A DNA stretch of 64,000 bases, from NCBI RefSeq assembly GCF_001542625.1, contig NZ_CP016279.1:9114001-9178000 (forward strand), in the 5' to 3' direction. Source of the DNA: Streptomyces griseochromogenes. GTDB lineage: Bacteria; Actinomycetota; Actinomycetes; Streptomycetales; Streptomycetaceae. Each line of letters opens with the position of its first letter. Within the stretch, counting starts at the first letter, position 1. This document shows, one piece after another, positions 1 through 64,000 of this stretch. The notes below the pieces were generated by a model. It saw nothing but the letters and a program-made list of their open reading frames with translations. It was not told the origin of the DNA and ran no database searches. The translations under genes were made by a program, and so were the position numbers.

Positions 1-1
1 C

Positions 2-349
2 TGGCTGGCGTTCGCCCGCATGCTGCTGGGCGCCGGCGAGGCGAACGGCCGCCGCCTGCTGTCGCCCACCTCGGTGAGCCGGATGACCAGCAACCATCTC
101 AGCGCCCGCCAGCGGGAGATCGGCCGACTCTTCCTGGGGGGCCAGGGCTGGGGCTACGGCGCCCAGGTCGATGTCACCCCGGCCGAGCCCTGGAACGTGC
201 CCGGCCGCTACGGCTGGGTCGGCGGCACCGGCACCACCGCGCATCTCGTCCCGGCCACCGGCACGGTCGCGCTGCTGCTCACCCAGGTGGCCATGGCCGA
301 TCCGACGCCGACGCCCCTGATGCGGGACTTCTGGCGGGTCACGGCGTAG
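2..349 (+). CDS. Serine hydrolase (beta-lactamase family), C-terminal fragment
   Basis: This reading frame is open from the left edge and ends at the TAG at 347-349, so only the last ~115 residues are present. The stretch YGWVGGTGTTAHLVP followed by a hydrophobic strand (GTVALLLTQV) resembles the C-terminal part of the class C beta-lactamase / serine hydrolase fold, where a glycine-rich G-x-x-G segment lines the active site. The catalytic SxxK and YxN motifs would lie upstream and cannot be checked. An internal ATG at 20 exists, but homologous sequence continues in frame before it (LAFAR), so it is not taken as the start. Substrate unknown. Confidence 0.65.
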   Translation, partial: WLAFARMLLGAGEANGRRLLSPTSVSRMTSNHLSARQREIGRLFLGGQGWGYGAQVDVTPAEPWNVPGRYGWVGGTGTTAHLVPATGTVALLLTQVAMADPTPTPLMRDFWRVTA

Positions 350-509
350 GGGCGGCCAGGAACGGGTGCGCGGGCCGAGACTCGCTCACCCGTGCCGACC
401 TGCGGCTTCTACCGGAACAGGAGGCTGTTGCGGCCTCGTTCGAGTGGCCGCTTCCGGGAGTCGGCACCACCCTGGGAGGGTCCATCGAGCGACAGGACGG
501 GAGACACAC

Positions 510-914
510 ATGACCTCCGTACTCCGCTGCGGCCGTGCGCTCGGCGCCGCTGCCCTGTCCGTGGCCCTGCTCTCCGGCGGGACGGCCGGAGCCTTCGCCG
601 CCGGCCACGCGGCCGGCCCCGCGAGCACCACGGCCTCGATCAGCGTCATGGCCTCCAAGACCTCGGTGACGGCCGGTGACACGGTGACGTTCACCGGGCT
701 CACCAAGGGCCTGAAAGTCGGCTCCCCGCTGGTGCTCCAGCACGAGAAGTCCGGCACGTGGATCCCCATGAAGGCCACCGCCAAGGTCAAGAACGGCAGC
801 CTGTACGCCCTCTCCGCACAGCTCAACACGAAGGGCACCGAGAAGCTGAGGGTCGCGAGCGCGACCATGTCCGGAAAGGTCTACTCGCCCACCGTCACCG
901 TGAAGGTGAGCTGA
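510..914 (+). CDS. Small secreted protein, Ig-like fold
   Basis: A 134-residue protein with a clear Sec signal peptide: MTSVLRCGR, a hydrophobic core (ALGAAALSVALLSGG) and a probable cleavage after AFA near residue 30. The mature part is short and Thr/Ser/Lys rich, with alternating strands (TVTFTGLTKGLKVGSPLVL, SPTVTVKV), which suggests a single Ig-like or bacterial surface domain. The ATG at 510 is chosen because a purine-rich GGGAGA lies just upstream and the signal peptide begins there; the longer frame upstream is not signal-peptide-like. Its 3' end overlaps the convergent TetR gene by 20 bases. Function unknown; probably extracellular. Confidence 0.75.
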   Translation: MTSVLRCGRALGAAALSVALLSGGTAGAFAAGHAAGPASTTASISVMASKTSVTAGDTVTFTGLTKGLKVGSPLVLQHEKSGTWIPMKATAKVKNGSLYALSAQLNTKGTEKLRVASATMSGKVYSPTVTVKVS

Positions 915-1494
915 GTCCCCGTAGCAGCAGGTCCACGACGGCCGTGAACTCCTCCTCGACGCCGGGGCGGGTCCACTCCCGGGCGTAGCCGGGGTCGTGG
1001 AAACGGCCGGTGGCCTGGAAGACGGCCCGGGCCGCGGCGGCCGGGTCGGGCACCGCGAAGGTGCCCGACCCGGCCCCGTCCGCGATGATCCGGGTCAGCT
1101 GTCCGGTCAGATCGGCAAGGTGCTCGCCGACCACCGTGCCCATCTCGTCGGCCAGCACCGTGTAGGTCGCGAACAGTTCGGGATCGTCGCCCGCCTTGTG
1201 CCGCTTGGCCTCGAACAGCGCGGCGAGCCAGTCCCGCAGCCGGGTCTCCGGGGCGCCCTCCTCGGCGGCGACGATGCCGGCGAGCATGTGCGACGTCCGG
1301 TCCAGCCAGCGCTTGGTGACGGCCTCGCGCAGGGCGGCCTTGGTGCGGAAGTGCCGGTAGACGCTGCCATGACTGACACCCAGCGCGCGGGCCACGTCGA
1401 CCACGGTGGCCTTGGCCGGGCCGTGGCGGCGCAGCACCTCCTCGGTCGCTTCGAGGATGCGCTCGGCGGTCAGGGTCTCGCTGGTCGGTGCCAT
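895..1494 (-). CDS. TetR family transcriptional regulator
   Basis: A 199-residue regulator. The N-terminal helix-turn-helix is typical of TetR: RILEATEEVLRRHG, then VDVARALGVSHGSVYRHFRTKAALREAV at about residues 12-60. The C-terminal ~130 residues form the helical ligand-binding and dimer domain. It lies 26 bp downstream of the aldo/keto reductase on the same strand, so the two probably form one transcript. A palindrome-rich operator upstream of that reductase (2548-2590) is the likely target, giving autoregulation. The ligand cannot be inferred from sequence. Confidence 0.9.
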   Translation of the reverse strand: MAPTSETLTAERILEATEEVLRRHGPAKATVVDVARALGVSHGSVYRHFRTKAALREAVTKRWLDRTSHMLAGIVAAEEGAPETRLRDWLAALFEAKRHKAGDDPELFATYTVLADEMGTVVGEHLADLTGQLTRIIADGAGSGTFAVPDPAAAARAVFQATGRFHDPGYAREWTRPGVEEEFTAVVDLLLRGLSSPSR

Positions 1495-1520
1495 GCTCTA
1501 GACCGTACCGGCAGCCGGGA

Positions 1521-2531
1521 TCAGCGTTCGCTGTCCAGGTGTGCCATCTGCGCGGCCGGGTAGCGGTCGCCCGCCGCCGCGTCCGCCGGGACGGCCTCCT
1601 CGACGGCCGCCAGGTCGGCCTCGTCCAGGGTCACGTCCAGGGCGCCGAGCGACTCGGTGAGCCGGTCGCGGGTGCGGGCGCCGATCAGCGGCACGATGTC
1701 CTCGCCGCGGGAGAGCACCCAGGCGATGGCGATCTGGGCGACGGAGACGCCCTTCTGCTCGGCGATCTTCCGCAGCGCGTCGACCAGGTTCAGGTTGTGC
1801 CGGAGGTTGTCGCCCTGGAAGCGGGGCGTGTGGGCGCGCCAGTCGTCCGCGGCCAGCCGCCGGTCGCGGGAGAAGTGGCCGGAGATCAGGCCGCGGGCGA
1901 GCACGCCGTAGGCGGTGATGGAGATGCCCAGCTCGCGGGTGGTCGGCAGGATCTCCCGCTCGATACCGCGGGAGATGAGCGCGTACTCGATCTGGACGTC
2001 CGCGACGGGCGCCGTGGCCGCGGCCCGGCGGATGGTCTCGGCGCCGACCTCGCTCAGGCCGACGTGCCGGACGTACCCCTTCTCGATCAGCTCGGCGATC
2101 GCGCCGACGGTCTCCTCGATCGGTACGGCCGGGTCGAGGCGGGCGATCCGGTAGACGTCGATGTGGTCGACGCCGAGGCGCTGGAGGGAGTAGGCGGCGA
2201 AGTTCTTCACGGCGGTGGGACGGCCGTCGAAGCCGTTCCAGTCGCCGTCCGGGCCGCGCAGGGCGCCGAACTTCACGCTGACCAGCGCCTGTTCGCGGCG
2301 GGCGGCGGGCGCGGTGCGCAGGGCCTCGCCGATCAGCATCTCGTTGTGGCCCATGGCGTAGAAGTCGCCGGTGTCCAGCAGGGTCACGCCCGCTTCCAGG
2401 GCGGCGTGGACGGTCGCTATGGACTCGGCGCGGTCGGCGTCGCCGTACATCGAGGACATGCCCATGCAGCCGAGGCCGAGGGCGGAGACCTGGGGTCCGG
2501 TGGTTCCGAGCTTTCGGGTTCGCATCGTCAT
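1521..2531 (-). CDS. Aldo/keto reductase
   Basis: A 336-residue NADPH-dependent (alpha/beta)8 barrel oxidoreductase. It opens with the RKLGTTGPQVSALGLGCMGMS signature of the AKR superfamily; LLDTGDFYAMGHNE carries the catalytic Asp and Tyr and VSVKFG the catalytic Lys. Later segments VDHIDVYRIARLDP, IAELIEKGYVRHVGLSE and the IPLIGART-type cofactor loop (VPLIGART) all fit. The ATG at 2531 is preferred over one 12 codons upstream because AGGGTGG precedes it at proper spacing. The first gene of a likely two-gene operon with the TetR regulator. Physiological substrate unknown; an aldehyde or ketone of xenobiotic or metabolic origin is usual. Confidence 0.9.
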   Translation of the reverse strand: MTMRTRKLGTTGPQVSALGLGCMGMSSMYGDADRAESIATVHAALEAGVTLLDTGDFYAMGHNEMLIGEALRTAPAARREQALVSVKFGALRGPDGDWNGFDGRPTAVKNFAAYSLQRLGVDHIDVYRIARLDPAVPIEETVGAIAELIEKGYVRHVGLSEVGAETIRRAAATAPVADVQIEYALISRGIEREILPTTRELGISITAYGVLARGLISGHFSRDRRLAADDWRAHTPRFQGDNLRHNLNLVDALRKIAEQKGVSVAQIAIAWVLSRGEDIVPLIGARTRDRLTESLGALDVTLDEADLAAVEEAVPADAAAGDRYPAAQMAHLDSER

Positions 2532-2547
2532 GCCGTCCACCCTGCCA

Positions 2548-2590
2548 TGACAGCTGACAGATTTCAATATCTGTCATTTCAACTCTGTCA
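2548..2590. promoter_or_regulatory. Operator cluster of TGACAG/CTGTCA half-sites upstream of the aldo/keto reductase
   Basis: Directly visible: a perfect inverted repeat TGACAGAT (2555-2562) and ATCTGTCA (2569-2576) separated by 6 bases. It is flanked by one extra TGACAG (2548-2553) and one extra CTGTCA (2585-2590). The array lies 17-59 bp upstream of the reductase start and also close to the chitinase promoter. Symmetric sites of this size are typical TetR operators, and a TetR gene sits at the end of the same transcript, so autoregulation is inferred. Confidence 0.6.
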
Positions 2591-2604
2591 TTCGCGATGC
2601 CAAT

Positions 2605-2637
2605 TGGTCCAGACCTATTGACGAGAGGTCTGGACCA
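2605..2637 (+). promoter_or_regulatory. Chitinase promoter with two inverted DasR-type (dre) boxes
   Basis: TGGTCCAGACCT at 2605-2616 and its exact reverse complement AGGTCTGGACCA at 2626-2637 flank a -35-like TTGACG (2618-2623). Streptomycete chitinase promoters are known to carry repeated 12-bp boxes of this sequence, which bind the GlcNAc-responsive GntR repressor DasR. The position, 54 bp before the chitinase start, fits control of that gene. Confidence 0.75.
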
Positions 2638-2690
2638 CGAGCACTGTCATGCCTACGACACCTCACCGCACCCCCACCGGGAGGCCTCGC

Positions 2691-3734
2691 ATGGTCAGAC
2701 GTCTGCTCACCGCCGCGCTCACGGCGGCCGTCCTCGCCCCCCTGGCGATCGCCACCGCCCCCACCGCCTCCGCCGCCGACACCTGCGCCGTGAAGTCGCG
2801 CCCGGCCGGCAAGGTGCTCCAGGGCTACTGGGAGAACTGGGACGGCTCCGCGAACGGCGTCCACCCGCCCTTCGGCTGGACCCCGATCACCGACTCCCGC
2901 ATCCCCGCACACGGCTACAACGTGATCGACGCGGCCTTCCCGGTCATCCGCTCGGACGGCACGGCACTGTGGGAGGACGGCATGGACAGCGGCGTGAAGG
3001 TGGCCACGCCCGCCGAGATGTGCGCGGCCAAGGCGGCCGGCCGGACGATCCTGCTCTCCATCGGAGGCGCGGCGGCCGGTATCGACCTGAACTCCTCCGC
3101 CGTGGCCGACCGGTTCGTCGCGACCATCGTCCCGATCCTGAAGAAGTACAACTTCGACGGCATCGACATCGACATCGAGACCGGTCTGACGGGCAGCGGC
3201 GACATCAGCCAACTGTCCACGTCCCAGGCCAACTTGATCCGCATCATCGACGGCATCCTCGCGCGGATGCCGTCGGGCTTCGGCCTGACGATGGCCCCCG
3301 AGACCGCGTACGTCACCGGCGGCAGCATCACCTACGGCTCGATCTGGGGCGCGTATCTGCCCGTCGTCAAGAAGTACGCGGACAACGGCCGGCTGTGGTG
3401 GCTGAACATGCAGTACTACAACGGCAGCATGTACGGCTGCTCCGGCGACTCCTACTCCGCGGGCACCGTGGCCGGCTTCACCGCACAGACCGACTGTCTG
3501 AACAAGGGCCTGGTGGTGCAGGGCACGACGGTCAAGGTGCCCTACGACAAGCAGGTGCCCGGCCTGCCGGCGCAGCCGGGCGCGGGCGGCGGCTACATGT
3601 CCCCGTCCCTGGTCTCCCAGGCCTGGCAGCACTACGGCGGCGCGGTCAAGGGCCTGATGACCTGGTCGATCAACTGGGACGGCTCGAAGAACTGGACCTT
3701 CGGCGACAACGTGAAGGCGCTTCAGGGCCGCTGA
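2691..3734 (+). CDS. Secreted chitinase, GH18
   Basis: A 347-residue glycoside hydrolase that cleaves beta-1,4 GlcNAc links in chitin outside the cell. The signal peptide is MVRRLLTAALTAAVLAPLAI with cleavage near ASA-AD (residue 29). The GH18 barrel shows the SIGG strand at about 123-126 and the catalytic DGIDIDIE at 156-163, with Glu163 as proton donor; YWENW and the C-terminal MTWSINWD are further barrel strands. There is no carbohydrate-binding or fibronectin domain, so it is a single-domain enzyme. The ATG at 2691 is chosen over the one at 2649 because GGGAGG is correctly spaced and the signal peptide starts there. Probably repressed by DasR through the two boxes upstream. Confidence 0.95.
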   Translation: MVRRLLTAALTAAVLAPLAIATAPTASAADTCAVKSRPAGKVLQGYWENWDGSANGVHPPFGWTPITDSRIPAHGYNVIDAAFPVIRSDGTALWEDGMDSGVKVATPAEMCAAKAAGRTILLSIGGAAAGIDLNSSAVADRFVATIVPILKKYNFDGIDIDIETGLTGSGDISQLSTSQANLIRIIDGILARMPSGFGLTMAPETAYVTGGSITYGSIWGAYLPVVKKYADNGRLWWLNMQYYNGSMYGCSGDSYSAGTVAGFTAQTDCLNKGLVVQGTTVKVPYDKQVPGLPAQPGAGGGYMSPSLVSQAWQHYGGAVKGLMTWSINWDGSKNWTFGDNVKALQGR

Positions 3735-3764
3735 GCACTCCGCCCCCACCGGCTCCGGCAGCCG

Positions 3765-4376
3765 CTACCTGGCCGTGAGGGCGAGCTTGGCGCCGAGCGC
3801 GAGGAAGGATCCCGCGAAGGTCCGCCGCAGCCAGGCCATGACCCTCGGCCGGGAGGTGACATGGCTGCGCACGGAGGCGGCGAGGACGCCGTACAGGGCG
3901 AAGACGACGAAGGTCAGCAGCATGAAGACGCCGCTCAGCCCCAGCATGCGCGGGAGCGCGTGCGGCTCGCCGGGGTTCACGAACTGGGGCAGGAAGGCGA
4001 AGAAGAAGATGGTCAGCTTGGGGTTGAGCAGGTTGATCAGCACGCCTCGGGCGATCACCCGCGCCGCCGGGTCCGGTCCGCCGTCCTGCTCCACGGCGAT
4101 CGCCTTCTTGTCCCGCAGCGTGGCCCACGCCATGTGCAGCAGATAGGCCACACCGGCGTACTTGAGGACCTGGAACGCGGTGGCGCTCGCGTTCAGGAGC
4201 GCGGCGAGTCCGGTGACGGTGGCGAGGACGTGCGGGACGATCCCGAGCGTGCAGGCGAAGGCGGCGACGACACCGGCGCGGCGCCCGTGGGAGAGGGCGG
4301 CGGCGAGGGTGTAGACGACGCCGGTGCCCGGGGTGACGACCATGACGAGGGTGGTCAGGAGGAAGGCGAGGCTCAT
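3765..4376 (-). CDS. LysE/RhtB family amino-acid exporter
   Basis: A 203-residue inner-membrane protein with about six hydrophobic segments. The N-terminal MSLAFLLTTLVMVVTPGTGVV carries the conserved TPGP-like turn of the LysE family, and the internal GVLINLLNPKLTIFFFAFLPQFV is the LysE signature (LNPK, then FLPQF). Family members export basic or neutral amino acids and related small compounds; the substrate cannot be told here. The start at 4376 has AGGGTGG upstream. It is divergent from the endonuclease-family gene, and the 282-bp gap between them holds a 12-bp tandem repeat array. Confidence 0.9.
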   Translation of the reverse strand: MSLAFLLTTLVMVVTPGTGVVYTLAAALSHGRRAGVVAAFACTLGIVPHVLATVTGLAALLNASATAFQVLKYAGVAYLLHMAWATLRDKKAIAVEQDGGPDPAARVIARGVLINLLNPKLTIFFFAFLPQFVNPGEPHALPRMLGLSGVFMLLTFVVFALYGVLAASVRSHVTSRPRVMAWLRRTFAGSFLALGAKLALTAR

Positions 4377-4414
4377 GAGGCCACCCTGGCGCCCCGGACA
4401 CCGACCGGACAGGG

Positions 4415-4486
4415 CCAATCCCGGGCCGTCATGGGAGACCAATTTCCGGACCAATTTCCGAGCCAATTTCCGGGCCAATTTCCGGC
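4415..4486. repeat. 12-bp tandem repeat array in the LysE upstream region
   Basis: Four consecutive 12-mers begin at 4439, 4451, 4463 and 4475, each CCAATTTCCG followed by two variable bases (GA, AG, GG, GC). A degenerate copy, CCAATCCCGGGC, lies in phase at 4415. It is AT-richer than its surroundings. It sits 39-110 bp upstream of the LysE start, within the divergent gap. It may be a cooperative regulator-binding array or a slippage-prone minisatellite. Confidence 0.8.
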
Positions 4487-4658
4487 GGGAACCGGCGAGG
4501 TGACCGGCCCCGCAGACCCACGCCGACAACCGGCGCCGTCGCTTCGCTCCGTTGGACACGGTTCGGCGGTGCTCGGAGAATGGGACTGTCGGCGAGCGGT
4601 CACCGAGGCGGCGCCCGCCGTCGGCCGTGCGGTGCTCCCGCGCCGCCAAGGAGTCGCC

Positions 4659-5771
4659 ATGAGCATCCGGATCGCCACCTTCAACATGGAGAACCTCTTC
4701 CGCCGGCCCACGGCCTTCCGCGTCACGGAGCCGGCGAAGCGGCGGGAAATCCTCGACGACTTCGACAAGTTGGTCGCCCTCCTCGACCTTGCGACGTACA
4801 CGGACGATGACAAGAAGGAGATCGTCCGGCTGATCAAGAGGTACCGGGCGTACGCCATCGACCCGGAGAACCCGCCGCCGATCTTCGTCAACCAGTCCCG
4901 CCCGGGCAGGCACTCGGGACTCTTCGAGACGTCCGGCCCCGCGGACAACCCCCACATCGAGATCAAGGCGGGCGGCCGCGCCTCATGGACCGGCTGGGCC
5001 GAACTCGGGCAGGACGACCTCGACATGAGCGTGGTGCGGAACACCGGCCGGGTGGTCGCGGAGGTCGACGCCGACATCCTGCTGACCGTGGAGGTCGAGG
5101 ACCGGCTCACTCTGGAACGCTTCAACACACACGTCCTGGCCGGGGCGCTGGGCAGACGGCCGTACCCGTACAACCTGCTGGTCGACGGCAACGATGCCCG
5201 GGGCATCGACATCGGGATCCTCAGCCGGCACCCGATCACGTCCGTCCGGTCCCACATCTTCGACACCGACCCGGACCAACCCGCCGACCGGCTGTTCAGC
5301 CGTGACTGCCCCGAGTTCGAGATCCAGCTCGACGGATCGCCGCTGGTGATCCTCGGCAACCACCTCAAGAGCAAGTTCCAGGACGACCCGGACCTCAGGC
5401 TGGCCCAGGCCAAGCGGGTCGCGGAGATCTACCGGGCGGCGGCGGAGCGCACCCCGCACGTCATGGTCGCCGGGGACCTCAACGACGACCCGGGGAGCGA
5501 AGCGGTCGCGGAGCTGGTGGACGCCGGTCTGCGCGATGTGATGAGTCACCGCGTCTACCACGGCGAGCCCGGCACCCACGGGACATGCGCCTCGTCCGAG
5601 GACAAGCTCGACTACCTGCTGCTCCCTCCGCCGCTTTGGCACGAGGTTCAGCACGTGGGCCTGGAGACCCGCGGGATCCACGCGGACGGCATCAAGTCCT
5701 TCGACACGGTGACGTCCAAACTCAACGAGGCATCCGACCACGCGGCGCTGTACGTGGACCTGGACCTGTGA
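4659..5771 (+). CDS. Endonuclease/exonuclease/phosphatase family protein
   Basis: A 370-residue protein of the metal-dependent EEP fold. Visible motifs in order: RIATFNMENLF at the start (metal-binding Asn and Glu), VDADILLTVEVED, LGNHLKSKF, the GDLNDDPGS loop and the C-terminal SDHAALYVDLDL with the catalytic Asp-His. Members hydrolyse phosphodiester or phosphomonoester bonds in DNA, phospholipids or inositol phosphates; which one is not clear. There is no signal peptide, so it is probably cytoplasmic. The ATG at 4659 has a good AAGGAG box. A strong bidirectional terminator follows. Confidence 0.85.
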   Translation: MSIRIATFNMENLFRRPTAFRVTEPAKRREILDDFDKLVALLDLATYTDDDKKEIVRLIKRYRAYAIDPENPPPIFVNQSRPGRHSGLFETSGPADNPHIEIKAGGRASWTGWAELGQDDLDMSVVRNTGRVVAEVDADILLTVEVEDRLTLERFNTHVLAGALGRRPYPYNLLVDGNDARGIDIGILSRHPITSVRSHIFDTDPDQPADRLFSRDCPEFEIQLDGSPLVILGNHLKSKFQDDPDLRLAQAKRVAEIYRAAAERTPHVMVAGDLNDDPGSEAVAELVDAGLRDVMSHRVYHGEPGTHGTCASSEDKLDYLLLPPPLWHEVQHVGLETRGIHADGIKSFDTVTSKLNEASDHAALYVDLDL

Positions 5772-5777
5772 AAGCAC

Positions 5778-5814
5778 GTCCACCCCCACCCGACCTGGTC
5801 GGGTGGGGGTGGAC
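5778..5814. terminator. Bidirectional hairpin terminator
   Basis: A perfect 17-bp stem (5778-5794 with 5798-5814) around a 3-base loop sits 6 bp after the stop at 5771 and 22 bp after the stop of the convergent glyS gene. The stem is GC rich and lacks a clear T-tract, as usual in streptomycetes. It can serve both genes. Confidence 0.85.
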
Positions 5815-5835
5815 GGAGAACCGGGACTTCGGACC

Positions 5836-7218
5836 TCAGCAGCCCAGCAGGCGGCTGGCGAGGTACCCCTCGATCTGGTCCAGCGACACGCGCTCCTGCT
5901 TCATCGAGTCACGCTCGCGGACGGTGACGGCGTTGTCCTCGAGCGTGTCGAAGTCGACGGTCACGCAGTACGGCGTACCGATCTCGTCCTGGCGGCGGTA
6001 GCGGCGGCCGATGGCGCCGGCGTCGTCGAACTCGATGTTCCAGTGCTGGCGCAGCGCCTGGGCGAGGCCCTTGGCCTTCGGGGACAGCTCGGGGTTGCGG
6101 GACAGCGGCAGAACCGCCACCTTCACCGGAGCCAGACGGTGGTCGAGGCGCAGCACCGTCCGCTTCTCCATCTTGCCCTTGGCGTTCGGCGCCTCGTCCT
6201 CGACGTAGGCGTCGAGGAGGAAGGCCAGCATGGTGCGGCCGACACCGGCCGCGGGCTCGATGACGTACGGCGTCCAGCGCTCGCCGGCCTCCTGGTCGAA
6301 GTACGACAGGTCCTGGCCCGAGGCCTTCGAGTGCGCACCCAGGTCGTAGTCCGTCCGGTTCGCGACACCCTCCAGCTCGCCCCACTCGCTGCCGCCGAAC
6401 TGGAAGCGGTACTCGATGTCGGCGGTGCGCTTGGAGTAGTGGGAGAGCTTCTCCTTCGGGTGCTCGTACCAGCGCATGTTCTCAGTACGCAGGCCGAGGC
6501 CGGTGTACCAGTTCCAGCGCTGCTCCATCCAGTACTCCTGCCACTTCTCGTCCTCGCCCGGCTTGACGAAGAACTCCATCTCCATCTGCTCGAACTCGCG
6601 GGTGCGGAAGATGAAGTTGCCGGGCGTGATCTCGTTGCGGAAGGACTTGCCCATCTGCGCGATGCCGAACGGCGGCTTGCGGCGCGAGGTGGTCTGGACC
6701 TGGGCGAAGTTGGTGAAGATGCCCTGGGCGGTCTCGGGGCGCAGGTAGGCGACGGAGCCGGAGTCCTGGGTCGGGCCGAGGTGGGTGGAGAGCAGACCCG
6801 AGAACTGCTTGGGCTCGGTGAACTGACCCTTGTTGCCGCAGTTCGGGCAGTTGATGTCGGCCAGGCCGTTCTCCGGGGCCTTGCCCTTCTTCTCCTCGTA
6901 CGCCTCTTCCAGGTGGTCGGCGCGGAACCGCTTGTGACACGCGGTGCACTCGGTCAGCGGGTCCGTGAAGGTGGCGACGTGGCCGGATGCGACCCAGACC
7001 TCGGAGGCCAGGATGACGGAGGAGTCGATACCGACGACGTCCTCGCGCGACGTCACCATGTAGCGCCACCACTGACGCTTGATGTTCTCCTTGAGCTCGA
7101 CACCCAGCGGTCCGTAGTCCCAGGCGGCACGCTGTCCGCCGTAGATCTCACTGCACGGGAAAACGAAGCCACGGCGCTTGCTCAGGCTGACGATGGTGTC
7201 GATCTTGTCGGCGGCCAC
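5836..7218 (-). CDS. glyS: Glycyl-tRNA synthetase, homodimeric class II
   Basis: A 460-residue enzyme that charges tRNA-Gly with glycine using ATP. Class II features are visible: [28 protein letters not shown] near the N-terminus, motif 2 [25 protein letters not shown], and motif 3-like [14 protein letters not shown]. An inserted zinc ribbon (CTACHKRF ... CPNCGNKG) lies near residue 90. The C-terminal anticodon-binding domain starts at about [17 protein letters not shown]. The length matches the alpha2-type enzyme of Gram-positive bacteria. An essential core gene, divergent from the zinc uptake operon. Confidence 0.98.
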
Positions 7219-7343
7219 GGTGCTCTCTTCATTACGACGACGGGCGTTGAAGCGAGATGCTTCCAGCGAATGATTCAGGTTACCGGCGCAGGCTCCCCCA
7301 CGGCCAAATCGGCCCCCTGTTCACGGCCTCCCCCAAGGCCTTG

Positions 7344-7382
7344 TTGACAACGGTTTCCATATTTGTTGAAAATGACTGTCAT
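7344..7382 (+). promoter_or_regulatory. Zinc-uptake promoter with Zur box; possibly leaderless
   Basis: TTGACA at 7344-7349 and GAAAAT at 7368-7373 (18-bp spacer) form a good promoter. The 15-mer TGAAAATGACTGTCA at 7367-7381, containing the perfect palindrome ATGACTGTCAT (7372-7382), resembles the TGAAAATnATTTTCA-type Zur operator. It overlaps the -10 and the ATG at 7381. Transcription would begin about at that ATG, so the mRNA may be leaderless; no Shine-Dalgarno sequence is seen. Confidence 0.6.
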
Positions 7383-8337
7383 GAACGTACGACGACAGCT
7401 CATACCCGCGGCCGCGGCGACCGCGGTCACTGCCCTCGGGCTCGGCTCCCTCACCGCCTGCTCCAGTGACACCGCCGCGGCCAACACCGGTAAGTTCGAC
7501 GTCGTCGCGTCGTTCTACCCGATGGCCTTCCTCGCCGAGCGGATCGGCGGCGCCCACGTTCACGTCACCCCCCTGACCTCCCCCGGCCAGGAGCCGCACG
7601 ACCTGGAGATCAGCCCGAAGCAGATCGCCATGATCCAGGACTCCGACGCGGTCCTGTACCTGAAGAACCTCCAGCCCTCCGTCGACGACGCGGTGGCCCA
7701 GTCCCCGGTCAGGACGAAGATCGACGCGGCCGCCCTGACCACGCTGGAGCAGCACGGCAACGAGGTCGGCGGCCACGCGGCCGCGCACGACACGCACACG
7801 GGCGAGGAGTCCGCCGGCAAGGACCCGCACATCTGGCTCGACCCGGTGCGCTACGCCCAGGTCGCCGAGGGCGTCGGCAAGGCCTTCGAGAAGGCCGACC
7901 CCGAGCACGCGGCCGACTACAAGAAGAACACCGCGGCCCTGGTCAGGCAGCTGAACGAGCTGAACACCCGGTTCGAGGAAGGCCTGGCGCACACGAGGAC
8001 CAAGGTCTTCGTCACCACGCACGCCGCCTTCGGCTACCTCGCCGAGCGCTACGGCCTCACCGAGGAGGCCATCAACGGCCTCGACCCCGACTCCGAGCCG
8101 AGCGCGGCCCGGGTCAAGGACCTGGAGAAGATGGCCAAGGCCGACGGCGTCTCCACCGTCTTCTACGAGACGCTCGTCAGCGACAAGACCGCGAAGACCA
8201 TCGCGCGCGACGCGGATCTGAAGACGGACGTACTGGACCCGATCGAGGGCATCACGGCCAAGTCCCGCGGCAAGGACTACTTCTCCGTCCAAGAGGCCAA
8301 CCTCAAGGCGCTCCAGCAGGCGCTGGGCGCCAAGTGA
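7381..8337 (+). CDS. znuA: Zinc ABC transporter, substrate-binding lipoprotein
   Basis: A 318-residue periplasmic-type zinc receptor (cluster A-I / ZnuA-AdcA family). The signal peptide ends in the lipobox LTAC (LGSLTACSSD), so it is anchored outside the membrane as a lipoprotein. Zinc ligands expected in the family are visible: the histidine after GQEPHDLE, a short His-rich loop (HAAAHDTHTGEE), KDPHIWLDP, and THAAFGYLAERYGL near the middle. ATG 7381 is preferred to 7363 (TTG) and 7372, since these fall inside the promoter/operator. First gene of the znuA-znuC-znuB-zur run. Confidence 0.92.
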   Translation: MNVRRQLIPAAAATAVTALGLGSLTACSSDTAAANTGKFDVVASFYPMAFLAERIGGAHVHVTPLTSPGQEPHDLEISPKQIAMIQDSDAVLYLKNLQPSVDDAVAQSPVRTKIDAAALTTLEQHGNEVGGHAAAHDTHTGEESAGKDPHIWLDPVRYAQVAEGVGKAFEKADPEHAADYKKNTAALVRQLNELNTRFEEGLAHTRTKVFVTTHAAFGYLAERYGLTEEAINGLDPDSEPSAARVKDLEKMAKADGVSTVFYETLVSDKTAKTIARDADLKTDVLDPIEGITAKSRGKDYFSVQEANLKALQQALGAK

Positions 8338-8354
8338 CCGGCAAAGGAGACCAG

Positions 8355-9128
8355 ATGAGCAGCGAGCCGCCCGTCATAGCCCTGCGCGGCGTCACCGCCG
8401 AGCTCGGCGCGCGTCCCGTGCTGCGCGGCATCGACCTGACCGTGGGGCGCGGCGAGGTCGTCGCGCTGCTCGGCGCCAACGGCTCCGGCAAGTCCACGGC
8501 GATCCGCACGATCATCGGCCAGGTCCCGGCGAGCGGCGGCACGATCGAGCTGTTCGGCACCCCGCGCCGCGCCTTCGGCGACTGGTCGCGCGTGGGCTAC
8601 GTACCGCAGCGGACCACGGCCGCGGGCGGCGTCCCGGCGACGGTCACCGAGATCGTCTCCTCGGGCCGGCTCTCCCGCACCCGCTTCGGCGTCTTCCGCA
8701 AGGCCGACCGTGAGGCCGTGCGGCGGGCCCTGGAGCTGGTCGGCATGGCCGAACGGGCCAAGGACTCGGTGGACGCCCTTTCCGGCGGCCAGCACCAGCG
8801 GGTGCTGATCGCCCGCGCCCTGGTCGCCGAGCCCGAACTGCTGATCATGGACGAGCCGATGGCGGGCGTCGACCTGGCCAGCCAGGAGATCCTCGCGCAG
8901 ACGCTGCGCGAACAGGTCGAGCGGGGCACGACGGTCCTGCTCGTGCTGCACGAACTGGGCCCCCTGGAGCCCCTGATCGACCGGGCGGTCGTCCTCCGGG
9001 ACGGCTGTGTCCTGCACGACGGCCCGCCCCCGCGCGCCGTCGGCCAGCACGCCCTGCCCGGCCACGACCACGTACACCCGCACGCACCCGCGGGCGCCGA
9101 ACCGATCCGCACGGGACTGCTGAGCTGA
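8355..9128 (+). CDS. znuC: Zinc ABC transporter, ATP-binding protein
   Basis: A 257-residue ATPase subunit. Walker A is GANGSGKST, the signature is LSGGQHQRVLIARAL, Walker B is LLIMDEP followed by MAGVDLASQ, and the H-loop is LVLHELG. The C-terminus carries a histidine-rich tail (HALPGHDHVHPHAP), common in zinc transporters and possibly a metal buffer. The ATG at 8355 has a strong AAAGGAG box, 17 bp after the znuA stop. Its stop overlaps the permease start by one base (TGATG), indicating coupled translation. Confidence 0.95.
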   Translation: MSSEPPVIALRGVTAELGARPVLRGIDLTVGRGEVVALLGANGSGKSTAIRTIIGQVPASGGTIELFGTPRRAFGDWSRVGYVPQRTTAAGGVPATVTEIVSSGRLSRTRFGVFRKADREAVRRALELVGMAERAKDSVDALSGGQHQRVLIARALVAEPELLIMDEPMAGVDLASQEILAQTLREQVERGTTVLLVLHELGPLEPLIDRAVVLRDGCVLHDGPPPRAVGQHALPGHDHVHPHAPAGAEPIRTGLLS

Positions 9129-10030
9129 TGGACTTCCTGAACTACGCCTTCATGCAGCGGGCGCTGCTCGCCGCCGTCCTGGTCGGCATCACCGCCCCCG
9201 CCGTCGGCATCTACCTGGTCCAGCGCCGCCAGGCCCTGATGGGCGACGGCATCGGACACGTGGCGATGACGGGTGTCGGCCTGGGCTTCCTGCTCTCCAC
9301 CTCCCCGGTGTGGATGGCGACCGCCGTCTCCGTGCTCGGCGCGGTCCTGATGGAGCTGATCCGCTGGTACGGCAAGACCCGCGGCGACATCGCCCTCGCC
9401 ATGCTCTTCTACGGCGGTATGGCCGGCGGCGTGATGTTCATCAACCTGGCGCCGACGGGCTCCAACGCGAACCTGACGACGTACCTGTTCGGCTCGCTGT
9501 CGACGGTCTCGCAGTCGGACGTCGTCTCGATCTGTCTGCTGGCCGCGTTCGTGGTGCTGGTCACCCTCGGCCTGCGCCGCCAGCTGTTCGCGGTCAGCCA
9601 GGACGAGGAGTTCGCCCGGGTCACGGGCCTGCCGGTGCGCGCGCTCAACCTCCTGACGGCGGTGACGGCGGCGCTGACCGTGACCGTCGCCATGCGCGTG
9701 GTCGGTCTGCTGCTGGTGTCCGCGCTGATGGTGGTGCCGGTGGCGGCCGCGCAGCAGCTCACCCGCAGCTTCACGGCGACCTTCGTGATCGCCGTCGCAA
9801 TCGGCGTCGCGGTGACCGTCAGCGGCACGATCACCTCCTACTACCAGGACGTTCCGCCCGGTGCGACGATCGTCCTGCTGACCATCGCCGCGTTCGTCGC
9901 GCTGACGGCGCTGGCCACGCCGGTGGCGCGTCGACGCGCCCGTGCCGCGGCCGTCGCGCACCCGGCCGGGGACCCGGCGGAGTGCGCGATTCCGGCCACG
10001 CGGAGAGCCGGGGACGAGATCGGCGTCTGA
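9128..10030 (+). CDS. znuB: Zinc ABC transporter, permease
   Basis: A 300-residue integral membrane protein of the ABC-3 family with about eight hydrophobic segments. VQRRQALMGDGIGHVAMTGVGLGFLL and VVGLLLVSALMVVPVAAAQQL are typical conserved stretches of ZnuB/TroC-like permeases. Its start overlaps the stop of the ATPase gene by one base. It moves zinc through the membrane using energy supplied by the ATPase and substrate delivered by the lipoprotein. Confidence 0.95.
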   Translation: MDFLNYAFMQRALLAAVLVGITAPAVGIYLVQRRQALMGDGIGHVAMTGVGLGFLLSTSPVWMATAVSVLGAVLMELIRWYGKTRGDIALAMLFYGGMAGGVMFINLAPTGSNANLTTYLFGSLSTVSQSDVVSICLLAAFVVLVTLGLRRQLFAVSQDEEFARVTGLPVRALNLLTAVTAALTVTVAMRVVGLLLVSALMVVPVAAAQQLTRSFTATFVIAVAIGVAVTVSGTITSYYQDVPPGATIVLLTIAAFVALTALATPVARRRARAAAVAHPAGDPAECAIPATRRAGDEIGV

Positions 10031-10090
10031 CCGCCGACAGCCGGGGCTGGCACAATGGCCCGGGCAGACGCCAGACGTGAGGAGGCAACG

Positions 10091-10507
10091 GTGACGACCG
10101 CTGGACCGCCCGTGAAGGGCCGCTCCACCCGGCAGCGTGCCGCCGTGGCGGCGGCCCTCGACGAGGTCGACGAGTTCCGCAGCGCGCAGGAACTGCACGA
10201 CATGCTCAAGCACAAGGGCGACTCGGTCGGTCTCACCACCGTGTACCGCACCCTGCAGTCCCTCGCCGACGCCGGCGAGGTCGACGTCCTGCGCACCTCC
10301 GAGGGCGAGTCGGTCTACCGCCGCTGCTCGTCCGGCGAACACCACCACCACCTGGTCTGCCGCGGCTGCGGCAAGGCCGTGGAGGTGGAGGGTCCGGCCG
10401 TGGAGAAGTGGGCCGAGGCGATCGCCGCGGAGCACGGGTATGTCAACGTGGCGCACACCGTGGAGATCTTCGGTACGTGCGCGGAGTGCGCCTCCGCCGG
10501 GAACTGA
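10091..10507 (+). CDS. zur: Zinc uptake regulator, Fur family
   Basis: A 138-residue repressor that senses zinc and shuts down zinc uptake genes. The winged helix spans STRQRAAVAAALDEVDEFRSAQELHDMLK to VYRTLQSLADAGEVDVL. The metal-binding dimer domain contains SGEHHHHLVCRGCGKAVEV and the terminal GTCAECAS, giving two CxxC pairs for a structural zinc. GTG 10091 is chosen because a GAGGAGG box lies 6 bases before it; the ATG upstream at 10055 has none. Located directly after the permease, as in other streptomycetes, and likely acts on the box at 7367-7381. Confidence 0.95.
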   Translation: MTTAGPPVKGRSTRQRAAVAAALDEVDEFRSAQELHDMLKHKGDSVGLTTVYRTLQSLADAGEVDVLRTSEGESVYRRCSSGEHHHHLVCRGCGKAVEVEGPAVEKWAEAIAAEHGYVNVAHTVEIFGTCAECASAGN

Positions 10508-10510
10508 CGC

Positions 10511-11044
10511 TCAGGCCCGGGTCAGGTTGCGCTGGAGGATCTCCCGCAGCCTGTCCGCGTCGGCGGGGTTCCGCAGGCCACGCTTGGGCAGCACGCTGAA
10601 GCAGGTGGCGTTCTTGTCGTCGCTGAAGGTGAAGAAGGCGTCCTTGGTCTCCCGGTAGCACGGCTGGGCGGTCCAGTTGACCGACGCCGTGCTGTTGTCG
10701 GTGGTCATCGATATCCCGGCATCCGTGACGGTCACGTGGTGCACCCCGTTGCGTACGGCGACCTTCATGAGCTGGCGGGCCTGCAACCGGGGCACCAGGA
10801 ACAGCAGTCCCGTGAGCAGCGGCAGGTAGATCAGCAGGAACCAGTCGCGGTCTCCCCCGGACAGCGCGACCCCCGCGCTCAGCACCCAGGCGACGGCCAG
10901 CAGGATCAGGGCCGCCCTCCGGATCCGCCCCGTCCGGTTGAACCGCTTGCGCTCCCGCAGTGCCCCCGCGAAATCCCCCGCGACCGGCTGAAATGCCAGC
11001 TCGACCGTGCCCCGCTCGGCGTCCCGCCCCATGTCCATGACCAT
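10511..11044 (-). CDS. YcxB-like membrane protein
   Basis: A 177-residue protein. A short cytoplasmic N-terminus with basic residues is followed by two adjacent hydrophobic helices (AALILLAVAWVLSAGVAL and WFLLIYLPLLTGLLFLV, residues ~45-85). The C-terminal domain has the pattern VTDAGISMTT ... VNWTAQPCYRETKDAFFTF ... SVLPKRGL, typical of the YcxB-like family. Function of the family is unknown. It converges on zur with only three bases between the stops. The exact start (11044 or 11038) is uncertain because no clear ribosome binding site is seen. Confidence 0.75.
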   Translation of the reverse strand: MVMDMGRDAERGTVELAFQPVAGDFAGALRERKRFNRTGRIRRAALILLAVAWVLSAGVALSGGDRDWFLLIYLPLLTGLLFLVPRLQARQLMKVAVRNGVHHVTVTDAGISMTTDNSTASVNWTAQPCYRETKDAFFTFSDDKNATCFSVLPKRGLRNPADADRLREILQRNLTRA

Positions 11045-11068
11045 GAGGCGGGATCGTACCGGCAGTTT

Positions 11069-12394
11069 TCAGCCACGCCCGAAGCAGCGCTCCAGTTCGT
11101 CCAGGTCGTAGAACGTGCTGCCCTTCGCGATCGGACGGCAGCCGGCCCTGAAGGCCGTCTCCTTCTCGTTGTAGAGCATCCGGACCAGGTAGCGGTCGCC
11201 CTTCTGGAAGACGTCCCACTGGATGTTCACGCCCAGGGGGGCCACCGAGGCGCCCCGCCAGGAGTTGTCCGCGTACGTGTACGGCTCCCCCGGCGTCGCC
11301 GGTTCGGTGCTTCCCGGCAGGCCCATCAGCGCCGCCAGCGGGATGATCTCCTCGGCGTGGGTGAAGCGGAGCTCGGCGCCCAGGTCGCTGGTCCCGTCCC
11401 GTTTGGCCTCGGCCTGCTCGAAGAAGTCGTCCAGGAGGACGCCGGCCATCTTGTAGGTGATGTCGCTGTCGGAGAAGCCGGGGCCCTTCTCGTAGAAGTC
11501 CTCGGCGTCACTCAGGTACCCGAACCAGGCCGCGTCGGAGCGGGATATGTACCGCTCCATGCCCCACCCCTGCCCGTCGGGGCTCTCCTCGCTCATGGCG
11601 GGTGCGATGGCGTACAGGTTGTAGACGGCCTGGGCGGCGGGGACCTGGTCGGTGATCTGCTCGACGAAGGCGTCCTTGAAGATCCCGCGCAGGACGCCGG
11701 CGGCGGCCTGGTGCGTCCTGGGCCGGTCGGTGACCGACTTCAGCGTGTCCGCGAGACGCTGGTCGTGCGCTATGTAGTCGCGGTACGCGGCACCGCCCGC
11801 CGCCTTGTGGAAGTACAGCAGGTCCTTGTCGGTGCGGGCCGGACCGATCAGCGGCTTCAGCGCCGGGTCGGCGTCGGCGAGCGCCCCCGCGAACGCGGTG
11901 CCGCTGTCCACGGCCCGGCCCTGGCCGGAGCTGACGACGTCGATCTTCTCGCCGTCGGAGGCGATCCGCTCGAACAGGGACGGCAGCCGCCGCTGCAGAC
12001 GCACGGCCGTGTCCCGGAGCTCCTCCTTGCCGCGCCCGCTGAGGTTGCCGTACCCGACCTTGGCCATGGCGTCCAGCAGGGCACGGACTTGCGGCCCGAA
12101 CTCCTCGCCCCTCGCGGTGAGTTGGCCTTCCGCCTCGGCCTTGTCCCACAGGGCGAGGATCAGATCGCCGTCCTCGCTGCCGGTGGCGGCGCGGGAGCCG
12201 TGCCGGGAGACGTTCTCGGTGAAGACGGGGGTGAAGCCGGCCGGGGGCCGCTGGTAGGTGCGCGGGTTCTGCCCGGGCGCGTAGGGCGCCTTGGTGCCGT
12301 AGGAGTCCCGGTGGGCGAGAGCGTCGGCGGCGTGCGCCGGCAGCGCGGTGAGCAGCAGGGCGCCGAGGGCGAGGACAGGTGTGAGACGTCTCAT
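11069..12394 (-). CDS. Secreted histidine-type phosphatase
   Basis: A 441-residue protein with a Sec signal peptide (MRRLTPVLALGALLLTALPAHA-AD). The mature protein shows the histidine acid phosphatase signature VSRHGSR, with the catalytic His that forms the phospho-intermediate, and a later HAEEIIPLAALMG, which supplies the second histidine of the family (usually HD, here HAE). Such enzymes release phosphate from phytate, sugar phosphates or inositol polyphosphates. Start 12394 is chosen because the signal peptide begins there; the frame runs a further 19 codons upstream without signal-peptide character. Confidence 0.85.
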   Translation of the reverse strand: MRRLTPVLALGALLLTALPAHAADALAHRDSYGTKAPYAPGQNPRTYQRPPAGFTPVFTENVSRHGSRAATGSEDGDLILALWDKAEAEGQLTARGEEFGPQVRALLDAMAKVGYGNLSGRGKEELRDTAVRLQRRLPSLFERIASDGEKIDVVSSGQGRAVDSGTAFAGALADADPALKPLIGPARTDKDLLYFHKAAGGAAYRDYIAHDQRLADTLKSVTDRPRTHQAAAGVLRGIFKDAFVEQITDQVPAAQAVYNLYAIAPAMSEESPDGQGWGMERYISRSDAAWFGYLSDAEDFYEKGPGFSDSDITYKMAGVLLDDFFEQAEAKRDGTSDLGAELRFTHAEEIIPLAALMGLPGSTEPATPGEPYTYADNSWRGASVAPLGVNIQWDVFQKGDRYLVRMLYNEKETAFRAGCRPIAKGSTFYDLDELERCFGRG

Positions 12395-12434
12395 GAGTCC
12401 CGCATCCTCGGCGGCCCGCGTGAACCGCCGGTGG

Positions 12435-13283
12435 CTACGAGGTGGCGTCACCCTTCATCGCGGCCTCCATGGCGAGGAGTTCCTCGTTCGGCACCGCCCC
12501 GCCGAAGCGGCGGTCGCGGGAGGCGAACTCGACGCACGCCCGCCACAGGTCGCGGCGGTCGAAGTCGGGCCACAGCACGTCCTGGAAGACCATCTCGGCG
12601 TACGCGCTCTGCCAGAGCAGGTAGTTGGAGGTGCGCTGCTCGCCGCTGGGGCGCAGGAACAGGTCGACGTCCGGCATGTCCGGGTAGTACAGGTACTTCG
12701 CGAGGGTCTTCTCGTTGACCTTCGACGGGTCGAGGCGGCCCGCCTTCACGTCCTCGGCCAGGGCCTTGGCGGCGTCGGCGATCTCGGCGCGGCCGCCGTA
12801 GTTCATGCAGAAGTAGAGGGTGAGCAGGTCGTTGCCCTTGGTCTGCTCCTGGGCGATCTGGAGTTCCTTGGCGACCGACTTCCACAGCTTGGGCATGCGG
12901 CCCACCCAGCGCACCCGGATGCCGAGTTCGTCGAGCTGGTCGCGGGTCTTGCGGATGAAGTCGCGGTTGAAGTTCATCAGGAAGCGGACCTCGTCGGGCG
13001 AGCGCTTCCAGTTCTCGGTGGAGAAGGCGTACAGGGAGATGTTGCGCACGCCGATCTCGATGGAGCCCTGGAGCACGTCGAGCACGCGCTCGGCGCCGAC
13101 CTTGTGGCCCTCGGTGCGCGGCAGCCCGCGCTCCTTGGCCCAGCGGCCGTTGCCGTCCATGACGATCGCCACGTGGTTCGGTACCAGCTCGCCCGGGAGC
13201 TTCGGCGCGCGGGCACCGGACGGGTGCGGCTCCGGCGCCTTGTGCTCGCGCCGCTGGCGTCCCAGGATCCCGCGTACGACCAT
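12435..13283 (-). CDS. uppS: Isoprenyl (undecaprenyl) diphosphate synthase
   Basis: A 282-residue cis-prenyltransferase that adds isopentenyl units to farnesyl diphosphate and supplies the lipid carrier for peptidoglycan. Family motifs in order: VAIVMDGNGRWAKERGLPR with the catalytic Asp and FPP-binding loop, GHKVGAE, LYAFSTENWKRS, and the terminal DLFLRPSGEQRTSNYLLWQ with conserved Arg residues. ATG 13283 has an AGGGAGA box. It lies 20 bp after the recO stop on the same strand, so both are probably co-transcribed, as in other streptomycetes. Confidence 0.97.
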   Translation of the reverse strand: MVVRGILGRQRREHKAPEPHPSGARAPKLPGELVPNHVAIVMDGNGRWAKERGLPRTEGHKVGAERVLDVLQGSIEIGVRNISLYAFSTENWKRSPDEVRFLMNFNRDFIRKTRDQLDELGIRVRWVGRMPKLWKSVAKELQIAQEQTKGNDLLTLYFCMNYGGRAEIADAAKALAEDVKAGRLDPSKVNEKTLAKYLYYPDMPDVDLFLRPSGEQRTSNYLLWQSAYAEMVFQDVLWPDFDRRDLWRACVEFASRDRRFGGAVPNEELLAMEAAMKGDATS

Positions 13284-13303
13284 GTGCTTCTCGTCTCCCT
13301 TGA

Positions 13304-14050
13304 TCACTTTTCCACGTACCGGAGCGAGCGCAGCCCGCGCTCCAGATGCCAGTGCAGGTAGGCGGACACCAGCCCGCTGCCCTCGCGGACGTAGCGCGCC
13401 TCGCACGCGTCCGCCGTCTCCCAGTCTCCCGTAAGCAGCGCGCCGAGCAGTACCAGGGTCTGCGGGGAGGGTACGACACTGCCCGGCACCCGGCAGTCGA
13501 CGCAGACGGAGCCGCCGGAGGCGACCGAGAAGAAGCGGTTGGGTCCGGGCATCCCGCACCGGGCGCAGTCGCCGAAGCTGGGGGCGTAGCCGTTGACGGC
13601 GAGGGAGCGCAGCAGGAAGGCGTCCAGGACGAGGTGCGGGGCGTGCTCACCGCGGGCGAGGGTGCGCAGGGCGCCGACCAGCAGCAGGTACTGCTGTACG
13701 GCCGGCTCGCCCTCGTGGTCGGTGAACCGCTCGGCGGTCTCCAGCATGGCCGTGCCGGCGGTGTACCGGGCGTAGTCGGTCACGATCCCGCCGCCGTACG
13801 CGGCGATGGTCTCACTCTGTGTGCACAGCGGCAGCCCGCGCCCGACCAGCTCGCTGCCCCGCGCGAAGAACTGCACGTCGACGTGGGAGAACGGCTCCAG
13901 CCGGGCCCCGAACTTCGACTTGGTCCGCCGCACCCCACGAGCCACGGCCCGCACCCGCCCGTGCCCACGAGTGAGCAGCGTGATGATCCGGTCCGCCTCG
14001 CCCAGTTTCTGGGTCCGCAGGACGACACCATCGTCCCGGAAGAGGCTCAC
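13304..14050 (-). CDS. recO: DNA repair protein RecO
   Basis: A 248-residue recombination mediator that helps load RecA onto SSB-coated DNA. The N-terminal OB fold begins SLFRDDGVVLRTQKLGEADRI, and the C-terminal half holds a four-Cys zinc site (CARC ... CVDC). Start: the GTG at 14050, because the homologous N-terminus begins exactly there and the stop of an upstream mini-frame (TGA) overlaps it as GTGA. The native start appears to have been the ATG at 14487. Between them, the first 22 codons have been copied in tandem (see the repeat entry), so recO is now read from the most downstream copy. The rest of the gene is intact. Confidence 0.93.
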   Translation of the reverse strand: MSLFRDDGVVLRTQKLGEADRIITLLTRGHGRVRAVARGVRRTKSKFGARLEPFSHVDVQFFARGSELVGRGLPLCTQSETIAAYGGGIVTDYARYTAGTAMLETAERFTDHEGEPAVQQYLLLVGALRTLARGEHAPHLVLDAFLLRSLAVNGYAPSFGDCARCGMPGPNRFFSVASGGSVCVDCRVPGSVVPSPQTLVLLGALLTGDWETADACEARYVREGSGLVSAYLHWHLERGLRSLRYVEK

Positions 14051-14445
14051 AGCCGACCCCCGCTTCCCATGGGCCGGGGGTCCGGGGGTTGGCCCCCGGG
14101 ACAACACAGCATGATCCGGTCCGCCTCGCCCAGTTTCTGGGTCCGCAGGACGACACCATCGTCCCGGAAAAGACTCACAGCCGACCCCCGCTTCCCATGG
14201 GCCGGGGGTCCGGGGGTTGGCCCCCGGGACAACACAGCATGATCCGGTCCGCCTCGCCCAGTTTCTGGGTCCGCAGGACGACACCATCGTCCCGGAAAAG
14301 ACTCACAGCCGACCCCCGCTTCCCATGGGCCGGGGGTCCGGGGGTTGGCCCCCGGGACAACACAGCATGATCCGGTCCGCCTCGCCCAGTTTCTGGGTCC
14401 GCAGGACGACACCGTCATCCCGGAAAAGACTCACAGCCGACCCTC
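13985..14445. repeat. 128-bp tandem repeat derived from the recO 5' end
   Basis: Copies start at 13985, 14113, 14241 and 14369, with exact 128-bp spacing; the last is partial, ending about 14445. On the minus strand each unit is the first 22 codons of recO (66 bp) plus a 62-bp linker. The linker contains a 7-bp GC hairpin (CCGGGGG, 4-base loop, CCCCCGG). Inner copies are nearly identical, differing at a few bases near the start codon, which implies recent amplification. A divergent fifth start region lies beyond, at 14446-14487. Confidence 0.95.
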
Positions 14446-14487
14446 GCGGGTGCGCGGCACGATGCCGTCGTCGCGGAACAGACTCAT
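14047..14487 (-). other. Chain of four overlapping mini-frames leading into recO
   Basis: From the ATG at 14487 a frame MSLFRDDGIVPRTREGRL ends at a TGA (14431-14433) that overlaps a GTG as GTGA. Three 43-codon frames follow (starts 14434, 14306, 14178), each with the recO N-terminus fused to MLCCPGGQPPDPRP and ending in another GTGA. The last GTG, at 14050, is recO itself. The 128-bp period equals 44 codons minus the 4-base overlap, so coupling is preserved in every copy. The peptides are probably by-products; the effect on RecO level is inferred, not shown. Confidence 0.7.
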
Positions 14488-14536
14488 GGCTCCATTCTGC
14501 CCGCCCGGGCCGCTTCCCAGGGGCGCGGGCCCGTTT

Positions 14537-14752
14537 TCAGGGCACCTCGCCCCGGCTGCGGGCGTTGGCGTGGGCCGTCGCCGCGCTCAGCTTCTCGGCA
14601 GGGGTGGCCCGGCGGACGGCTTCCGGTCTCGCGTCCCACTCCCGGCCGCCACCGTACGGCCGCAGCTGCACATACGGACCTTCGTACCCCATGACGATGC
14701 CGAGGCGTCCGGTGCGGGTGTCGACGGCGCAGGAGCCGACCGGGAGTTTCAT
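14537..14752 (-). CDS. Conserved small hypothetical protein
   Basis: A 71-residue protein beginning MKLPVGSCAVDTRTGRLG. The first half has beta-strand character (RLGIVMGYEGPYVQLRP), then a basic, Arg/Glu-rich C-terminus (WDARPEAVRRATPAEKLSAA). Start 14752 is favoured over 14803 because GGGAGG lies a few bases before it. It is 49 bp upstream of the original recO start on the same strand and may share its transcript. No known domain is recognised; cytoplasmic by composition. Confidence 0.6.
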   Translation of the reverse strand: MKLPVGSCAVDTRTGRLGIVMGYEGPYVQLRPYGGGREWDARPEAVRRATPAEKLSAATAHANARSRGEVP

Positions 14753-14973
14753 CGCGTCCACCTCCCGTGGCTCCCCTGCCCCCGGCAATTTCACGCTTCG
14801 CATGCCACTGGTGGCCCAGCGTGCCTACACTCGGCCGGAGTCTGCGTTCCCGACGGGCTCTCTGTTCCCATCGGGCTCGCCGCCCCCTGCCTGCTCACCG
14901 TTCTTCGGTGGAGCGCATGCATGATGGGCTTCCGTATAGCGGAAACATGAAATCACTTTACGGAATCACCCCG

Positions 14974-14988
14974 TCAACAATATGTTGA
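14974..14988. promoter_or_regulatory. Perfect inverted repeat upstream of the truncated AMP ligase
   Basis: TCAACAATATGTTGA: arms TCAACA (14974-14979) and TGTTGA (14983-14988) around ATA. It is AT-rich in a GC-rich region and lies 51-66 bp before the GTG start of the ligase gene, a typical operator position. The regulator is not identified. Confidence 0.5.
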
Positions 14989-15039
14989 AGCGCGACGAGA
15001 TCCTCCGCCCCGCCACCGCGCTGGAAGAAGGTACGGCCC

Positions 15040-16380
15040 GTGCCGCTCGACGGCTTCACCCCCTGGCCCGAGGACACCGCCGCCGCGTACCGCCGGGCCG
15101 GCTACTGGCGGGGCCGTACGCTGCCCGGCCTCCTGCACGACTGGGCTGCCGCGCACGGCCCCCGCACTGCGCTCGTGCACGGCGGCACCCGGCTGACGTA
15201 CGCCCTGCTGAACCGCCGGGTCAGCCGCATGGCCGCGGGCCTGCGGCTGCGGGGCGTCGAGCCCGGCAGACGGGTGGTGGTGCAGCTGCCCAACACCCCC
15301 GAGTTCGTCATCGCGGTGTTCGCGCTGATGCGGGCCGGGGCGATCCCGGTGCTCTCCCCGACCGCCCATCGCGACACGGAGATCGCCCACCTGGTCGCCG
15401 CGACCGAGTCTGTCGGCTACATCGGCCCGGCCGTGCACCGCGGCTTCGACCACGCCGCCATGGCCGCCCGGATCGCCGCCGAGTCGACGTCGCTGCGGCG
15501 GATCTTCACCCTCGTCGCACCCGGCACGCAGGCCGGCGGCTTCTCCGTGCTGCCGGGCGGCTGCCTGGCCTTCCCGCTACACACCGTCGACGAGGCACCC
15601 GTACGGGACCCGCACACCGACGCCTCCGACGTGGCGTTCTTCCTGCTGTCCGGCGGCACCACGGCACTGCCGGAGCTGATCGGCCGCACCCACGACGACT
15701 ACGCCTACCAGCTCCGCGCCACCGCCGAGCCGCTCGCCCTCGGGTCCGAGGACGTCTATCTGGCAGCCCTGCCCGCGGAGTTCAACCTCACCTTGGGCTG
15801 CCCCGGCATCCTCGGCACGCTCGCCGTGGGCGGCACCGTGGTCCTGATCGACGATCCGACGCCGGACACCGTCTTGCGGACGATCGAGGAAGAGAAGGTG
15901 ACCGTCACGTCGGTGGTGCCCGCCGTCGCTGCCCTGTGGCTGGACGCCTTCGACGGCTCCGAGGCCGGCCTGGGCAGCCTGCGGGTGATGCAGACCGGCG
16001 GCGCCCGTCTCGACCCCGGCCTGGCCGCACGCGTCGAACCCGGCTTCGGCTGCCGGCTGCAGCAGGTGTTCGGCACGGCCGAAGGGCTGCTCACCGTCAC
16101 CCGGCTGGACGACCCGGACGACGTGGTCCTGACGACCCAGGGGCGCCCGGTCTCGCCGGCCGACGAGATCCGCATCGACGCGCCGGCGGGGCAGGCCGGC
16201 GCGCTCCTCGTCCGCGGTCCGTACACCCCGCGCGGCTACTACCGGTCCCCCGAGCGCAACGCCCGGGCGTTCACACCCGACGGCTTCCACCGCACCGGCG
16301 ACCTCGCCCGGCTCACCCCCGACGGCAACCTGGTGGTCGAGGGCCGCATCGAGGACGTCGTCAGCGCAGGCGGCGACTAG
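15040..16380 (+). CDS. Aryl-acid AMP ligase, C-terminally truncated
   Basis: A 446-residue adenylate-forming protein most like 2,3-dihydroxybenzoate-AMP ligases (EntE/DhbE): it starts PLDGFTPWPEDTAAAYRRAGYWRG and has RLTYALLNRRVSRMAAGLR, PNTPEFVI, FFLLSGGTTALPELIGRTHDDY (P-loop; the usual TSGTTG Ser/Thr/Lys run is altered to LLSGGTTALPELI), FGTAEGLL and YRSPERNARAFTPDGFHRTGDLA. The frame stops at EGRIEDVVSAGGD, exactly at the hinge. The ~100-residue C-terminal domain with the catalytic Lys is therefore missing; full-length enzymes are ~540 residues. It may be a decayed gene, a regulatory remnant, or able to do half-reactions only. No carrier protein or siderophore genes are adjacent. Confidence 0.8.
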   Translation: MPLDGFTPWPEDTAAAYRRAGYWRGRTLPGLLHDWAAAHGPRTALVHGGTRLTYALLNRRVSRMAAGLRLRGVEPGRRVVVQLPNTPEFVIAVFALMRAGAIPVLSPTAHRDTEIAHLVAATESVGYIGPAVHRGFDHAAMAARIAAESTSLRRIFTLVAPGTQAGGFSVLPGGCLAFPLHTVDEAPVRDPHTDASDVAFFLLSGGTTALPELIGRTHDDYAYQLRATAEPLALGSEDVYLAALPAEFNLTLGCPGILGTLAVGGTVVLIDDPTPDTVLRTIEEEKVTVTSVVPAVAALWLDAFDGSEAGLGSLRVMQTGGARLDPGLAARVEPGFGCRLQQVFGTAEGLLTVTRLDDPDDVVLTTQGRPVSPADEIRIDAPAGQAGALLVRGPYTPRGYYRSPERNARAFTPDGFHRTGDLARLTPDGNLVVEGRIEDVVSAGGD

Positions 16381-16392
16381 ATCAGGGAAGGT

Positions 16393-16422
16393 GACCGGAG
16401 AGCGCAGAGGCCCGCTCCGGTC
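16393..16422. terminator. Hairpin after the AMP-ligase gene
   Basis: GACCGGAG (16393-16400) pairs with CTCCGGTC (16415-16422) across a 14-base loop, 12 bp after the stop codon. GC-rich stem without T-tract. It probably separates the truncated ligase gene from the following transporter operon. Confidence 0.5.
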
Positions 16423-16514
16423 CGGTCCACCTGCGTCAACTTGCCCTGCTCGCCGCGCATTTCATGCCGCCATTGGTGCGACCTGTGGCGGCTACGCCAT
16501 TCGTGTGTGATCTC

Positions 16515-16543
16515 TTGACCGCCCCCACGGGCTTTCCTATGGT
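16515..16543 (+). promoter_or_regulatory. Probable promoter of the peptide/sialate-type ABC operon
   Basis: TTGACC at 16515-16520 and TATGGT at 16538-16543, separated by 17 bp, match a housekeeping sigma promoter. The GTG start of the binding protein is 63 bp downstream of the -10. The region between is pyrimidine rich and shows no further clear element. Confidence 0.55.
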
Positions 16544-16606
16544 CGCGCTACCGACCGGACGTAGGACGTCGTACCTCCCCCTCCCCCCGACCTCGCTGGA
16601 GGAACC

Positions 16607-18241
16607 GTGCGCGACGACGTGACCCACGACGTGCCGGCACCGCGCCGCCGCTCGTTCCTGATGTACACGGGAGCGCTGGGCGCGGCCGCCGTCCTTCCGC
16701 CGGCGCTGGCGGGCTGCTCCGCCGGTCCGGAGTCCACGAACGACACCGGGAGCGGGGGCAGCGGCAAGGACCGCACGCTGACCGCGGTGATCGGTTACGG
16801 CAACGACGGCAGCTGGGACCCGACGCAGACGGCGTCCGCGTTCGCCATGGCCGCCAACAACCACATCTACGAGGGGCTGCTCGACACCGACCCCATCTCC
16901 CGGGTGCCGTACCCGGCGCTCGCCACCGAGGTACCCAAGGACCCGGGCGCCACGACCTGGCGGTTCACCCTGCGCTCCGGTGCGACCTTCCACGACGGCA
17001 AGCCCGTCACCGCCGACGACGTCGTCTTCGTCTTCGACCGGATCCTCGACCCGAAGACCCAGACCCTCGCCAAGGGCTTCTTCGTCAGCTGGCTGAAGGA
17101 GGCGCGGAAGGTCGACGCGCGGACCGTCGAGCTGGTGCTGAGGTTCCCGTTCCCGGACGGGCTCGCCCGGCTCACGCTGGCGAAGATCATGCCGAAGCAC
17201 GTGTTCTCCCGGCCCGGCGCCTGGGACGACGCGATCAAGGGGTTCGCGGTGGGCTCGGGGCCGTACCGGCAGACCGCGCACCACCCGAAGTCGAACACCA
17301 CCTTCGAGGCGTTCGCCGCCTACAACGGCCCGCGCAGGCCCGCCTTCAAGCGGATGAACTGGCTGACGATCGTGGACGCGGCGCCCCGCGTGGCGAAGAT
17401 CTCCGGGAGCGGCGCGGGCGCGCAGATCGCCGACAACATCCCCTACGCCAACATCGCCCGCCTGGAGCAGGGCGGTCTGAAGGTCGCGGGCGGCGCCGGG
17501 ATGAACAACCTGTTCCTGATGTTCAACACGAAGCACAAGCCCTTCGACGACGTGCGGGTGCGGCAGGCGCTGCACTACGCGATCGACACCGAGAAGATGG
17601 TGCAGGTCGCGCTGAAGGGGCACGGGAAGCCGGCGTCCTCGTTCCTGAACGAGGGCAACCCCAGCTACCGACGGGCCAAGACGGTCTACGACCACGACCC
17701 CGCGAAGGCGAGGGCCCTGCTGAAGGCCGCCGGGGTCAAGGGGCTGAAGATCGAGATCCTCGCCGTGAACGTCAGCTGGATCGTGGACTGCCTGCCGACC
17801 GTCAAGTCCTCCTGGGACGCGATCGGCGTGGAGACGACCCTGGCTCCGCAGGAGACCACGGCCGTGTTCACCAAGATGGACCAGAAGCAGGACTACCAGG
17901 TGGTGGCCGCGGCCTCCAACCCCAATCAGTTCGGCCTCGACGCCGACCTGATCATGCATTACAACTACGGGCCCGACAATCTGTGGATGGGTTACACCCG
18001 GTGGGCCGGCGACCCGGTCGCGGGGCAGCTCTTCCGGGACATGGACCGGGCGACCCGGGAGCCGGACCCGCGGAAGAAGAAGGCGATGATCCAGGATTAC
18101 ATCGACGTCGTCGCCGAGCAGGCCGTGCTCTATCCGGTCGTGCACAACGAGCTGATGACGGCCTGGGACCCGCGCGAGCTCGACGGGATAAGGCCGCAGC
18201 CCTACCCGGGCATCAACCTGCTCCAGGCCGCCTGGGCCTAG
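16607..18241 (+). CDS. ABC transporter substrate-binding lipoprotein, solute-binding family 5
   Basis: A 544-residue extracellular receptor. The N-terminus has a twin-arginine style leader (RRRSFLMYTGALGAAAVLPP) ending in a lipobox LAGC, so it is likely exported folded and lipid-anchored. The mature protein has the family 5 layout: HIYEGLLDTD, WRFTLRSGATFHDGKPVTADDVVF, and LMFNTKHKPFDDVRVRQALHYAID. This family binds peptides, nickel, opines and, in some bacteria, sialic acid. First gene of a five-gene operon (receptor, permease, permease-ATPase fusion, ATPase, aldolase). The aldolase argues for a non-peptide, keto-sugar acid substrate. Confidence 0.92.
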   Translation: MRDDVTHDVPAPRRRSFLMYTGALGAAAVLPPALAGCSAGPESTNDTGSGGSGKDRTLTAVIGYGNDGSWDPTQTASAFAMAANNHIYEGLLDTDPISRVPYPALATEVPKDPGATTWRFTLRSGATFHDGKPVTADDVVFVFDRILDPKTQTLAKGFFVSWLKEARKVDARTVELVLRFPFPDGLARLTLAKIMPKHVFSRPGAWDDAIKGFAVGSGPYRQTAHHPKSNTTFEAFAAYNGPRRPAFKRMNWLTIVDAAPRVAKISGSGAGAQIADNIPYANIARLEQGGLKVAGGAGMNNLFLMFNTKHKPFDDVRVRQALHYAIDTEKMVQVALKGHGKPASSFLNEGNPSYRRAKTVYDHDPAKARALLKAAGVKGLKIEILAVNVSWIVDCLPTVKSSWDAIGVETTLAPQETTAVFTKMDQKQDYQVVAAASNPNQFGLDADLIMHYNYGPDNLWMGYTRWAGDPVAGQLFRDMDRATREPDPRKKKAMIQDYIDVVAEQAVLYPVVHNELMTAWDPRELDGIRPQPYPGINLLQAAWA

Positions 18242-18245
18242 CGGT

Positions 18246-19202
18246 ATGACGGCCGTCGTACGGATCCTGCTGCGCCGTATCGCCCTGCTCGTGCCGCTGC
18301 TGCTCGGGATCGTGCTGTTCGTGTTCCTGGTGATGCGGTTCTCCGACGTCGACCCAGCGTCCGCGTTCTTCCAGGGCGCGAACCCGACCCCGCGGCAGCT
18401 GCACGACTTCCGGGAGCGCAACGGCCTGCTGGACCCGCTCCCGGTGCGCTACGTCCATTTCGTGGGCGACCTGCTCCACGGCGACCTGGGCACCAGCGCC
18501 CTGACCCGGGCGCCGGTCGTCGACCAGGTCACCACCGCGCTGCCACTCACCCTCCAGCTGACCTTCCTCGGCCTCGGCATCGCGGTGGTGCTGGCGCTGG
18601 CGGGTGGCGTCACCGCCGCCGTCCACCGGGACCGGCTGCCGGACCAGGTCATCAGGGTCGTCTCCCTCGTCGGAGTCGCCGCACCCGGGTTCTGGCTGGC
18701 GCTGCTGATGATCCAGTACCTGGCGGTGGACCGGGGCTGGTTCCCGACCGGCGGCTACATCAACCCGGCCGACTCCTTCACCGGCTGGCTGAAGACCATG
18801 GCCCTGCCCGCGTTCGCACTGTCCCTGCCGGTGGCCGCCCAGCTGACCCGGATCGTGCGCACGTCCGTGGTGGAGGAGCTGGACAAGGACTATGTGCGCA
18901 CCGCGATCGGCAGCGGGCTGCCGCCCTGGGTGGTCGTCGGCCGGAACGTGCTGCGCAACGCGCTCGTCAACCCGCTGACCGTGCTCGGCCTGCGCGTCGG
19001 CTATCTCCTCGGCGGCGCGGTCGTCATCGAGACGATCTTCTCGCTGCCCGGCATGGGCAAGCTGATGATCGACGCCGTGCAGAACGGTGACCCGGCGGTG
19101 GTGCAGGGGGTGGTCCTCACCACGGCCACCGGGTTCGTCGTCGTCAACCTCGTCATCGACATCCTCTATCTGCTCGTCAACCCACGTCTGAGGGCGGCCT
19201 GA
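18246..19202 (+). CDS. ABC transporter permease (DppB type)
   Basis: A 318-residue inner-membrane subunit with six predicted helices. RRIALLVPLLLGIVLFVFLVM is the first helix, followed by the typical extracellular loop containing NGLLDPLPVRYVHFVGDLLHGDLGTS. The cytoplasmic EAA-type loop is DYVRTAIGSGLPPWVVVGRNVLRNAL. It pairs with the permease half of the next gene to form the channel. Starts 5 bp after the receptor stop; its own stop overlaps the next ATG by one base (TGATG). Confidence 0.93.
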   Translation: MTAVVRILLRRIALLVPLLLGIVLFVFLVMRFSDVDPASAFFQGANPTPRQLHDFRERNGLLDPLPVRYVHFVGDLLHGDLGTSALTRAPVVDQVTTALPLTLQLTFLGLGIAVVLALAGGVTAAVHRDRLPDQVIRVVSLVGVAAPGFWLALLMIQYLAVDRGWFPTGGYINPADSFTGWLKTMALPAFALSLPVAAQLTRIVRTSVVEELDKDYVRTAIGSGLPPWVVVGRNVLRNALVNPLTVLGLRVGYLLGGAVVIETIFSLPGMGKLMIDAVQNGDPAVVQGVVLTTATGFVVVNLVIDILYLLVNPRLRAA

Positions 19203-21175
19203 TGGTCACGCGCGCGAGCCTCACCGAGCGGCTCTCCCGGCCCGGCGTCCGGCTGCGCGGCTGGCGCCGACTGCCGCCGCTGTCGAAGGCCGCCGTCTGC
19301 TTCCTGGCCCTGGTCGTCCTGGTCGCCGTACTCGCGCCGGTGCTCGCCCCGCACGACCCGCTCGACCAGCAGGACCCGGTCGACGGCACCGGGCGCCCGT
19401 CGGCCGGTCACTGGATGGGCCAGGACAGCCTCGGCCGGGACATCCTGAGCCGGCTGATGTACGGCGCCCGCTGGTCGCTGGCGATCGGGCTCGGCGCGAC
19501 CGCGCTGGCACTGGTCGTGGGCGCGCTGATCGGGGCACTGGCGGCCACCTCCCGCAAGGGTGTGGACGAGACGCTGATGCGCTGCCTGGACGTGGTCATG
19601 GCGTTCCCGGGCATCGCGCTGGCGGCCGTGCTGGTCGCCGTCTTCGGCGGCGGGATCACCGTACTGATCTGTGCGATCGCCTTCCTGTTCACCCCGCCGG
19701 TCGCCCGGGTGGTGCGGGCCAACGTCCTCGACCAGTACGGCGAGGACTACGTCACCGCGGAACGCGTGATCGGCGCCCGCACCCCGCACATCGTGCTGCG
19801 GCACGTGGCCGTCAACTGCGCCGCCCCGGTGCTGGTGTTCTGCACGGTCCAGGTCGCCGAGGCCATCGTCTTCGAGGCGTCGCTGTCCTTCATCGGCGCG
19901 GGCGTGCGGCCCCCGGACCCCTCCTGGGGCAGTGTCATCGCCGACGGCAAGAACATGGTGCTGACCGGCGGCTGGTGGGCGACCGTGTTCCCCGGACTGC
20001 TGATGCTGCTGACCGTCCTGTCCCTGAACATCCTCTCCGAGGGCGTCTCGGACGCCTGGGCCGTCCCGGCCGCCCGCGAGGTGGAGGTGCCCGAGGACCG
20101 TCTGCAGGCGCCGGAGCCCCGCACCGGCGAGGTGCTCCCGCTGCCCGGCCTGGCCGACGCCGCCCGGCGGCTGCGCGCACGGGCCCGCCCCCCTCATGAC
20201 CGTGGCGGGCAGCCGGTGCTCGCGGTGGAGAACCTCGCCATCGGCTTCCCGGACCGGCACCGGGGCGTGGACATCGTGGCCGGCGTCAGCTTCGAGGTGC
20301 ACCCCGGCGAGGTGCTGGGCCTGGTGGGCGAGTCGGGCTGCGGCAAGTCGCTGACCGCGCTCGCCGTCATGGGCCTGCAGCCCCAGGGCGCCCGGGTGCG
20401 CGGCCAGATCCGCTTCCACCAGCGGGACCTGCTCGCCGAGCCGATGCGGGTACGGCGCCGGCTGCTCGGCCACGAGATGGCGATGGTCTACCAGGACGCC
20501 CTGTCCTCGCTGAACCCGGCGATGACCATCCGCGCCCAGCTCAAGCAGCTCGTGCGCCGCGGCGGCCGCCGCACCCCGCACGAACTCCTCTCGCTGGTCG
20601 GCCTCGACCCCGAGCGCACCCTGCGCAGCTACCCGCACGAACTCTCCGGCGGCCAGCGCCAGCGCGTCCTGATCGCCATGGCCCTCTCCCGCGACCCCGC
20701 GCTGATCGTCGCCGACGAGCCGACCACCGCCCTGGACGTCACCGTGCAGGCCCAGGTGATGGAGCTGCTGCTGCGGCTGCGCGAGGAACTGGGCTTCGCG
20801 CTGATCCTGGTCTCGCACGACCTGGCACTGATCGCCGACGTCACCGACCGGGTGGTGGTGATGTACGGCGGCCAGATCGTGGAGACGGGCGTGACCGCCG
20901 ACCTGGCGGAGGCACCGGCCCACCACTACACACGCGGACTGCTCGGCAGCGTGCTCTCGCTGGAGTCGGCCGACGAACGGATGACGCAGATCAGGGGGGT
21001 CGTACCGTCCCCCGCCGACTTCCCGGCGGGCTGCCGCTTCGCCGACCGCTGCCCGCTGGCGACCGAGGTGTGCCACACGACGGCTCCCGTCCTCGCGGGC
21101 ACCCCCACGCACACGGCCGCCTGTCACCACCCGGCGGTATCGCTGACGTCGGCAGAAAGCGAGGCCCTTCCGTGA
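19202..21175 (+). CDS. Fused ABC permease and ATP-binding protein (DppC-DppD type)
   Basis: A 657-residue protein joining two subunits that are separate in most operons. Residues 1-~290 are a DppC-like permease (GHWMGQDSLGRDILSRLMYGARWSL; SFIGAGVRPPDPSWGSVIADGK). After a charged, proline-rich linker (~290-340), an ATPase follows with Walker A GESGCGKS, signature LSGGQRQRVLIAMAL, Walker B LIVADEPTTALD and H-loop LVSHDL. It ends in the oligopeptide C-terminal domain GCRFADRCPLATEVC, which may bind an iron-sulphur cluster or metal. The fusion is known in actinobacteria. The stop overlaps the next GTG by 4 bases. Confidence 0.93.
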   Translation: MVTRASLTERLSRPGVRLRGWRRLPPLSKAAVCFLALVVLVAVLAPVLAPHDPLDQQDPVDGTGRPSAGHWMGQDSLGRDILSRLMYGARWSLAIGLGATALALVVGALIGALAATSRKGVDETLMRCLDVVMAFPGIALAAVLVAVFGGGITVLICAIAFLFTPPVARVVRANVLDQYGEDYVTAERVIGARTPHIVLRHVAVNCAAPVLVFCTVQVAEAIVFEASLSFIGAGVRPPDPSWGSVIADGKNMVLTGGWWATVFPGLLMLLTVLSLNILSEGVSDAWAVPAAREVEVPEDRLQAPEPRTGEVLPLPGLADAARRLRARARPPHDRGGQPVLAVENLAIGFPDRHRGVDIVAGVSFEVHPGEVLGLVGESGCGKSLTALAVMGLQPQGARVRGQIRFHQRDLLAEPMRVRRRLLGHEMAMVYQDALSSLNPAMTIRAQLKQLVRRGGRRTPHELLSLVGLDPERTLRSYPHELSGGQRQRVLIAMALSRDPALIVADEPTTALDVTVQAQVMELLLRLREELGFALILVSHDLALIADVTDRVVVMYGGQIVETGVTADLAEAPAHHYTRGLLGSVLSLESADERMTQIRGVVPSPADFPAGCRFADRCPLATEVCHTTAPVLAGTPTHTAACHHPAVSLTSAESEALP

Positions 21176-22191
21176 CCGCTGTCGTGGAAGTACGGGACGC
21201 CCATGTCGTCCACAAGGCCCGCGGCGGCGGTGTGTTCACGCGTGACCGGGTGTACGCCCTCACCGGCGCCGGTCTCGCCGTCGCGCCGGGCGAGACGGTC
21301 GGAGTGGTCGGCGAGTCCGGGTGCGGGAAGTCGACGCTGGCACGGGTGCTGGTGGGCATCCAGCGGCCGACCTCCGGGACGGTGTCGTTCCGGGGCCGTG
21401 ACCTGTGGTCGATGCCGCCGGCCGAACGCCGGACCACGGTCGGCGCGGGCACCGGCATGATCTTCCAGGACCCGTCGACCGCCCTGAACCGCAGACTGAC
21501 GGTACGCCGCATCCTGCGCGACCCGCTGGACGTCCACGGACGCGGCACCAGGGCCGAACGGGATGACCGCGTACGGGAGTTGATGAGCCTGGTCGGTCTC
21601 CCCCGCGCCCTCACCGACGCACTCCCCGGTCAGCTCTCCGGCGGCCAGCGCCAGCGCGTAGCCATCGCCCGCGCGCTGGCCCTGGACCCGGGCCTCGTCG
21701 TCGCCGACGAGCCGACCAGCGCCCTGGACGTCTCGGTCCGCGCCCAGATCCTCAACCTCCTCCTGGACCTGAAGGAACGCCTCGGCCTGGCCCTGGTGTT
21801 CGTCTCGCACGACATCCAGACGGTACGGCGGATGAGCGACCGGGTGATCACCATGTACTTGGGCCGGATCGTTGAGGAGACCCCGGCCGCCCGGGTCACC
21901 GACCAGGCCCGCCACCCCTACACCCGCGCCCTGTTCTCCGCGACCCCCGGCCTGCTGGACCCCATCGACCCGATCCCGCTGACCGGCCCGGTGCCCTCGG
22001 CGACCCGTCCGCCGAGCGGCTGCCCCTTCCGCACCCGTTGCTGGAAGGCCGACGAGGTCTGCGCGGGCTCGATGCCGGACTTCTCGGCCGCGTCGCAGCC
22101 CGGACACCGCTACCGCTGCCACCATCCTGTGCAGGAGGACCAGTCGACCCGCGATCTGGTCCGCCAGAGCCTGCCCCGGAGCACCGAATGA
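21172..22191 (+). CDS. ABC transporter ATP-binding protein (DppF type)
   Basis: A 339-residue second ATPase subunit: Walker A GESGCGKST, signature LSGGQRQRVAIARAL, Walker B LVVADEPTSALD, H-loop FVSHDI, and the C-terminal oligopeptide-type domain GCPFRTRCWKADEVC. The GTG at 21172 overlaps the previous stop (GTGA), and its TGA overlaps the next ATG (ATGA), so all three proteins are made in a coupled way. It works with the fused protein to power import. Confidence 0.95.
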   Translation: MTAVVEVRDAHVVHKARGGGVFTRDRVYALTGAGLAVAPGETVGVVGESGCGKSTLARVLVGIQRPTSGTVSFRGRDLWSMPPAERRTTVGAGTGMIFQDPSTALNRRLTVRRILRDPLDVHGRGTRAERDDRVRELMSLVGLPRALTDALPGQLSGGQRQRVAIARALALDPGLVVADEPTSALDVSVRAQILNLLLDLKERLGLALVFVSHDIQTVRRMSDRVITMYLGRIVEETPAARVTDQARHPYTRALFSATPGLLDPIDPIPLTGPVPSATRPPSGCPFRTRCWKADEVCAGSMPDFSAASQPGHRYRCHHPVQEDQSTRDLVRQSLPRSTE

Positions 22192-23114
22192 CCTTTCCCG
22201 CCCCGCTCACCGGTGTCGTCCCGCCCGTCTGCACGCCCCTGACACCGGACCGCGAGGTGGACGTGCCCTCGCTCCTCCGGCTGGTCGAGCACCTGGTGGA
22301 GGGCGGGGTGCACGGGCTGTTCCTGCTCGGCTCGACCTCCGAGGCGGCCTTTCTGACCGACCGGCAGCGCCGCGAGGTGGTGGAGGCGGTCGTCGGCCAC
22401 ATCGGCCGTCAGCTGCCCGTCCTCGCCGGGGCCATCGACATGACCACCCCGCGCGTCCTGGACCACGTCCGCGCCGTCACCGCGGCGGGCGCCCAGGCCG
22501 TCGTCGTCACCGCCCCCTTCTACGCCCGCACCCACCCCTCGGAGATCGTCCACCACTTCCGCCGGATCGCGGCGGCGAGCCCGGTCCCGGTGATCGCCTA
22601 CGACATCCCGTCCGCCGTGCACAGCAAGCTCCCCACCGAGGTGGTGCTGGGGCTCGCCGCCGACGGTGTACTCGCCGGGCTGAAGGACTCCAGCGGGGAC
22701 CTGGCCGCCTTCCGGGAGGTCGTCACCGGCGCCCGCGCCCACGCCGGCTTCAGCGCACTGACCGGCTCCGAACTGCTCGTCGACTCGGCGCTGGCACTGG
22801 GCGCCGACGGCGTGGTGCCGGGCCTCGGCAACGTCGATCCGCACGGGTACGTCCGCCTCTACCGCGCCGCCCGGGCGGGCGATTGGCAGAGCGCACGCGA
22901 CGAACAGGACCGGCTGTGCGCGCTGTTCGGCATGGTCGGCGTGGGGGATCCGGCGCGGATGGGCGGCAGCTCGTCGGCGATCGGCGCGTTCAAGGCGGCG
23001 CTGCATCTGCGGGGGATCATCGACTGCCCGGTGACGGCGGAGCCGCAGGTGCCGTTGTCGGGGGGCGAGGTGGAGAAGGTGGGGAAGTTTCTGGCGGGGG
23101 CGGGGTTGCTCTAG
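22188..23114 (+). CDS. DapA/NanA-family class I aldolase, possibly N-acetylneuraminate lyase
   Basis: A 308-residue (alpha/beta)8 barrel enzyme forming a Schiff base with pyruvate. The catalytic Lys is K166 in AGLKDSSGDL, and the Tyr is in AYDIPS (Y138). The pyruvate-binding loop is GSTSE at 48-52, a Ser-Thr pair as in neuraminate lyases rather than the Thr-Thr of dihydrodipicolinate synthase. Being the last, translationally coupled gene of an import operon points to catabolism of the imported solute, not lysine synthesis. Alternatives: 2-keto-3-deoxy-sugar acid or 4-hydroxy-2-oxoglutarate aldolase. The stop overlaps the convergent DUF397 gene by 4 bases. Confidence 0.85.
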   Translation: MTFPAPLTGVVPPVCTPLTPDREVDVPSLLRLVEHLVEGGVHGLFLLGSTSEAAFLTDRQRREVVEAVVGHIGRQLPVLAGAIDMTTPRVLDHVRAVTAAGAQAVVVTAPFYARTHPSEIVHHFRRIAAASPVPVIAYDIPSAVHSKLPTEVVLGLAADGVLAGLKDSSGDLAAFREVVTGARAHAGFSALTGSELLVDSALALGADGVVPGLGNVDPHGYVRLYRAARAGDWQSARDEQDRLCALFGMVGVGDPARMGGSSSAIGAFKAALHLRGIIDCPVTAEPQVPLSGGEVEKVGKFLAGAGLL

Positions 23115-23326
23115 GGGCGGGTGGGGGTGGAGCGAGTCTCCTTCAGGGCTTCTATGAAGGGGGTAAAGGCTCCGGGCGGGAAGGTGAGGGTTGCTCTGGC
23201 CGGGGCCTTGGAGTCTCGGATGGATATGTGGGCGGGGCGGGCCGCGATTTCCACACAGTTGTTGCCGTCGCCGCTTCCCGAGAAGGACGACCTCCGCCAG
23301 TTGCCACGGGCCACGGTGTGCCTCAC
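23111..23326 (-). CDS. DUF397 domain protein
   Basis: A 71-residue protein with the DUF397 pattern: WRRSSFSGSGDGNNCVEIA near the N-terminus, then SIRDSKAP and FTPFIEALK. DUF397 proteins are small partners of XRE regulators in streptomycetes, often in BldB/WhiJ-like developmental modules. The GTG start at 23326 overlaps the stop of the upstream XRE gene (GTGA), so the two are co-translated. Confidence 0.88.
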   Translation of the reverse strand: MRHTVARGNWRRSSFSGSGDGNNCVEIAARPAHISIRDSKAPARATLTFPPGAFTPFIEALKETRSTPTRP

Positions 23327-24174
23327 AACTCTTTCGCCAGCTTGTGGATGAGGTCACGCGACCGCTCGGGGTCGAGTGACACAGCCTCCACTTTACGGAA
23401 GAGCGTTCGAAACGCATCGAGTTGGGCCTCGGAGTCGATGAACCCTGCGCCCTGAGGCGCGTCGCGCACCGCCGTGTCCAACCTCGGTACGGCACCACCT
23501 ACGTACATCATGGCGTTCGTGGCTCCGGCGAAGCCGTCCAGGTCGAACGGGATTACTCGCACGCTGATGTGGGGCGCTTCAGAGAACTCCAGAATGCGGT
23601 TGAGCTGAGCGCGTGTGGTGGTCCGGTCTCCGACCCTGATACGCAGGGCTGCCTCGTGGATCACCGCCTCGTACGGGACACAGGTCGGCTCCTCGATGAT
23701 GACCTTGCGTTCCATGCGATGGCGGACGCGCATCTCAAGGTCGTTCTGGGGGAGTTCGGGGACCCGGTACGAAAAGATGGCGCGCGCGTAGTCATCCGTC
23801 TGGAACAGGCCCGGGACGTGCAGGAACTCCACGTCGAGGCGGTACGAGGCGTGGTATTCCAACTCGGCGAGATCCAGGAACGAAGTTGGCAGCAGACCCC
23901 GATACTCCTCCCACCAGCCGTGGGTCCGGTCAGTCGCCATCGCCACCAACGCCTCGATCAACTCGGCGTCCGTACAGGAGTACTGGGCGGCGAGTCGCCG
24001 TACACGCTCCTCGCTCACGCCCGCCGTACCGAACTCGATCTGACTGATCTGAGCCGAGTCCGTCCCGAGCAGTGCGGCGGCATCGAGCCCTTTGAGCCCT
24101 GCGGCCTCGCGCAGTTTCCGCAGCTCAGAACCCAGGCGCGTCTGGCGTGCCGTGGGCTGTTTCCGCCGCGCCAT
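23323..24174 (-). CDS. XRE family regulator with DUF5753-type C-terminal domain (WhiJ-like)
   Basis: A 283-residue DNA-binding protein. The N-terminal helix-turn-helix is LGSELRKLREAAGLKGLDAAALLGTDSAQISQIE, residues ~14-48. The large C-terminal domain with EEYRGLLPTSFLDLAELE, VEFLHVPGLFQTDDYARAI and ISVRVIPF is the DUF5753 domain common in Streptomyces. Together with the DUF397 gene downstream and the divergent ATPase gene, it forms the typical three-gene module related to whiJ and abaA. Expected role: control of development or antibiotic production; target unknown. Confidence 0.9.
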   Translation of the reverse strand: MARRKQPTARQTRLGSELRKLREAAGLKGLDAAALLGTDSAQISQIEFGTAGVSEERVRRLAAQYSCTDAELIEALVAMATDRTHGWWEEYRGLLPTSFLDLAELEYHASYRLDVEFLHVPGLFQTDDYARAIFSYRVPELPQNDLEMRVRHRMERKVIIEEPTCVPYEAVIHEAALRIRVGDRTTTRAQLNRILEFSEAPHISVRVIPFDLDGFAGATNAMMYVGGAVPRLDTAVRDAPQGAGFIDSEAQLDAFRTLFRKVEAVSLDPERSRDLIHKLAKEL

Positions 24175-24241
24175 ATCTTCCTCCTCGCCGCCAACTTTCC
24201 TGGAATGGCACCTCGTTCGAGGGGCAGATTACGGCAGCTAC

Positions 24242-24271
24242 TTGCACGGTCCCAAATTGTGGCCCTACCGT
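24242..24271 (+). promoter_or_regulatory. Possible promoter of the ATPase gene
   Basis: TTGCAC (24242-24247) and TACCGT (24266-24271) with an 18-bp spacer, 110 bp before the ATPase start, in the 207-bp divergent gap. No clear palindrome was seen in the rest of the gap. Confidence 0.35.
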
Positions 24272-24381
24272 CGGTGGCGCAACGCACACGCAGCGGAAGC
24301 GCACTGCTCCGTCGTGCCATGACGGCTGCGGCAATGCCACCGAGCACGAAACCCCCTTCATCCCACCGGAGTTGATGACAC

Positions 24382-24789
24382 ATGCCTGAAACCTGGGACT
24401 ACACCCTCTACATCCCCAACGACCTCAGAGCGGTCACGGTCTGTCGCCGCACCCTGCGTCTGATCCTGACCCTGCACGGGTTGACCGGGTTGGTGGATAC
24501 GGCGGAGTTGTTGGCGGCGGAGCTGGTGTCGAACGCGGTACGGCATACGAAAGGGCCGGCTGCGCTCAGGGTGCGGCGGACGGCGGAGGGGGTGGTGTGG
24601 ATCGGGGCGTGGGACACGGATCCCGGACCGCCGGAACCACCGCGACCGTTGGGGCGGGCAGGGGAGCTGGAGGAGGCGGGCCGGGGTCTGGGGCTGGTGG
24701 TGGCCTGCGCGGAGCAGTGGGGCTGGCAGCCGTCGGCGCGGTTCGGGAACCGGGGGAAATATGTGTGGTGCGAACTTGCGGCCGCGTAG
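24382..24789 (+). CDS. Anti-sigma-factor-like ATPase (HATPase, RsbW type)
   Basis: A 135-residue protein with the GHKL ATPase fold: N-box ELLAAELVSNAVRHTKGPA, G1-like WDTDPGPPEPP, G2-like GRGLGLVVACAEQWGW. Family members in streptomycetes are anti-sigma kinases or orphan partners of XRE/DUF397 modules. ATG 24382 starts 207 bp from the divergent XRE gene. No cognate anti-anti-sigma or sigma gene is nearby, so its partner is probably the XRE/DUF397 pair or is encoded elsewhere. Confidence 0.85.
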   Translation: MPETWDYTLYIPNDLRAVTVCRRTLRLILTLHGLTGLVDTAELLAAELVSNAVRHTKGPAALRVRRTAEGVVWIGAWDTDPGPPEPPRPLGRAGELEEAGRGLGLVVACAEQWGWQPSARFGNRGKYVWCELAAA

Positions 24790-25754
24790 CTCGTTGATTA
24801 CGTCGTACGGAAAGGAGAGCTGATGGTCGGCTCGTCGCACGAGGCGCTGCACCGGATCTTCCAGAAGGATCCGGCGCTGTTGACCCGCGCGTTACAGAGT
24901 GTCCTGCAGGTGCCGTTTCCCGAGCCACGGGAGATCGCCGCGCTGAACGTGGACCTCACGAAGATCGAGCCGGTCGAACGGCGGGTGGACACGCTGCTGC
25001 GGGCAGAGACGGACGAGGGCACGTACCTGCTGGTGGTCGAGTCGCAGGGAAAGGTGGACGACCGCAAGCGGGGCAGCTGGCCCTACTACCTCTCCCACCG
25101 TGCGACACGATGTCGCTCTGTTTGAGTAAGTGAGCCTGTGTGAAGGGAAGTTGAAACGGGCGAACTTTGGGTCTGTACTCGGACCGGTCCCCGCGCTCAC
25201 ATGCGTCGCTGGTAACGGCGGGGTGTGAAGCTGAGCGTTCAAGCCCAAGGGCGCCCTGGCCATCTGGGAGCCACAGGCGAGGGGAAGGCTGGACGGATGA
25301 ACGCAAGTGAACTCCCGTTGACGCCTCGTAAAGGTAAGGCCTTGCGGTGGCATGCGTGCGACGGTCAGATGGATCGGGTGCTGAAACGCACCGGGCGAGC
25401 TCTGGGGTGGTATGTCCAGAGTGCGAGTACCGCCGATCCCGGGGTAAAGGGAGCATCCTCCCCAGCCGCATCTCAATGGAGCGGAACGTGGAAACCCCGT
25501 CGGGGTCCGGGTGAACACCCGGTAGGTCGACCGTAAGGAAGGCTCAACTCCCTGGCGGGAACAGGATGATCCAAGAAGCGAAGGCCGACAGGCCGAAAGG
25601 CCGGAGGAAAGCCGGGAAGATTCTTCGCCTTCCCGATATAACTCGTCGGATACGGGTCCGGGTGGCCCGGCCCGAAAGGGCGCCCACGTGGATCAGGTGA
25701 GCCTTTGAAGAGACCTGTACATGGCAATGGAACCGAAGGGCAAGTTCGACACCA

Positions 25755-27529
25755 ATGGCAGAAATGATGGAACCGACCCCGGTCGGTCCTTGTGTGTCAT
25801 TGGTGAACGGACCGGAGGGCGTTTCTACCTCTTTCGACTGGCACAGCATCGACTGGGCTTCGTGCGAGGAAAACGTACGGCGTCTACGGCAGAGGATCTT
25901 CAAGGCGACGCGGGAAGAGGACTGGAAGAAGGTCCGGAACCTGCAGAAACTCATGCCGCGGAGTCTCAGCAACACGCTGGTGAGCGTGAAGCGGGTGACG
26001 CAGCAGAGTAACGGCCGCAGGACGGCAGGCATTGACGGGGAACGAGCCCTCACGCCGCGAGCGCGAGGGACATTGGCGGCTGAAATCCATCAGTCGTCCA
26101 AGCCCTGGAAGGCCAAGCCGGTCAAGCGGGTGTTCATCCCGAAGAGCAATGGAAAGCAGCGCCCACTGGGAATTCCGGTCATCCGTGACCGGGTCTCGCA
26201 GGCCCGCGTGAAGAATGCGCTTGAGCCGGAGTGGGAGGCACGGTTCGAACCGAGGTCGTACGGGTTCCGGCCCGGTCGAAGCTGTCAGGACGCCATTGGA
26301 GCGGTCTACGTAACCGCGCGGGGAACGTCTCCCAAGCGGTTGTGGGTCCTGGATGCCGATCTGTCAGCAGCGTTCGACCGTATCGACCACGGCCATCTGA
26401 TGTCCTCGCTCGGTCAGTTCCCGGCCAGGGATCTCATCGAGGGTTGGCTGAGGGCAGGCGTGATCGACAGGGGCCGGTTCGCTCCGACCGACGAGGGGAC
26501 ACCTCAAGGTGGAGTGATCAGCCCCGTACTGCTGAACATCGCTCTGCATGGGATGGAACAGGCCGCAGGGTGCCACTACAGACAGCGCGCGAACGGCGCG
26601 CCCCGCTCCGTGGAGGGCACCCCGGTGCTGGTAGATACGCCGATGACTTCGTCGTGCTCGGGCACAGCGAAGCCGAAGTGCGCCAGGTCAAGCAACGGTT
26701 GGAAGAATGGCTGGAGCCGAGAGGACTGCACTTCAATGAGGAAAAGACGCAGATCGTCCACCTCGCGAAGGGCTTTGACTTTCTCGGATTCACCATTCGG
26801 CGAACATGTGGAAGCCTGATCATCAAGCCAAGCGCTACGGCCCGCGCGAGACTCCGGGAGAGGCTGCGGCATGAAGTGAAGGCCCTGAAAGGGGCCAACG
26901 CGGAGGCCGTCATGCAAAAGCTCGTCCCCATTGTTCGGGGTTGGGCTGCCTACTACCGGGGGGTGGCGTCCAGCAAGACCTTCAACTCGCTGGACAACTA
27001 CATGTGGCGGCTGACCTGGACATGGGCCAGACGTCGTCACCCCGGAAAGTCAAGGCACTGGGTTGCGGCCCGGTACTCCGGCAGATTCCACTCGGTCAGA
27101 GAGGACAGATGGGTGTTCGGGGACCGTGACAGCGGCGCCTTCCTCCCGAAGTTCTCCTGGACGAAAATCATCCGTCACTACGTAGTCCAGGGTGCGGCAT
27201 CGCCTGATGACCCCTCCCTTCAGGACTACTGGCGGGAGCGCCGTCGGAAGAAGGCGGCACCCCCTATGGACAAGACGAGTCTTGTCCTGGCTGTGAGGCA
27301 GAGAGGGCTCTGCCCGCTCTGTCGGCAACCGCTCATCGCCGGCGCCGAATACGAACCGGACAGTCCACGAGAGTGGATCAACTGGTTCGCGGCATCGAAG
27401 AAGGCGCTGCACAAGCACCACTTCGCCTACCGGCGAGACGGTGGCTCGAATGAAAGGAAGAACCTCCGTCTCGTGCACTCCGAATGCCATCGCCAGCACC
27501 ACGCTGGAGATGGGAGAAGGACCGCATGA
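25755..27529 (+). pseudogene. ltrA: Group II intron reverse transcriptase/maturase, frameshifted
   Basis: The intron-encoded protein is in two frames. The first half (25755 to ~26633) has the RT N-terminus (WKAKPVKRVFIPKSNGKQRP, SYGFRPGRSCQDAI, VLDADLSAAFDRIDH, TPQGGVISPVLLNI). The second half (from ~26634) starts RYADDFVVLGHSEAEVRQ, with the catalytic YADD, then the maturase X domain (VRGWAAYYRGVASSKTF) and a C-terminal HNH endonuclease (CPLCRQPLI ... HHFAYRRDGGSNERKNLRLVHSECHRQHH). A single base appears lost in GGTGCTGGTAGATACGCC at ~26633, just before YADD. Without frameshifting, no active enzyme is made. A sequencing error is the alternative. Confidence 0.9.
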
Positions 27530-27562
27530 ACTGCACTTCCGCGTAGCCCTCGTGGCTTGCTT

Positions 27563-27596
27563 GAGCCGGATGCGGTGAAAGCCGCACGTCCGGTTC
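27563..27596 (+). ncRNA. Group II intron domain V
   Basis: A 34-base hairpin beginning GAGCCGGATGCGGTGAAAGC and ending TCCGGTTC. The GAGCCGGA/TCCGGTTC outer stem and the GAAA tetraloop match the catalytic domain V of bacterial group II introns. Domain VI follows with AGCAAT in its loop. Confidence 0.93.
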
Positions 27597-28338
27597 TGAG
27601 GGAGCCGGGGCCCAGCAATGGGTCCCGGCTACCCGACTCTACGAGAAGTACCGCTGCGAATCGGCTTCCCCGGCTGGTACTCCCTGACGGTACGGCCACT
27701 CGTACTCGGTCCCGACAACGTGCCGGTGATCGCGGACGAGCGACAGGCAGAACGGGACATCCCCCTTGCGGTGCTCTCGGCGATGACACACGGGCGCGGC
27801 CCGGGGGCCGCCGCCATACTGGAATCCCTGGCATCCGCCCTGGGGACCATCGACCCCGACAGCGCCGCGGTCTTCGTGCAGTTCGTCGACTCATGCCTGA
27901 CCGAGCCCCAGGCGAAGCAGATGTGGAGGGACCTGATGACGGCGATCCAGTACTTCTGGCGACACCCGCTCGCAGAGCAAGTGCGCGAGGAGGGCCGAGA
28001 GCAGGGACTGGAAGAGGGCCTGGAGCAGGGTCTGGAACAGGGCCGGGTCGAGGCCAAGGCCGAGATGGTCCTCCACATCCTTCAGTGGCGCGGCATTCAG
28101 GTGACAGACGCCGTCCGCGAGCGGGTGGAGGCGTGCACGGAACTGGACCAGCTGGAAGTCTGGGCCCAGCGGGCCGTGCACGCGACAGATTCAGCGGAGC
28201 TGTTCGCCGGGGGGGTGAGGACGGGAGCCGCGGTAGGACACCGTCACTCCGTCGACGTGTCCTCCAACCTGCGCTCTCGGCGAGCCTGGCGCCCAGCGCT
28301 CTGAGCGAGGGGTATCAGCGGAGCGGAAGAACTGATCG

Positions 28339-29166
28339 TCACCAGTTCCCGTAGTTCTCGACCAGTGTGGCGATCAGTGTGAGCAGAGCGTCGGCCCGGT
28401 GCCGGTCCTCGCGCTGGTTGCGCAGGGACTCGTCGGCGGCCCGGAGCCGGGCCAGGGCGGGCGGTTCGCCGTCCACCATGTCGTCGACCACCGGTGCAGT
28501 GAGCAGGTCCAGGCACTCGGTGAGCATCCGACGGGTCGCGGGCGACGTCGGGTTGGGGTCGGGTTCGGTGTACGCGGTGGTCAGGTACCGCGCGGGATCG
28601 GTGAGGCTCCAGCCGACGACGGTGCCGTGCTGGACGAGGAGCGCCACGTCGGGGGCTACGCCGATACACGCTTCCAGCGGCTCGTCGAGGACGTCGAGGT
28701 CGCGCAGACAGATCAGTACGGCGTCCCCGGGGGCGCGGCACAGCACCGTGCACGTCTCATGCCGGAAGTCCTGGACCTCGTCCGCGCGGAGCCCGCCCTG
28801 GCGTACGGGGGGCATGAAGGGAAGGCGGGTGGAGGTCTCAGCGTCGGCGGACACGTACGGCATCTGGAGTTCGGCACCGACCAGCTTCCGGCTGTCCGGG
28901 TCGAACCGGAAGAGGTCAGGAGTGTCCCACAGCCGGTCCTGGCTGCCGAAGGTACGCGCGAGGAACCGCTCACGCTCCTGCACGTCCACGTGCTGCATTA
29001 CATCCACGGAGTCGCCTGTGAAGCGGGGGGTGATGTGCAGCGGGTCGTCCGTCACCGTTGCGCGCCAGTCGCCGTCGAACGAAAGTTTCGTGGTTATTCC
29101 TGCCTCATCTGATCTGCTTTGCTGGGCCCAAGTAGCCCTCCTCAGCAGGAATCCTGCCCTGCACAT
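28339..29166 (-). CDS. Hypothetical protein downstream of the Rhs/immunity genes
   Basis: A 275-residue protein I do not recognise. It begins MCRAGFLLRR, then KLSFDGDWRATVTDDPLHITPRF, which looks like the true folded start; an N-terminal extension of uncertain reality precedes it. Later parts are mixed alpha/beta with acidic character (LICLRDLDVLDEPLEACIGVAPDVALL; AALARLRAADESLRNQREDRH-like coil at the end). No signal peptide or membrane helix. It is the third gene on the same strand after the Rhs toxin and its probable immunity gene, so a second immunity or orphan accessory role is possible. The start at 29166 has GGAAGGG close upstream, with tight spacing. Confidence 0.55.
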   Translation of the reverse strand: MCRAGFLLRRATWAQQSRSDEAGITTKLSFDGDWRATVTDDPLHITPRFTGDSVDVMQHVDVQERERFLARTFGSQDRLWDTPDLFRFDPDSRKLVGAELQMPYVSADAETSTRLPFMPPVRQGGLRADEVQDFRHETCTVLCRAPGDAVLICLRDLDVLDEPLEACIGVAPDVALLVQHGTVVGWSLTDPARYLTTAYTEPDPNPTSPATRRMLTECLDLLTAPVVDDMVDGEPPALARLRAADESLRNQREDRHRADALLTLIATLVENYGNW

Positions 29167-29219
29167 TGCCCTTCCGGAAGATGAAGTTTCCTGCCTGGCC
29201 CGATGACTGGCACACGGCA

Positions 29220-29906
29220 TCAGGGTGCTTCAGGATTTCCAGATTTCCTCGCCACTTGAATCATTTTACAAAATGCCTCAATGGCGTATTGCTGCGTAAG
29301 CGAGTCCAACCCCTGGTAGACTTGATCGTCAACTTTATTAACCTGAGCCCAAAACTCTCCGAGCGTTACCCCGAGTTCATAGTCTGCAATTTCCCGAAGC
29401 TCTTGGTCTCTCGTTGCATTCAATGCCGCCTGATAGGCTCGCGGGTCACTCCAGTTGGGCAGATCGAGTAGTGCGTTGACTTTCCAGGCGGGGTCACTCT
29501 CCGGCTCCTGTAGCATGTGTGAAAAAGCTACCGCTCGCTCGTCCCATTCCAGCGGAACTTCGCGCAACAGCGCGGAAACAAACTCGCTAGGCGGCGAGTA
29601 TGCATGGTCACGAATGTAGTGCACGATCATGGTTGGGGTGCTGTACGTAGTCCCATCGGTTCCGAAAATGTGAATTTCCCCGTTCCCGGTCACGGGCGGG
29701 TTTGATCTGCAGAACTCGCATTCATGTACACCGAGAGCCAAGCTCCTGGGCTTTCGGATCTCAAATTCAAGGCGCGCCAGCGCTTGCGAGTTGACCCCCC
29801 CTTCACCTGTCGGAACTCCGAAAGACCGCCCCAGCCATCCAATGTTCTTCATAGGAATGGGGGAGTCTCCATAAGAATAAACTGTTAGATCTGCAAAATC
29901 AGCCAT
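29220..29906 (-). CDS. Probable immunity protein paired with the Rhs toxin
   Basis: A 228-residue cytoplasmic protein. It begins MADFADLTVYSYGDSPIPMKNIGWLGRSF and continues with HECEFCRS, GNGEIHIFGTDGTTY and IVHYIRDHAYSPPSEFVSALL. This pattern recurs in uncharacterised streptomycete proteins I have seen, but I give no family name. Its start lies 8 bp inside the end of the Rhs gene, an arrangement typical of toxin-immunity pairs. The region is clearly AT-richer than the surrounding core, so it was probably acquired together with the toxin tail. ATG 29906 is chosen; the frame further up lies in the toxin gene. Confidence 0.7.
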   Translation of the reverse strand: MADFADLTVYSYGDSPIPMKNIGWLGRSFGVPTGEGGVNSQALARLEFEIRKPRSLALGVHECEFCRSNPPVTGNGEIHIFGTDGTTYSTPTMIVHYIRDHAYSPPSEFVSALLREVPLEWDERAVAFSHMLQEPESDPAWKVNALLDLPNWSDPRAYQAALNATRDQELREIADYELGVTLGEFWAQVNKVDDQVYQGLDSLTQQYAIEAFCKMIQVARKSGNPEAP

Positions 29907-32900
29907 GTCCAAACCCTGGTCTCCGGCATGCCACCCAGTGACACACCCCCATATTCGGTTCGAGTATGTCACTCAGCAGCGTTGGCTCGTCGACAATTAT
30001 TGACCCTTCGCGATATTTCATCGGGAGGCCTGTATGCGGATTACGGCCTAGCGGGGACAAAGTATAGTTGGGAACTATGTCACCCGCATGGAATACTTGC
30101 ACCGGCTCGACGGATGGACCTCCGGGGCCAGCTATTCTCAAGCCTCGCATGGCGTCAAGCCTTTTCCCATCTTCTACGTACATGTAGAGTGTAGTCCCCT
30201 CGGGCACCTGAAAAGTGCCGTCTCCATAATATCCACCGTGCCCATGAATCACCTTAGTTCCATCTTGTCGCAGTCCTGCAATGGGCTGAGCGACTCCAGC
30301 ACGCGGATCAGCGAGGTCAGTAGGTGGCTCGACGCATGGGGACAACCCAAGTGGATCGGCCCATGTGTGCGGGTTTTGGACATACGTAGTGGCGTTGGGA
30401 GCGGCAGTAAGGCCGAGAGGGTCTGGCGCGAAATAGCGGGCGGTTTCGGGGTCGTAGTGGCGGAAGTAGTTGTAGTGGAGACCGGTTTCGGGGTCGTAGT
30501 ACTGACCGGGGAAGCGTAGGGGTGTGTAGGCGGTGCTGTTGGCCGCCCACGCCGTCGTTCCCCACAGGGTGCTGCGGGTGCGCCAGGCGATGTCGCCCTG
30601 TTCGTCGATGAGTTCACTCGGGGTGCCGACCAGGTCGGTGACGATGGCGAAGAAACGGGAGTCGATCTCGTCCTGGGGTGAGTCGGCCTCGGTAATGCGT
30701 TCCGTTTGGGTCAGGGGGCGCAGGCCCTGGTGGTCCCAGGTGAGGGTGACCGGGTTGGGGAGGTCGGGGGATGTCGTGGTTTGTTCGCAGAGGGTGGTGC
30801 CGTCCCAGGTGAAGTCGACTCGCTCTATGACCGATTCGCCGTCCTCAGTGAGGCGGAATTTCGCCGTGCGACGGCCTAGTGGGTCGTAGGTGTAGCGCCA
30901 GCGCGTGCCGTCCGGGGTCGTCACCGAGGTCAGGCGGTCCTCGGCGTCCCATTCGTAGCGCCAGGTGTCCGGCTTGCGGGACAGGCGGGTCTTCTGGCGC
31001 AGGGTGATGCGGCCGAGGGCATCGTGTTCGTAGCGAACGTTTCCGGCGCGCGTGATGCGCGTACCGGAGTACTCGCGGATGCCGATTGCCTCCTGGCCCG
31101 GGTGGGCGGACGGCCAGCTCGCCTGTGTCTGATTGCCCGCCTCGTCGTATGCGTACCGTTCCGTCCAGCCCGCCGCGTACACCGCCGTCACGCGGCCCGT
31201 TGAGTCCAGGTCAAAGTGGCGGGAGCCGGAGAGGTGGTCATCGATACCGATGAGGTTGCCGTCGGCGCGGTAGGTGTACGCCCGGTGCTGCACCGTGCGG
31301 CCCTCCGCCCCGGTCACCGACTGGGTCGTCAGACGGCCCAGCGTGTCGAAGGCGTGTTCCAGAGTGATCGTTCCGCCGATACGGCGGGACAGTTCGCGGC
31401 CTGCCTCGTCGTAAGTGAAGTCGATAGCGCGGCCCGAGGCCACCATGCCGGTACGGCGGCCGGTGGCGTCGAATGACCAGGTTGTCGTGGCGCCTGTGGG
31501 GGTCGTGCGGCCGGTGCGGCGGCCCAGTTCGTCGTACGTGTAGCGCAGTGTGCGGCCGTTGACCGTCTCCGAGTGCAGGTGGCCGTGGCAGTCGCGGAGG
31601 AGGGTGAGGGTGGTGCCGTCGGGGCCGGTTGCCTGTGCCAGCTGGTCGGTCAGGTCGTAGGCGTACGTCGTGACCTGGCCGGCCGCGTCCTTGCGGGTCA
31701 CCTGGCCCAGCTCATTCCGCTTGAAGGACACCACCTCGCCGAGAACGCTCCTGCGCGAAGCGAGACGTCCTGCGGGGTCGTAGGCGTAGGTCAGCGTGCG
31801 GTCGTCGAAGTCTGTCTCCGTCACCAGACGGCTCGCCGCGTCGTACTCGTACGTCCACGTCAGGCCCTGCGGGTTCGTGACCTTCGTCAGCCGCAGTTCC
31901 ATGTCGTGGTCGAACTCGTAGCGGACCCCGTCCGGGCCTGTGCGCGCCGTCAGCAGGTCGAAGTGGGTGTACTCGAAGCGGGAGACGCCGCCGATCGGAT
32001 CGGTGTGGCTGGTGCAGTTGCCCTCACCGTCGTACGCCCAGGACTCGGTTGTGCCGTCAGGGGCCGTACGGTGGGTCAGGTGGCCTTCGGTCGACCATTC
32101 CAGCAGCGTCCTCGCGCCGGTGGGGTCCGTGATCGCGATCGGGTGCCCAAGGGCGTCCCGCTCGTAGCGGGTGGTCGCGCCCAGCGGGTCCGTGATCTCC
32201 AACGGGAGACCCGCGCGGTCGCACGCAACCGTCGTCGTGTTGCCCAGATGATCAGTTACAGAGGTCAGGTGGCCGGCATCCGTGTAGGTGAAGCAGGTGG
32301 TCTGGCCCGCCACGTCCGTCACCGAGGTGCGGTTGCCTCGCGCGTCGTAGGTTTGGCGGACCACTGTGCCGTCGGGATTGACCACCTTCACGGGCAGGCC
32401 GAGTTCGTTGTATTCCGCTCTCGCCTCGCGGCCGTCCGGGCGTATCACCGATGTGGGGTTGCCGGTCTCGTCGTAGCGGAACGTGGTCCGGTGGCCGAGT
32501 GGGTCGGTGTGGGCGAGGAGGCGGCGGTAGCGGTCGTGTTCGAAGCGGGTCACCGCGCCGAGCGGGTCGATCTCGGCGACCACCTGGAAGTCGTCGTTGA
32601 CCACATAGCGGCGGCTGTGGCCCTCGGCGGTGGTCGCAGTGGTGACGCGCAGGCCGGTCTCGGGGTCGGTCTCGTCGTAGGACAGGCGCAGGGTCATGTG
32701 GCCGTGCGAGCCGCCCTCGGCTATGCAGCGGTCCTGGTCGTCGTACGCGTAGGAGTAGCCGCGGTCGTTCGTGTCCGTCCAGGAGGTGACGCGGCCCGCC
32801 TCGTCATAGGTGAAGCGCAGGGGCAGGCCGGAGGAGTTGATGACCTCCGTCAAGTTCCCTTCGGTGTAGCCATAGCGCTTCAGTTCCTGGCCGGTGGTCA

Positions 32901-34671
32901 CCAGGTGGAGCGCCGTGACCCGATCCGCCTCCGTCGATATGCGCACGCCGTGGCCTGCACTGGACATGATCTGAAGGGGGCTGCCCTCGGCGTCGTACTC
33001 GAAGGTGATCCAGTTGCCGTTGCGGTCGTCGATCTGTTCCAGGACCGCCAGGTTCTCGCCCCGGTCGGCGAAGTGCCAGGTGCGGCGGGTGCTCGGGTCG
33101 GTGATCGTGTAGCCGTCGGCCACGCGGTCCAGGGGCCAGCGGGGGCCGTGGCTGGGGAGCGTGGGCAGGCTGGGTGCAGGATGTGGGTAGGCGAGGAGCA
33201 TGCCGTCCTCGGTGATGAACACGACGCCCTCGGAATCGATCTCCAGGCGCTGGTCGATCGTCGATGACCAGGACGGGCCGAACCAGCGGCCGTAGCGGTA
33301 GCCCGACTCCACGCGCCGCTTGAAGATCAGAGGGAGCACGCCGGGCAGGGTCACGTCCGTCTGCGGCAGGTACATCTTGCCGGTGGTGAGATCGACCGGA
33401 TCCGTGGGATCTTTCTCGACCTTCTTGCCGGGGTTGGCCGTGTCGTGCTCGTCGGGGTGGCTCCTGGCAGCGTCTGCCGCGGAGTCCCCGCCCCCACCCT
33501 CGGCGCCAGCCTCCGCAGCACCGCCTTCCCCGGCCGCCGCCTCCTCGGCCCCCTTCACCCCGTCTTCCGCGACCCGGACCCCGTCCGCTGCGACTCCTTC
33601 CGCCCCCGCCTCCGGGATGAGGAACTGGGGCAGGAGTTCGCCGCCGAACCCACCCGGGTCCTGCAGGAAGGAATTCCACAGCTGGTTGCCGGTCTCATTG
33701 GAGTGCGTGACCATGTGGACGGCGCTGCCCAGCAGTTCCACCTTGGCCTGCAGCGCCTCGTAAGGATGCGTGACCGCATAGGGATCGAGCGGGTTGGCGT
33801 TGCGGAGCATGTTGTTCAGGTCGCCGACTCCGCGTACGAAACCGCCGAAGAAACGCATGTCCTCCGTCTTGGCGGCATCCAGGCCATCGGCACCGTCCAA
33901 CTTGAGCTGGTCGACGGCCGACGGCTCATGCGGGGCGTGCTGCAAGGCAGCCTTGACCTTGTCGGCGGCCTCGGAGGCGAGGTGGGTGCGCTGGCGGCGG
34001 GCGGCGGCCAGCATCTGCTCGGCCGCGTGCTTGGCCTCATCACCCGGATCCTGCTCCGAGGGCTTCGGCCCCGGATCCTTCTTGCCCGCATCGACCGCGT
34101 CGTTGTACGTCCGCACCTGCTCCTGGTGCGCCTTGGAGGCCGTCTTGCCCTGCCGGTACTTCGCCACCGCCTCCCGAGCCTGCCCCTGCGCCCACTCCAC
34201 CGTGTGCGCGAAGTTCTCCAAAGCCGAGGCCGCCTCCCCGCACGCCTCCGCAGCCTGACGCCACTTGACCTGATGCGTGGAGAACTTCTCCCGGAAGGTG
34301 TCGGCTGCCTCCCCCGTCCACTGCGAGGAATCCAGCTTCGACATACCGGACGCGACCGCGCCGAACGAGGACCCGAAATTCCGCAGATGCCCGGCCGTCT
34401 CCCGCAGCTTCGCCGGATCCCCGTGGATGAGCTCCTTCGGGTCCTCGGTCTCGTCCAGCTGCTGCTCGTCCACATGCGCGCCGAGCTTGTTCGCGACGCC
34501 ATCGCCCCAGTCGTCGACCTTGTCGGCCACACCGTGCGCACCGGCCCAGTCGAGCGCGTCGCCCACGCCATGGGCGCCCTCGTCGATGACATGACCCGTG
34601 GCCCGCTTGACGTGGTCGTACCCGGACTTCAGCGACCCCAGGGCACCGTTCAACCCGCTGGAGAAGGACAT
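29899..34671 (-). CDS. Rhs/YD-repeat polymorphic toxin with WXG-like N-terminus (T7SS type)
   Basis: A 1590-residue secreted toxin. Residues ~1-260 form a helical WXG100-like module (WTGEAADTFREKF, W118-x-G120), expected to direct export through the type VII (ESX) system. A low-complexity acidic/Ala linker follows; at ~415 a DUF6531-like start (DPVDLTTGKMYLPQTDVTL) leads into a long series of YD repeats (GNWITFEYDAEGSP, TRYERDALGHP, LTYAYDPAGRLASRR) that encapsulate the toxin. The core ends with the RHS-associated motif YYDPETGLHYNYFRHYDPET ... PDPLGL. The last ~145 residues are the variable toxin: GTFQVPEGTTLYMYVEDGKRL and CHWVACRRPGFGHG, resembling the putative adhesin Stv domain. Overlaps the immunity gene. 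Confidence 0.92.
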   Translation of the reverse strand: MSFSSGLNGALGSLKSGYDHVKRATGHVIDEGAHGVGDALDWAGAHGVADKVDDWGDGVANKLGAHVDEQQLDETEDPKELIHGDPAKLRETAGHLRNFGSSFGAVASGMSKLDSSQWTGEAADTFREKFSTHQVKWRQAAEACGEAASALENFAHTVEWAQGQAREAVAKYRQGKTASKAHQEQVRTYNDAVDAGKKDPGPKPSEQDPGDEAKHAAEQMLAAARRQRTHLASEAADKVKAALQHAPHEPSAVDQLKLDGADGLDAAKTEDMRFFGGFVRGVGDLNNMLRNANPLDPYAVTHPYEALQAKVELLGSAVHMVTHSNETGNQLWNSFLQDPGGFGGELLPQFLIPEAGAEGVAADGVRVAEDGVKGAEEAAAGEGGAAEAGAEGGGGDSAADAARSHPDEHDTANPGKKVEKDPTDPVDLTTGKMYLPQTDVTLPGVLPLIFKRRVESGYRYGRWFGPSWSSTIDQRLEIDSEGVVFITEDGMLLAYPHPAPSLPTLPSHGPRWPLDRVADGYTITDPSTRRTWHFADRGENLAVLEQIDDRNGNWITFEYDAEGSPLQIMSSAGHGVRISTEADRVTALHLVTTGQELKRYGYTEGNLTEVINSSGLPLRFTYDEAGRVTSWTDTNDRGYSYAYDDQDRCIAEGGSHGHMTLRLSYDETDPETGLRVTTATTAEGHSRRYVVNDDFQVVAEIDPLGAVTRFEHDRYRRLLAHTDPLGHRTTFRYDETGNPTSVIRPDGREARAEYNELGLPVKVVNPDGTVVRQTYDARGNRTSVTDVAGQTTCFTYTDAGHLTSVTDHLGNTTTVACDRAGLPLEITDPLGATTRYERDALGHPIAITDPTGARTLLEWSTEGHLTHRTAPDGTTESWAYDGEGNCTSHTDPIGGVSRFEYTHFDLLTARTGPDGVRYEFDHDMELRLTKVTNPQGLTWTYEYDAASRLVTETDFDDRTLTYAYDPAGRLASRRSVLGEVVSFKRNELGQVTRKDAAGQVTTYAYDLTDQLAQATGPDGTTLTLLRDCHGHLHSETVNGRTLRYTYDELGRRTGRTTPTGATTTWSFDATGRRTGMVASGRAIDFTYDEAGRELSRRIGGTITLEHAFDTLGRLTTQSVTGAEGRTVQHRAYTYRADGNLIGIDDHLSGSRHFDLDSTGRVTAVYAAGWTERYAYDEAGNQTQASWPSAHPGQEAIGIREYSGTRITRAGNVRYEHDALGRITLRQKTRLSRKPDTWRYEWDAEDRLTSVTTPDGTRWRYTYDPLGRRTAKFRLTEDGESVIERVDFTWDGTTLCEQTTTSPDLPNPVTLTWDHQGLRPLTQTERITEADSPQDEIDSRFFAIVTDLVGTPSELIDEQGDIAWRTRSTLWGTTAWAANSTAYTPLRFPGQYYDPETGLHYNYFRHYDPETARYFAPDPLGLTAAPNATTYVQNPHTWADPLGLSPCVEPPTDLADPRAGVAQPIAGLRQDGTKVIHGHGGYYGDGTFQVPEGTTLYMYVEDGKRLDAMRGLRIAGPGGPSVEPVQVFHAGDIVPNYTLSPLGRNPHTGLPMKYREGSIIVDEPTLLSDILEPNMGVCHWVACRRPGFGHG

Positions 34672-35351
34672 CAGTTACCGTCCCCGCCCTTGGGGCGCGG
34701 CCCCAGCACCTTCTCCACCTCGGCGTCGTACGACTCGTCACTCATCCCGGCCGCATCACGCATCATCGACGGGCTGATCGGATCGCCCGGCACCTCGGCC
34801 GTCGCCACGTCCCAGAGCATGCCCTTGCCCGTCCGCCGCACCGAGTTCACCAGGTTCTCGCGGTCCTTGTCCCCGTAACCCGTGGTCATCGAGGCGTGGT
34901 TGATCTGGTCCACGCTCTCCTTCTCCACCTTGTCGTTGGAGGCGAAGGGATCCCCGACCGCCGAGTTGTAGGCGATCTTCATCGAGCCCTTCACATACTC
35001 GTCCGTCTGGTGGAAGGTGCCCGCCGCCAGGCCCATCGCCTCCGCGAACGCGTTGCCTTCCCGCATCAGATCCCGCACACCCCACTGCCAGCGCTCACAG
35101 AAGGTGTGCAGCACCGCGCCCAGATGGTCATCACCGACGTCCATGCCGGTCATCTCCAGGCTGGTGAAACCCCGCCCCGCGCCCGCCCAGCCCTTCATCC
35201 CACCCAGCGAATCCATCTCGCTCAGCGCCTTGTTGATCCCCTCCGCGATCGAGTTCAGGCCCTCTACCCGCAGGTCCGGTTGCCCGCCGCTCCCACTGCC
35301 GCCGGAGGATGCGGAACCCGCGCCCCCGCCTCCGTTCGGTGTCGCCTCCAT
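34671..35351 (-). CDS. ESX/T7SS-associated helical protein upstream of the Rhs toxin
   Basis: A 226-residue protein: a Gly/Ser-rich start (GGGGAGSASSGGSGSGG), then a helical region (LRVEGLNSIAEGINKALSEMDSLGGM; MTGMDVGDDHLGAVLHTFCERWQWGVRDLM) that resembles WXG100-like or EspA/EspB-type folds, and a charged C-terminus. It has no signal peptide. Its TGA overlaps the ATG of the Rhs gene (TGATG), so both are co-translated, suggesting a chaperone, adaptor or co-exported partner for the toxin. Not a canonical ~100-aa WXG100 protein. Confidence 0.7.
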   Translation of the reverse strand: MEATPNGGGGAGSASSGGSGSGGQPDLRVEGLNSIAEGINKALSEMDSLGGMKGWAGAGRGFTSLEMTGMDVGDDHLGAVLHTFCERWQWGVRDLMREGNAFAEAMGLAAGTFHQTDEYVKGSMKIAYNSAVGDPFASNDKVEKESVDQINHASMTTGYGDKDRENLVNSVRRTGKGMLWDVATAEVPGDPISPSMMRDAAGMSDESYDAEVEKVLGPRPKGGDGN

Positions 35352-35944
35352 TACCTTCCCTCCCCGGTCGGTCGTCCGGCCTCGGTACCCGAGTCCATGT
35401 CCACCACGCCACGCATACCGCTCTCCGGCCCTGCCACGGCGACCGCCTCCGGCACTATTCCGGCGACCGGTGGCAGCACCAGCCCCCGCTCGCCGTCACC
35501 CGCGTCCACCAGCACCCCGCACGGCAGCCCGGCCTCGGCCACCGCCGGTACTCCGGCGTCCAGCACCGCCGCGCCCCACACCGTGCGGTACCGCCACGTC
35601 CGGTCGGCCTCACCGCGCGCCCGCGCAAACCGCGCAAGCGCGGCCTCGTCGGTGAACGCGAGCAGCCACCGCGCCCCGTGCGTCTCCACCGTCAGGGCGT
35701 CGCCGTTCTCCCCGTAGGGGACGAGGACCCGGCGGCGGAATTCGCCCAGCACAGCCGCGAACTCACGCCGCCCGCGAGCGACCTCGTCCACCTCAGGGGG
35801 AGCAGGGGTCGCGTGCACCAATGGAGATGCCTCGGTCCGTACGTCCGACCTGGCCAGCTCCGCGTACTCCACCAGCTTTGACCTGCGTATCCGCCCCGCC
35901 GAGTCGGCTCCGCCCCCGAGTTCAGCCACGCCCGGGATCATCAC
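35351..35944 (-). CDS. SseB-like domain protein of the T7SS cassette
   Basis: A 197-residue cytoplasmic protein. The central part (REFAAVLGEFRRRVLVPY ... NGDALTVETHGARWLLAFTDEAALARFARARG) matches the N-terminal domain of SseB-like proteins often found near streptomycete ESX loci. The remainder (VLVDAGDGERGLVLPPVAGIVPEAVA) forms a second strand-rich lobe. The stop overlaps the start of the following gene by one base, so this is the first gene of the three-gene toxin cassette on the minus strand. Role in secretion or chaperoning is inferred from context. Confidence 0.7.
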   Translation of the reverse strand: MMIPGVAELGGGADSAGRIRRSKLVEYAELARSDVRTEASPLVHATPAPPEVDEVARGRREFAAVLGEFRRRVLVPYGENGDALTVETHGARWLLAFTDEAALARFARARGEADRTWRYRTVWGAAVLDAGVPAVAEAGLPCGVLVDAGDGERGLVLPPVAGIVPEAVAVAGPESGMRGVVDMDSGTEAGRPTGEGR

Positions 35945-36022
35945 ACCAGCACATTGACGATCGCAACGCGGCTCCCGGCCCGTTGGACGGCCTTGGCCGA
36001 ATGTATCCGTGCACGCGGCCGG

Positions 36023-37216
36023 CTACGGCACGCTCAAGCGCCGGAACTCGATCGTGTCGTAAGTCCCCTTCGCGCCCGTCTCGTAGAGGACGCCGACCGT
36101 GTCCGAGCCGAGCTGGACGAGGTCGGAGTAGGCGGCCCGCTCGGCCGAGAGGGTCTGCAGCTTGGTGAAGGTGTGGCCGTCGTCCGTGCTGGACCACAGG
36201 GCCATGGCGCGGCGGGCCGTGGGCACGGAGGGGGCGGAGAACAGGAGCGGTGCCTCGTGGCCGTGTAGTTGCAGGACGCTGCCCTGGACGACCGGCACGT
36301 CGTTCAGGGTGGGCTGGACGGCGTAGGGGCGTTCCAGGGTCTGGCCGCCGTCGCGGGAGTAGGCGTCGATGCGGTGGCCAACGGCCTTGCCGTTCTGCTG
36401 GCGGGAGTTGAAGTACACGCGGCCGTCCGGGAGTTGGGCGGCGCTGGTCTCGTTGGCGTTGGTCACGCCGTCGTAGGTGTCGTCGACGAAGCCGAGGTGC
36501 CAGGTGCGCCCCTCGTCGTCGCTGTAGAGGGCGTGGCCGCCGTAGTACTTGGACTCCACGCCGGTGTCGTGGGAGCCGGCGGGCGGGGCGGCCGAGTGGT
36601 TGGCGGGGATCAGCAGGCGGCCGGTGTGCGGGCCCCGGGTCAGGGCGACCCCGTGTCCGGGGCCGGTCGCGTACCAGCGCCAGCCGCGCCGCTTCACCTC
36701 GGCCGTGATCTCCTTCGGGGAGGTGAAGTGGCGGCCGTCGTCCCAGCTGCGCTGCACGAACACCCGGCGGCCGCGCTCCTCGCCGGTCTCGCCACGCATG
36801 ATCTGCGCCTCCGTCACGGCTCCGCTGTTGTACGAGGTGACGAGGACGACGGCGCCGGAGCGCGGGTCGACCACGGGCGCCGGGTTGCCCCGGGTGTTCC
36901 CCTCCCCCGCGGCCACCACGGTCAGCGGGCCCCAGGTGCAGCCGCCGTCGGCGGAGCGGCGCAGGACGACGTCGATGTCGCCGCTGTCGCCGGCGCCGTC
37001 GTGCCGGCCCTCGGCGAAGGCCAGGACGGTGCCGTGCCCGGTCCTGACCATCGCGGGGATCCGGTACGTGTGATAGCCGCCCGCGCCGGACACGTACGGC
37101 ACCGAGGTGGTGCAGCCGGAGCTCGCGTGGGCGGGGGTCGCGTGGGCGGGCAGGCGTGCGGTGAGCGAGGTGAGGAGCGCGAGCGTGGTGAGGAGCGTGC
37201 GGTGGAGCGGCGTCAC
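36023..37216 (-). CDS. Secreted exo-alpha-sialidase, GH33
   Basis: A 397-residue enzyme that removes terminal sialic acids. Signal peptide MTPLHRTLLTTLALLTSLTARLPAHA. The mature six-bladed propeller shows the YRIPAMV arginine motif and five Asp-boxes (SADGGCTW, SWDDGRHF, SDDEGRTW, SRDGGQTL, STDDGHTF). YSDLVQLGSDTVGVLYETG provides the active-site Tyr/Glu pair. There is no carbohydrate-binding domain. The GTG at 37216 overlaps the stop of the response regulator as GTGA, so production is coupled to the two-component system. It fits with the aldolase/importer operon at 16.6-23.1 kb for sialic acid use. Confidence 0.92.
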   Translation of the reverse strand: MTPLHRTLLTTLALLTSLTARLPAHATPAHASSGCTTSVPYVSGAGGYHTYRIPAMVRTGHGTVLAFAEGRHDGAGDSGDIDVVLRRSADGGCTWGPLTVVAAGEGNTRGNPAPVVDPRSGAVVLVTSYNSGAVTEAQIMRGETGEERGRRVFVQRSWDDGRHFTSPKEITAEVKRRGWRWYATGPGHGVALTRGPHTGRLLIPANHSAAPPAGSHDTGVESKYYGGHALYSDDEGRTWHLGFVDDTYDGVTNANETSAAQLPDGRVYFNSRQQNGKAVGHRIDAYSRDGGQTLERPYAVQPTLNDVPVVQGSVLQLHGHEAPLLFSAPSVPTARRAMALWSSTDDGHTFTKLQTLSAERAAYSDLVQLGSDTVGVLYETGAKGTYDTIEFRRLSVP

Positions 37217-37878
37217 GCACCCATGCTGCCCGGAATGACCAGCCCCGACTCGTAGCCCACGACGACCAGCTGGGCCCGGTCGCGCGCCCCGAGCTTGCCC
37301 ATGATCCGGCTCACATGGGTCTTCGCGGTGAGCGGGCTCAGCCCCAACACCTCAGCTATTTCAGTGTTGTTGAGGCCATGGGCGACCAGTGTCAGCACCT
37401 CTCGTTCACGGTCCGAGAGGCAATCGGGACCGCCCGTCGGGGGCGCGGAGGGGCTGCGCAGAAACCGCTCGATCAGGCGTGCCGTCGGCCCCGGGGAGAG
37501 CAGCGCCTCGCCCGCGGCGATGGTGCGGATCGCGTCGAGCAGGTCGGCCGGACGGGTGTCCTTCACCAGGAACCCGGAGGCGCCGGCGCGCAGCGCGTCC
37601 ACGATGTGCTCGTCGGTGTCGTAGGTGGTCAGGACGAGCACCCTCACCCCGGCCAGGTCCTCGTCGGCGGCGATCAGCCGGGTGGCCTCGATGCCGTCGA
37701 GGCCGGGCATGCGGATGTCCATCAGCACCACGTCGGCGCGCTCGGCGCGGGCGAGGCCGACGGCCTCGCGGCCGGTGGCCGCCTGGCCGACGACCTCCAT
37801 GTCCGGCGCGGACTCGACCAGCATCGTGAACGCGGCCCGGACGAGGGTCTGGTCGTCGGCGAGCAGCACCCGGATCAT
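37213..37878 (-). CDS. Response regulator, NarL/LuxR type
   Basis: A 221-residue two-component regulator. The receiver has IRVLLADDQTLVRAAFTMLVES, the phosphorylation site Asp in VVLMDIRMPGLDGIEA and the switch Lys in FLVKDTRPADLL. The C-terminal HTH is LSDREREVLTLVAHGLNNTEIAEVLGLSPLTAKTHVSRIMGKLG. It overlaps the kinase gene by 4 bases and its stop overlaps the sialidase start, so all are in one operon. Targets unknown; the sialidase and MMPL genes are likely. Confidence 0.95.
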   Translation of the reverse strand: MIRVLLADDQTLVRAAFTMLVESAPDMEVVGQAATGREAVGLARAERADVVLMDIRMPGLDGIEATRLIAADEDLAGVRVLVLTTYDTDEHIVDALRAGASGFLVKDTRPADLLDAIRTIAAGEALLSPGPTARLIERFLRSPSAPPTGGPDCLSDREREVLTLVAHGLNNTEIAEVLGLSPLTAKTHVSRIMGKLGARDRAQLVVVGYESGLVIPGSMGA

Positions 37879-39059
37879 CTCGGCCCTCCCAGGGGCAGTA
37901 CGGCCGTCACTTCGAAGCCCTTCCCGTCCTTGCGCGCTCCGGCGTCCACGGTGCCGCCGACGCTGCGGGCCCGCTCCCGCATGCCGACGAGGCCGTAGCC
38001 GGGCGGGCCGTCGCCGCCGCCCACGCCGTCGTCGGTGACCCGGACGTACAGGGCGCCGTCGTGCTCGTACACGTGCACACGCACGGTGAGATCGTCCCGG
38101 CCGCCGTGCCGTACGGCGTTGGTGAGCGCCTCCTGCACGATCCGGTAGGCGGCGGCGCCCACGGCGGGCGGGACGCCGTCGGCCCGGGCCTCCAGGTCCA
38201 CCTCGGCCCGTGCCGTCTTCGCCAGGTCGGGCAGCCCGTGCAGGCCGGGCAGCGGGCCGCGGGAGTCCGGGGAACCGGGGTCGCGCAGGACCTCCAGGGT
38301 CGTGCGGAGTTCACCGCGGGCCGTGCGGCAGGTCTCGGCGATGTCGTCCAGGGCCTCGGCGACGGCGGCCCGGTCCAGGCGGCCGGGGTCGGCGGCCAGG
38401 ACGTGGGCGGCGACCGAGGTCCGCACGCCGATGAGGGTGATGCTGTGGGCGAGCAGGTCGTGCAGGTCGCGGGCGATGCGCAGGCGTTCCTCGGCGACCC
38501 TGCGGCGGGCCTCCTCCTCGCGGGTGCGTTCGGCGCGTTCGGCGCGTTCGAGGGCGGCGGCCGCGTTCTCCCGGTGGACGCGGATGTAGCCGCCCAGCAC
38601 GAGCATGGAGACGATCCAGCCGGTGATCTGGAACGACACCGCGAGCCCGGCCATGCCGTGGCCGATCTTCAGGACCAGCATGAGCCCGATGACGGCGCAG
38701 CCGATGACCGCCGTGCGCACGGGGCCGCTCATGACCGCCACCGTGTAGAGGACGACCATGGAGGCGGCGGTCGGCGCGGAGTGGTTGTAGTTCTGCTGGT
38801 GGTAGAGCGCGATCAGCGGGATCGTGAGCGCCAGCACCGTCAGCGGTGCCGTGCGGCGCCGGGCCAGCGGCACGTGGAGGCCGAGCAGCAGGACCCAGCC
38901 GAGCGCGTCCGGGTGCCGTCCGCTGCCGACGGTCACCGCGATCACGGAGGCCAGGGCGGCGAGGGCGACGGCGAGGCACGCGTCCTGCCGCAGCTGGCCG
39001 AGGGACGCGAAGGCCCGTCGGGGCCGGACGGCGGTGATGGTTGCCTGCACGGGGTTCAT
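37875..39059 (-). CDS. Sensor histidine kinase, HisKA_3 type
   Basis: A 394-residue membrane kinase. Four to five hydrophobic segments in residues ~30-150 (ACLAVALAALASVIAVTV, LGWVLLLGLHVPL, VVLYTVAVMSGPVRTAVIGCAVIGL, SMLVLGGYI) are followed by a coiled stretch (AALERAERAERTREEEARRR). The dimerisation/phosphoacceptor helix is RIARDLHDLLAHSITLI, and the ATPase domain has IVQEALTNAVRHG and GVGGGDGPPGYGLVGMRERARSVGG. It has no extracellular sensor domain, so the signal is probably sensed within the membrane. The start at 39059 is taken because the first hydrophobic segment follows; no stop separates it from upstream shadow sequence. Confidence 0.93.
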   Translation of the reverse strand: MNPVQATITAVRPRRAFASLGQLRQDACLAVALAALASVIAVTVGSGRHPDALGWVLLLGLHVPLARRRTAPLTVLALTIPLIALYHQQNYNHSAPTAASMVVLYTVAVMSGPVRTAVIGCAVIGLMLVLKIGHGMAGLAVSFQITGWIVSMLVLGGYIRVHRENAAAALERAERAERTREEEARRRVAEERLRIARDLHDLLAHSITLIGVRTSVAAHVLAADPGRLDRAAVAEALDDIAETCRTARGELRTTLEVLRDPGSPDSRGPLPGLHGLPDLAKTARAEVDLEARADGVPPAVGAAAYRIVQEALTNAVRHGGRDDLTVRVHVYEHDGALYVRVTDDGVGGGDGPPGYGLVGMRERARSVGGTVDAGARKDGKGFEVTAVLPLGGPR

Positions 39060-39115
39060 CTTCCGGTAGGCGGGTGCCCCTGCCGAGAGCGGGGGCACCC
39101 GGAGGTCAGGCCACG

Positions 39116-41191
39116 TCAGCCCACGGGTTCCGGGACGCGCTCCCGGCCCGCGGACGGTGTCCCGGACAGCCGCCCCGGCCACCACACCCGCCGCCCCAGC
39201 GCCACGCTCGCGCTGGTCACCAGGTAGGTGCGGACGAGGAAGGTGTCCAGCAGGACGCCGACCGCGATGACGAGGCCCAGCTCGGCCAGCGGGACCAGCC
39301 CCATGTCGGTCAGCACGGCGAAGGTGGCGGCGAGGACGAGCCCGGCGGAGGCGATGACCCCGCCGGTCGTGCGCAGGGCGGTCAGCGCGGCCTCGGCCGG
39401 CTCCATGCCCCGCAGCGACTCCTCGCGCATGCGGTGCATCAGGAAGATGCCGTAGTCGACGCCGAGGGCGACCAGGAACACGAAGGACAGCAGGCCGAGA
39501 CCGGGGTCGGTGCCGTGGAAGCCGGACAGCGGTCCGAACACCAGCCCGCCGACGCCGAGCGCCGCGCCCCACACCGCCACCACGGCGGCCACCAGGATCA
39601 GCGGCGCGACCAGGGAGCGGAGCAGGACGATCAGTATCAGCAGCACGGAGAGCAGGACGATCGGTACGACGACCAGCCGGTCGCGGGCGTCGGTGTCCTT
39701 CAGGTCGAGCTGCTGGGCGCTGGGCCCGCCCACGTAGGAGCCGCCGAGCCGGTCCCTGAGCGCCTGGATGGTGGCGGTCTCGGCGGCGGACTGGGGCGGG
39801 GCGGACGCGGTCACCGAGATCTCGGTCCAGCCCCCGCCGGTACGGCCCTTCCGCGCGCTCGCCACGCCCCGGGTGCCCTCGGCCGCCGCCAGCGTGGCGT
39901 CGGCGCGGTCCGCCGGGGTGAGGATCTCGACGGGCTGCGCCGACCGTTCGGGGAAGGCCTTCGCGAGGGTGTCCATCGCGGTGACGGAGCCGGGCCGGTC
40001 GACGAAGGTGTCCAACTGCTTGAGCGGGCCGGGCAGGTTCAGCGTGCCCAGGGCGAGGGCGCCGAGCAGGACGGCTCCGGAGGCGAGGACGGTCAGCGGG
40101 CGGCGCCCGGCCGAGGAGCCCATCGCGGCGAACAGCGACCGGCGCTCCTTCGGGGTGCTGCCGTGGGCGGGCACGAGCGGCCAGAACACGCGGCGGCCCA
40201 GCAGGACCAGGACGGCGGGGAGCAGCGTCAGCATCGCGGCCAGCGCGCACAGCACGCCGACGGTGCCGAGCGGGCCCATGCCCCTGCTGGAGTTGAGGTC
40301 GGCGGCGAGCAGGCACAGCAGCCCGGCGGCGACCGTGCCGGAGGAGGCGAGGACGGCGGGCCCGCAGCCGCGCAGCGCGGCCCGCATCGCGTCGTACGGC
40401 CGCTCGTGGCGCCGTAGCTCCTCGCGGTAGCGGGAGACGAGGAGCAGGGCGTAGTCGGTGCCGGCGCCGAAGACGAGGATCGTCATGATGCCCGCGCTCT
40501 GGCCGGAGACGGCGGTGCCGAAGACCTGGTTGAGGCCGTAGGCGGCGGCTCGGGCGAGGAAGTCGGCGATGCCGGCGACGACGAGCGGGACCAGCCACAG
40601 CAGGGGGCTGCGGTAGATGAGGATCAGCAGGATCGCGACGACGGCGACCGTGGTGTAGAGCAGGGGCCCGCCGAGGGAGGCGTACACCCCGGAGGCGTCG
40701 GTGGCGAGGGCTGCCGGGCCGCCCACCTCGACCGTCAATGCGCCCTGGCCGTGGGCGACCTGGCGGACGTCGTCGACGAAGCCGTCGCGCTTCTTCTCGT
40801 CGGTGCCGGGCTCGTTGCTGGTGACCGGGTACATCAGGGTGGTGCCGTCGGCGGACGGGACGCCGCGCGGGGCGGTGGTCAGGGTGTGGCGGTGGGCGAT
40901 CGTCGCCACCTGGCGTCCGGCCGTCGTCCGGTCGGCGGCGGTGAGGCCGCCCGCACGGTGGTAGACGAGGACCAGGTCGGTGCTCTCGCCGCCGGGCAGC
41001 CGGTCCTGGAGCCTGGCGGCCCGGGTGGAGTCGGCGGACGCGGGCAGGTAGTCGGTCGCCCGGTCGTGCTGGACGTCGGCGAGCCTGGCGGCGAACGGCC
41101 CCGCCACGGCCAGCAGGACCACCCACAGGCCCAGCACCAGCCAGGGCAGTCCCCTTCGCCCGCCTGTCGCACGTGTTCTCGCGGCCCCCAT
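39116..41191 (-). CDS. MMPL family transporter
   Basis: A 691-residue RND-superfamily exporter with two halves of six helices. The first helix is PWLVLGLWVVLLAVAGPF, followed by an extracytoplasmic domain. Conserved stretches include VVAILLILIYRSPLLWLVPLV, the charged-cluster FGAGTDYALLLVSRYREELRR (first half), and VALGVDYGIFLMHRMREESLRGM (second half) with the GxxxDY pattern of MmpL proteins. It lies 56 bp upstream of the kinase gene. Possible roles: export of lipids, siderophores or toxic compounds. First gene of the MMPL-kinase-regulator-sialidase run, preceded by an inverted repeat. Confidence 0.92.
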   Translation of the reverse strand: MGAARTRATGGRRGLPWLVLGLWVVLLAVAGPFAARLADVQHDRATDYLPASADSTRAARLQDRLPGGESTDLVLVYHRAGGLTAADRTTAGRQVATIAHRHTLTTAPRGVPSADGTTLMYPVTSNEPGTDEKKRDGFVDDVRQVAHGQGALTVEVGGPAALATDASGVYASLGGPLLYTTVAVVAILLILIYRSPLLWLVPLVVAGIADFLARAAAYGLNQVFGTAVSGQSAGIMTILVFGAGTDYALLLVSRYREELRRHERPYDAMRAALRGCGPAVLASSGTVAAGLLCLLAADLNSSRGMGPLGTVGVLCALAAMLTLLPAVLVLLGRRVFWPLVPAHGSTPKERRSLFAAMGSSAGRRPLTVLASGAVLLGALALGTLNLPGPLKQLDTFVDRPGSVTAMDTLAKAFPERSAQPVEILTPADRADATLAAAEGTRGVASARKGRTGGGWTEISVTASAPPQSAAETATIQALRDRLGGSYVGGPSAQQLDLKDTDARDRLVVVPIVLLSVLLILIVLLRSLVAPLILVAAVVAVWGAALGVGGLVFGPLSGFHGTDPGLGLLSFVFLVALGVDYGIFLMHRMREESLRGMEPAEAALTALRTTGGVIASAGLVLAATFAVLTDMGLVPLAELGLVIAVGVLLDTFLVRTYLVTSASVALGRRVWWPGRLSGTPSAGRERVPEPVG

Positions 41192-41219
41192 GGAAACCGG
41201 CCCTCCCTCTGTGACGGAT

Positions 41220-41240
41220 GTCTGGATACGGCTTCCAGAC
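41220..41240. promoter_or_regulatory. Inverted repeat upstream of the MMPL gene
   Basis: GTCTGGA (41220-41226) and TCCAGAC (41234-41240) with a 7-base spacer, 29-49 bp upstream of the MMPL start. This is a typical operator or response-regulator site position. A link to the response regulator of the same operon is possible but unproven. Confidence 0.5.
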
Positions 41241-41367
41241 TTCCGTCGCGGCGGGCCGCGATCGTCGGGCGTGGGGGCGAGTTCGGGGGTACTGCCACGG
41301 GTGTCCGAGGGGCGCCCTTACTCCCCGGGGAGTACCGGGAGGGCGTGTGCGCCGGGCCGGACGGGTG

Positions 41368-42063
41368 TCAGGACGGTGTGCGCGCGGCGGCGAGCAGCCG
41401 GTTCACGTCGTCGGTGCAGATGGTCAGGGCCGCGCCGATCGTGGCGAGGGCGTCGCGTTCGGCGGGGGTGTAGAGGCCGTCGGCCAGCGCGATACGGGCC
41501 GCCTGGAGGAGGAGCCCCTCGCGGCCGCCCGGGGCGAGGTGGGGGGCGAGCGGGTCGAGGGCCTCGTGCAGCTCTATGGCGAGGCTCGCCCCGCACGGTC
41601 CGCCGAGCACCCGGCCGGTGTCGGCGGCGAGTGCCTCGACCAGGGCGGCCAGCTGGTCCTCGGTGCAGTCCTCGAAACCGGCCGTGCGGACGGCGGCGGC
41701 GGCCGTCTCCAGGGCCGTACGGGAGCCTGAGCCGCCGGCGGCGAGCACGGCGAGGGCGACGGTGTGCACGGCGTCGCGGAGCATCGCGGAGAAGCGGCGG
41801 GTGGTGGGATGGTCGAGGACGTCGGTGCCGTAGTGGTGGCGGCAGGACGCGCACTCCACGACGGGTCCGGTCGCCCCGCGCGGCAGCACGGGCACGCCGA
41901 GGAGGGTGAAGCGGCGGCGCCCGGTGAGCCGCTGGTAGTTGCGGTCGCCTCCGCAGCCGGGGCAGAAGAACTCGCCGTCGCCCACGGGTGTCCATGCGGT
42001 GCGGGTGCCCAGGATGCGCACAGCCCTGGTGGCACGGCCGTCTCGTCCCCGTACTGGCAGCAC
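41368..42063 (-). CDS. TerB-like protein with N-terminal zinc ribbon
   Basis: A 231-residue protein. A zinc ribbon near the N-terminus (FFCPGCGGDRNYQRL ... ECASCRHHYG, two CxxC pairs) precedes a helical TerB-like domain (LLQAARIALADGLYTPAERDALATIGAALTICTDDVNRLLAAA). TerB domains are linked to tellurite and stress responses, but this layout is also a conserved streptomycete protein of unknown role. GTG 42063 is chosen, since GGAGG lies 6 bases before it and the sequence MLPVRGRDGRATRAVRILG starts there; the frame extends 20 codons upstream without support. Confidence 0.75.
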   Translation of the reverse strand: MLPVRGRDGRATRAVRILGTRTAWTPVGDGEFFCPGCGGDRNYQRLTGRRRFTLLGVPVLPRGATGPVVECASCRHHYGTDVLDHPTTRRFSAMLRDAVHTVALAVLAAGGSGSRTALETAAAAVRTAGFEDCTEDQLAALVEALAADTGRVLGGPCGASLAIELHEALDPLAPHLAPGGREGLLLQAARIALADGLYTPAERDALATIGAALTICTDDVNRLLAAARTPS

Positions 42064-42190
42064 GTCGCACCTCCGTAACCGCACGGCAACATCGCCGCGC
42101 TGGCGTGATGTTAGCCACATCACGGAGGCTGAGTCAGTACCTCGTACGAGACCTTTCTGTGACCTCCGGGGCGCGATGGCCGATAAGTGA

Positions 42191-42228
42191 CGGGGCCCTG
42201 GCCGTCGTATACGACGGCCAGGGCCCCG
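42191..42228. terminator. Perfect 38-bp palindrome, leuA terminator
   Basis: The two halves, 42191-42209 and 42210-42228, are exact reverse complements: 19 bp each (CGGGGCCCTGGCCGTCGTA) with no spacer. It lies 20 bp after the leuA stop and 140 bp upstream of the TerB-like gene start. No T-tract. This is the strongest hairpin in the window and serves to end the leuA transcript. Confidence 0.85.
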
Positions 42229-42247
42229 AAAGTGCCGGTCAGAGCGG

Positions 42248-44251
<2,004 letters not shown>

Positions 44252-44319
44252 TCACCCTATTTCACCAATCATGGTCGCAGGTAGTGACACCGAAGTGACT
44301 CAGTGCAAGGGTGCCGGGC

Positions 44320-45381
44320 ATGACGACCAACGGGGGCTTTGAGCCCGTCTTCTGCCCGATCGTGCCGCCGCACGTCCTCGACCGGCTCGCCCAGCACGAG
44401 GACCCAGCCGTCGCCGACGCCGCACAACGCACCCTGGAGCACGACGCCCTGCACCGCACCCGGCGCAGGATCACCGCAGCGCGGGGCGCGGCCGCACCCG
44501 CCGGCACCCCGTCCGGCAAGCCGGACCGCACCATCTACGACGCCCATCACACCGAGACCCTGCCGGGCGAGAAGGTCCACTCCGAGCAGGACCCGCCCTC
44601 CAAGGACGCGACCGTCAACCGCGCGCACGCGGGCCTGGGCGCCACGTTCGACCTGTACCTCAAGGTCTACGACCGGCACTCGATCGACGACGCCGGACTG
44701 CCGCTGATCGCGACCGTCCACTACGGCGAGAAGTACGACAACGCCTTCTGGAACGGCGAGCAGATGGTGTTCGGCGACGGTGACGGCGAGCTGTTCCTCG
44801 ACTTCACCCTCCCCATCGACGTGATCGGCCACGAGCTGACCCACGGCGTCACCCAGTACACGGCGAACCTTGAGTACTACGGCCAGTCCGGAGCGCTCAA
44901 CGAGTCCGTGTCGGACGTCTTCGGCTCGCTGATCAAGCAGCACGCGCTGGGCCAGACCGCACAGCAGGCCGACTGGCTGATCGGCGCGGGCCTGCTCGGG
45001 CCGAACGTCCACGGCGAGGCGCTGCGCTCGATGAAGGCTCCGGGCTCGGCGTACGACGACCCGAACCTGGGCAAGGACCCGCAGCCCGCGACGATGGACG
45101 GCTACGTCAGGACGAGCCGTGACAACGGCGGGGTGCACACCAACTCCGGCATCCCGAACCACGCCTTCTACCTGGTCGCCTCCGCGCTCGGCGGGAACGC
45201 CTGGGAGCGGGCCGGGCAGATCTGGTACGACGTGCTGACCGGCGGCGAACTGGGGACGGACGCCCAGTTCGCCGACTTCGCCACGCTGACCGTGAAGGCG
45301 GCCCGGGAGCGGTACGGAGCCGGTGACGAGATCCAGGCCGTGCAGAAGGCCTGGGAGCAGGTCGGGGTGCAAACGCTCTAG
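44320..45381 (+). CDS. M4 metallopeptidase, protealysin-like
   Basis: A 353-residue zinc protease of the thermolysin family. VIGHELTHGVTQYTANLEY holds the HExxH zinc site, and GALNESVSDVFGSL supplies the third zinc ligand (Glu). GGVHTNSGIPNHAFYLVA contains the second active-site His. The N-terminus lacks a signal peptide and the long PPEP propeptide; it carries a short precursor with CPIVPPHVLDRLA, as in protealysin-type enzymes, so it may act inside the cell or leave by another route. ATG 44320 has AAGGG 8 bases upstream; GTG 44311 is an alternative. The next gene is a likely inhibitor. Confidence 0.93.
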   Translation: MTTNGGFEPVFCPIVPPHVLDRLAQHEDPAVADAAQRTLEHDALHRTRRRITAARGAAAPAGTPSGKPDRTIYDAHHTETLPGEKVHSEQDPPSKDATVNRAHAGLGATFDLYLKVYDRHSIDDAGLPLIATVHYGEKYDNAFWNGEQMVFGDGDGELFLDFTLPIDVIGHELTHGVTQYTANLEYYGQSGALNESVSDVFGSLIKQHALGQTAQQADWLIGAGLLGPNVHGEALRSMKAPGSAYDDPNLGKDPQPATMDGYVRTSRDNGGVHTNSGIPNHAFYLVASALGGNAWERAGQIWYDVLTGGELGTDAQFADFATLTVKAARERYGAGDEIQAVQKAWEQVGVQTL

Positions 45382-45402
45382 TTCCGTACTAGACACTGAC
45401 CC

Positions 45403-45669
45403 ATGCATATTCAGGTACGACGCACGGGCGGTTTCGCGGGCATCGAGCGCCGGGCCGAGGTGGACACCTCGGGCCGGCCCGACGCCGCCGAGTGGCAGGC
45501 CCTGGCCGAGCGTGTGCTCGCGTCCGGCCGGGGCACGCCGCCGGCCGGGGTCCCGGACGGCTTCAGCTACGAGATCACGGTGGACGGCCGCACGGTGTAC
45601 GCGGCCGATCCCCGACTGACCGAGGAGCAACGGGAGTTGGTGTCACGGGTGCTGAAGGAGGGCGCCTAG
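45403..45669 (+). CDS. Emfourin-like inhibitor of the M4 protease
   Basis: An 88-residue cytoplasmic protein beginning MHIQVRRTGGFAGIERRAEV and containing GFSYEITVDGRTVYAADPRLT. The R-x-GGFAGI-x-R start and the strand-rich layout resemble emfourin, a protein inhibitor of M4 peptidases that is encoded next to protealysin in other bacteria. It lies 21 bp after the protease gene, so the two form a protease-inhibitor operon. An inhibitor would keep a signal-less protease silent in the cytoplasm. Confidence 0.8.
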   Translation: MHIQVRRTGGFAGIERRAEVDTSGRPDAAEWQALAERVLASGRGTPPAGVPDGFSYEITVDGRTVYAADPRLTEEQRELVSRVLKEGA

Positions 45670-45715
45670 CCGGCGGTTCGCTCCGGGGCGTTGACTTACG
45701 TTACCGGGGGTAAGG

Positions 45716-47041
45716 ATGATCCCGGCCATGGCGACTGATGCAGGCAACCCGATCCCCCGCTTCCCGGCCGGCTTCCTGTGGGGTGTCTCGACCTCCGCCC
45801 ACCAGATCGAGGGCGCGGCCGACGAGCGCGAGGCGTCCGTGTGGGACGCGTTCACGGCCGGGCCGGGGCGGGTGAAGGACGGCTCGACGGCGGCGGTGGC
45901 CTGCGACCACTACCACCGCTACCGGGAGGACGTGGCACTCCTGGCCGGTCTCGGCGTGGACGCGTACCGCTTCTCCGTCTCCTGGCCCCGGGTGAACTCC
46001 CCCGGCGGCCTGGACTTCTACGACCGGCTGGTGGACGAGCTGTGCGCGGCGGGTGTACGGCCCGTCCCCACCCTCTTCCACTGGGACCTGCCGGCCTCGC
46101 TGGACTGGCTGGAGCGGGACACGGCGGCCCGGTTCGCCGACCACGTGTCCGTGGTGGCCGAACGCCTCGGCGACCGCGTCACCAAGTGGATCACCCTCAA
46201 CGAGCCCGCCGAGCACACCCTGCTGGGCCATGCCCTGGGCGCCCACGCCCCCGGCAAGCAGCTCCTCTTCGACGCCCTCCCGGTCGCCCACCACCAGCTC
46301 CTCGCCCACGGGCTCGCGGTGCGGGCCCTGCGCGCGGCCGGGGCGGGCGACATCGGGATCGCCAACTCCCACGGCCCGACCTGGCCCGCCTCGAAGGATC
46401 CGGCCGACCTGGAGGCGGCGGCCTTCTACGACGTCCTCCTCAACCGTCTGTTCGCCGACCCGGTCATCCTCGGCGCCTACCCCGAGGGCCTGGGCGAGCT
46501 GATGCCGGGCGACGTCCAGGCGGACCTGAAGATCATCGGCGAGCCGGTCGACTGGTACGGCATCAACTACTACGCGCCGACCCGGGTGGGCGCCCCGCAG
46601 GGCACCGAGATCGAGTTCGGCGGCCTCACCCTGCCTGCCGGACTCCCCTTCTCGGTACGGGAGATCGAGGACCGCCCGGTGACGGACTTCGGCTGGCCGG
46701 TCGTCCCCGAGGGACTGACGGAGCTGCTCACCGGATTCCGCGACCGCTACGGCGACCGGCTCCCGCCGATCGTCATCACCGAGAACGGCTGCTCCTACGA
46801 GGGCATCGACGACCAGGACCGGATCGCCTACCTGGACGGCCATGTCCGCGCGCTGCACGCGGCGCTGGAGGCCGGTGTGGACGTGCGCGGCTACTTCGTG
46901 TGGTCCCTGCTGGACAACTTCGAGTGGGCGGAGGGCTACGCGCGCCGCTTCGGTCTCGTGCACGTCGACTACACGACCCAGAAGCGCACCCCGAAGGCCT
47001 CCTACCACTGGTTCCGGGACGTGCTGCGGGCGCAGAGATGA
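45716..47041 (+). CDS. Beta-glucosidase, GH1
   Basis: A 441-residue cytoplasmic glycosidase. It has the N-terminal FPAGFLWGVSTSAHQIEGA signature, the acid/base in TLNEPAEHT, DWYGINYYAP, and the nucleophile in IVITENGCSYEG; the barrel closes with GYFVWSLLDNFEWAEGYARRFGLVHVD. It hydrolyses cellobiose or other beta-glucosides brought into the cell. ATG 45716 is used; 45728 is an equally possible start. Its stop overlaps the MFS gene by 4 bases (ATGA), so the two are coupled. Confidence 0.95.
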   Translation: MIPAMATDAGNPIPRFPAGFLWGVSTSAHQIEGAADEREASVWDAFTAGPGRVKDGSTAAVACDHYHRYREDVALLAGLGVDAYRFSVSWPRVNSPGGLDFYDRLVDELCAAGVRPVPTLFHWDLPASLDWLERDTAARFADHVSVVAERLGDRVTKWITLNEPAEHTLLGHALGAHAPGKQLLFDALPVAHHQLLAHGLAVRALRAAGAGDIGIANSHGPTWPASKDPADLEAAAFYDVLLNRLFADPVILGAYPEGLGELMPGDVQADLKIIGEPVDWYGINYYAPTRVGAPQGTEIEFGGLTLPAGLPFSVREIEDRPVTDFGWPVVPEGLTELLTGFRDRYGDRLPPIVITENGCSYEGIDDQDRIAYLDGHVRALHAALEAGVDVRGYFVWSLLDNFEWAEGYARRFGLVHVDYTTQKRTPKASYHWFRDVLRAQR

Positions 47042-48291
47042 CCACCGCCCGGGCCGCGGCCGCGCTCGCCGAGCCCGTCGAACGGGTCGGCCGGGGCTGG
47101 ACCGCGGCGCTGGCGCTGGCCAACGGGGCGATCTGGGTGGGCTGGTTCGGCCCGCTGCAGATCCTGCTGGCCTCCCAGGCGGGGGATTTCGCGCCCGGCT
47201 CCGGGATGTCGAAGGAGACGATGCTGGCGTGGGTGACCGGCGCGGGCGCGGTGGTCTCCCTGCTCGCCAACCCCTTCTTCGGCGCCCTGTCGGACCGCAC
47301 GACCGCCCGCCGGGGCCGCCGTACGCCGTGGATCGTGGCCGGCACGGCGGGCGGCGCGCTCTCGTTGCTGCTGCTCGCGGGCGCGGGCGGGCCGTGGACG
47401 ATGACGCTCGGCTGGTGCCTGGTGCAGCTCACGCTGAACGCGGCCTTCGCGGCGGTGACCGCGGCCGTGCCCGACCGGGTGCCCCGGCTGCAACGCGGCG
47501 CGGTGGGCGGCTGGCTGGGGGCGGCGCAGATCCTGGGCGTGGTCGGCGGCACGGGTCTGGCGACGGCGGCAGGCGGGATCGGGCCCGGCTATGCGGCCTG
47601 CGCGGTGTTCACGCTGGTGGGCGTTGCGCCGTACGTGCTGCGCCACGAGGACCTGCGCCTGGCCCCCGCGGACCGGCCGCCCTGGTCGTGGCGGGGCTTC
47701 CTGGCGGGCTTCTGGCTGAGTCCGCGCCGCCATCCCGACCTGGGCTGGGCGTGGCTGACCCGGTTCCTGATGAACCTCAGCAACTCGCTGGTGCTGCTGT
47801 ACCTCCTCTACTACCTGCGGGACCGTCTGCACTACGCCGATCCCGACCGGGGCGTGCTGATCCTGACGGCGGTCAACGGCCTGACCCTGATGGCGACGGT
47901 GGTGACCGGCGGCGTCTGGTCGGACCGGGTGGGGCGGCGCAAGCCGTTCGTCGTCTGGTCCGGCGTGCTGATGGCGCTGGCGACGGCGGCGCTGTCCGGC
48001 TGGCAGACCTGGCCCGGCGCGATCGTGGCGTCGGCGGTCCTGGGGATCGGTTTCGGCGTGTTCACCTCGGTCGACTTCGCCCTGATGACGGACGTGCTGC
48101 CGAAGGCACTGGACCGGGGCAAGGACCTGGGTGTGATCAACGTGGCCAACGCCCTGCCCCAGGTGGCGGCCCCCGCCCTCGCCGCACCGATCGTCACGTA
48201 CCTCGGCGGCTACCGGGTGCTGTACCTGGTGGCGGCGGCGGTCGGGCTGGCGGGGGCGGTGCTGGTGGGCCGCATCCGGGGCGTGGAGTGA
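47038..48291 (+). CDS. MFS transporter, sugar/glycoside type
   Basis: A 417-residue membrane protein with about 12 hydrophobic segments. The cytoplasmic A-motif-like NPFFGALSDRTTARRGRRTPWIVAG lies between helices 2 and 3, with a second copy GGVWSDRVGRRKPFVVWSG in the C-terminal half. Because it is translationally coupled to the GH1 gene, it is likely to import the disaccharide or glycoside hydrolysed by that enzyme. Start ATG 47038 overlaps the GH1 stop. Confidence 0.9.
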   Translation: MTTARAAAALAEPVERVGRGWTAALALANGAIWVGWFGPLQILLASQAGDFAPGSGMSKETMLAWVTGAGAVVSLLANPFFGALSDRTTARRGRRTPWIVAGTAGGALSLLLLAGAGGPWTMTLGWCLVQLTLNAAFAAVTAAVPDRVPRLQRGAVGGWLGAAQILGVVGGTGLATAAGGIGPGYAACAVFTLVGVAPYVLRHEDLRLAPADRPPWSWRGFLAGFWLSPRRHPDLGWAWLTRFLMNLSNSLVLLYLLYYLRDRLHYADPDRGVLILTAVNGLTLMATVVTGGVWSDRVGRRKPFVVWSGVLMALATAALSGWQTWPGAIVASAVLGIGFGVFTSVDFALMTDVLPKALDRGKDLGVINVANALPQVAAPALAAPIVTYLGGYRVLYLVAAAVGLAGAVLVGRIRGVE

Positions 48292-48292
48292 A

Positions 48293-49147
48293 CTACAGGG
48301 CACCGGCGTCCCGGGCCGCCCAGACGGTGGGGAAGAGGGGTCGGAAGCCGAGGTCCCTGCGGATCCGCTCGGTGGACATGACGCCGGACCAGGGATCGGG
48401 ATCGGTCCGGGAGTACAGCTCGGCGGGCACCTCGGCGCCGTTGAGCCGGTGCAGGTCGACCGCCGTCACCGGGGCGTCGTCGGCGATGTTGTAGACCGGT
48501 CCGCTCACCGCGGGCGCGTGCAGGAGGCGCAGCAGCCCCTGGGCGACGTCCGCGTGGTGGCCCATCTGCAGCCGCTGGGCCGCCGCCCAGTGCGCGGCCC
48601 AGCGCAGGGACTGGGCGAGGTGCGGGTCGCCCTCGCCGTACACGAAGGGCAGCCGGCCGATCCGCACCTCCATGCCGTCCAGCGCGAGGAGTTCCCGCTC
48701 GGCCTCGGCCTTGGACTCGGGGTAGGCGCCCCACATCTCGCCGCCGGGCCGGATCCCGTCGTCCTCGGTCATCGGGCGGCCCCGCCCGACGCCGTACACG
48801 AGCCCCGTGCTGACCTGTACGAAGCGCCGCACGCCGGAGGCCAGCGCGGCGCGGCCGAGTGCCACCGCGGCGTCCCGGTTGACGGCCCACGCCTCCTCGT
48901 CCGGTACCCCGCGGAAGGACGCCGCGACGTTCACGACGGCGTCCGCTCCGGCCACCGCCCTGCCGAGCGCCTCCTCGTCCCGCAGGTCCCCGAGCACGAC
49001 CTCGGCGCCCAGCTCCGCGAACCGCTCCCCGCGGGCCGCGTCGCGCACCAGCACCCGCACGCGCTCCCCCGCTCGTGCCTGTGCCAGCAGCCTCGGCACG
49101 AACCGCCGGCCGACCTGCCCCGTCGTACCGGTCACCAGTGTCAGCAT
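48293..49147 (-). CDS. NAD(P)-dependent epimerase/reductase-like protein
   Basis: A 284-residue Rossmann-fold protein of the extended SDR family. LTLVTGTTGQVGRRFVPRLL is the dinucleotide-binding start. It contains LGDLRDEEALGRAVAGADAVVNVAAS and a YPESKAEAE segment (the catalytic YxxxK, here AYPESK). Unlike UDP-sugar epimerases it is short; related proteins act on nucleotide sugars, flavonoids or quinones. ATG 49147 has GAGGAG upstream. Divergent from an XRE regulator, which probably controls it. Confidence 0.8.
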   Translation of the reverse strand: MLTLVTGTTGQVGRRFVPRLLAQARAGERVRVLVRDAARGERFAELGAEVVLGDLRDEEALGRAVAGADAVVNVAASFRGVPDEEAWAVNRDAAVALGRAALASGVRRFVQVSTGLVYGVGRGRPMTEDDGIRPGGEMWGAYPESKAEAERELLALDGMEVRIGRLPFVYGEGDPHLAQSLRWAAHWAAAQRLQMGHHADVAQGLLRLLHAPAVSGPVYNIADDAPVTAVDLHRLNGAEVPAELYSRTDPDPWSGVMSTERIRRDLGFRPLFPTVWAARDAGAL

Positions 49148-49217
49148 CGTCTGCTCCTCTCGTGGCTGTCCGATGCCTCCAGCCTCGGACGCGTCCGGCG
49201 CCACCGGGAGAGACCTT

Positions 49218-49233
49218 CCGATCAGGGGATCGG
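49218..49233. promoter_or_regulatory. Palindrome between the SDR and XRE genes
   Basis: CCGATC (49218-49223) AGGG GATCGG (49228-49233), an inverted repeat in the 128-bp divergent gap, 43 bp before the XRE start and 71 bp before the SDR start. A plausible operator for the XRE protein. Confidence 0.4.
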
Positions 49234-49275
49234 CAGTCCCTGGATAAGCCGGGCGGGCTGCCGCACGCTGAGGGG

Positions 49276-50130
49276 GTGAACCGGACCGAACTCGCCGACT
49301 TCCTGCGCCGCGGCCGTGCCCGCCTGGACCCCTCCGACGTGGGCCTCGCCCCCGGCGCCCGCCGTCGGACACCCGGCCTGCGCCGGGAGGAGGTCGCGTC
49401 GCTCGCGGGCATGTCGGCGGACTACTACACCCGCCTGGAACAGTCCCGGGGCCCGCGCCCCTCCCGCCAGATGCTCACGGCTCTCGCCCGGGCCCTGCGC
49501 CTGACGGACGACGAACGGGACCACCTCTTCCATCTGGCCGGCGAGGATCCGCCCCGCCGGGAGGCGGCCTGTGCGCATGTGCGTCCCGGGCTGCTGCTGG
49601 TCCTGGACCGGCTGCACGACGCGCCGGCGCTGGTGGTGACGGACTGCGGTGAGGTGCTGGCGCAGAACGCGCTGTCACGGGCGCTGTCGGGAGACGTGCT
49701 GGCCCGGCCGCCCCGGCAGCGCAATCTGGTCCGCCGCTTCTTCCTCGACCCGGCGGGACGCGAGCTGTTTCCGCCTCAGGACGTGCCGGAACACGCACGG
49801 GTGCACGTGGCGAACCTGCGCGCGGTGGCCGCCGCCCGCCCCGACGACCCGGAGCCGGCCGCGCTGGTGGCCGAACTTCGTTCCGCCAGCGAGGAGTTCG
49901 CCCGTCTCTGGGACGAGCACGAGGTGGCGGTACGCCGCTTCGCGACGAAACGCTTCCGGCATCCGGTGGTGGGCCTGCTGGAACTGGACTGCGAGGTCCT
50001 GCTCACCGACGACCACCGCCACCAGCTCGTCCTCCACACGGCCCGCCCGGGAACGGAGTCGTACGAACGGCTTCAGCTGCTGAGGGTGGTGGGGACGCAG
50101 GACATGACCCCCCAGGGAGCCGCCGGCTAG
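49276..50130 (+). CDS. XRE regulator with MmyB-like ligand-binding domain
   Basis: A 284-residue regulator. The N-terminal helix-turn-helix (RRRTPGLRREEVASLAGMSADYYTRLEQSRGPRPS, residues ~29-63) is typical of a group of actinobacterial XRE proteins. The larger C-terminal domain (ALVVTDCGEVLAQNALSRALSGD; EVAVRRFATKRFRHPVVGLLELDCEVL) is the MmyB-like ligand domain, which binds small molecules in its homologs. It is divergent from the SDR gene, so it probably represses or activates it in response to a metabolite. GTG 49276 overlaps a GGGGG purine run; its 3' end overlaps era by 4 bases. Confidence 0.9.
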   Translation: MNRTELADFLRRGRARLDPSDVGLAPGARRRTPGLRREEVASLAGMSADYYTRLEQSRGPRPSRQMLTALARALRLTDDERDHLFHLAGEDPPRREAACAHVRPGLLLVLDRLHDAPALVVTDCGEVLAQNALSRALSGDVLARPPRQRNLVRRFFLDPAGRELFPPQDVPEHARVHVANLRAVAAARPDDPEPAALVAELRSASEEFARLWDEHEVAVRRFATKRFRHPVVGLLELDCEVLLTDDHRHQLVLHTARPGTESYERLQLLRVVGTQDMTPQGAAG

Positions 50131-51080
50131 AAACCGAGCTTGCGCAGCTGCTTCGGGTCGCGCTGCCAGTCCTTCGCGACCTTCACGTGGAGGTCCAGGA
50201 AGACGGGGGTGCCCAGGAGCGCCTCGATGTGCTTGCGGGACTTGATGCCGACCTCCTTCAGGCGCTTGCCCTTGGGGCCGATGATGATCCCCTTCTGGCT
50301 CGGGCGCTCGATGTAGAGGTTGGCGTGGATGTCGAGGAGGGGGCGGTCCGCGGGGCGGTCCTCGCGCGGGAGCATCTCCTCCACGACCACCGCGATGGAG
50401 TGGGGCAGCTCGTCCCGGACGCCCTCCAGAGCGGCCTCGCGGATGAGTTCCGCGATCATGACCTGCTCGGGTTCGTCCGTGAGGTCGCCCTCGGGGTAGA
50501 GGGCCGGGCCCTCGGGCAGCAGCGGAACGATCAGGTCGGCCAGCAGACCCACCTGCTTGTCACCGACCGCCGACACCGGGACGATCTCCGCCCACTCGAA
50601 GCCCAGCTCCTTGCCCAGCTGGTCGATCGCGATCAGCTGCTCGGCAAGGGTCTTGGAGTCCACCAGGTCGGTCTTGGTGACGATGGCGACCTTCGGGGTC
50701 TTCTTGATCCCGGCCAGTTCCTTGGCGATGAAGCGGTCGCCCGGGCCGATCTTCTCGTTCGCCGGAAGGCAGAAGCCGATCACGTCGACCTCGGCCCACG
50801 TCGTGCGTACGACGTCGTTGAGCCTCTCGCCGAGCAGGGTGCGCGGCTTGTGGAGCCCCGGGGTGTCCACCAGGATCAGCTGGGCGTCCGGCCGGTGCAC
50901 GATGCCGCGCACCGTGTGCCGCGTCGTCTGCGGCTGGTTCGCGGTGATCGCCACCTTCTGCCCGACCAGAGCGTTCGTGAGGGTGGACTTGCCCGCGTTG
51001 GGCCGGCCCACGAAGCAGGCGAAGCCGGCGCGGTGGACGGTCTCGGCCGGCTTCTCGGATGACTGGGTACGAACGCTCAT
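50127..51080 (-). CDS. era: GTPase Era
   Basis: A 317-residue GTPase needed for 16S rRNA maturation and 30S ribosome assembly. G1 is GRPNAGKST, G3 DTPGLHKP, G4 TKTDLVDS; the switch area contains TTRHTVRGI. The C-terminal KH domain shows GIIIGPKGKRLKEVGIKSRKHIEALLG, with the GxxG RNA-binding loop. Start: MSVRTQSSEKP at 51080; an ATG 9 bases upstream is also possible. Its end overlaps the convergent XRE gene by 4 bases. A core gene; it marks the boundary with the biosynthetic cluster that follows. Confidence 0.97.
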   Translation of the reverse strand: MSVRTQSSEKPAETVHRAGFACFVGRPNAGKSTLTNALVGQKVAITANQPQTTRHTVRGIVHRPDAQLILVDTPGLHKPRTLLGERLNDVVRTTWAEVDVIGFCLPANEKIGPGDRFIAKELAGIKKTPKVAIVTKTDLVDSKTLAEQLIAIDQLGKELGFEWAEIVPVSAVGDKQVGLLADLIVPLLPEGPALYPEGDLTDEPEQVMIAELIREAALEGVRDELPHSIAVVVEEMLPREDRPADRPLLDIHANLYIERPSQKGIIIGPKGKRLKEVGIKSRKHIEALLGTPVFLDLHVKVAKDWQRDPKQLRKLGF

Positions 51081-51230
51081 GCCGACCATTCTCCCTGATC
51101 CACGAAGCCGCGCCGTACCGTGTCGACAGCCCTGGTCACGGTGGTGGGACAGGCGCCGACGGGTTTTCGAACATACGTTCGCCATCGCCGGGGTCGCGGA
51201 CGGTCTGCCGCCGCAGGGCCGGCGTGCACC

Positions 51231-51261
51231 CGACCTGCCGCAGCCGTGCCGCGGCAGGTCG
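51231..51261. terminator. Hairpin after the desaturase-like gene
   Basis: CGACCTGCCGC (51231-51241) and GCGGCAGGTCG (51251-51261) pair perfectly (11 bp) around a 9-base loop. It is 26 bp after the stop at 51288 on the minus strand, so it likely ends the large operon that runs from the right edge of the window. Confidence 0.7.
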
Positions 51262-51287
51262 GCGTCGAGGGCCGGATCCAGGTCCGC

Positions 51288-52505
51288 TCAGTCGTCGAAG
51301 GCCGCGAAGAGTTCCCGCTTGCTCACCTCTCGGATGCGGCGCACGTCGAACTCCTCCGGGTCCGCGGCCGACAGGGAGTCGAAGACCGCGCCGATGGCGT
51401 TGCCCAGGCCCCAGCAGCTGGTGTACGGGGGCCAGCCGCCGGGGCTGCCGTCCTCCAGGTCGTGCTGGCGGGTGAAGAGATAGTTCGCCCACTCCTTCTT
51501 CGACGGATAGCGGTGATGGTAGTCGTGCGTCGGTGTGTCGGCGGTGATGACGCAGAAGCGGATCGGCGCGTGCACGAACGTCATGCGCAGCAGCCACCTG
51601 GTCCACGCCTTCGCACGCACCGGGCCCCGCAGGTCAGCCGAGGGCGCCGCCTCGCCGAGGAAGACGGCGTTGGTCAGGGAGCCGAAATACTCCTTGCCGC
51701 GCCGCACCTTCACGTCAGGAGCGGGGAACGTGTGCTTGCAGCACAGGCGGAGGACGTTGCTCACCTGGAACAACGGAAAGAGCGGTACGCACCAGATCAC
51801 CAGGAACGCGGGCCAGGTACCGGTCGCGACGGTCAAGGTGAGCGTGCCACCGTAGAGCGCGAGTGCCGTGATCTTCTCTCCGGGCATCGATCCGTGCCAG
51901 AAGGAGCGCATACGGCCCCAGGCGAACTCCGCGTGGAACAGCGGTGAGCACAGCTTGCGAACGACCCTGCGGTACATCTGGGCGCGGGTCATCCCCGGGT
52001 GCACGTCGAGGGTGAGGAGGAAGGCCTGCACCGTGGGGTCGCGCAGCGTCATGTGGTGCACGGCATGGTGGTCGCTGACGTGCTCCTGGCTGTAGCGCTG
52101 GAAGTGCTGCACGATCAGCAGCGACGCGATGGCCCCGCCGATCACCGTGTCCAGCCTGCGCCGACGGAACATATTGCGGTGCGAGCACTGGTGGAAGATC
52201 AGCATCCGCAGGTTGCGCATGCCGTGCAGGGTGATCGCCCAGCCGGGCAGGAGCAGCAGAAGCCAGGGGCCCGACAGCGTCCACGCGGCCATGCCGAGCG
52301 CCACTCCGAGCACGGGGGCGAGGACGGCCTGGAACAGGTGGTAGCCGGGCGTCCACCAGCGGAATGCCCGCTGGCCGACGAGTGGTTTCCCGGTGAAGAC
52401 GGTCAGCGGGTACTGCAGGAAACGGGGCAGCGCCCGCATCGACTCCCGCGGATCTGTGGCATCCGTCCGGTCCAGCAGGACGGAAGCGGTGGGTGTGGAG
52501 GGCAT
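51288..52505 (-). CDS. Membrane fatty-acid-desaturase-like di-iron enzyme
   Basis: A 405-residue membrane protein. Three histidine clusters of integral-membrane di-iron desaturases/hydroxylases are present: HQCSHR, HVSDHHAVHH and, near the C-terminus, HDYHHRYP. Hydrophobic segments (LFQAVLAPVLGVALGMAAWTL, LLLLLPGWAI, ITALALYGGTLTLTVATGTWPAFLVIWCV) surround them. Such enzymes use O2 and an electron donor (for instance the ferredoxin at 63059) to dehydrogenate, hydroxylate or oxidise at nitrogen. It is the last gene of the biosynthetic operon, 78 bp after the lyase. The substrate is unknown; fatty acid desaturation is not certain. Confidence 0.85.
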   Translation of the reverse strand: MPSTPTASVLLDRTDATDPRESMRALPRFLQYPLTVFTGKPLVGQRAFRWWTPGYHLFQAVLAPVLGVALGMAAWTLSGPWLLLLLPGWAITLHGMRNLRMLIFHQCSHRNMFRRRRLDTVIGGAIASLLIVQHFQRYSQEHVSDHHAVHHMTLRDPTVQAFLLTLDVHPGMTRAQMYRRVVRKLCSPLFHAEFAWGRMRSFWHGSMPGEKITALALYGGTLTLTVATGTWPAFLVIWCVPLFPLFQVSNVLRLCCKHTFPAPDVKVRRGKEYFGSLTNAVFLGEAAPSADLRGPVRAKAWTRWLLRMTFVHAPIRFCVITADTPTHDYHHRYPSKKEWANYLFTRQHDLEDGSPGGWPPYTSCWGLGNAIGAVFDSLSAADPEEFDVRRIREVSKRELFAAFDD

Positions 52506-52583
52506 GGAGCCTTTCTCCCGTAGGTGTGCGTGGGTCCGCCGTTCGAGTGCGGGCAGGGCGGGGACGCCGGGGACGCTTCGACG

Positions 52584-54137
52584 TCAGCTGTGCGCGATGC
52601 CCGGCCCCAGTGCCCGGTCCACCAGCGCCCCCGCCGCCCCCGTATAGGCAGCGGGGTCGAGGAGCACGGCGAGTTCGGCGGCGGTCAGGTGGTCCGTGAC
52701 CTGCGGGCGCGCGGCAAGCACCGCGCCGAGGGGGCGGCCGCTGCGCTCCGCCGCCGCCGACGCCTCGGTCAGGAGGGCCTTGGCCGCGGCCTTGCCCAGG
52801 CGCGGAGCGAGCGCGGCGGCCAAGCGCTCGGTGACGATCTGACTGCCCGTCAGATCGAGGTTCTCGCGCATCCGGTCCGGATGCACCGTCAGCCCCCGGG
52901 CCAGTTCCACCCCGGTGTACGCGGCGCCTCCGGCGAGCCGCAGGCACTCGCGCAGTAGTTGCCACTCCGCGTGCCACGCGCCCGCGGAGCGCTCGTCCTC
53001 GGCGAGCATGCACTGGGTCAACGCCCCGGACAGGGCCGGCACTTGAAGTGCGGCGGAGCGCATCAGCGTCGCCAGCACAGGGTTGCGCTTGTGCGGCATC
53101 GCCGAGGAGGCCCCGCGCCCGGCGGCGGTCGGCTCGGCGACCTCGCCGACCTCCGTACGGGCCAGGGACTGGACGTCCAGGGCGATCTTCCCGAGTGCCC
53201 CCGTGGTGTGAGCCAGCGCTGCCGCGAGGTCGGCCATCGGGGTGCGCAGGCAGTGCCAGGGCAGCCCGGAGTACGACAGGCCCAGTTCGTGGGCGAAGGC
53301 ACGGGTGAGGTGGAGCACGTAGTCCGCGTCCCGCGCCTCGGCGGCGGGTGTCCCGTCCGCCGGGCGAGCGCCACCGTTCCCCTCGGCACGGTCGCCCCCG
53401 CCGCTCGTGCCCGTCTCCCAACCCGCCGGGTCCGCTGAGCCGGGTCCGTACGCGAGGTAGCCGGCGAGCGTTCCCGCTGCTCCGCCGAGGGACACCGGGA
53501 GGCCGTGATCGAGGACGCGTTCCACTCTCTCCGCGGCGTCCCGCACCAGGCGGTACCAGCCCGCGGCCTTGAGACCGAAGGTGGTGGGGACCGCGTGCAG
53601 CGCCAGGGTGCGGCCGGCCATGGGGGTGCCGCGGTGGGTGCGGGCGAGGTCGCCCAGAGCCGTGGCCATGCGCAGCAGGTCCCCGTGTACGAGCCGCAGC
53701 GCGCGGGCGGCGACCAGCATGGCACCGGTGTCCAGGATGTCCTGGCTGGTGGAGCCCCGATGAACGTATTCGGCGGCTTCGGGGTCGATGCGCGCCACCA
53801 CCGCGGTGAGCGCCTGCACCAGGCCCACGACCGGGTTGGCCGTCTCCCGGGCCGCATGGGCGAGCGCCGGTACGTCGAAGTACTCGGCCCGGGCGGCCTG
53901 CGTGATCGCTTTCGCCGCCTCGGCCGGGACGGTGCCCAGGGCCGCCTGGGCACGGGCGAGGGCCGCCTCGGCGTCGAGCATGGCCTGCAGCCAGGCCGTG
54001 TCACCGACCGCCCGGGCGACGGGAGTGGCGGCCCGTACGGGGGACAGGAGGCCGACGTCGGCCTCGTCGAGGACGGGGAGTGCCGAGGCCGCGCCGGTGG
54101 CGGCGGGTTCCGCCACCGATGTGATGCCACTCGTCAT
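52584..54137 (-). CDS. Fumarase/aspartase-superfamily lyase, CreD-like (nitrosuccinate lyase candidate)
   Basis: A 517-residue elimination enzyme. The superfamily signature GASSAMPHKRNPVLATLMRS gives the catalytic loop; HRGSTSQDILDTGAM is the second conserved region, and ALHAVPTTFGLKAAGWYR the third. It most resembles PcaB-like (3-carboxymuconate cycloisomerase) lyases, the group that includes the nitrosuccinate lyases CreD and FzmL. A low-complexity Gly/Asp insertion (~GSADPAGWETGTSGGGDRA) sits between conserved blocks. Its start overlaps the stop of the FAD-protein gene (ATGA). Inferred reaction: nitrosuccinate to fumarate plus nitrous acid. Alternative: an argininosuccinate- or muconate-type lyase. 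Confidence 0.85.
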   Translation of the reverse strand: MTSGITSVAEPAATGAASALPVLDEADVGLLSPVRAATPVARAVGDTAWLQAMLDAEAALARAQAALGTVPAEAAKAITQAARAEYFDVPALAHAARETANPVVGLVQALTAVVARIDPEAAEYVHRGSTSQDILDTGAMLVAARALRLVHGDLLRMATALGDLARTHRGTPMAGRTLALHAVPTTFGLKAAGWYRLVRDAAERVERVLDHGLPVSLGGAAGTLAGYLAYGPGSADPAGWETGTSGGGDRAEGNGGARPADGTPAAEARDADYVLHLTRAFAHELGLSYSGLPWHCLRTPMADLAAALAHTTGALGKIALDVQSLARTEVGEVAEPTAAGRGASSAMPHKRNPVLATLMRSAALQVPALSGALTQCMLAEDERSAGAWHAEWQLLRECLRLAGGAAYTGVELARGLTVHPDRMRENLDLTGSQIVTERLAAALAPRLGKAAAKALLTEASAAAERSGRPLGAVLAARPQVTDHLTAAELAVLLDPAAYTGAAGALVDRALGPGIAHS

Positions 54138-56077
54138 GCCATTGCCTCTTTCGCTCGGATCGCAGCGGGCGAGCCGATCACGGACACCAGGGCGGCCGCG
54201 ATGGCATCGGAGTCGCCGAGGGTCACCGAGTCCACGCCGGGCCGGATACCGGCGGCGGTGACCCAGTGCACGCCCTCCGTGGGCACGCCGTGGGCGAAGC
54301 GGCGTGGGTGGGGACGGCCCTGAGCGTCCCGTACGCGGTAGGGCCGCTCGGTCACGGCGAGCCCGCCGGTGACGTGATCGGCGTCGTCGGGGTCGGGTAC
54401 GCGGTGCGAGGTGCATTGCCCGGTGTCCAGCAGGTGGCGCAGCAACGGGTCGTCGGCCGTGCGCAGGTCCGGCTCCGGCAGCCGGGCCTCGACGAGGACC
54501 GAACCGGAGAAGCGGGCGCCGGGGACGTCGGACTCCATGACGAAGGCACCCGTCCGCGCGTCGGCGTGCACCCGCGCCCCGGGGCCCGCGATCCGGAGGA
54601 TGCCGGCGCGGATCAGGGCGAGCATCTGCTCGATGCGAACGGCGGGCGGTCCGATCGACAGGAACGCGTTCAGCGGGGTGTACCAGCGGTCCAGGTCGTC
54701 GTGATGCGAACGGCCTCGCAGTCCCTGGTGGTCGACGAGCAGCCGGACCTCGTTGCGCAGGTCCCGGAACACGTCCAGCGCCGCCTTGAGCGGACCGCTG
54801 ACATTTCCCGCGCGCGCCGCGGCCACGTCCCGTTCCAGGTACTCCTCCAGCCAGGTCCGCCAGGCGTCCTCGTCGCTGAACTCCCTTGCCCCGTAGGGGT
54901 GGTGGACGCGCGCCCAGTCCCATCGTTCGTCCGGTTCCACGCCGGCCTCGGTGAGCAGCTCGGGGTGCTCCGCGGGCGGGGCCGCGAGCAGACGCGCGGC
55001 GAGCGCGCGGGCTCGCGCGGGCTGCCCGGCGGCGGTGACCAGCGCCTCGTAATAGACCGCCTCGACCTCCCGGGAGATCAGCGGCCACAGGTCGCGCCGG
55101 AAGTCCAGGCCGCCGTGCTCGGCTCCGTGCCGCCGCAGCCGGGCGATGGTGTCGGGGGTGAGCAGGCGCGGGTAATAGCGGCCGTGCGCGCCCTTCTCGT
55201 TCTCTCCGCGCGCGTGGTGCGGCACGCCCCGTCGAGACCCCGCGCACAGCAGTGGCTCACGGCCGGAGGGCAGGTAGACGAGCGTCCCGCCGCGCCGCTC
55301 GAAGCGTCCGCCGCGGCCGCTGGTGAGCAGCGCCATGTGGTCGAAGAAGTTCAGGCCGAGCCCGCGCAGCAGTACGGGCTCGCCAGGGCGTGCGGCGCTG
55401 TGGTCGACGTCGGCCGGGTTGGCCGGAGCGTGGTGCACGAGCCCGAACCGGGCGGAAAAGGCGGCCAGTTCACGGTCCTGCGACGTCGGCCGGGCGGCCA
55501 CGTGTCCCTGGCTGAGCACCACGGCGTCGAGACCGTCGAGCACCGTACCGTCCTCCAGGCGCACGCGCTGGTGGGTACCGCCGTCCGTGTCGTCGAGGGC
55601 GACCGCGCGACTGCGGTGCACGCGGACGCCGACACCTTCCGGCGCCCGGCCCGCCACTCGCCGGAACACCCAGGCGAGGTAGTGCCCGTACAGGGCGCGC
55701 GTCGGGTAGTCGTCGGGGCCGAGCCGGGCGGCCTCGGCGAGCACGGCCTCGGCGAAGACGCCGTCCTCGAACGGTCCCATCAAGGTCACGAAGCGCGCCC
55801 ACTCGTAGAGGCTGGGCCCGGGTTCGAGAGGGCCGTCGACGCGCACGCTGTCGTCGGTGAAGAGGGTGACCTGGGAGGCGACGGTGTTCATCAGGAGGTC
55901 GAGCGGCTGGTCCGTGCGCCATACCTGTCCGGCACCTGGCGGGTACGGGTCGACGACATGCACGATGACGTCTGCCGCGGGCCGGTCCGTGCGCAGCCGG
56001 GCGCAGAGCCGTTCGAGTACGGACAAGCCGCGCGGGCCGGCCCCGATGAGACAGAGCGACGTGGTGGCGCGGTTCAC
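54134..56077 (-). CDS. FAD/NAD(P)-binding protein, CreE/FzmM-like (aspartate N-oxygenase candidate)
   Basis: A 647-residue flavoprotein. The FAD-binding start is TTSLCLIGAGPRGLSVLERLCARL, typical of the PF13454-type family; AVVLSQGHVAARPTSQDREL and LRGLGLNFFDHMALLTSGRGG are the NAD(P)/FAD regions; LDFRRDLWPLISREVEAVYY follows. Size and partner fit CreE and FzmM, which oxidise L-aspartate to nitrosuccinate and are encoded next to their CreD-type lyase. Here the two genes are adjacent and overlap by 4 bases, in this same partnership. Start GTG 56077 overlaps the preceding ATP-grasp stop (GTGA). A generic flavin oxygenase remains possible. Confidence 0.8.
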   Translation of the reverse strand: MNRATTSLCLIGAGPRGLSVLERLCARLRTDRPAADVIVHVVDPYPPGAGQVWRTDQPLDLLMNTVASQVTLFTDDSVRVDGPLEPGPSLYEWARFVTLMGPFEDGVFAEAVLAEAARLGPDDYPTRALYGHYLAWVFRRVAGRAPEGVGVRVHRSRAVALDDTDGGTHQRVRLEDGTVLDGLDAVVLSQGHVAARPTSQDRELAAFSARFGLVHHAPANPADVDHSAARPGEPVLLRGLGLNFFDHMALLTSGRGGRFERRGGTLVYLPSGREPLLCAGSRRGVPHHARGENEKGAHGRYYPRLLTPDTIARLRRHGAEHGGLDFRRDLWPLISREVEAVYYEALVTAAGQPARARALAARLLAAPPAEHPELLTEAGVEPDERWDWARVHHPYGAREFSDEDAWRTWLEEYLERDVAAARAGNVSGPLKAALDVFRDLRNEVRLLVDHQGLRGRSHHDDLDRWYTPLNAFLSIGPPAVRIEQMLALIRAGILRIAGPGARVHADARTGAFVMESDVPGARFSGSVLVEARLPEPDLRTADDPLLRHLLDTGQCTSHRVPDPDDADHVTGGLAVTERPYRVRDAQGRPHPRRFAHGVPTEGVHWVTAAGIRPGVDSVTLGDSDAIAAALVSVIGSPAAIRAKEAMA

Positions 56078-57300
56078 GGGGTGAGCTCCTCGCCGCGCAG
56101 GGTCACGGCGACGGAGGCGAGGGCGGCGTCGGCCCGCTGCTCGGCCTCGTCCGGGGTGGCGCCCGTGGTGAGGACCAGGCCGAGCCGGTCCCACGACGAA
56201 CGTACGTCGCCCACGGCGTCCCCGGGGCCACGGCTCAGGTCGAGGCGGTGCACGCCGGGCAGTGCGCGGGCGGCTTCGGCACCGTGGACCTGGTCGATGA
56301 CACCTGCGCCGGGGGCGGACAGGAAGCGCACGGCGGCCGCGCGGACAGGCTCGGGGAAGGGGGGTTGTTCCTCGCCGAGGAGCATGCCGATCCACCGGTC
56401 GTGGACGTTGATCCCGTACGCCAGGTCGATCAGATCCATGATGCGATCGCCGGGCGGCCGCGCGGCGCACTCGATGAGCTGCGGGCCCGCGTCCGTGAGC
56501 ATCCACTCGGCGTGCAGGATGCCGCTGCCGTACCCGACCGCGGCCACCAGCCGTTCCACGGCGCGGCGCCACTGTTCGTCCTGCGGTCCCACGGTGTGCC
56601 CGGTCTCGACGGGGCTGGGGCCGGGCAAGGTGTACTTGCGGGTCACGTTGCAGAACACCACCGCGCCGTCGTGCACCAGGGCTTCGGTGCTGAACTCCTG
56701 GCCCGTCAGGCGCTCTTCGACCAGATAGCGCCATCGCATGGGGCGGCGGGCCAGCTGCCGGCCCTCGTCCGCCTCGGTGCAGTACCGCCAGGCCCGCTCC
56801 ACGTCGTCCCCTCGGTCGAGCAGGACGACACCCAGGCTCGCCTGCCGCCCGGCCGGTTTGACCACACAGGGGCCGCCGTCGGCGAACGCGGCGATATCGG
56901 CAGCGGAGCGTATCTCCCGGAAGGCGGGCCCCGGCATGCCGGCCGCGGCCGTGGCCTCGCGCAGCAGCAGCTTGTCCCGGAGGATCGCCGCCGCCTCCGG
57001 GCCCGCCCCGGCCACGCCGAGCGCCTCGGCGGCCTGCGCGGCCGCGAGGACCGCGTACTCGAGGCCTGCCACCACCGCGTCGAACGGACCCAGCTCGGCG
57101 GCCACTTCGAGGAACTGCTCGTCCTGCTGGTAGCGGGCGAACCGTACCGTGCCGAGGCAGGGGTGCGCGGCGGCCCTGGGCTCCAGCTTCTTGGCGTGCC
57201 ACAGGTCCTCCTCCTCGATGAGGGTGACGCTGCCCGCGGGGCGGCAGCCGTCGAGGGCGGCCAGCGCGGTGTCGTTGTAGCCGATGAGCAGCAGGCGCAT
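56074..57300 (-). CDS. ATP-grasp ligase (third in the cluster)
   Basis: A 408-residue carboxylate-amine ligase. The N-terminal Rossmann-like part is MRLLLIGYNDTALAALDG; ATP-grasp elements include LRDKLLLREATAAAGMPGP, CVVKPAGRQASLGVVLL (the flexible Gly-rich loop), RYLVEERLTGQEFSTEALV and the metal-binding end LIECAARPPGDRIMDLID. These resemble L-amino-acid ligases (BacD-like), which activate a carboxyl group as an acyl phosphate and join it to an amine. The stop overlaps the FAD-protein gene as GTGA. Start at 57300, 2 bp after the MFS gene stop. Confidence 0.88.
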   Translation of the reverse strand: MRLLLIGYNDTALAALDGCRPAGSVTLIEEEDLWHAKKLEPRAAAHPCLGTVRFARYQQDEQFLEVAAELGPFDAVVAGLEYAVLAAAQAAEALGVAGAGPEAAAILRDKLLLREATAAAGMPGPAFREIRSAADIAAFADGGPCVVKPAGRQASLGVVLLDRGDDVERAWRYCTEADEGRQLARRPMRWRYLVEERLTGQEFSTEALVHDGAVVFCNVTRKYTLPGPSPVETGHTVGPQDEQWRRAVERLVAAVGYGSGILHAEWMLTDAGPQLIECAARPPGDRIMDLIDLAYGINVHDRWIGMLLGEEQPPFPEPVRAAAVRFLSAPGAGVIDQVHGAEAARALPGVHRLDLSRGPGDAVGDVRSSWDRLGLVLTTGATPDEAEQRADAALASVAVTLRGEELTP

Positions 57301-57302
57301 GG

Positions 57303-58553
57303 TCAGCGCTCTCCTTTGCGGGCGAGTACGGCGGTGAACACTCCGGCGGCGGCCAGCGGGAACCAGAAGACGCCCGGACCGCCGTGGGACGAGGCGAGCA
57401 GGAAGAAGGTCCCGCCGGCGAAGGAGCCGGCCGACTCCCCTGCGGCCGTGGCCACTTGACGCAGGCTGAGCAGCTCCACCACGGGCCGGTCGCCGCCCAG
57501 TTCCGCGAAGGCGGTGCTCACCGTGGGCGTGAAAAGGGTCTCGGCAAAGGTGAAGACCACGACCGCGGCGAACGCGGCGACAAGGCTGTGCGCGCCGAGC
57601 CCGAGCACCGCGTAGGCGCAGGAGAAGGCGAGCAGGCCGAGCAGCAGATACCGCAGCGGGTGCCCTCCGCGCTCCATCCCGCGTCTCATGAACGCGGTCA
57701 CCGGGATCTGCAGGCCGACGACGAGCACCGCGTTGAGCGAGAAGAACGCGGCCCGCAGGGCGCTGTCCTCGGTGAGCCGGGCGATGTGCAGGGCCAGGGC
57801 CGAGAACAGCTGGGCGTACAGCAGCGACCCCACGGCGGTCACCCAGGCGACACGGCGTACGTCGGGCGCGGTGAAGACCACCTTGAGGATGCCGAGTCGC
57901 AGGGGCCGCCGCTCTTCCTGTGTCGAGAGCCGCAACCCCGCGGGAACGGTGACCAGGGCGGACCCGGCGGCGACGACGTACAGGACGGCGACGAGGGACA
58001 GCAGCGAACCGTAGTGGCCGCCGCCGAACAGGAAGTTGGCGATGACCGGACCGAGCGCCGCCGAGACGTTCACGGCGACCTGGATCGCGGAGAAGACCGC
58101 CGTGCGGTCCCCGGCCGAGGGCAGCGCCCGCACCACGTAGGCGCGGGCGGTCAGACCGTTGACGCTGATGCCGAATCCCGCCGTGACGAGGCAGCACAGG
58201 ATGCCCGGGATCCCGGGTGCCCACGGCAGCGCGCCGAACCCGGCACCGGCGAGCAACAGGCCCCCCACCATCGTCCGCCGGACCGGGGCACGGTGCAGAT
58301 ACCCGCCGATGAACAGGGCTCCGGCCCGCAGCGCGAACGTCGACGCGAGCAGCGCGGTCCCGATCCACCAGGCGTTCACCCCCGGGTGCAGCCGGGGCAG
58401 CAGCACCGGCAGGACGGGGAGCAGGGTGAAGTAGCCGAGGTGCGAGAACAGGTAGTCGAGGACCAGAGTGGCGCCCACGGTACGGACGGTGGCGGGGGCG
58501 GCCTCGGCTCCGGAAGGCGCGCTGTCCCTGGTCGCCGCCCTCTCCGTGCTCAT
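57303..58553 (-). CDS. MFS exporter of the biosynthetic cluster
   Basis: A 416-residue protein with about 12 hydrophobic segments: VRTVGATLVLDYLFSHLGYFTLLPVLPVL, FALRAGALFIGGYLHRAPVRRTMVGG, LLYAQLFSALALHIARL, LVAAFAAVVVFTFAETLF and others. It belongs to the drug/metabolite exporter side of the MFS and, placed between ATP-grasp genes with 4-base and 2-base spacing, probably exports the product and gives self-resistance. Start ATG 58553 overlaps the preceding stop. Confidence 0.9.
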   Translation of the reverse strand: MSTERAATRDSAPSGAEAAPATVRTVGATLVLDYLFSHLGYFTLLPVLPVLLPRLHPGVNAWWIGTALLASTFALRAGALFIGGYLHRAPVRRTMVGGLLLAGAGFGALPWAPGIPGILCCLVTAGFGISVNGLTARAYVVRALPSAGDRTAVFSAIQVAVNVSAALGPVIANFLFGGGHYGSLLSLVAVLYVVAAGSALVTVPAGLRLSTQEERRPLRLGILKVVFTAPDVRRVAWVTAVGSLLYAQLFSALALHIARLTEDSALRAAFFSLNAVLVVGLQIPVTAFMRRGMERGGHPLRYLLLGLLAFSCAYAVLGLGAHSLVAAFAAVVVFTFAETLFTPTVSTAFAELGGDRPVVELLSLRQVATAAGESAGSFAGGTFFLLASSHGGPGVFWFPLAAAGVFTAVLARKGER

Positions 58554-59770
58554 CGTGCCGCTTCCAGAACGATGTCCAGCCGGCCGCGGGCCTCCGCCAG
58601 GATCTCCTCGACGCCCTCCGGCCCGTCCGCGCCCGCGACGAGCACCCCGTGGCGGTCGGCGGAGCTGGTGACGGGGCCGATGACGTCCCCGGGCCACACG
58701 CCGAGATGCGCGGCGAGCAGGCCGGAGGAGCGCGAGAGCATGCCCCAGCCCTCGACGGACCTGACCCGGCCGGGGTCCAGGACGAGGAAGTCGCAGCCCG
58801 CTGCCCCGGCCGCGGGGGGAATCGCGGCGGCCGGGCGGCCGAGCAGGTCGTCCAGGAGGGTGCCGAACAGCTCAAGGCCCGGCCGGGTGTGCTCGACCAG
58901 AGCGTGCAGGAAGTCACCGCCGGGCCTGGCATGGATCTCACCGAGCACGACGTCGCCTTCGGGGGACACCCAGAACTCCACGTGCACGATCCCGTGGGTG
59001 ATGCCGGCCACTGCCACGGCACGGGCGGTCTCCGCACGGGCCGACTCGTCGACGGCGGCGTCCAGGCCCGCGGGCATCCGGTGCCCCGTCTCGACGAAGC
59101 CGGCCCCGGTGTGCTTGCGTGTCAGGCCCAGGATCCGGCACTCACCGCCGAGCATCACGCCCTCGGCGGAGAACTCCTCGCCCCGCACGAACTCCTCGAT
59201 CAGGAAGGGCCGCACACCGTCGAGCGCGTCCAGGGCCGTGGGCAGGTCGCGCGCCGACGTCACCAAGGACACCCCCGCGCTGCCCATGCCGTCACGCGGC
59301 TTCACGATCCACGGCCCGCTCCCGCCGTTCTCCGCCAGGAACCGCTCCGCCGCCGGCAGGTCCGCCGCCACGGCGGAGCGCGGCTGGGTGAACCCGGCGA
59401 CGCGCAGGGCCTCACGGCACAGGTCCTTGGTCCGGATGGTGCGCACGGCCTCCGGGGCGTTGCCCGGCAGGCCGAGTGCGCGGGCGAGCAGCGCCGTGGC
59501 CAGGACCGCGCCCTCCTTGAGTGTCAGGACGGCCGTCACCTCGGGGTGCGCGGCGGCGAACTCGCGACAGGCGTCCTCGTCGTCGTACGCGAGCGGCAGG
59601 ATCTCGTCGGCGGCCATGCGCCAGCCGCCCCCGTCGAGGGCGGCCGGGGTGTCCACGCCGAGCAGGCGCAGGCCCCGGGCCGCCGCCTGCGCGGTGAGCC
59701 GGCGCATCTGGTCCTGCCCGTGCGCGGAGGCCGAGGTGCAGCCGACCACGAGTACGGTGTCAGCGTTCAT
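58550..59770 (-). CDS. ATP-grasp ligase (second in the cluster)
   Basis: A 406-residue ATP-grasp protein. N-terminal TVLVVGCTSASAHGQDQMRRL; ATP-binding RTKDLCREALRVAGFTQP, PWIVKPRDGMGSAGVSLV, FLIEEFVRGEEFSAEGVM; metal-binding terminus VVLGEIHARPGGDFLHALVEH. The E-x-H-A-R-PGGD end is shared with peptide-forming ligases. It overlaps the first ATP-grasp gene by 11 bases and the MFS gene by 4. Different enough from its two neighbours to suggest a distinct amino acid or acid substrate rather than recent duplication. Confidence 0.88.
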   Translation of the reverse strand: MNADTVLVVGCTSASAHGQDQMRRLTAQAAARGLRLLGVDTPAALDGGGWRMAADEILPLAYDDEDACREFAAAHPEVTAVLTLKEGAVLATALLARALGLPGNAPEAVRTIRTKDLCREALRVAGFTQPRSAVAADLPAAERFLAENGGSGPWIVKPRDGMGSAGVSLVTSARDLPTALDALDGVRPFLIEEFVRGEEFSAEGVMLGGECRILGLTRKHTGAGFVETGHRMPAGLDAAVDESARAETARAVAVAGITHGIVHVEFWVSPEGDVVLGEIHARPGGDFLHALVEHTRPGLELFGTLLDDLLGRPAAAIPPAAGAAGCDFLVLDPGRVRSVEGWGMLSRSSGLLAAHLGVWPGDVIGPVTSSADRHGVLVAGADGPEGVEEILAEARGRLDIVLEAAR

Positions 59771-61070
59771 CGCCGATCCTGATGGTGATGGCCTGCTGGG
59801 CGGCGGCGAGCGAGGCACGCACCGCGTCGTACGAGTCGCCGGTGGCGATGACGGCGAGCACGGCGCTGGAGACGAAGTCGGCGGGCGGGACCGCCACCTT
59901 CTGGCCCGGCTCGCGCTCGACGGCGATGTGCTCGACCCCGGCGACGCGCAGCGCGTCACCGAGCCCGTCGATGCCCTCCAGGATTCCGGCGCGGTCCGCC
60001 ATGACCCGGATCAGGCCCGCGTACCGCGCCGGTCCCTCGGCGGGCAGCGGCGCCCGGCCGGTCGCGACGCGCAACGTGTTCTCGCAGAACGGCACCCCGG
60101 TGGCGAGGCCCGTCAGGTGCGAGGTGATGAAGTCGCCGCCGCCGCGCGCCGCGCACTCCACGAGCCGGGCCCGCCCGTCGGGGCCGACCATGCACTCCAG
60201 GTGGAAGGCGCAGTCGTCGATGCCGAAGGCGGCCACGACCGCACGGGTCAGGGCGTGCACGGACTCCAGGGCTTCGGCGGGCAGGGCGCTCGGGAAGACG
60301 TGGCCGGTCTCCAGGTGGAAGTCCGGGGTGGTCGTCTTGTCGGTGACGCCGGCGAAGTACACCTCGCCGCCCTGTACCCAGCCCTCCACGCTGTGCTCGG
60401 TGCCGGTCAGGAACTCCTCGACGAGGATCTCGCCGTCGTGCCCGGTGAAGAGGCGGTCGACAGAGGGCTGGACGTAGCGGTGCAGCTCCTCGAACGCGGG
60501 GCGCAGGCCGTCCTCGCCGTGCACCGTGTAGATGCCCTTGCTGCCATTGCCGGTGACCGGCTTGAGGATCAGCGGGTAGCCGATCTCCGCGGCCGCCTTC
60601 GCCGCCTCGTCCCAGGTGCGTACGCGGGCGTAGCGCGGGATGAGGTCGGGCCGATCCTTCAGGGACTCGCGCATGCGGAACTTGTCCCGGGCCACCGTGG
60701 CGGCCGCGGGCGACGGGGCCCTCAGGCCGTGGCGCGCGGCGAGGCGGCTGACGGCCTCCACCCCGGGGTCGGACCAGGTGACGACGCCCGCGACGGTGTT
60801 GCGGGCGGCGATGTCCGCCATCGTGGCGTCCAGGGCCGCCGCGTCGAAGGTGTCGAGCTGGTGGACCTCGCGGACAAGGCGCTCGGGCAGATCGGCGGGC
60901 GCCTTGTCGGCGATCAGGACGACCTCGTGGCCGAGACGGTGTGCGGCGAAGAACGCGGCGCGCTGCTCGAGCGGCGTACGGCGGACGTTGAGAAAGACGA
61001 TCACGTCCTTCTGGCCCTCGCGTGCGACAGCACACCCGGCGGGCTCGGCGGTGCGGGCGGACTCAGACAT
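59760..61070 (-). CDS. ATP-grasp ligase (first in the cluster)
   Basis: A 436-residue ATP-grasp protein: KDVIVFLNVRRTPLEQRAAFFAAHRLGHEVVLI (N-terminal domain), DKFRMRESLKDRPDLIPRYARV, YPLILKPVTGNGSKGIYTV (Gly-rich ATP loop), EILVEEFLTGTEHSVEGWV, and RLVECAARGGGDFITSHL (metal-binding). Its C-terminal ~100 residues (LIRVMADRAGILEGIDGL ...) form a typical lid/lipoyl-like extension. Overlaps the upstream 669-residue gene by 8 bases. Likely forms an amide or peptide bond; substrates unknown. Confidence 0.88.
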   Translation of the reverse strand: MSESARTAEPAGCAVAREGQKDVIVFLNVRRTPLEQRAAFFAAHRLGHEVVLIADKAPADLPERLVREVHQLDTFDAAALDATMADIAARNTVAGVVTWSDPGVEAVSRLAARHGLRAPSPAAATVARDKFRMRESLKDRPDLIPRYARVRTWDEAAKAAAEIGYPLILKPVTGNGSKGIYTVHGEDGLRPAFEELHRYVQPSVDRLFTGHDGEILVEEFLTGTEHSVEGWVQGGEVYFAGVTDKTTTPDFHLETGHVFPSALPAEALESVHALTRAVVAAFGIDDCAFHLECMVGPDGRARLVECAARGGGDFITSHLTGLATGVPFCENTLRVATGRAPLPAEGPARYAGLIRVMADRAGILEGIDGLGDALRVAGVEHIAVEREPGQKVAVPPADFVSSAVLAVIATGDSYDAVRASLAAAQQAITIRIGDER

Positions 61071-63072
61071 GGCGCTCCTGTGTGCTGTCGATGATCGTTC
61101 GGCGGTGCCAGTGGTGGTCGAACGCGGTGACGGTGATCGGCTTCCCGTGCTGGGCGGACTCGGCCACGAGGTCCGCGGCCTGGGCGAGGAACCGGGCGAC
61201 ACGCGTGACGGCGACCAGGTCGGACCGTTCGAAGGGCGGGCCCTCGCAGCGCAGGATCCGCAGGTCGGTGAGGCTCTGGAACGGGTGGCCCGCGACCATG
61301 ACCCGCTCGGGGCTGCGGGCCGAGTAGCGGATGTTGTTGGCGACGTGGCCGCGGTGGTGCAGATCCGAGTGGACGGCGAGGTCCGGCAGCGCGTGCGGCG
61401 CGAGGAAGTCACGGGCCTGCACCGCCGGGTCCTTCGGCAGGTTGCCGGGCATGACGTGCCAGGTGTTGTACTGCATCCGCGCGGACATGGCCCACGCCGA
61501 GTCGGCCACACTGGCCCGGTCGCCGCCGTGCTGGGCCAGGGCGGTGGCTCCCGGCACGACACAGCAGTAGAAGTCGGGCAGTTCCCAGGAGACGATCTCC
61601 GCCCAGTCGCGCCGGCCCAGTGCGTCGATCAGCTTGGGCAGCGACCGGATGCCGCGGCTCAGGGCGAAGTCCGCGGCGAAGTGTTCGGTGGCCGCGGCGA
61701 CGACGGTGTGGATGAGCGCCTCGAAGCCGCTGGGATGCTCCGGCATCGGTTCGGCGAGCCAGTCCCGCTCGGACCGCAGCAGGGCGACGGCGGCATCCAG
61801 GTCCGCCGCCTCTCCCGGCAGCAGCCCGGAAAGACGCTCGCAGATCCCCTTCTCCTGGCGGCTCGGACCGCTCGGACCGGGCAGCAGAAACTCCGACTTG
61901 CGCCGCGTGGTGGCGTTGATCTCGTAGTAGAGGCGCCGGCCGCTCACCAGTTCCGCGCGTACGACGGCCAACCGCGCGGCGACCGTCTCGAGTCCCTCGA
62001 CGGTGTACTCCCCGGGCCGGTCCGGCACGACGTCGATGTCCGCGTCGGGGTCGACCTGGAGGTAGAGGGCGCGCATGGCACGGAAGTTGTCGGCGACGTG
62101 GTCGAGGGTGAGCTGGTAGCCGTTGAAGCTCTCGATGCGGTTGGGCCCGCCCGACAGGTGGAGCAGCCACAGACAGGCGACGACGACCGCCTCTTCGTCG
62201 GTCCACATCTGCGGGGGCAGCCGGTCGAGGTGGTGGAAGAAGCAGTCGGGGTGCGTCGGCAGCAGCGTCTTGCCGGTGAGGTTGCCGTCGTCGCGCAGGT
62301 TCGAGTAGACGGTCCGGTCGCGGTAGAGCTGTACCGGGGGGACCATGAACACGGCGTTGCGCAGCGCCGCGACCGCCCGGGTGCGGCCCTCGGCGCCGAT
62401 GCGCTCCAGCCAGGTACGGCTCTCGTGGATCTCGTGTGCGACGCGCTGGTCGGCATCGGCCAGGAGCAGCCGGTAGTGGGCGAGGTCCGCTTCGCTCCAG
62501 CCGATGCGCGCGGCGACGCCGACGAAGTCCTCCGGCAGGCTGCGGGCGCCGGGGAGCGTCACCAGGAGGCGGCCGTGCCGGGTCAGAACCAGTGCGCTGG
62601 TGAAGACCGAGGCCGAGGCGGCGTCGCTCGTGGGCCGGGGGCCGCCGGGCTCGCCGGGTCCCGGCTCGCGGCCGGGCCGGGTCAGGGTCTCCAGGGCGGC
62701 GGCCTCGGCGCGGGTGAGCGCGCGCCGGGCGTGGTCCGCCTCCAGGCGCCCGTCGAGGGTGAGCAGCGTCTCGATCTGGGAGGCCGTGTCGGTGGCGCCG
62801 CGCGCCCGGCTCAGGGTGCGGCGCAGCAGCTCCTCGAAGCCCGCGCCGTCCAGGACCCGGTCCGGCTCGGGGGTGGTGCCGGCCGGCCGGTCGCTGCGGC
62901 TGGGCCGCTTGCTGCGCCGGGCCTCCTCCATGGCGAGACGGCGGGCGCTCTTGACGGGGCCTCCAGGGCGATCGGCCCGCTCCGACGGCGGTGTCCGCTG
63001 TGCCGGTTCGCCGGCCGACGCCGCCCGCTGCGCCACCGTGTCCGTACGCTGGGGCCATTCACTTCGGTGCAC
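61063..63072 (-). CDS. Unrecognised 669-residue protein of the cluster
   Basis: I do not recognise this family. A disordered, Arg/Pro/Ser-rich N-terminus (residues 1-~75) is followed by a mixed, mostly helical protein with Trp/His-rich stretches: FMVPPVQLYRDRTVYSNLRDD, PDCFFHHLDRLPPQMWTDEE, LWLLHLSGGPNRIESFNGYQ, SWELPDFYCCVVPGATALAQ, and HSDLHHRGHVANNIRYSARS. No cofactor site, signal peptide or membrane helix is seen. The conserved-looking HSDLHHRGH and GGPNRIESFNG segments could be active-site loops. GTG 63072 has AGGAGA upstream and the start lies 14 bases inside the ferredoxin gene. Being between the ferredoxin and ligases makes it a candidate core biosynthetic enzyme. Confidence 0.75.
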   Translation of the reverse strand: MHRSEWPQRTDTVAQRAASAGEPAQRTPPSERADRPGGPVKSARRLAMEEARRSKRPSRSDRPAGTTPEPDRVLDGAGFEELLRRTLSRARGATDTASQIETLLTLDGRLEADHARRALTRAEAAALETLTRPGREPGPGEPGGPRPTSDAASASVFTSALVLTRHGRLLVTLPGARSLPEDFVGVAARIGWSEADLAHYRLLLADADQRVAHEIHESRTWLERIGAEGRTRAVAALRNAVFMVPPVQLYRDRTVYSNLRDDGNLTGKTLLPTHPDCFFHHLDRLPPQMWTDEEAVVVACLWLLHLSGGPNRIESFNGYQLTLDHVADNFRAMRALYLQVDPDADIDVVPDRPGEYTVEGLETVAARLAVVRAELVSGRRLYYEINATTRRKSEFLLPGPSGPSRQEKGICERLSGLLPGEAADLDAAVALLRSERDWLAEPMPEHPSGFEALIHTVVAAATEHFAADFALSRGIRSLPKLIDALGRRDWAEIVSWELPDFYCCVVPGATALAQHGGDRASVADSAWAMSARMQYNTWHVMPGNLPKDPAVQARDFLAPHALPDLAVHSDLHHRGHVANNIRYSARSPERVMVAGHPFQSLTDLRILRCEGPPFERSDLVAVTRVARFLAQAADLVAESAQHGKPITVTAFDHHWHRRTIIDSTQERHV

Positions 63073-63460
63073 GGAAGTTCTCCTGACCTTCGACGTAGGC
63101 CCACAGCGACTCGTCGGTGGGCTGCCAGGCTGGATCGGGGTAGATGCAGTCGACCGGGCAGGCCTGGACGCACTTGGCGCAGCCGTTGCACAGCTCCGGA
63201 ACGATCACCACGTCCAGTCCACGGTTGTAGACCGCGCTGAACTGCGGCGGGCAGGCCCGCATGCAGGAGTCGCAGCCGATGCACTCGGCCTGTTCGATCC
63301 GGCGGGGCTCCTTGCGCCACTCGCTGTTGCGCCGTCGCTCGGCGATGCGCTGCTCCACCGTGGCCGCGGGAGCGTCCTGTGCCGCCTCGCCCTCGGGCGG
63401 GGCGGCGAAATGCGGTGATGTCAGGGGTGGTTGGGAGGGTTGTGATGTCTGGGAGGTCAT
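63059..63460 (-). CDS. 2x[4Fe-4S] ferredoxin
   Basis: A 133-residue electron carrier. The N-terminal ~55 residues are low complexity (Ser/Pro/Gln rich); the C-terminal part has two cluster motifs, CIGCDSCMRACP and CNGCAKCVQACPVDCIYP, each with the CxxCxxCxxxCP pattern of a bacterial [4Fe-4S] ferredoxin. It probably supplies electrons to the desaturase-like or flavin enzyme of the cluster. ATG 63460 has AGGAAA upstream. About 100 bp separate it from the aldehyde dehydrogenase stop, with no clear hairpin seen there. Confidence 0.9.
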   Translation of the reverse strand: MTSQTSQPSQPPLTSPHFAAPPEGEAAQDAPAATVEQRIAERRRNSEWRKEPRRIEQAECIGCDSCMRACPPQFSAVYNRGLDVVIVPELCNGCAKCVQACPVDCIYPDPAWQPTDESLWAYVEGQENFRAPK

Positions 63461-63561
63461 GGTGTTTCCTGGCTCGGAGGGAAGACCTGCGCGGTGGCGC
63501 ACGGACCGTGCGGGTGCGGTGCGGAACCGGGAAGGGCGCCGGCCGGGGCGGGGTGGGGCCC

Positions 63562-64000
63562 TCAGCGCGCGGCCGGCGCGTGCTGCAGGATCTTCAGGCG
63601 TCCGAAGGCGAGCAGCCCCTGGTCCCCGCCCTCGTATCCGTAGCCGCTGTCCAGTCGCCCGCCGAGCGGAGCGTCCGGGGCCGCGCCGGCGGCGCAGTTG
63701 ATGGACACGCTGCCGGCGTCGATCCGGCGGGCCAGTTCACGGGCGTGCTCCAAGTCCCCGAAGACGTAGGCCGACAGGGCGTAGTCCGTGCCGCCTGCGA
63801 GGGTGACGCACTCTTCGTCGTCCGTGTACGCGACGAAGGGAGCGATCGGCCCGAAGGGCTCCTCCCGCAGGATCCGGGCGTCCCGAGGCGTGCCGGTGAG
63901 AACCGTCGCGGGGTAGTAGAAGCCGGGGGCGCCGGGCAGCTCGCCGCCCGCGCGAACCGTCGCGCCCTTGGCGACCGCGTCGGTGACGAGCTCATGCATC
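63562..64000 (-). CDS. Aldehyde dehydrogenase, C-terminal part
   Basis: Runs off the right edge; the last ~146 residues are present. EEPFGPIAPFVAYTDDEECVTLAGGTDYALSAYVFG is the typical end of the NAD(P)-dependent aldehyde dehydrogenase fold, with the EEPFGP motif; DSGYGYEGGDQGLLAFGRLK is the tail of the succinate-semialdehyde/lactaldehyde group. The catalytic Cys lies outside the window. Same strand and direction as the cluster, so it is probably an upstream part of the same pathway. Confidence 0.85.
   Translation of the reverse strand, partial: MHELVTDAVAKGATVRAGGELPGAPGFYYPATVLTGTPRDARILREEPFGPIAPFVAYTDDEECVTLAGGTDYALSAYVFGDLEHARELARRIDAGSVSINCAAGAAPDAPLGGRLDSGYGYEGGDQGLLAFGRLKILQHAPAAR

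What the first reader, a model, noticed from the sequence alone, without database searches (positions are those of the whole stretch)
51288..64000. Possible new N-N/nitroso-type natural-product cluster combining a CreE/CreD-like pair with three ATP-grasp ligases
Seen: a minus-strand operon of overlapping genes for aldehyde dehydrogenase, ferredoxin, an unknown 669-aa protein, three ATP-grasp ligases, an MFS exporter, an FAD protein, a fumarase-family lyase and a membrane di-iron enzyme. Known: CreE/FzmM and CreD/FzmL convert L-aspartate to nitrosuccinate and then fumarate plus nitrous acid, feeding diazo and hydrazine biosynthesis. Inferred: nitrous acid made here is joined to amino-acid-derived pieces assembled by the ATP-grasps. 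I do not recall a described cluster with this gene set. No NRPS, PKS or carrier protein is visible.
Basis: partly seen in the sequence, partly recalled or inferred. Interest (0 to 1): 0.9.

Follow-up and report, generated by a model that had tools for sequence, protein, structure and literature searches.

The report
Hydrazine-forming gene cluster in Streptomyces
This stretch of Streptomyces DNA looks like a recipe for a small peptide-like compound with a rare nitrogen-nitrogen bond, using a recently discovered heme enzyme family in a gene combination we did not find described.

Summary
The operon is real. The FAD protein and lyase are a CreE/CreD pair (59% identical to the solved Asp N-hydroxylase, 5 of 5 pocket residues; above NCBI's nitrosuccinate-lyase cut-off). 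Nitrite is thus most likely used to N-aminate an amino acid, giving a hydrazine that three ATP-grasp ligases build into a peptide-like product. The operon continues past the window with the rest of the ALDH gene and a 2OG oxygenase. The KinJ homologue falls in a separate clade of 20 rows; all five members with readable surroundings carry the same membrane di-iron enzyme. Around that enzyme, 17 of the 19 genomes read have glutamate-mutase genes (Glu to 3-methylaspartate) directly downstream. The two exceptions, the window and L008, carry the oxygenase plus ALDH instead, so I propose a 3-methylaspartate-type building block made by another route. Chemistry is inferred; no protein was tested. A new variant of a known kind.

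The parts
63562..64000 (-). Aldehyde dehydrogenase (C-terminal part; gene continues outside the window to 64974, 470 aa in all)
   Evidence: PF00171 115.5 bits; full ORF in L004 13562-14974. A 2OG-Fe(II) oxygenase gene follows outside the window at 65121-66053.
63059..63460 (-). Dicluster ferredoxin with N-terminal extension, proposed electron donor of the KinJ-like enzyme
   Evidence: Fer4_10/Fer4_21 dicluster hits; two CX2CX2CX3CP motifs read from the sequence; overlaps the next gene by 14 bp. Alternative start 63502.
61063..63072 (-). KinJ/FzmP/NegJ-type heme hydrazine synthase (669 aa; true start may be further in)
59760..61070 (-). ATP-grasp ligase 1
   Evidence: PF13535 79.7 bits plus LAL_C2 37.3 bits
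58550..59770 (-). ATP-grasp ligase 2
   Evidence: PF13535 52.7 bits plus LAL_C2 55.4 bits
57303..58553 (-). MFS exporter
   Evidence: PF07690 67.1 bits
56074..57300 (-). ATP-grasp ligase 3
   Evidence: LAL_C2 88.4 bits, PF13535 51.5 bits
54134..56077 (-). L-aspartate N-hydroxylase (CreE/FzmM type)
   Evidence: 8cp2 682 bits, 59% identity and R266 R409 R412 N413 R416 all kept
52584..54137 (-). Nitrosuccinate lyase (CreD type); alternative start 54116
   Evidence: NF052556 762.7 bits, cut-off 650; best solved structure CreD 5xny 552.9 bits
51288..52505 (-). Membrane non-heme di-iron (fatty-acid-desaturase-like) oxidase
   Evidence: Three His boxes HX3H, HX3HH, HX2HH invariant in 52 of 52 rows; no Pfam model passed, weak GntB 49 bits; of 19 genomes read with this enzyme at 53% identity or more, 17 have glutamate-mutase genes directly downstream, the window and L008 do not

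Best explanation
A biosynthetic operon for a hydrazine-containing (N-N), probably peptide-like metabolite. CreE oxidises L-aspartate to nitrosuccinate and CreD releases nitrite (inferred from homology). The KinJ-like heme enzyme, fed electrons by its own ferredoxin, reductively joins nitrite to the amine of an amino acid, making an alpha-hydrazino acid (inferred; reported for KinJ, FzmP and NegJ in the literature). Three ATP-grasp ligases add amide bonds and the MFS protein exports the product. The stated confidence is for this core. Less sure (about 0.4): the amino acid is 3-methylaspartate or an oxidised form of it, because the membrane di-iron enzyme is tied to glutamate mutase in relatives; the di-iron enzyme would hydroxylate or desaturate this C5 unit. 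In this genome, which has no glutamate mutase, the 2OG oxygenase and aldehyde dehydrogenase would make the unit instead, for example by oxidising a valine methyl group to a carboxylate (valine itself about 0.2). Order of steps, substrates and product are inferred.
Against: No activity, metabolite or expression data. The clade is distant from the other loci (37-45% identity; stem 1.24 changes per column with midpoint root, quick tree without bootstrap); no sequence named KinJ, FzmP, Lom29 or NegJ was aligned directly, and the paper numbers two of the arginines in two ways (R497/R551 and R496/R550), of which only the first fits here. P0007 and P0008 fit no single offset. DosT, the heme GAF protein the paper names, is not among the 50 rows, and Foldseek alone gave KinJ no hit at E<=0.001. 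CreD is missing next to CreE in L006 and L095 of the three relatives with this order, and their CreE is altered or lacks a stretch, so CreDE is not a fixed part of the pathway. L008 has KinJ and the di-iron enzyme without CreDE or ligases in the stretch read. L008's genome does hold a divergent mutase (29% and 36% identity) on another contig. OXY and ALDH are not an obligate pair: L143 has OXY without ALDH. Valine as substrate is a guess from chemistry.
Confidence: 0.72

Rival explanations
1. The substrate of the KinJ-like enzyme is plain aspartate or glycine. The 2OG oxygenase, ALDH and di-iron enzyme modify a different residue of the peptide that the ATP-grasps attach. (A rival for the building block, not for the core.)
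For: KinJ and FzmP accepted only L-Asp among the amino acids tested, NegJ uses Gly (PMC12154649). The pocket arginines are kept.
Against: The clade is separate with 24 fixed differences, two of them beside the active-site residues N536 and H539. In L008 the set is just OXY-ALDH-fdx-KinJ-di-iron enzyme, with no homologue of the window's ligases in the stretch read.
Confidence: 0.35
2. The membrane di-iron enzyme is the N-oxidising step that turns the hydrazine or a hydrazone into a diazo (or nitramine) group, a counterpart of Dob3.
For: A di-iron oxidase of another fold (Dob3) does this in Nocardia (PMC13061610, passages). In L008 the di-iron gene directly follows the KinJ gene.
Against: 14 of the 17 mutase-linked homologues (L096-L109) show no KinJ homologue within the stretch read, 8 to 20 kb, so the family's ordinary substrate does not look like a hydrazine.
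Confidence: 0.15
3. One reading: nitrous acid is used directly to nitrosate or diazotise an amine carried by ATP-grasp-made pieces.
For: The CreE/CreD pair is convincing.
Against: No acyl-CoA-ligase-type (AMP-forming) enzyme among the 10 scanned proteins; CreM, Aha11 and AvaA6 are ATP-dependent ligases in PMC10445470 (passage; their AMP-forming type is recalled). A hydrazine synthase with its ferredoxin is encoded in the operon.
Confidence: 0.08
4. OXY and ALDH do not replace glutamate mutase. They make a different, unrelated building block, and the di-iron enzyme of this clade changed substrate with them. (A rival for the building block, not for the core.)
For: In the di-iron tree window, P0149, L008 and the contig-linked P0244, P0256, P0190, P0235 fall in one supported group of 10 (98/93), apart from the mutase-linked ones.
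Against: KinJ, ferredoxin, ligases and di-iron enzyme are otherwise the same set as in the mutase-type clusters, which argues for the same core product.
Confidence: 0.4

Closest known systems
KinJ/FzmP/NegJ heme hydrazine synthase with KinI-type ferredoxin (Kenney et al. 2025, PMC12154649)
   Same: 8 of 8 highlighted residues, GAF-like C-terminal domain, adjacent dicluster ferredoxin with N-terminal extension
   Different: Forms a separate clade of 20 rows with 24 fixed differences; 37-45% identical to the loci outside the clade, apart from the fragment L067 (54%); substrate unknown
Hydrazino cassette of fosfazinomycin / kinamycin / lomaiviticin
   Same: CreDE and KinJ genes together; a ferredoxin too in kin and lom (fzm lacks it)
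   Different: Lacks the downstream hydrazine-carrier enzymes of that cassette (recalled); adds three ATP-grasps, a di-iron membrane enzyme, a 2OG oxygenase and an ALDH
Negamycin cluster (NegJ)
   Same: KinJ homologue with an ATP-grasp protein, as described in PMC12154649
   Different: The paper names N-methylation, lysine hydroxylation and beta-lysine enzymes there; no methyltransferase or aminomutase was found among the operon proteins scanned here
CreE / CreD (cremeomycin) and Streptomyces sp. V2 Asp N-hydroxylase (8cp2, PMC10404684)
   Same: 59% identity and 5 of 5 pocket residues for the V2 enzyme; CreD 5xny is the best solved match
   Different: The lyase carries a longer unaligned loop (about residues 232-268) than CreD
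Glutamate mutase-desaturase clusters (L096-L109; no description found)
   Same: Same di-iron enzyme family at 53-65% identity
   Different: No KinJ in the stretches read; mutase present

Membership tests
KinJ/FzmP heme hydrazine synthase | Residues C468, R497, M498, N501, H504, H541, R551, R570 (KinJ numbering, from the paper, which elsewhere writes R496/R550) | tested here: met
   All 8 at offset +35, the only offset that fits; 0 of 2000 shuffles above 5 of 8; 78 of 78 rows. K356 of the paper would fall one residue off (K392, 78 of 78 rows).
KinJ/FzmP heme hydrazine synthase | C-terminal domain with distant GAF similarity | tested here: met
KinJ/FzmP heme hydrazine synthase | Partner 2[4Fe-4S] ferredoxin encoded beside it (frequent, not universal in the family) | tested here: met
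   Dicluster Pfam hits, genes overlap 14 bp
KinJ/FzmP heme hydrazine synthase | Heme b binding and nitrite-dependent hydrazine formation | not testable with these tools
   Needs protein
Nitrosuccinate lyase (CreD) | Passes curated family cut-off | tested here: met
   NF052556 762.7 bits vs 650
L-aspartate N-hydroxylase (CreE) | Arg/Asn substrate pocket R266 R409 R412 N413 R416 | tested here: met
   5 of 5
fzm/kin/lom hydrazino cassette | Downstream hydrazine-carrier enzymes in addition to KinIJ/CreDE | tested here: not met
   None recognised among the 11 operon proteins by Pfam (ALDH scanned in part); the cassette's member list beyond KinIJ/CreDE is recalled
WelO5-family halogenase (OXY) | HxG iron site for chloride (recalled) | tested here: not met
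   HxD in 121 of 121 rows, the window's protein being there twice: expected to be a hydroxylase although its fold is WelO5-like
Fatty-acid-desaturase-like membrane di-iron enzymes | Three histidine boxes | tested here: met
   H105 H109, H142 H146 H147, H327 H330 H331 in 52 of 52 rows
Azaserine/triacsin-type hydrazinoacetate pathway | Spb40/Tri28-like cupin-MetRS N-N enzyme | tested here: not met
   No such protein among the 11 operon proteins scanned; the rest of the genome was not searched for it

The most novel reading that the evidence does not exclude
A KinJ-type hydrazine synthase clade dedicated to a 3-methylaspartate-derived building block, which the membrane di-iron enzyme oxidises at its methyl group so that the new hydrazine can close an N-N ring (pyrazolidine or pyrazoline amino acid). 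Nature would supply that building block by two unrelated routes: glutamate mutase in one lineage, and valine oxidation by a WelO5-fold hydroxylase plus aldehyde dehydrogenase in the other.
Probability: 0.15. Interest if true: 0.8.

Novelty: new variant of a known kind. Interest (0 to 1): 0.62.

Why it matters
Few enzymes that make N-N bonds are known, and the KinJ family was described only recently (preprint dated May 2025). This operon puts nitrite supply, hydrazine synthase, ferredoxin, ligases and exporter in one compact unit without NRPS or PKS. It belongs to a KinJ clade whose substrate may differ from aspartate and glycine. The apparent exchange of glutamate mutase for an oxygenase/dehydrogenase pair gives a direct, testable prediction of the building block.

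Tried and rejected
Considered and dropped: (1) ordinary adenylosuccinate/argininosuccinate lyase: rejected, the nitrosuccinate-lyase model passes its cut-off and CreD is the best solved match. (2) Unrelated FAD oxygenase: rejected. (3) Guanitoxin-type arginine hydroxylase for the di-iron protein: GntB model 49 bits against cut-off 380, not adopted. (4) The aminotransferases near the relatives' clusters as pathway genes: 87% identical between L094 and L095 while their KinJ proteins are each only 63-64% identical to the window's, and without meaningful similarity to the one beyond the window, so treated as neighbours. (5) OXY as halogenase: HxD kept.

Led nowhere: the genome-wide KinJ search gave no answer three times. 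A ferredoxin search instead found 17 of 295 genomes, only G000, G170 and G196 at 75% identity or more. The lyase search at E<=1e-100 (2 of 9 genomes) cannot show absence, because it missed the F001 lyase that tblastn finds. OXY in 396 genomes of the phylum matched only the window's own, while the protein database holds 150 relatives. The plasmid search found 8 KinJ relatives, none over 42% identity, not followed. PDB sequence searches with OXY, the KinJ alignment and the di-iron protein gave nothing usable. Foldseek gave KinJ no hit at E<=0.001. L067, a KinJ fragment (54% over 207 residues), has no di-iron gene in its 7.3 kb; at N536+1 and H539+1 its sequence has the Ser and Phe of the other rows (read), so I take it to lie outside the clade. 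Subscription journals are mostly not covered.
Full report
What is there. The window lies at G000:C1:9114001-9178000 of a one-contig 10.76 Mb genome. On the minus strand, from beyond the window's right end leftwards: a 2OG-Fe(II) oxygenase ("OXY", 65121-66053), ALDH (63562-64974), ferredoxin (63059-63460), 669-aa protein (61063-63072), ATP-grasp 1, ATP-grasp 2, MFS, ATP-grasp 3, FAD protein, lyase and membrane di-iron protein (51288-52505), then an era-like GTPase gene (50127-51185; recognised from its sequence, not by a search). From the ferredoxin to the lyase the genes overlap or lie within a few bases.

The CreE/CreD pair. The lyase scores 762.7 bits against NCBIfam NF052556 nitrosuccinate lyase (cut-off 650), and its best solved relative is CreD 5xny (552.9 bits, next 280). 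The FAD protein's only solved relative at E<=0.01 is 8cp2, the Streptomyces sp. V2 L-aspartate N-hydroxylase (682 bits; paper PMC10404684, search listing and passages seen). It shares 59% identity, and the five residues the authors find around the bound sulfates (R266, R409, R412, N413, R416) are all kept.

A separate clade with its own gene set. A search of named genomes gave 63 loci. The KinJ tree has 78 rows: window, 61 of those loci, L095 and 15 of the 27 proteins. Left out were L067 (fragment), L068 (under the length limit) and L094 (same genome as L007). The window falls in a clade of 20 rows with SH-aLRT 100 and a stem of 1.24 changes per column (quick method, midpoint root, no bootstrap; L008/P0010 are identical and L007/P0007 nearly so). 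24 columns are fixed differently between the clade and the other 58 rows, two of them next to active-site residues N536 and H539. Of the 63 loci, the di-iron gene was detected in three, L006, L007 and L008, all in the clade, and in none of the other 60 (flanks up to 10 kb, some cut by contig ends). With the window and L095 that makes five of five clade members with readable surroundings.

The mutase link. A search of 392 genomes of the genus with the di-iron protein gave 25 genomes with a match at E<=1e-20, 17 of them at 53% identity or more, window included. I read around the 16 others, L006 and L008. In 17 of these 18 (19 with the window) a B12-binding protein and a glutamate mutase E subunit (PF02310 45.6 bits and PF06368 366.9 bits for the F001 pair) lie directly downstream. 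The window and L008 lack the pair and instead have OXY and ALDH upstream of the ferredoxin. Four of the eight distant homologues (29-36%) were also read and lack the pair (L110-L113). The further relatives in the protein database (258, 120 listed) could not be read in context. The window genome has no PF06368 match, while 5 of 5 other genomes in the same search do. L008's genome has one divergent mutase (29% and 36% identity for the two parts) on another contig. Of the 16 other close di-iron genomes, one (G363) has an OXY relative above 50% identity, about 0.49 Mb away and without ALDH beside it; two more have relatives at 34-35%. In the di-iron tree the members known or inferred to be OXY-linked group together (98/93, 10 rows); for P0149 and P0244 the link rests on equal contig lengths.

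Weak points. CreD is absent beside CreE in L006 and L095; L006's CreE has lost two of the five pocket residues and L095's lacks an internal stretch, so nitrite can apparently come from elsewhere, as Kenney et al. also note for most KinJ clusters. The genome-wide lyase search cannot add to this, because it missed a lyase known to be there. Dob3, a di-iron enzyme of another fold, makes diazo groups from hydrazones (PMC13061610, passages), so the di-iron protein could act on nitrogen; but 14 of its 17 mutase-linked relatives show no KinJ in the stretch read.

Verdict. A real, conserved N-N biosynthetic operon. The two claims that hold best are KinJ-type hydrazine formation and CreDE nitrite supply; the building block is a reasoned proposal. 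The published survey of KinJ neighbourhoods mentions ATP-grasps in general but, in the text I read (its supplements were not available), not this gene set.

Noticed in passing
L096, L099, L101, L104: Glutamate mutase plus the di-iron enzyme sit next to a 45-47% CreE relative with Asn413 replaced by Asp/Glu; no KinJ and no CreD in the stretches read (L104's genome has a CreD relative elsewhere). Possibly an N-oxygenase for a substituted aspartate.
   Followed up: partly
L106-L109: Di-iron enzyme plus glutamate mutase with a PLP-decarboxylase family member (Pfam read for one, L107) and ATP-grasp relatives: another uncharacterised cluster type.
   Followed up: no
L110-L113: A distant (33-34%) di-iron relative beside a HalD (Halogenase D) family protein and a PurD-like ATP-grasp protein (Pfam read for L110 only).
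   Followed up: no
L006, L094, L095: The mutase-type version of the cluster lies beside a class I aminotransferase (87% identical between L094 and L095), whereas the window's version lies beside an era-like gene, so the cluster occupies different chromosomal sites.
   Followed up: partly
L095 9080-14472: In L095 the CreE gene lacks an internal stretch, no CreD is detected and ATP-grasp 2 is split across frames: this copy looks partly decayed.
   Followed up: no
L149 1549-8517: The Pseudonocardiales MAG has a second cluster with a divergent glutamate mutase and an ATP-grasp protein.
   Followed up: no
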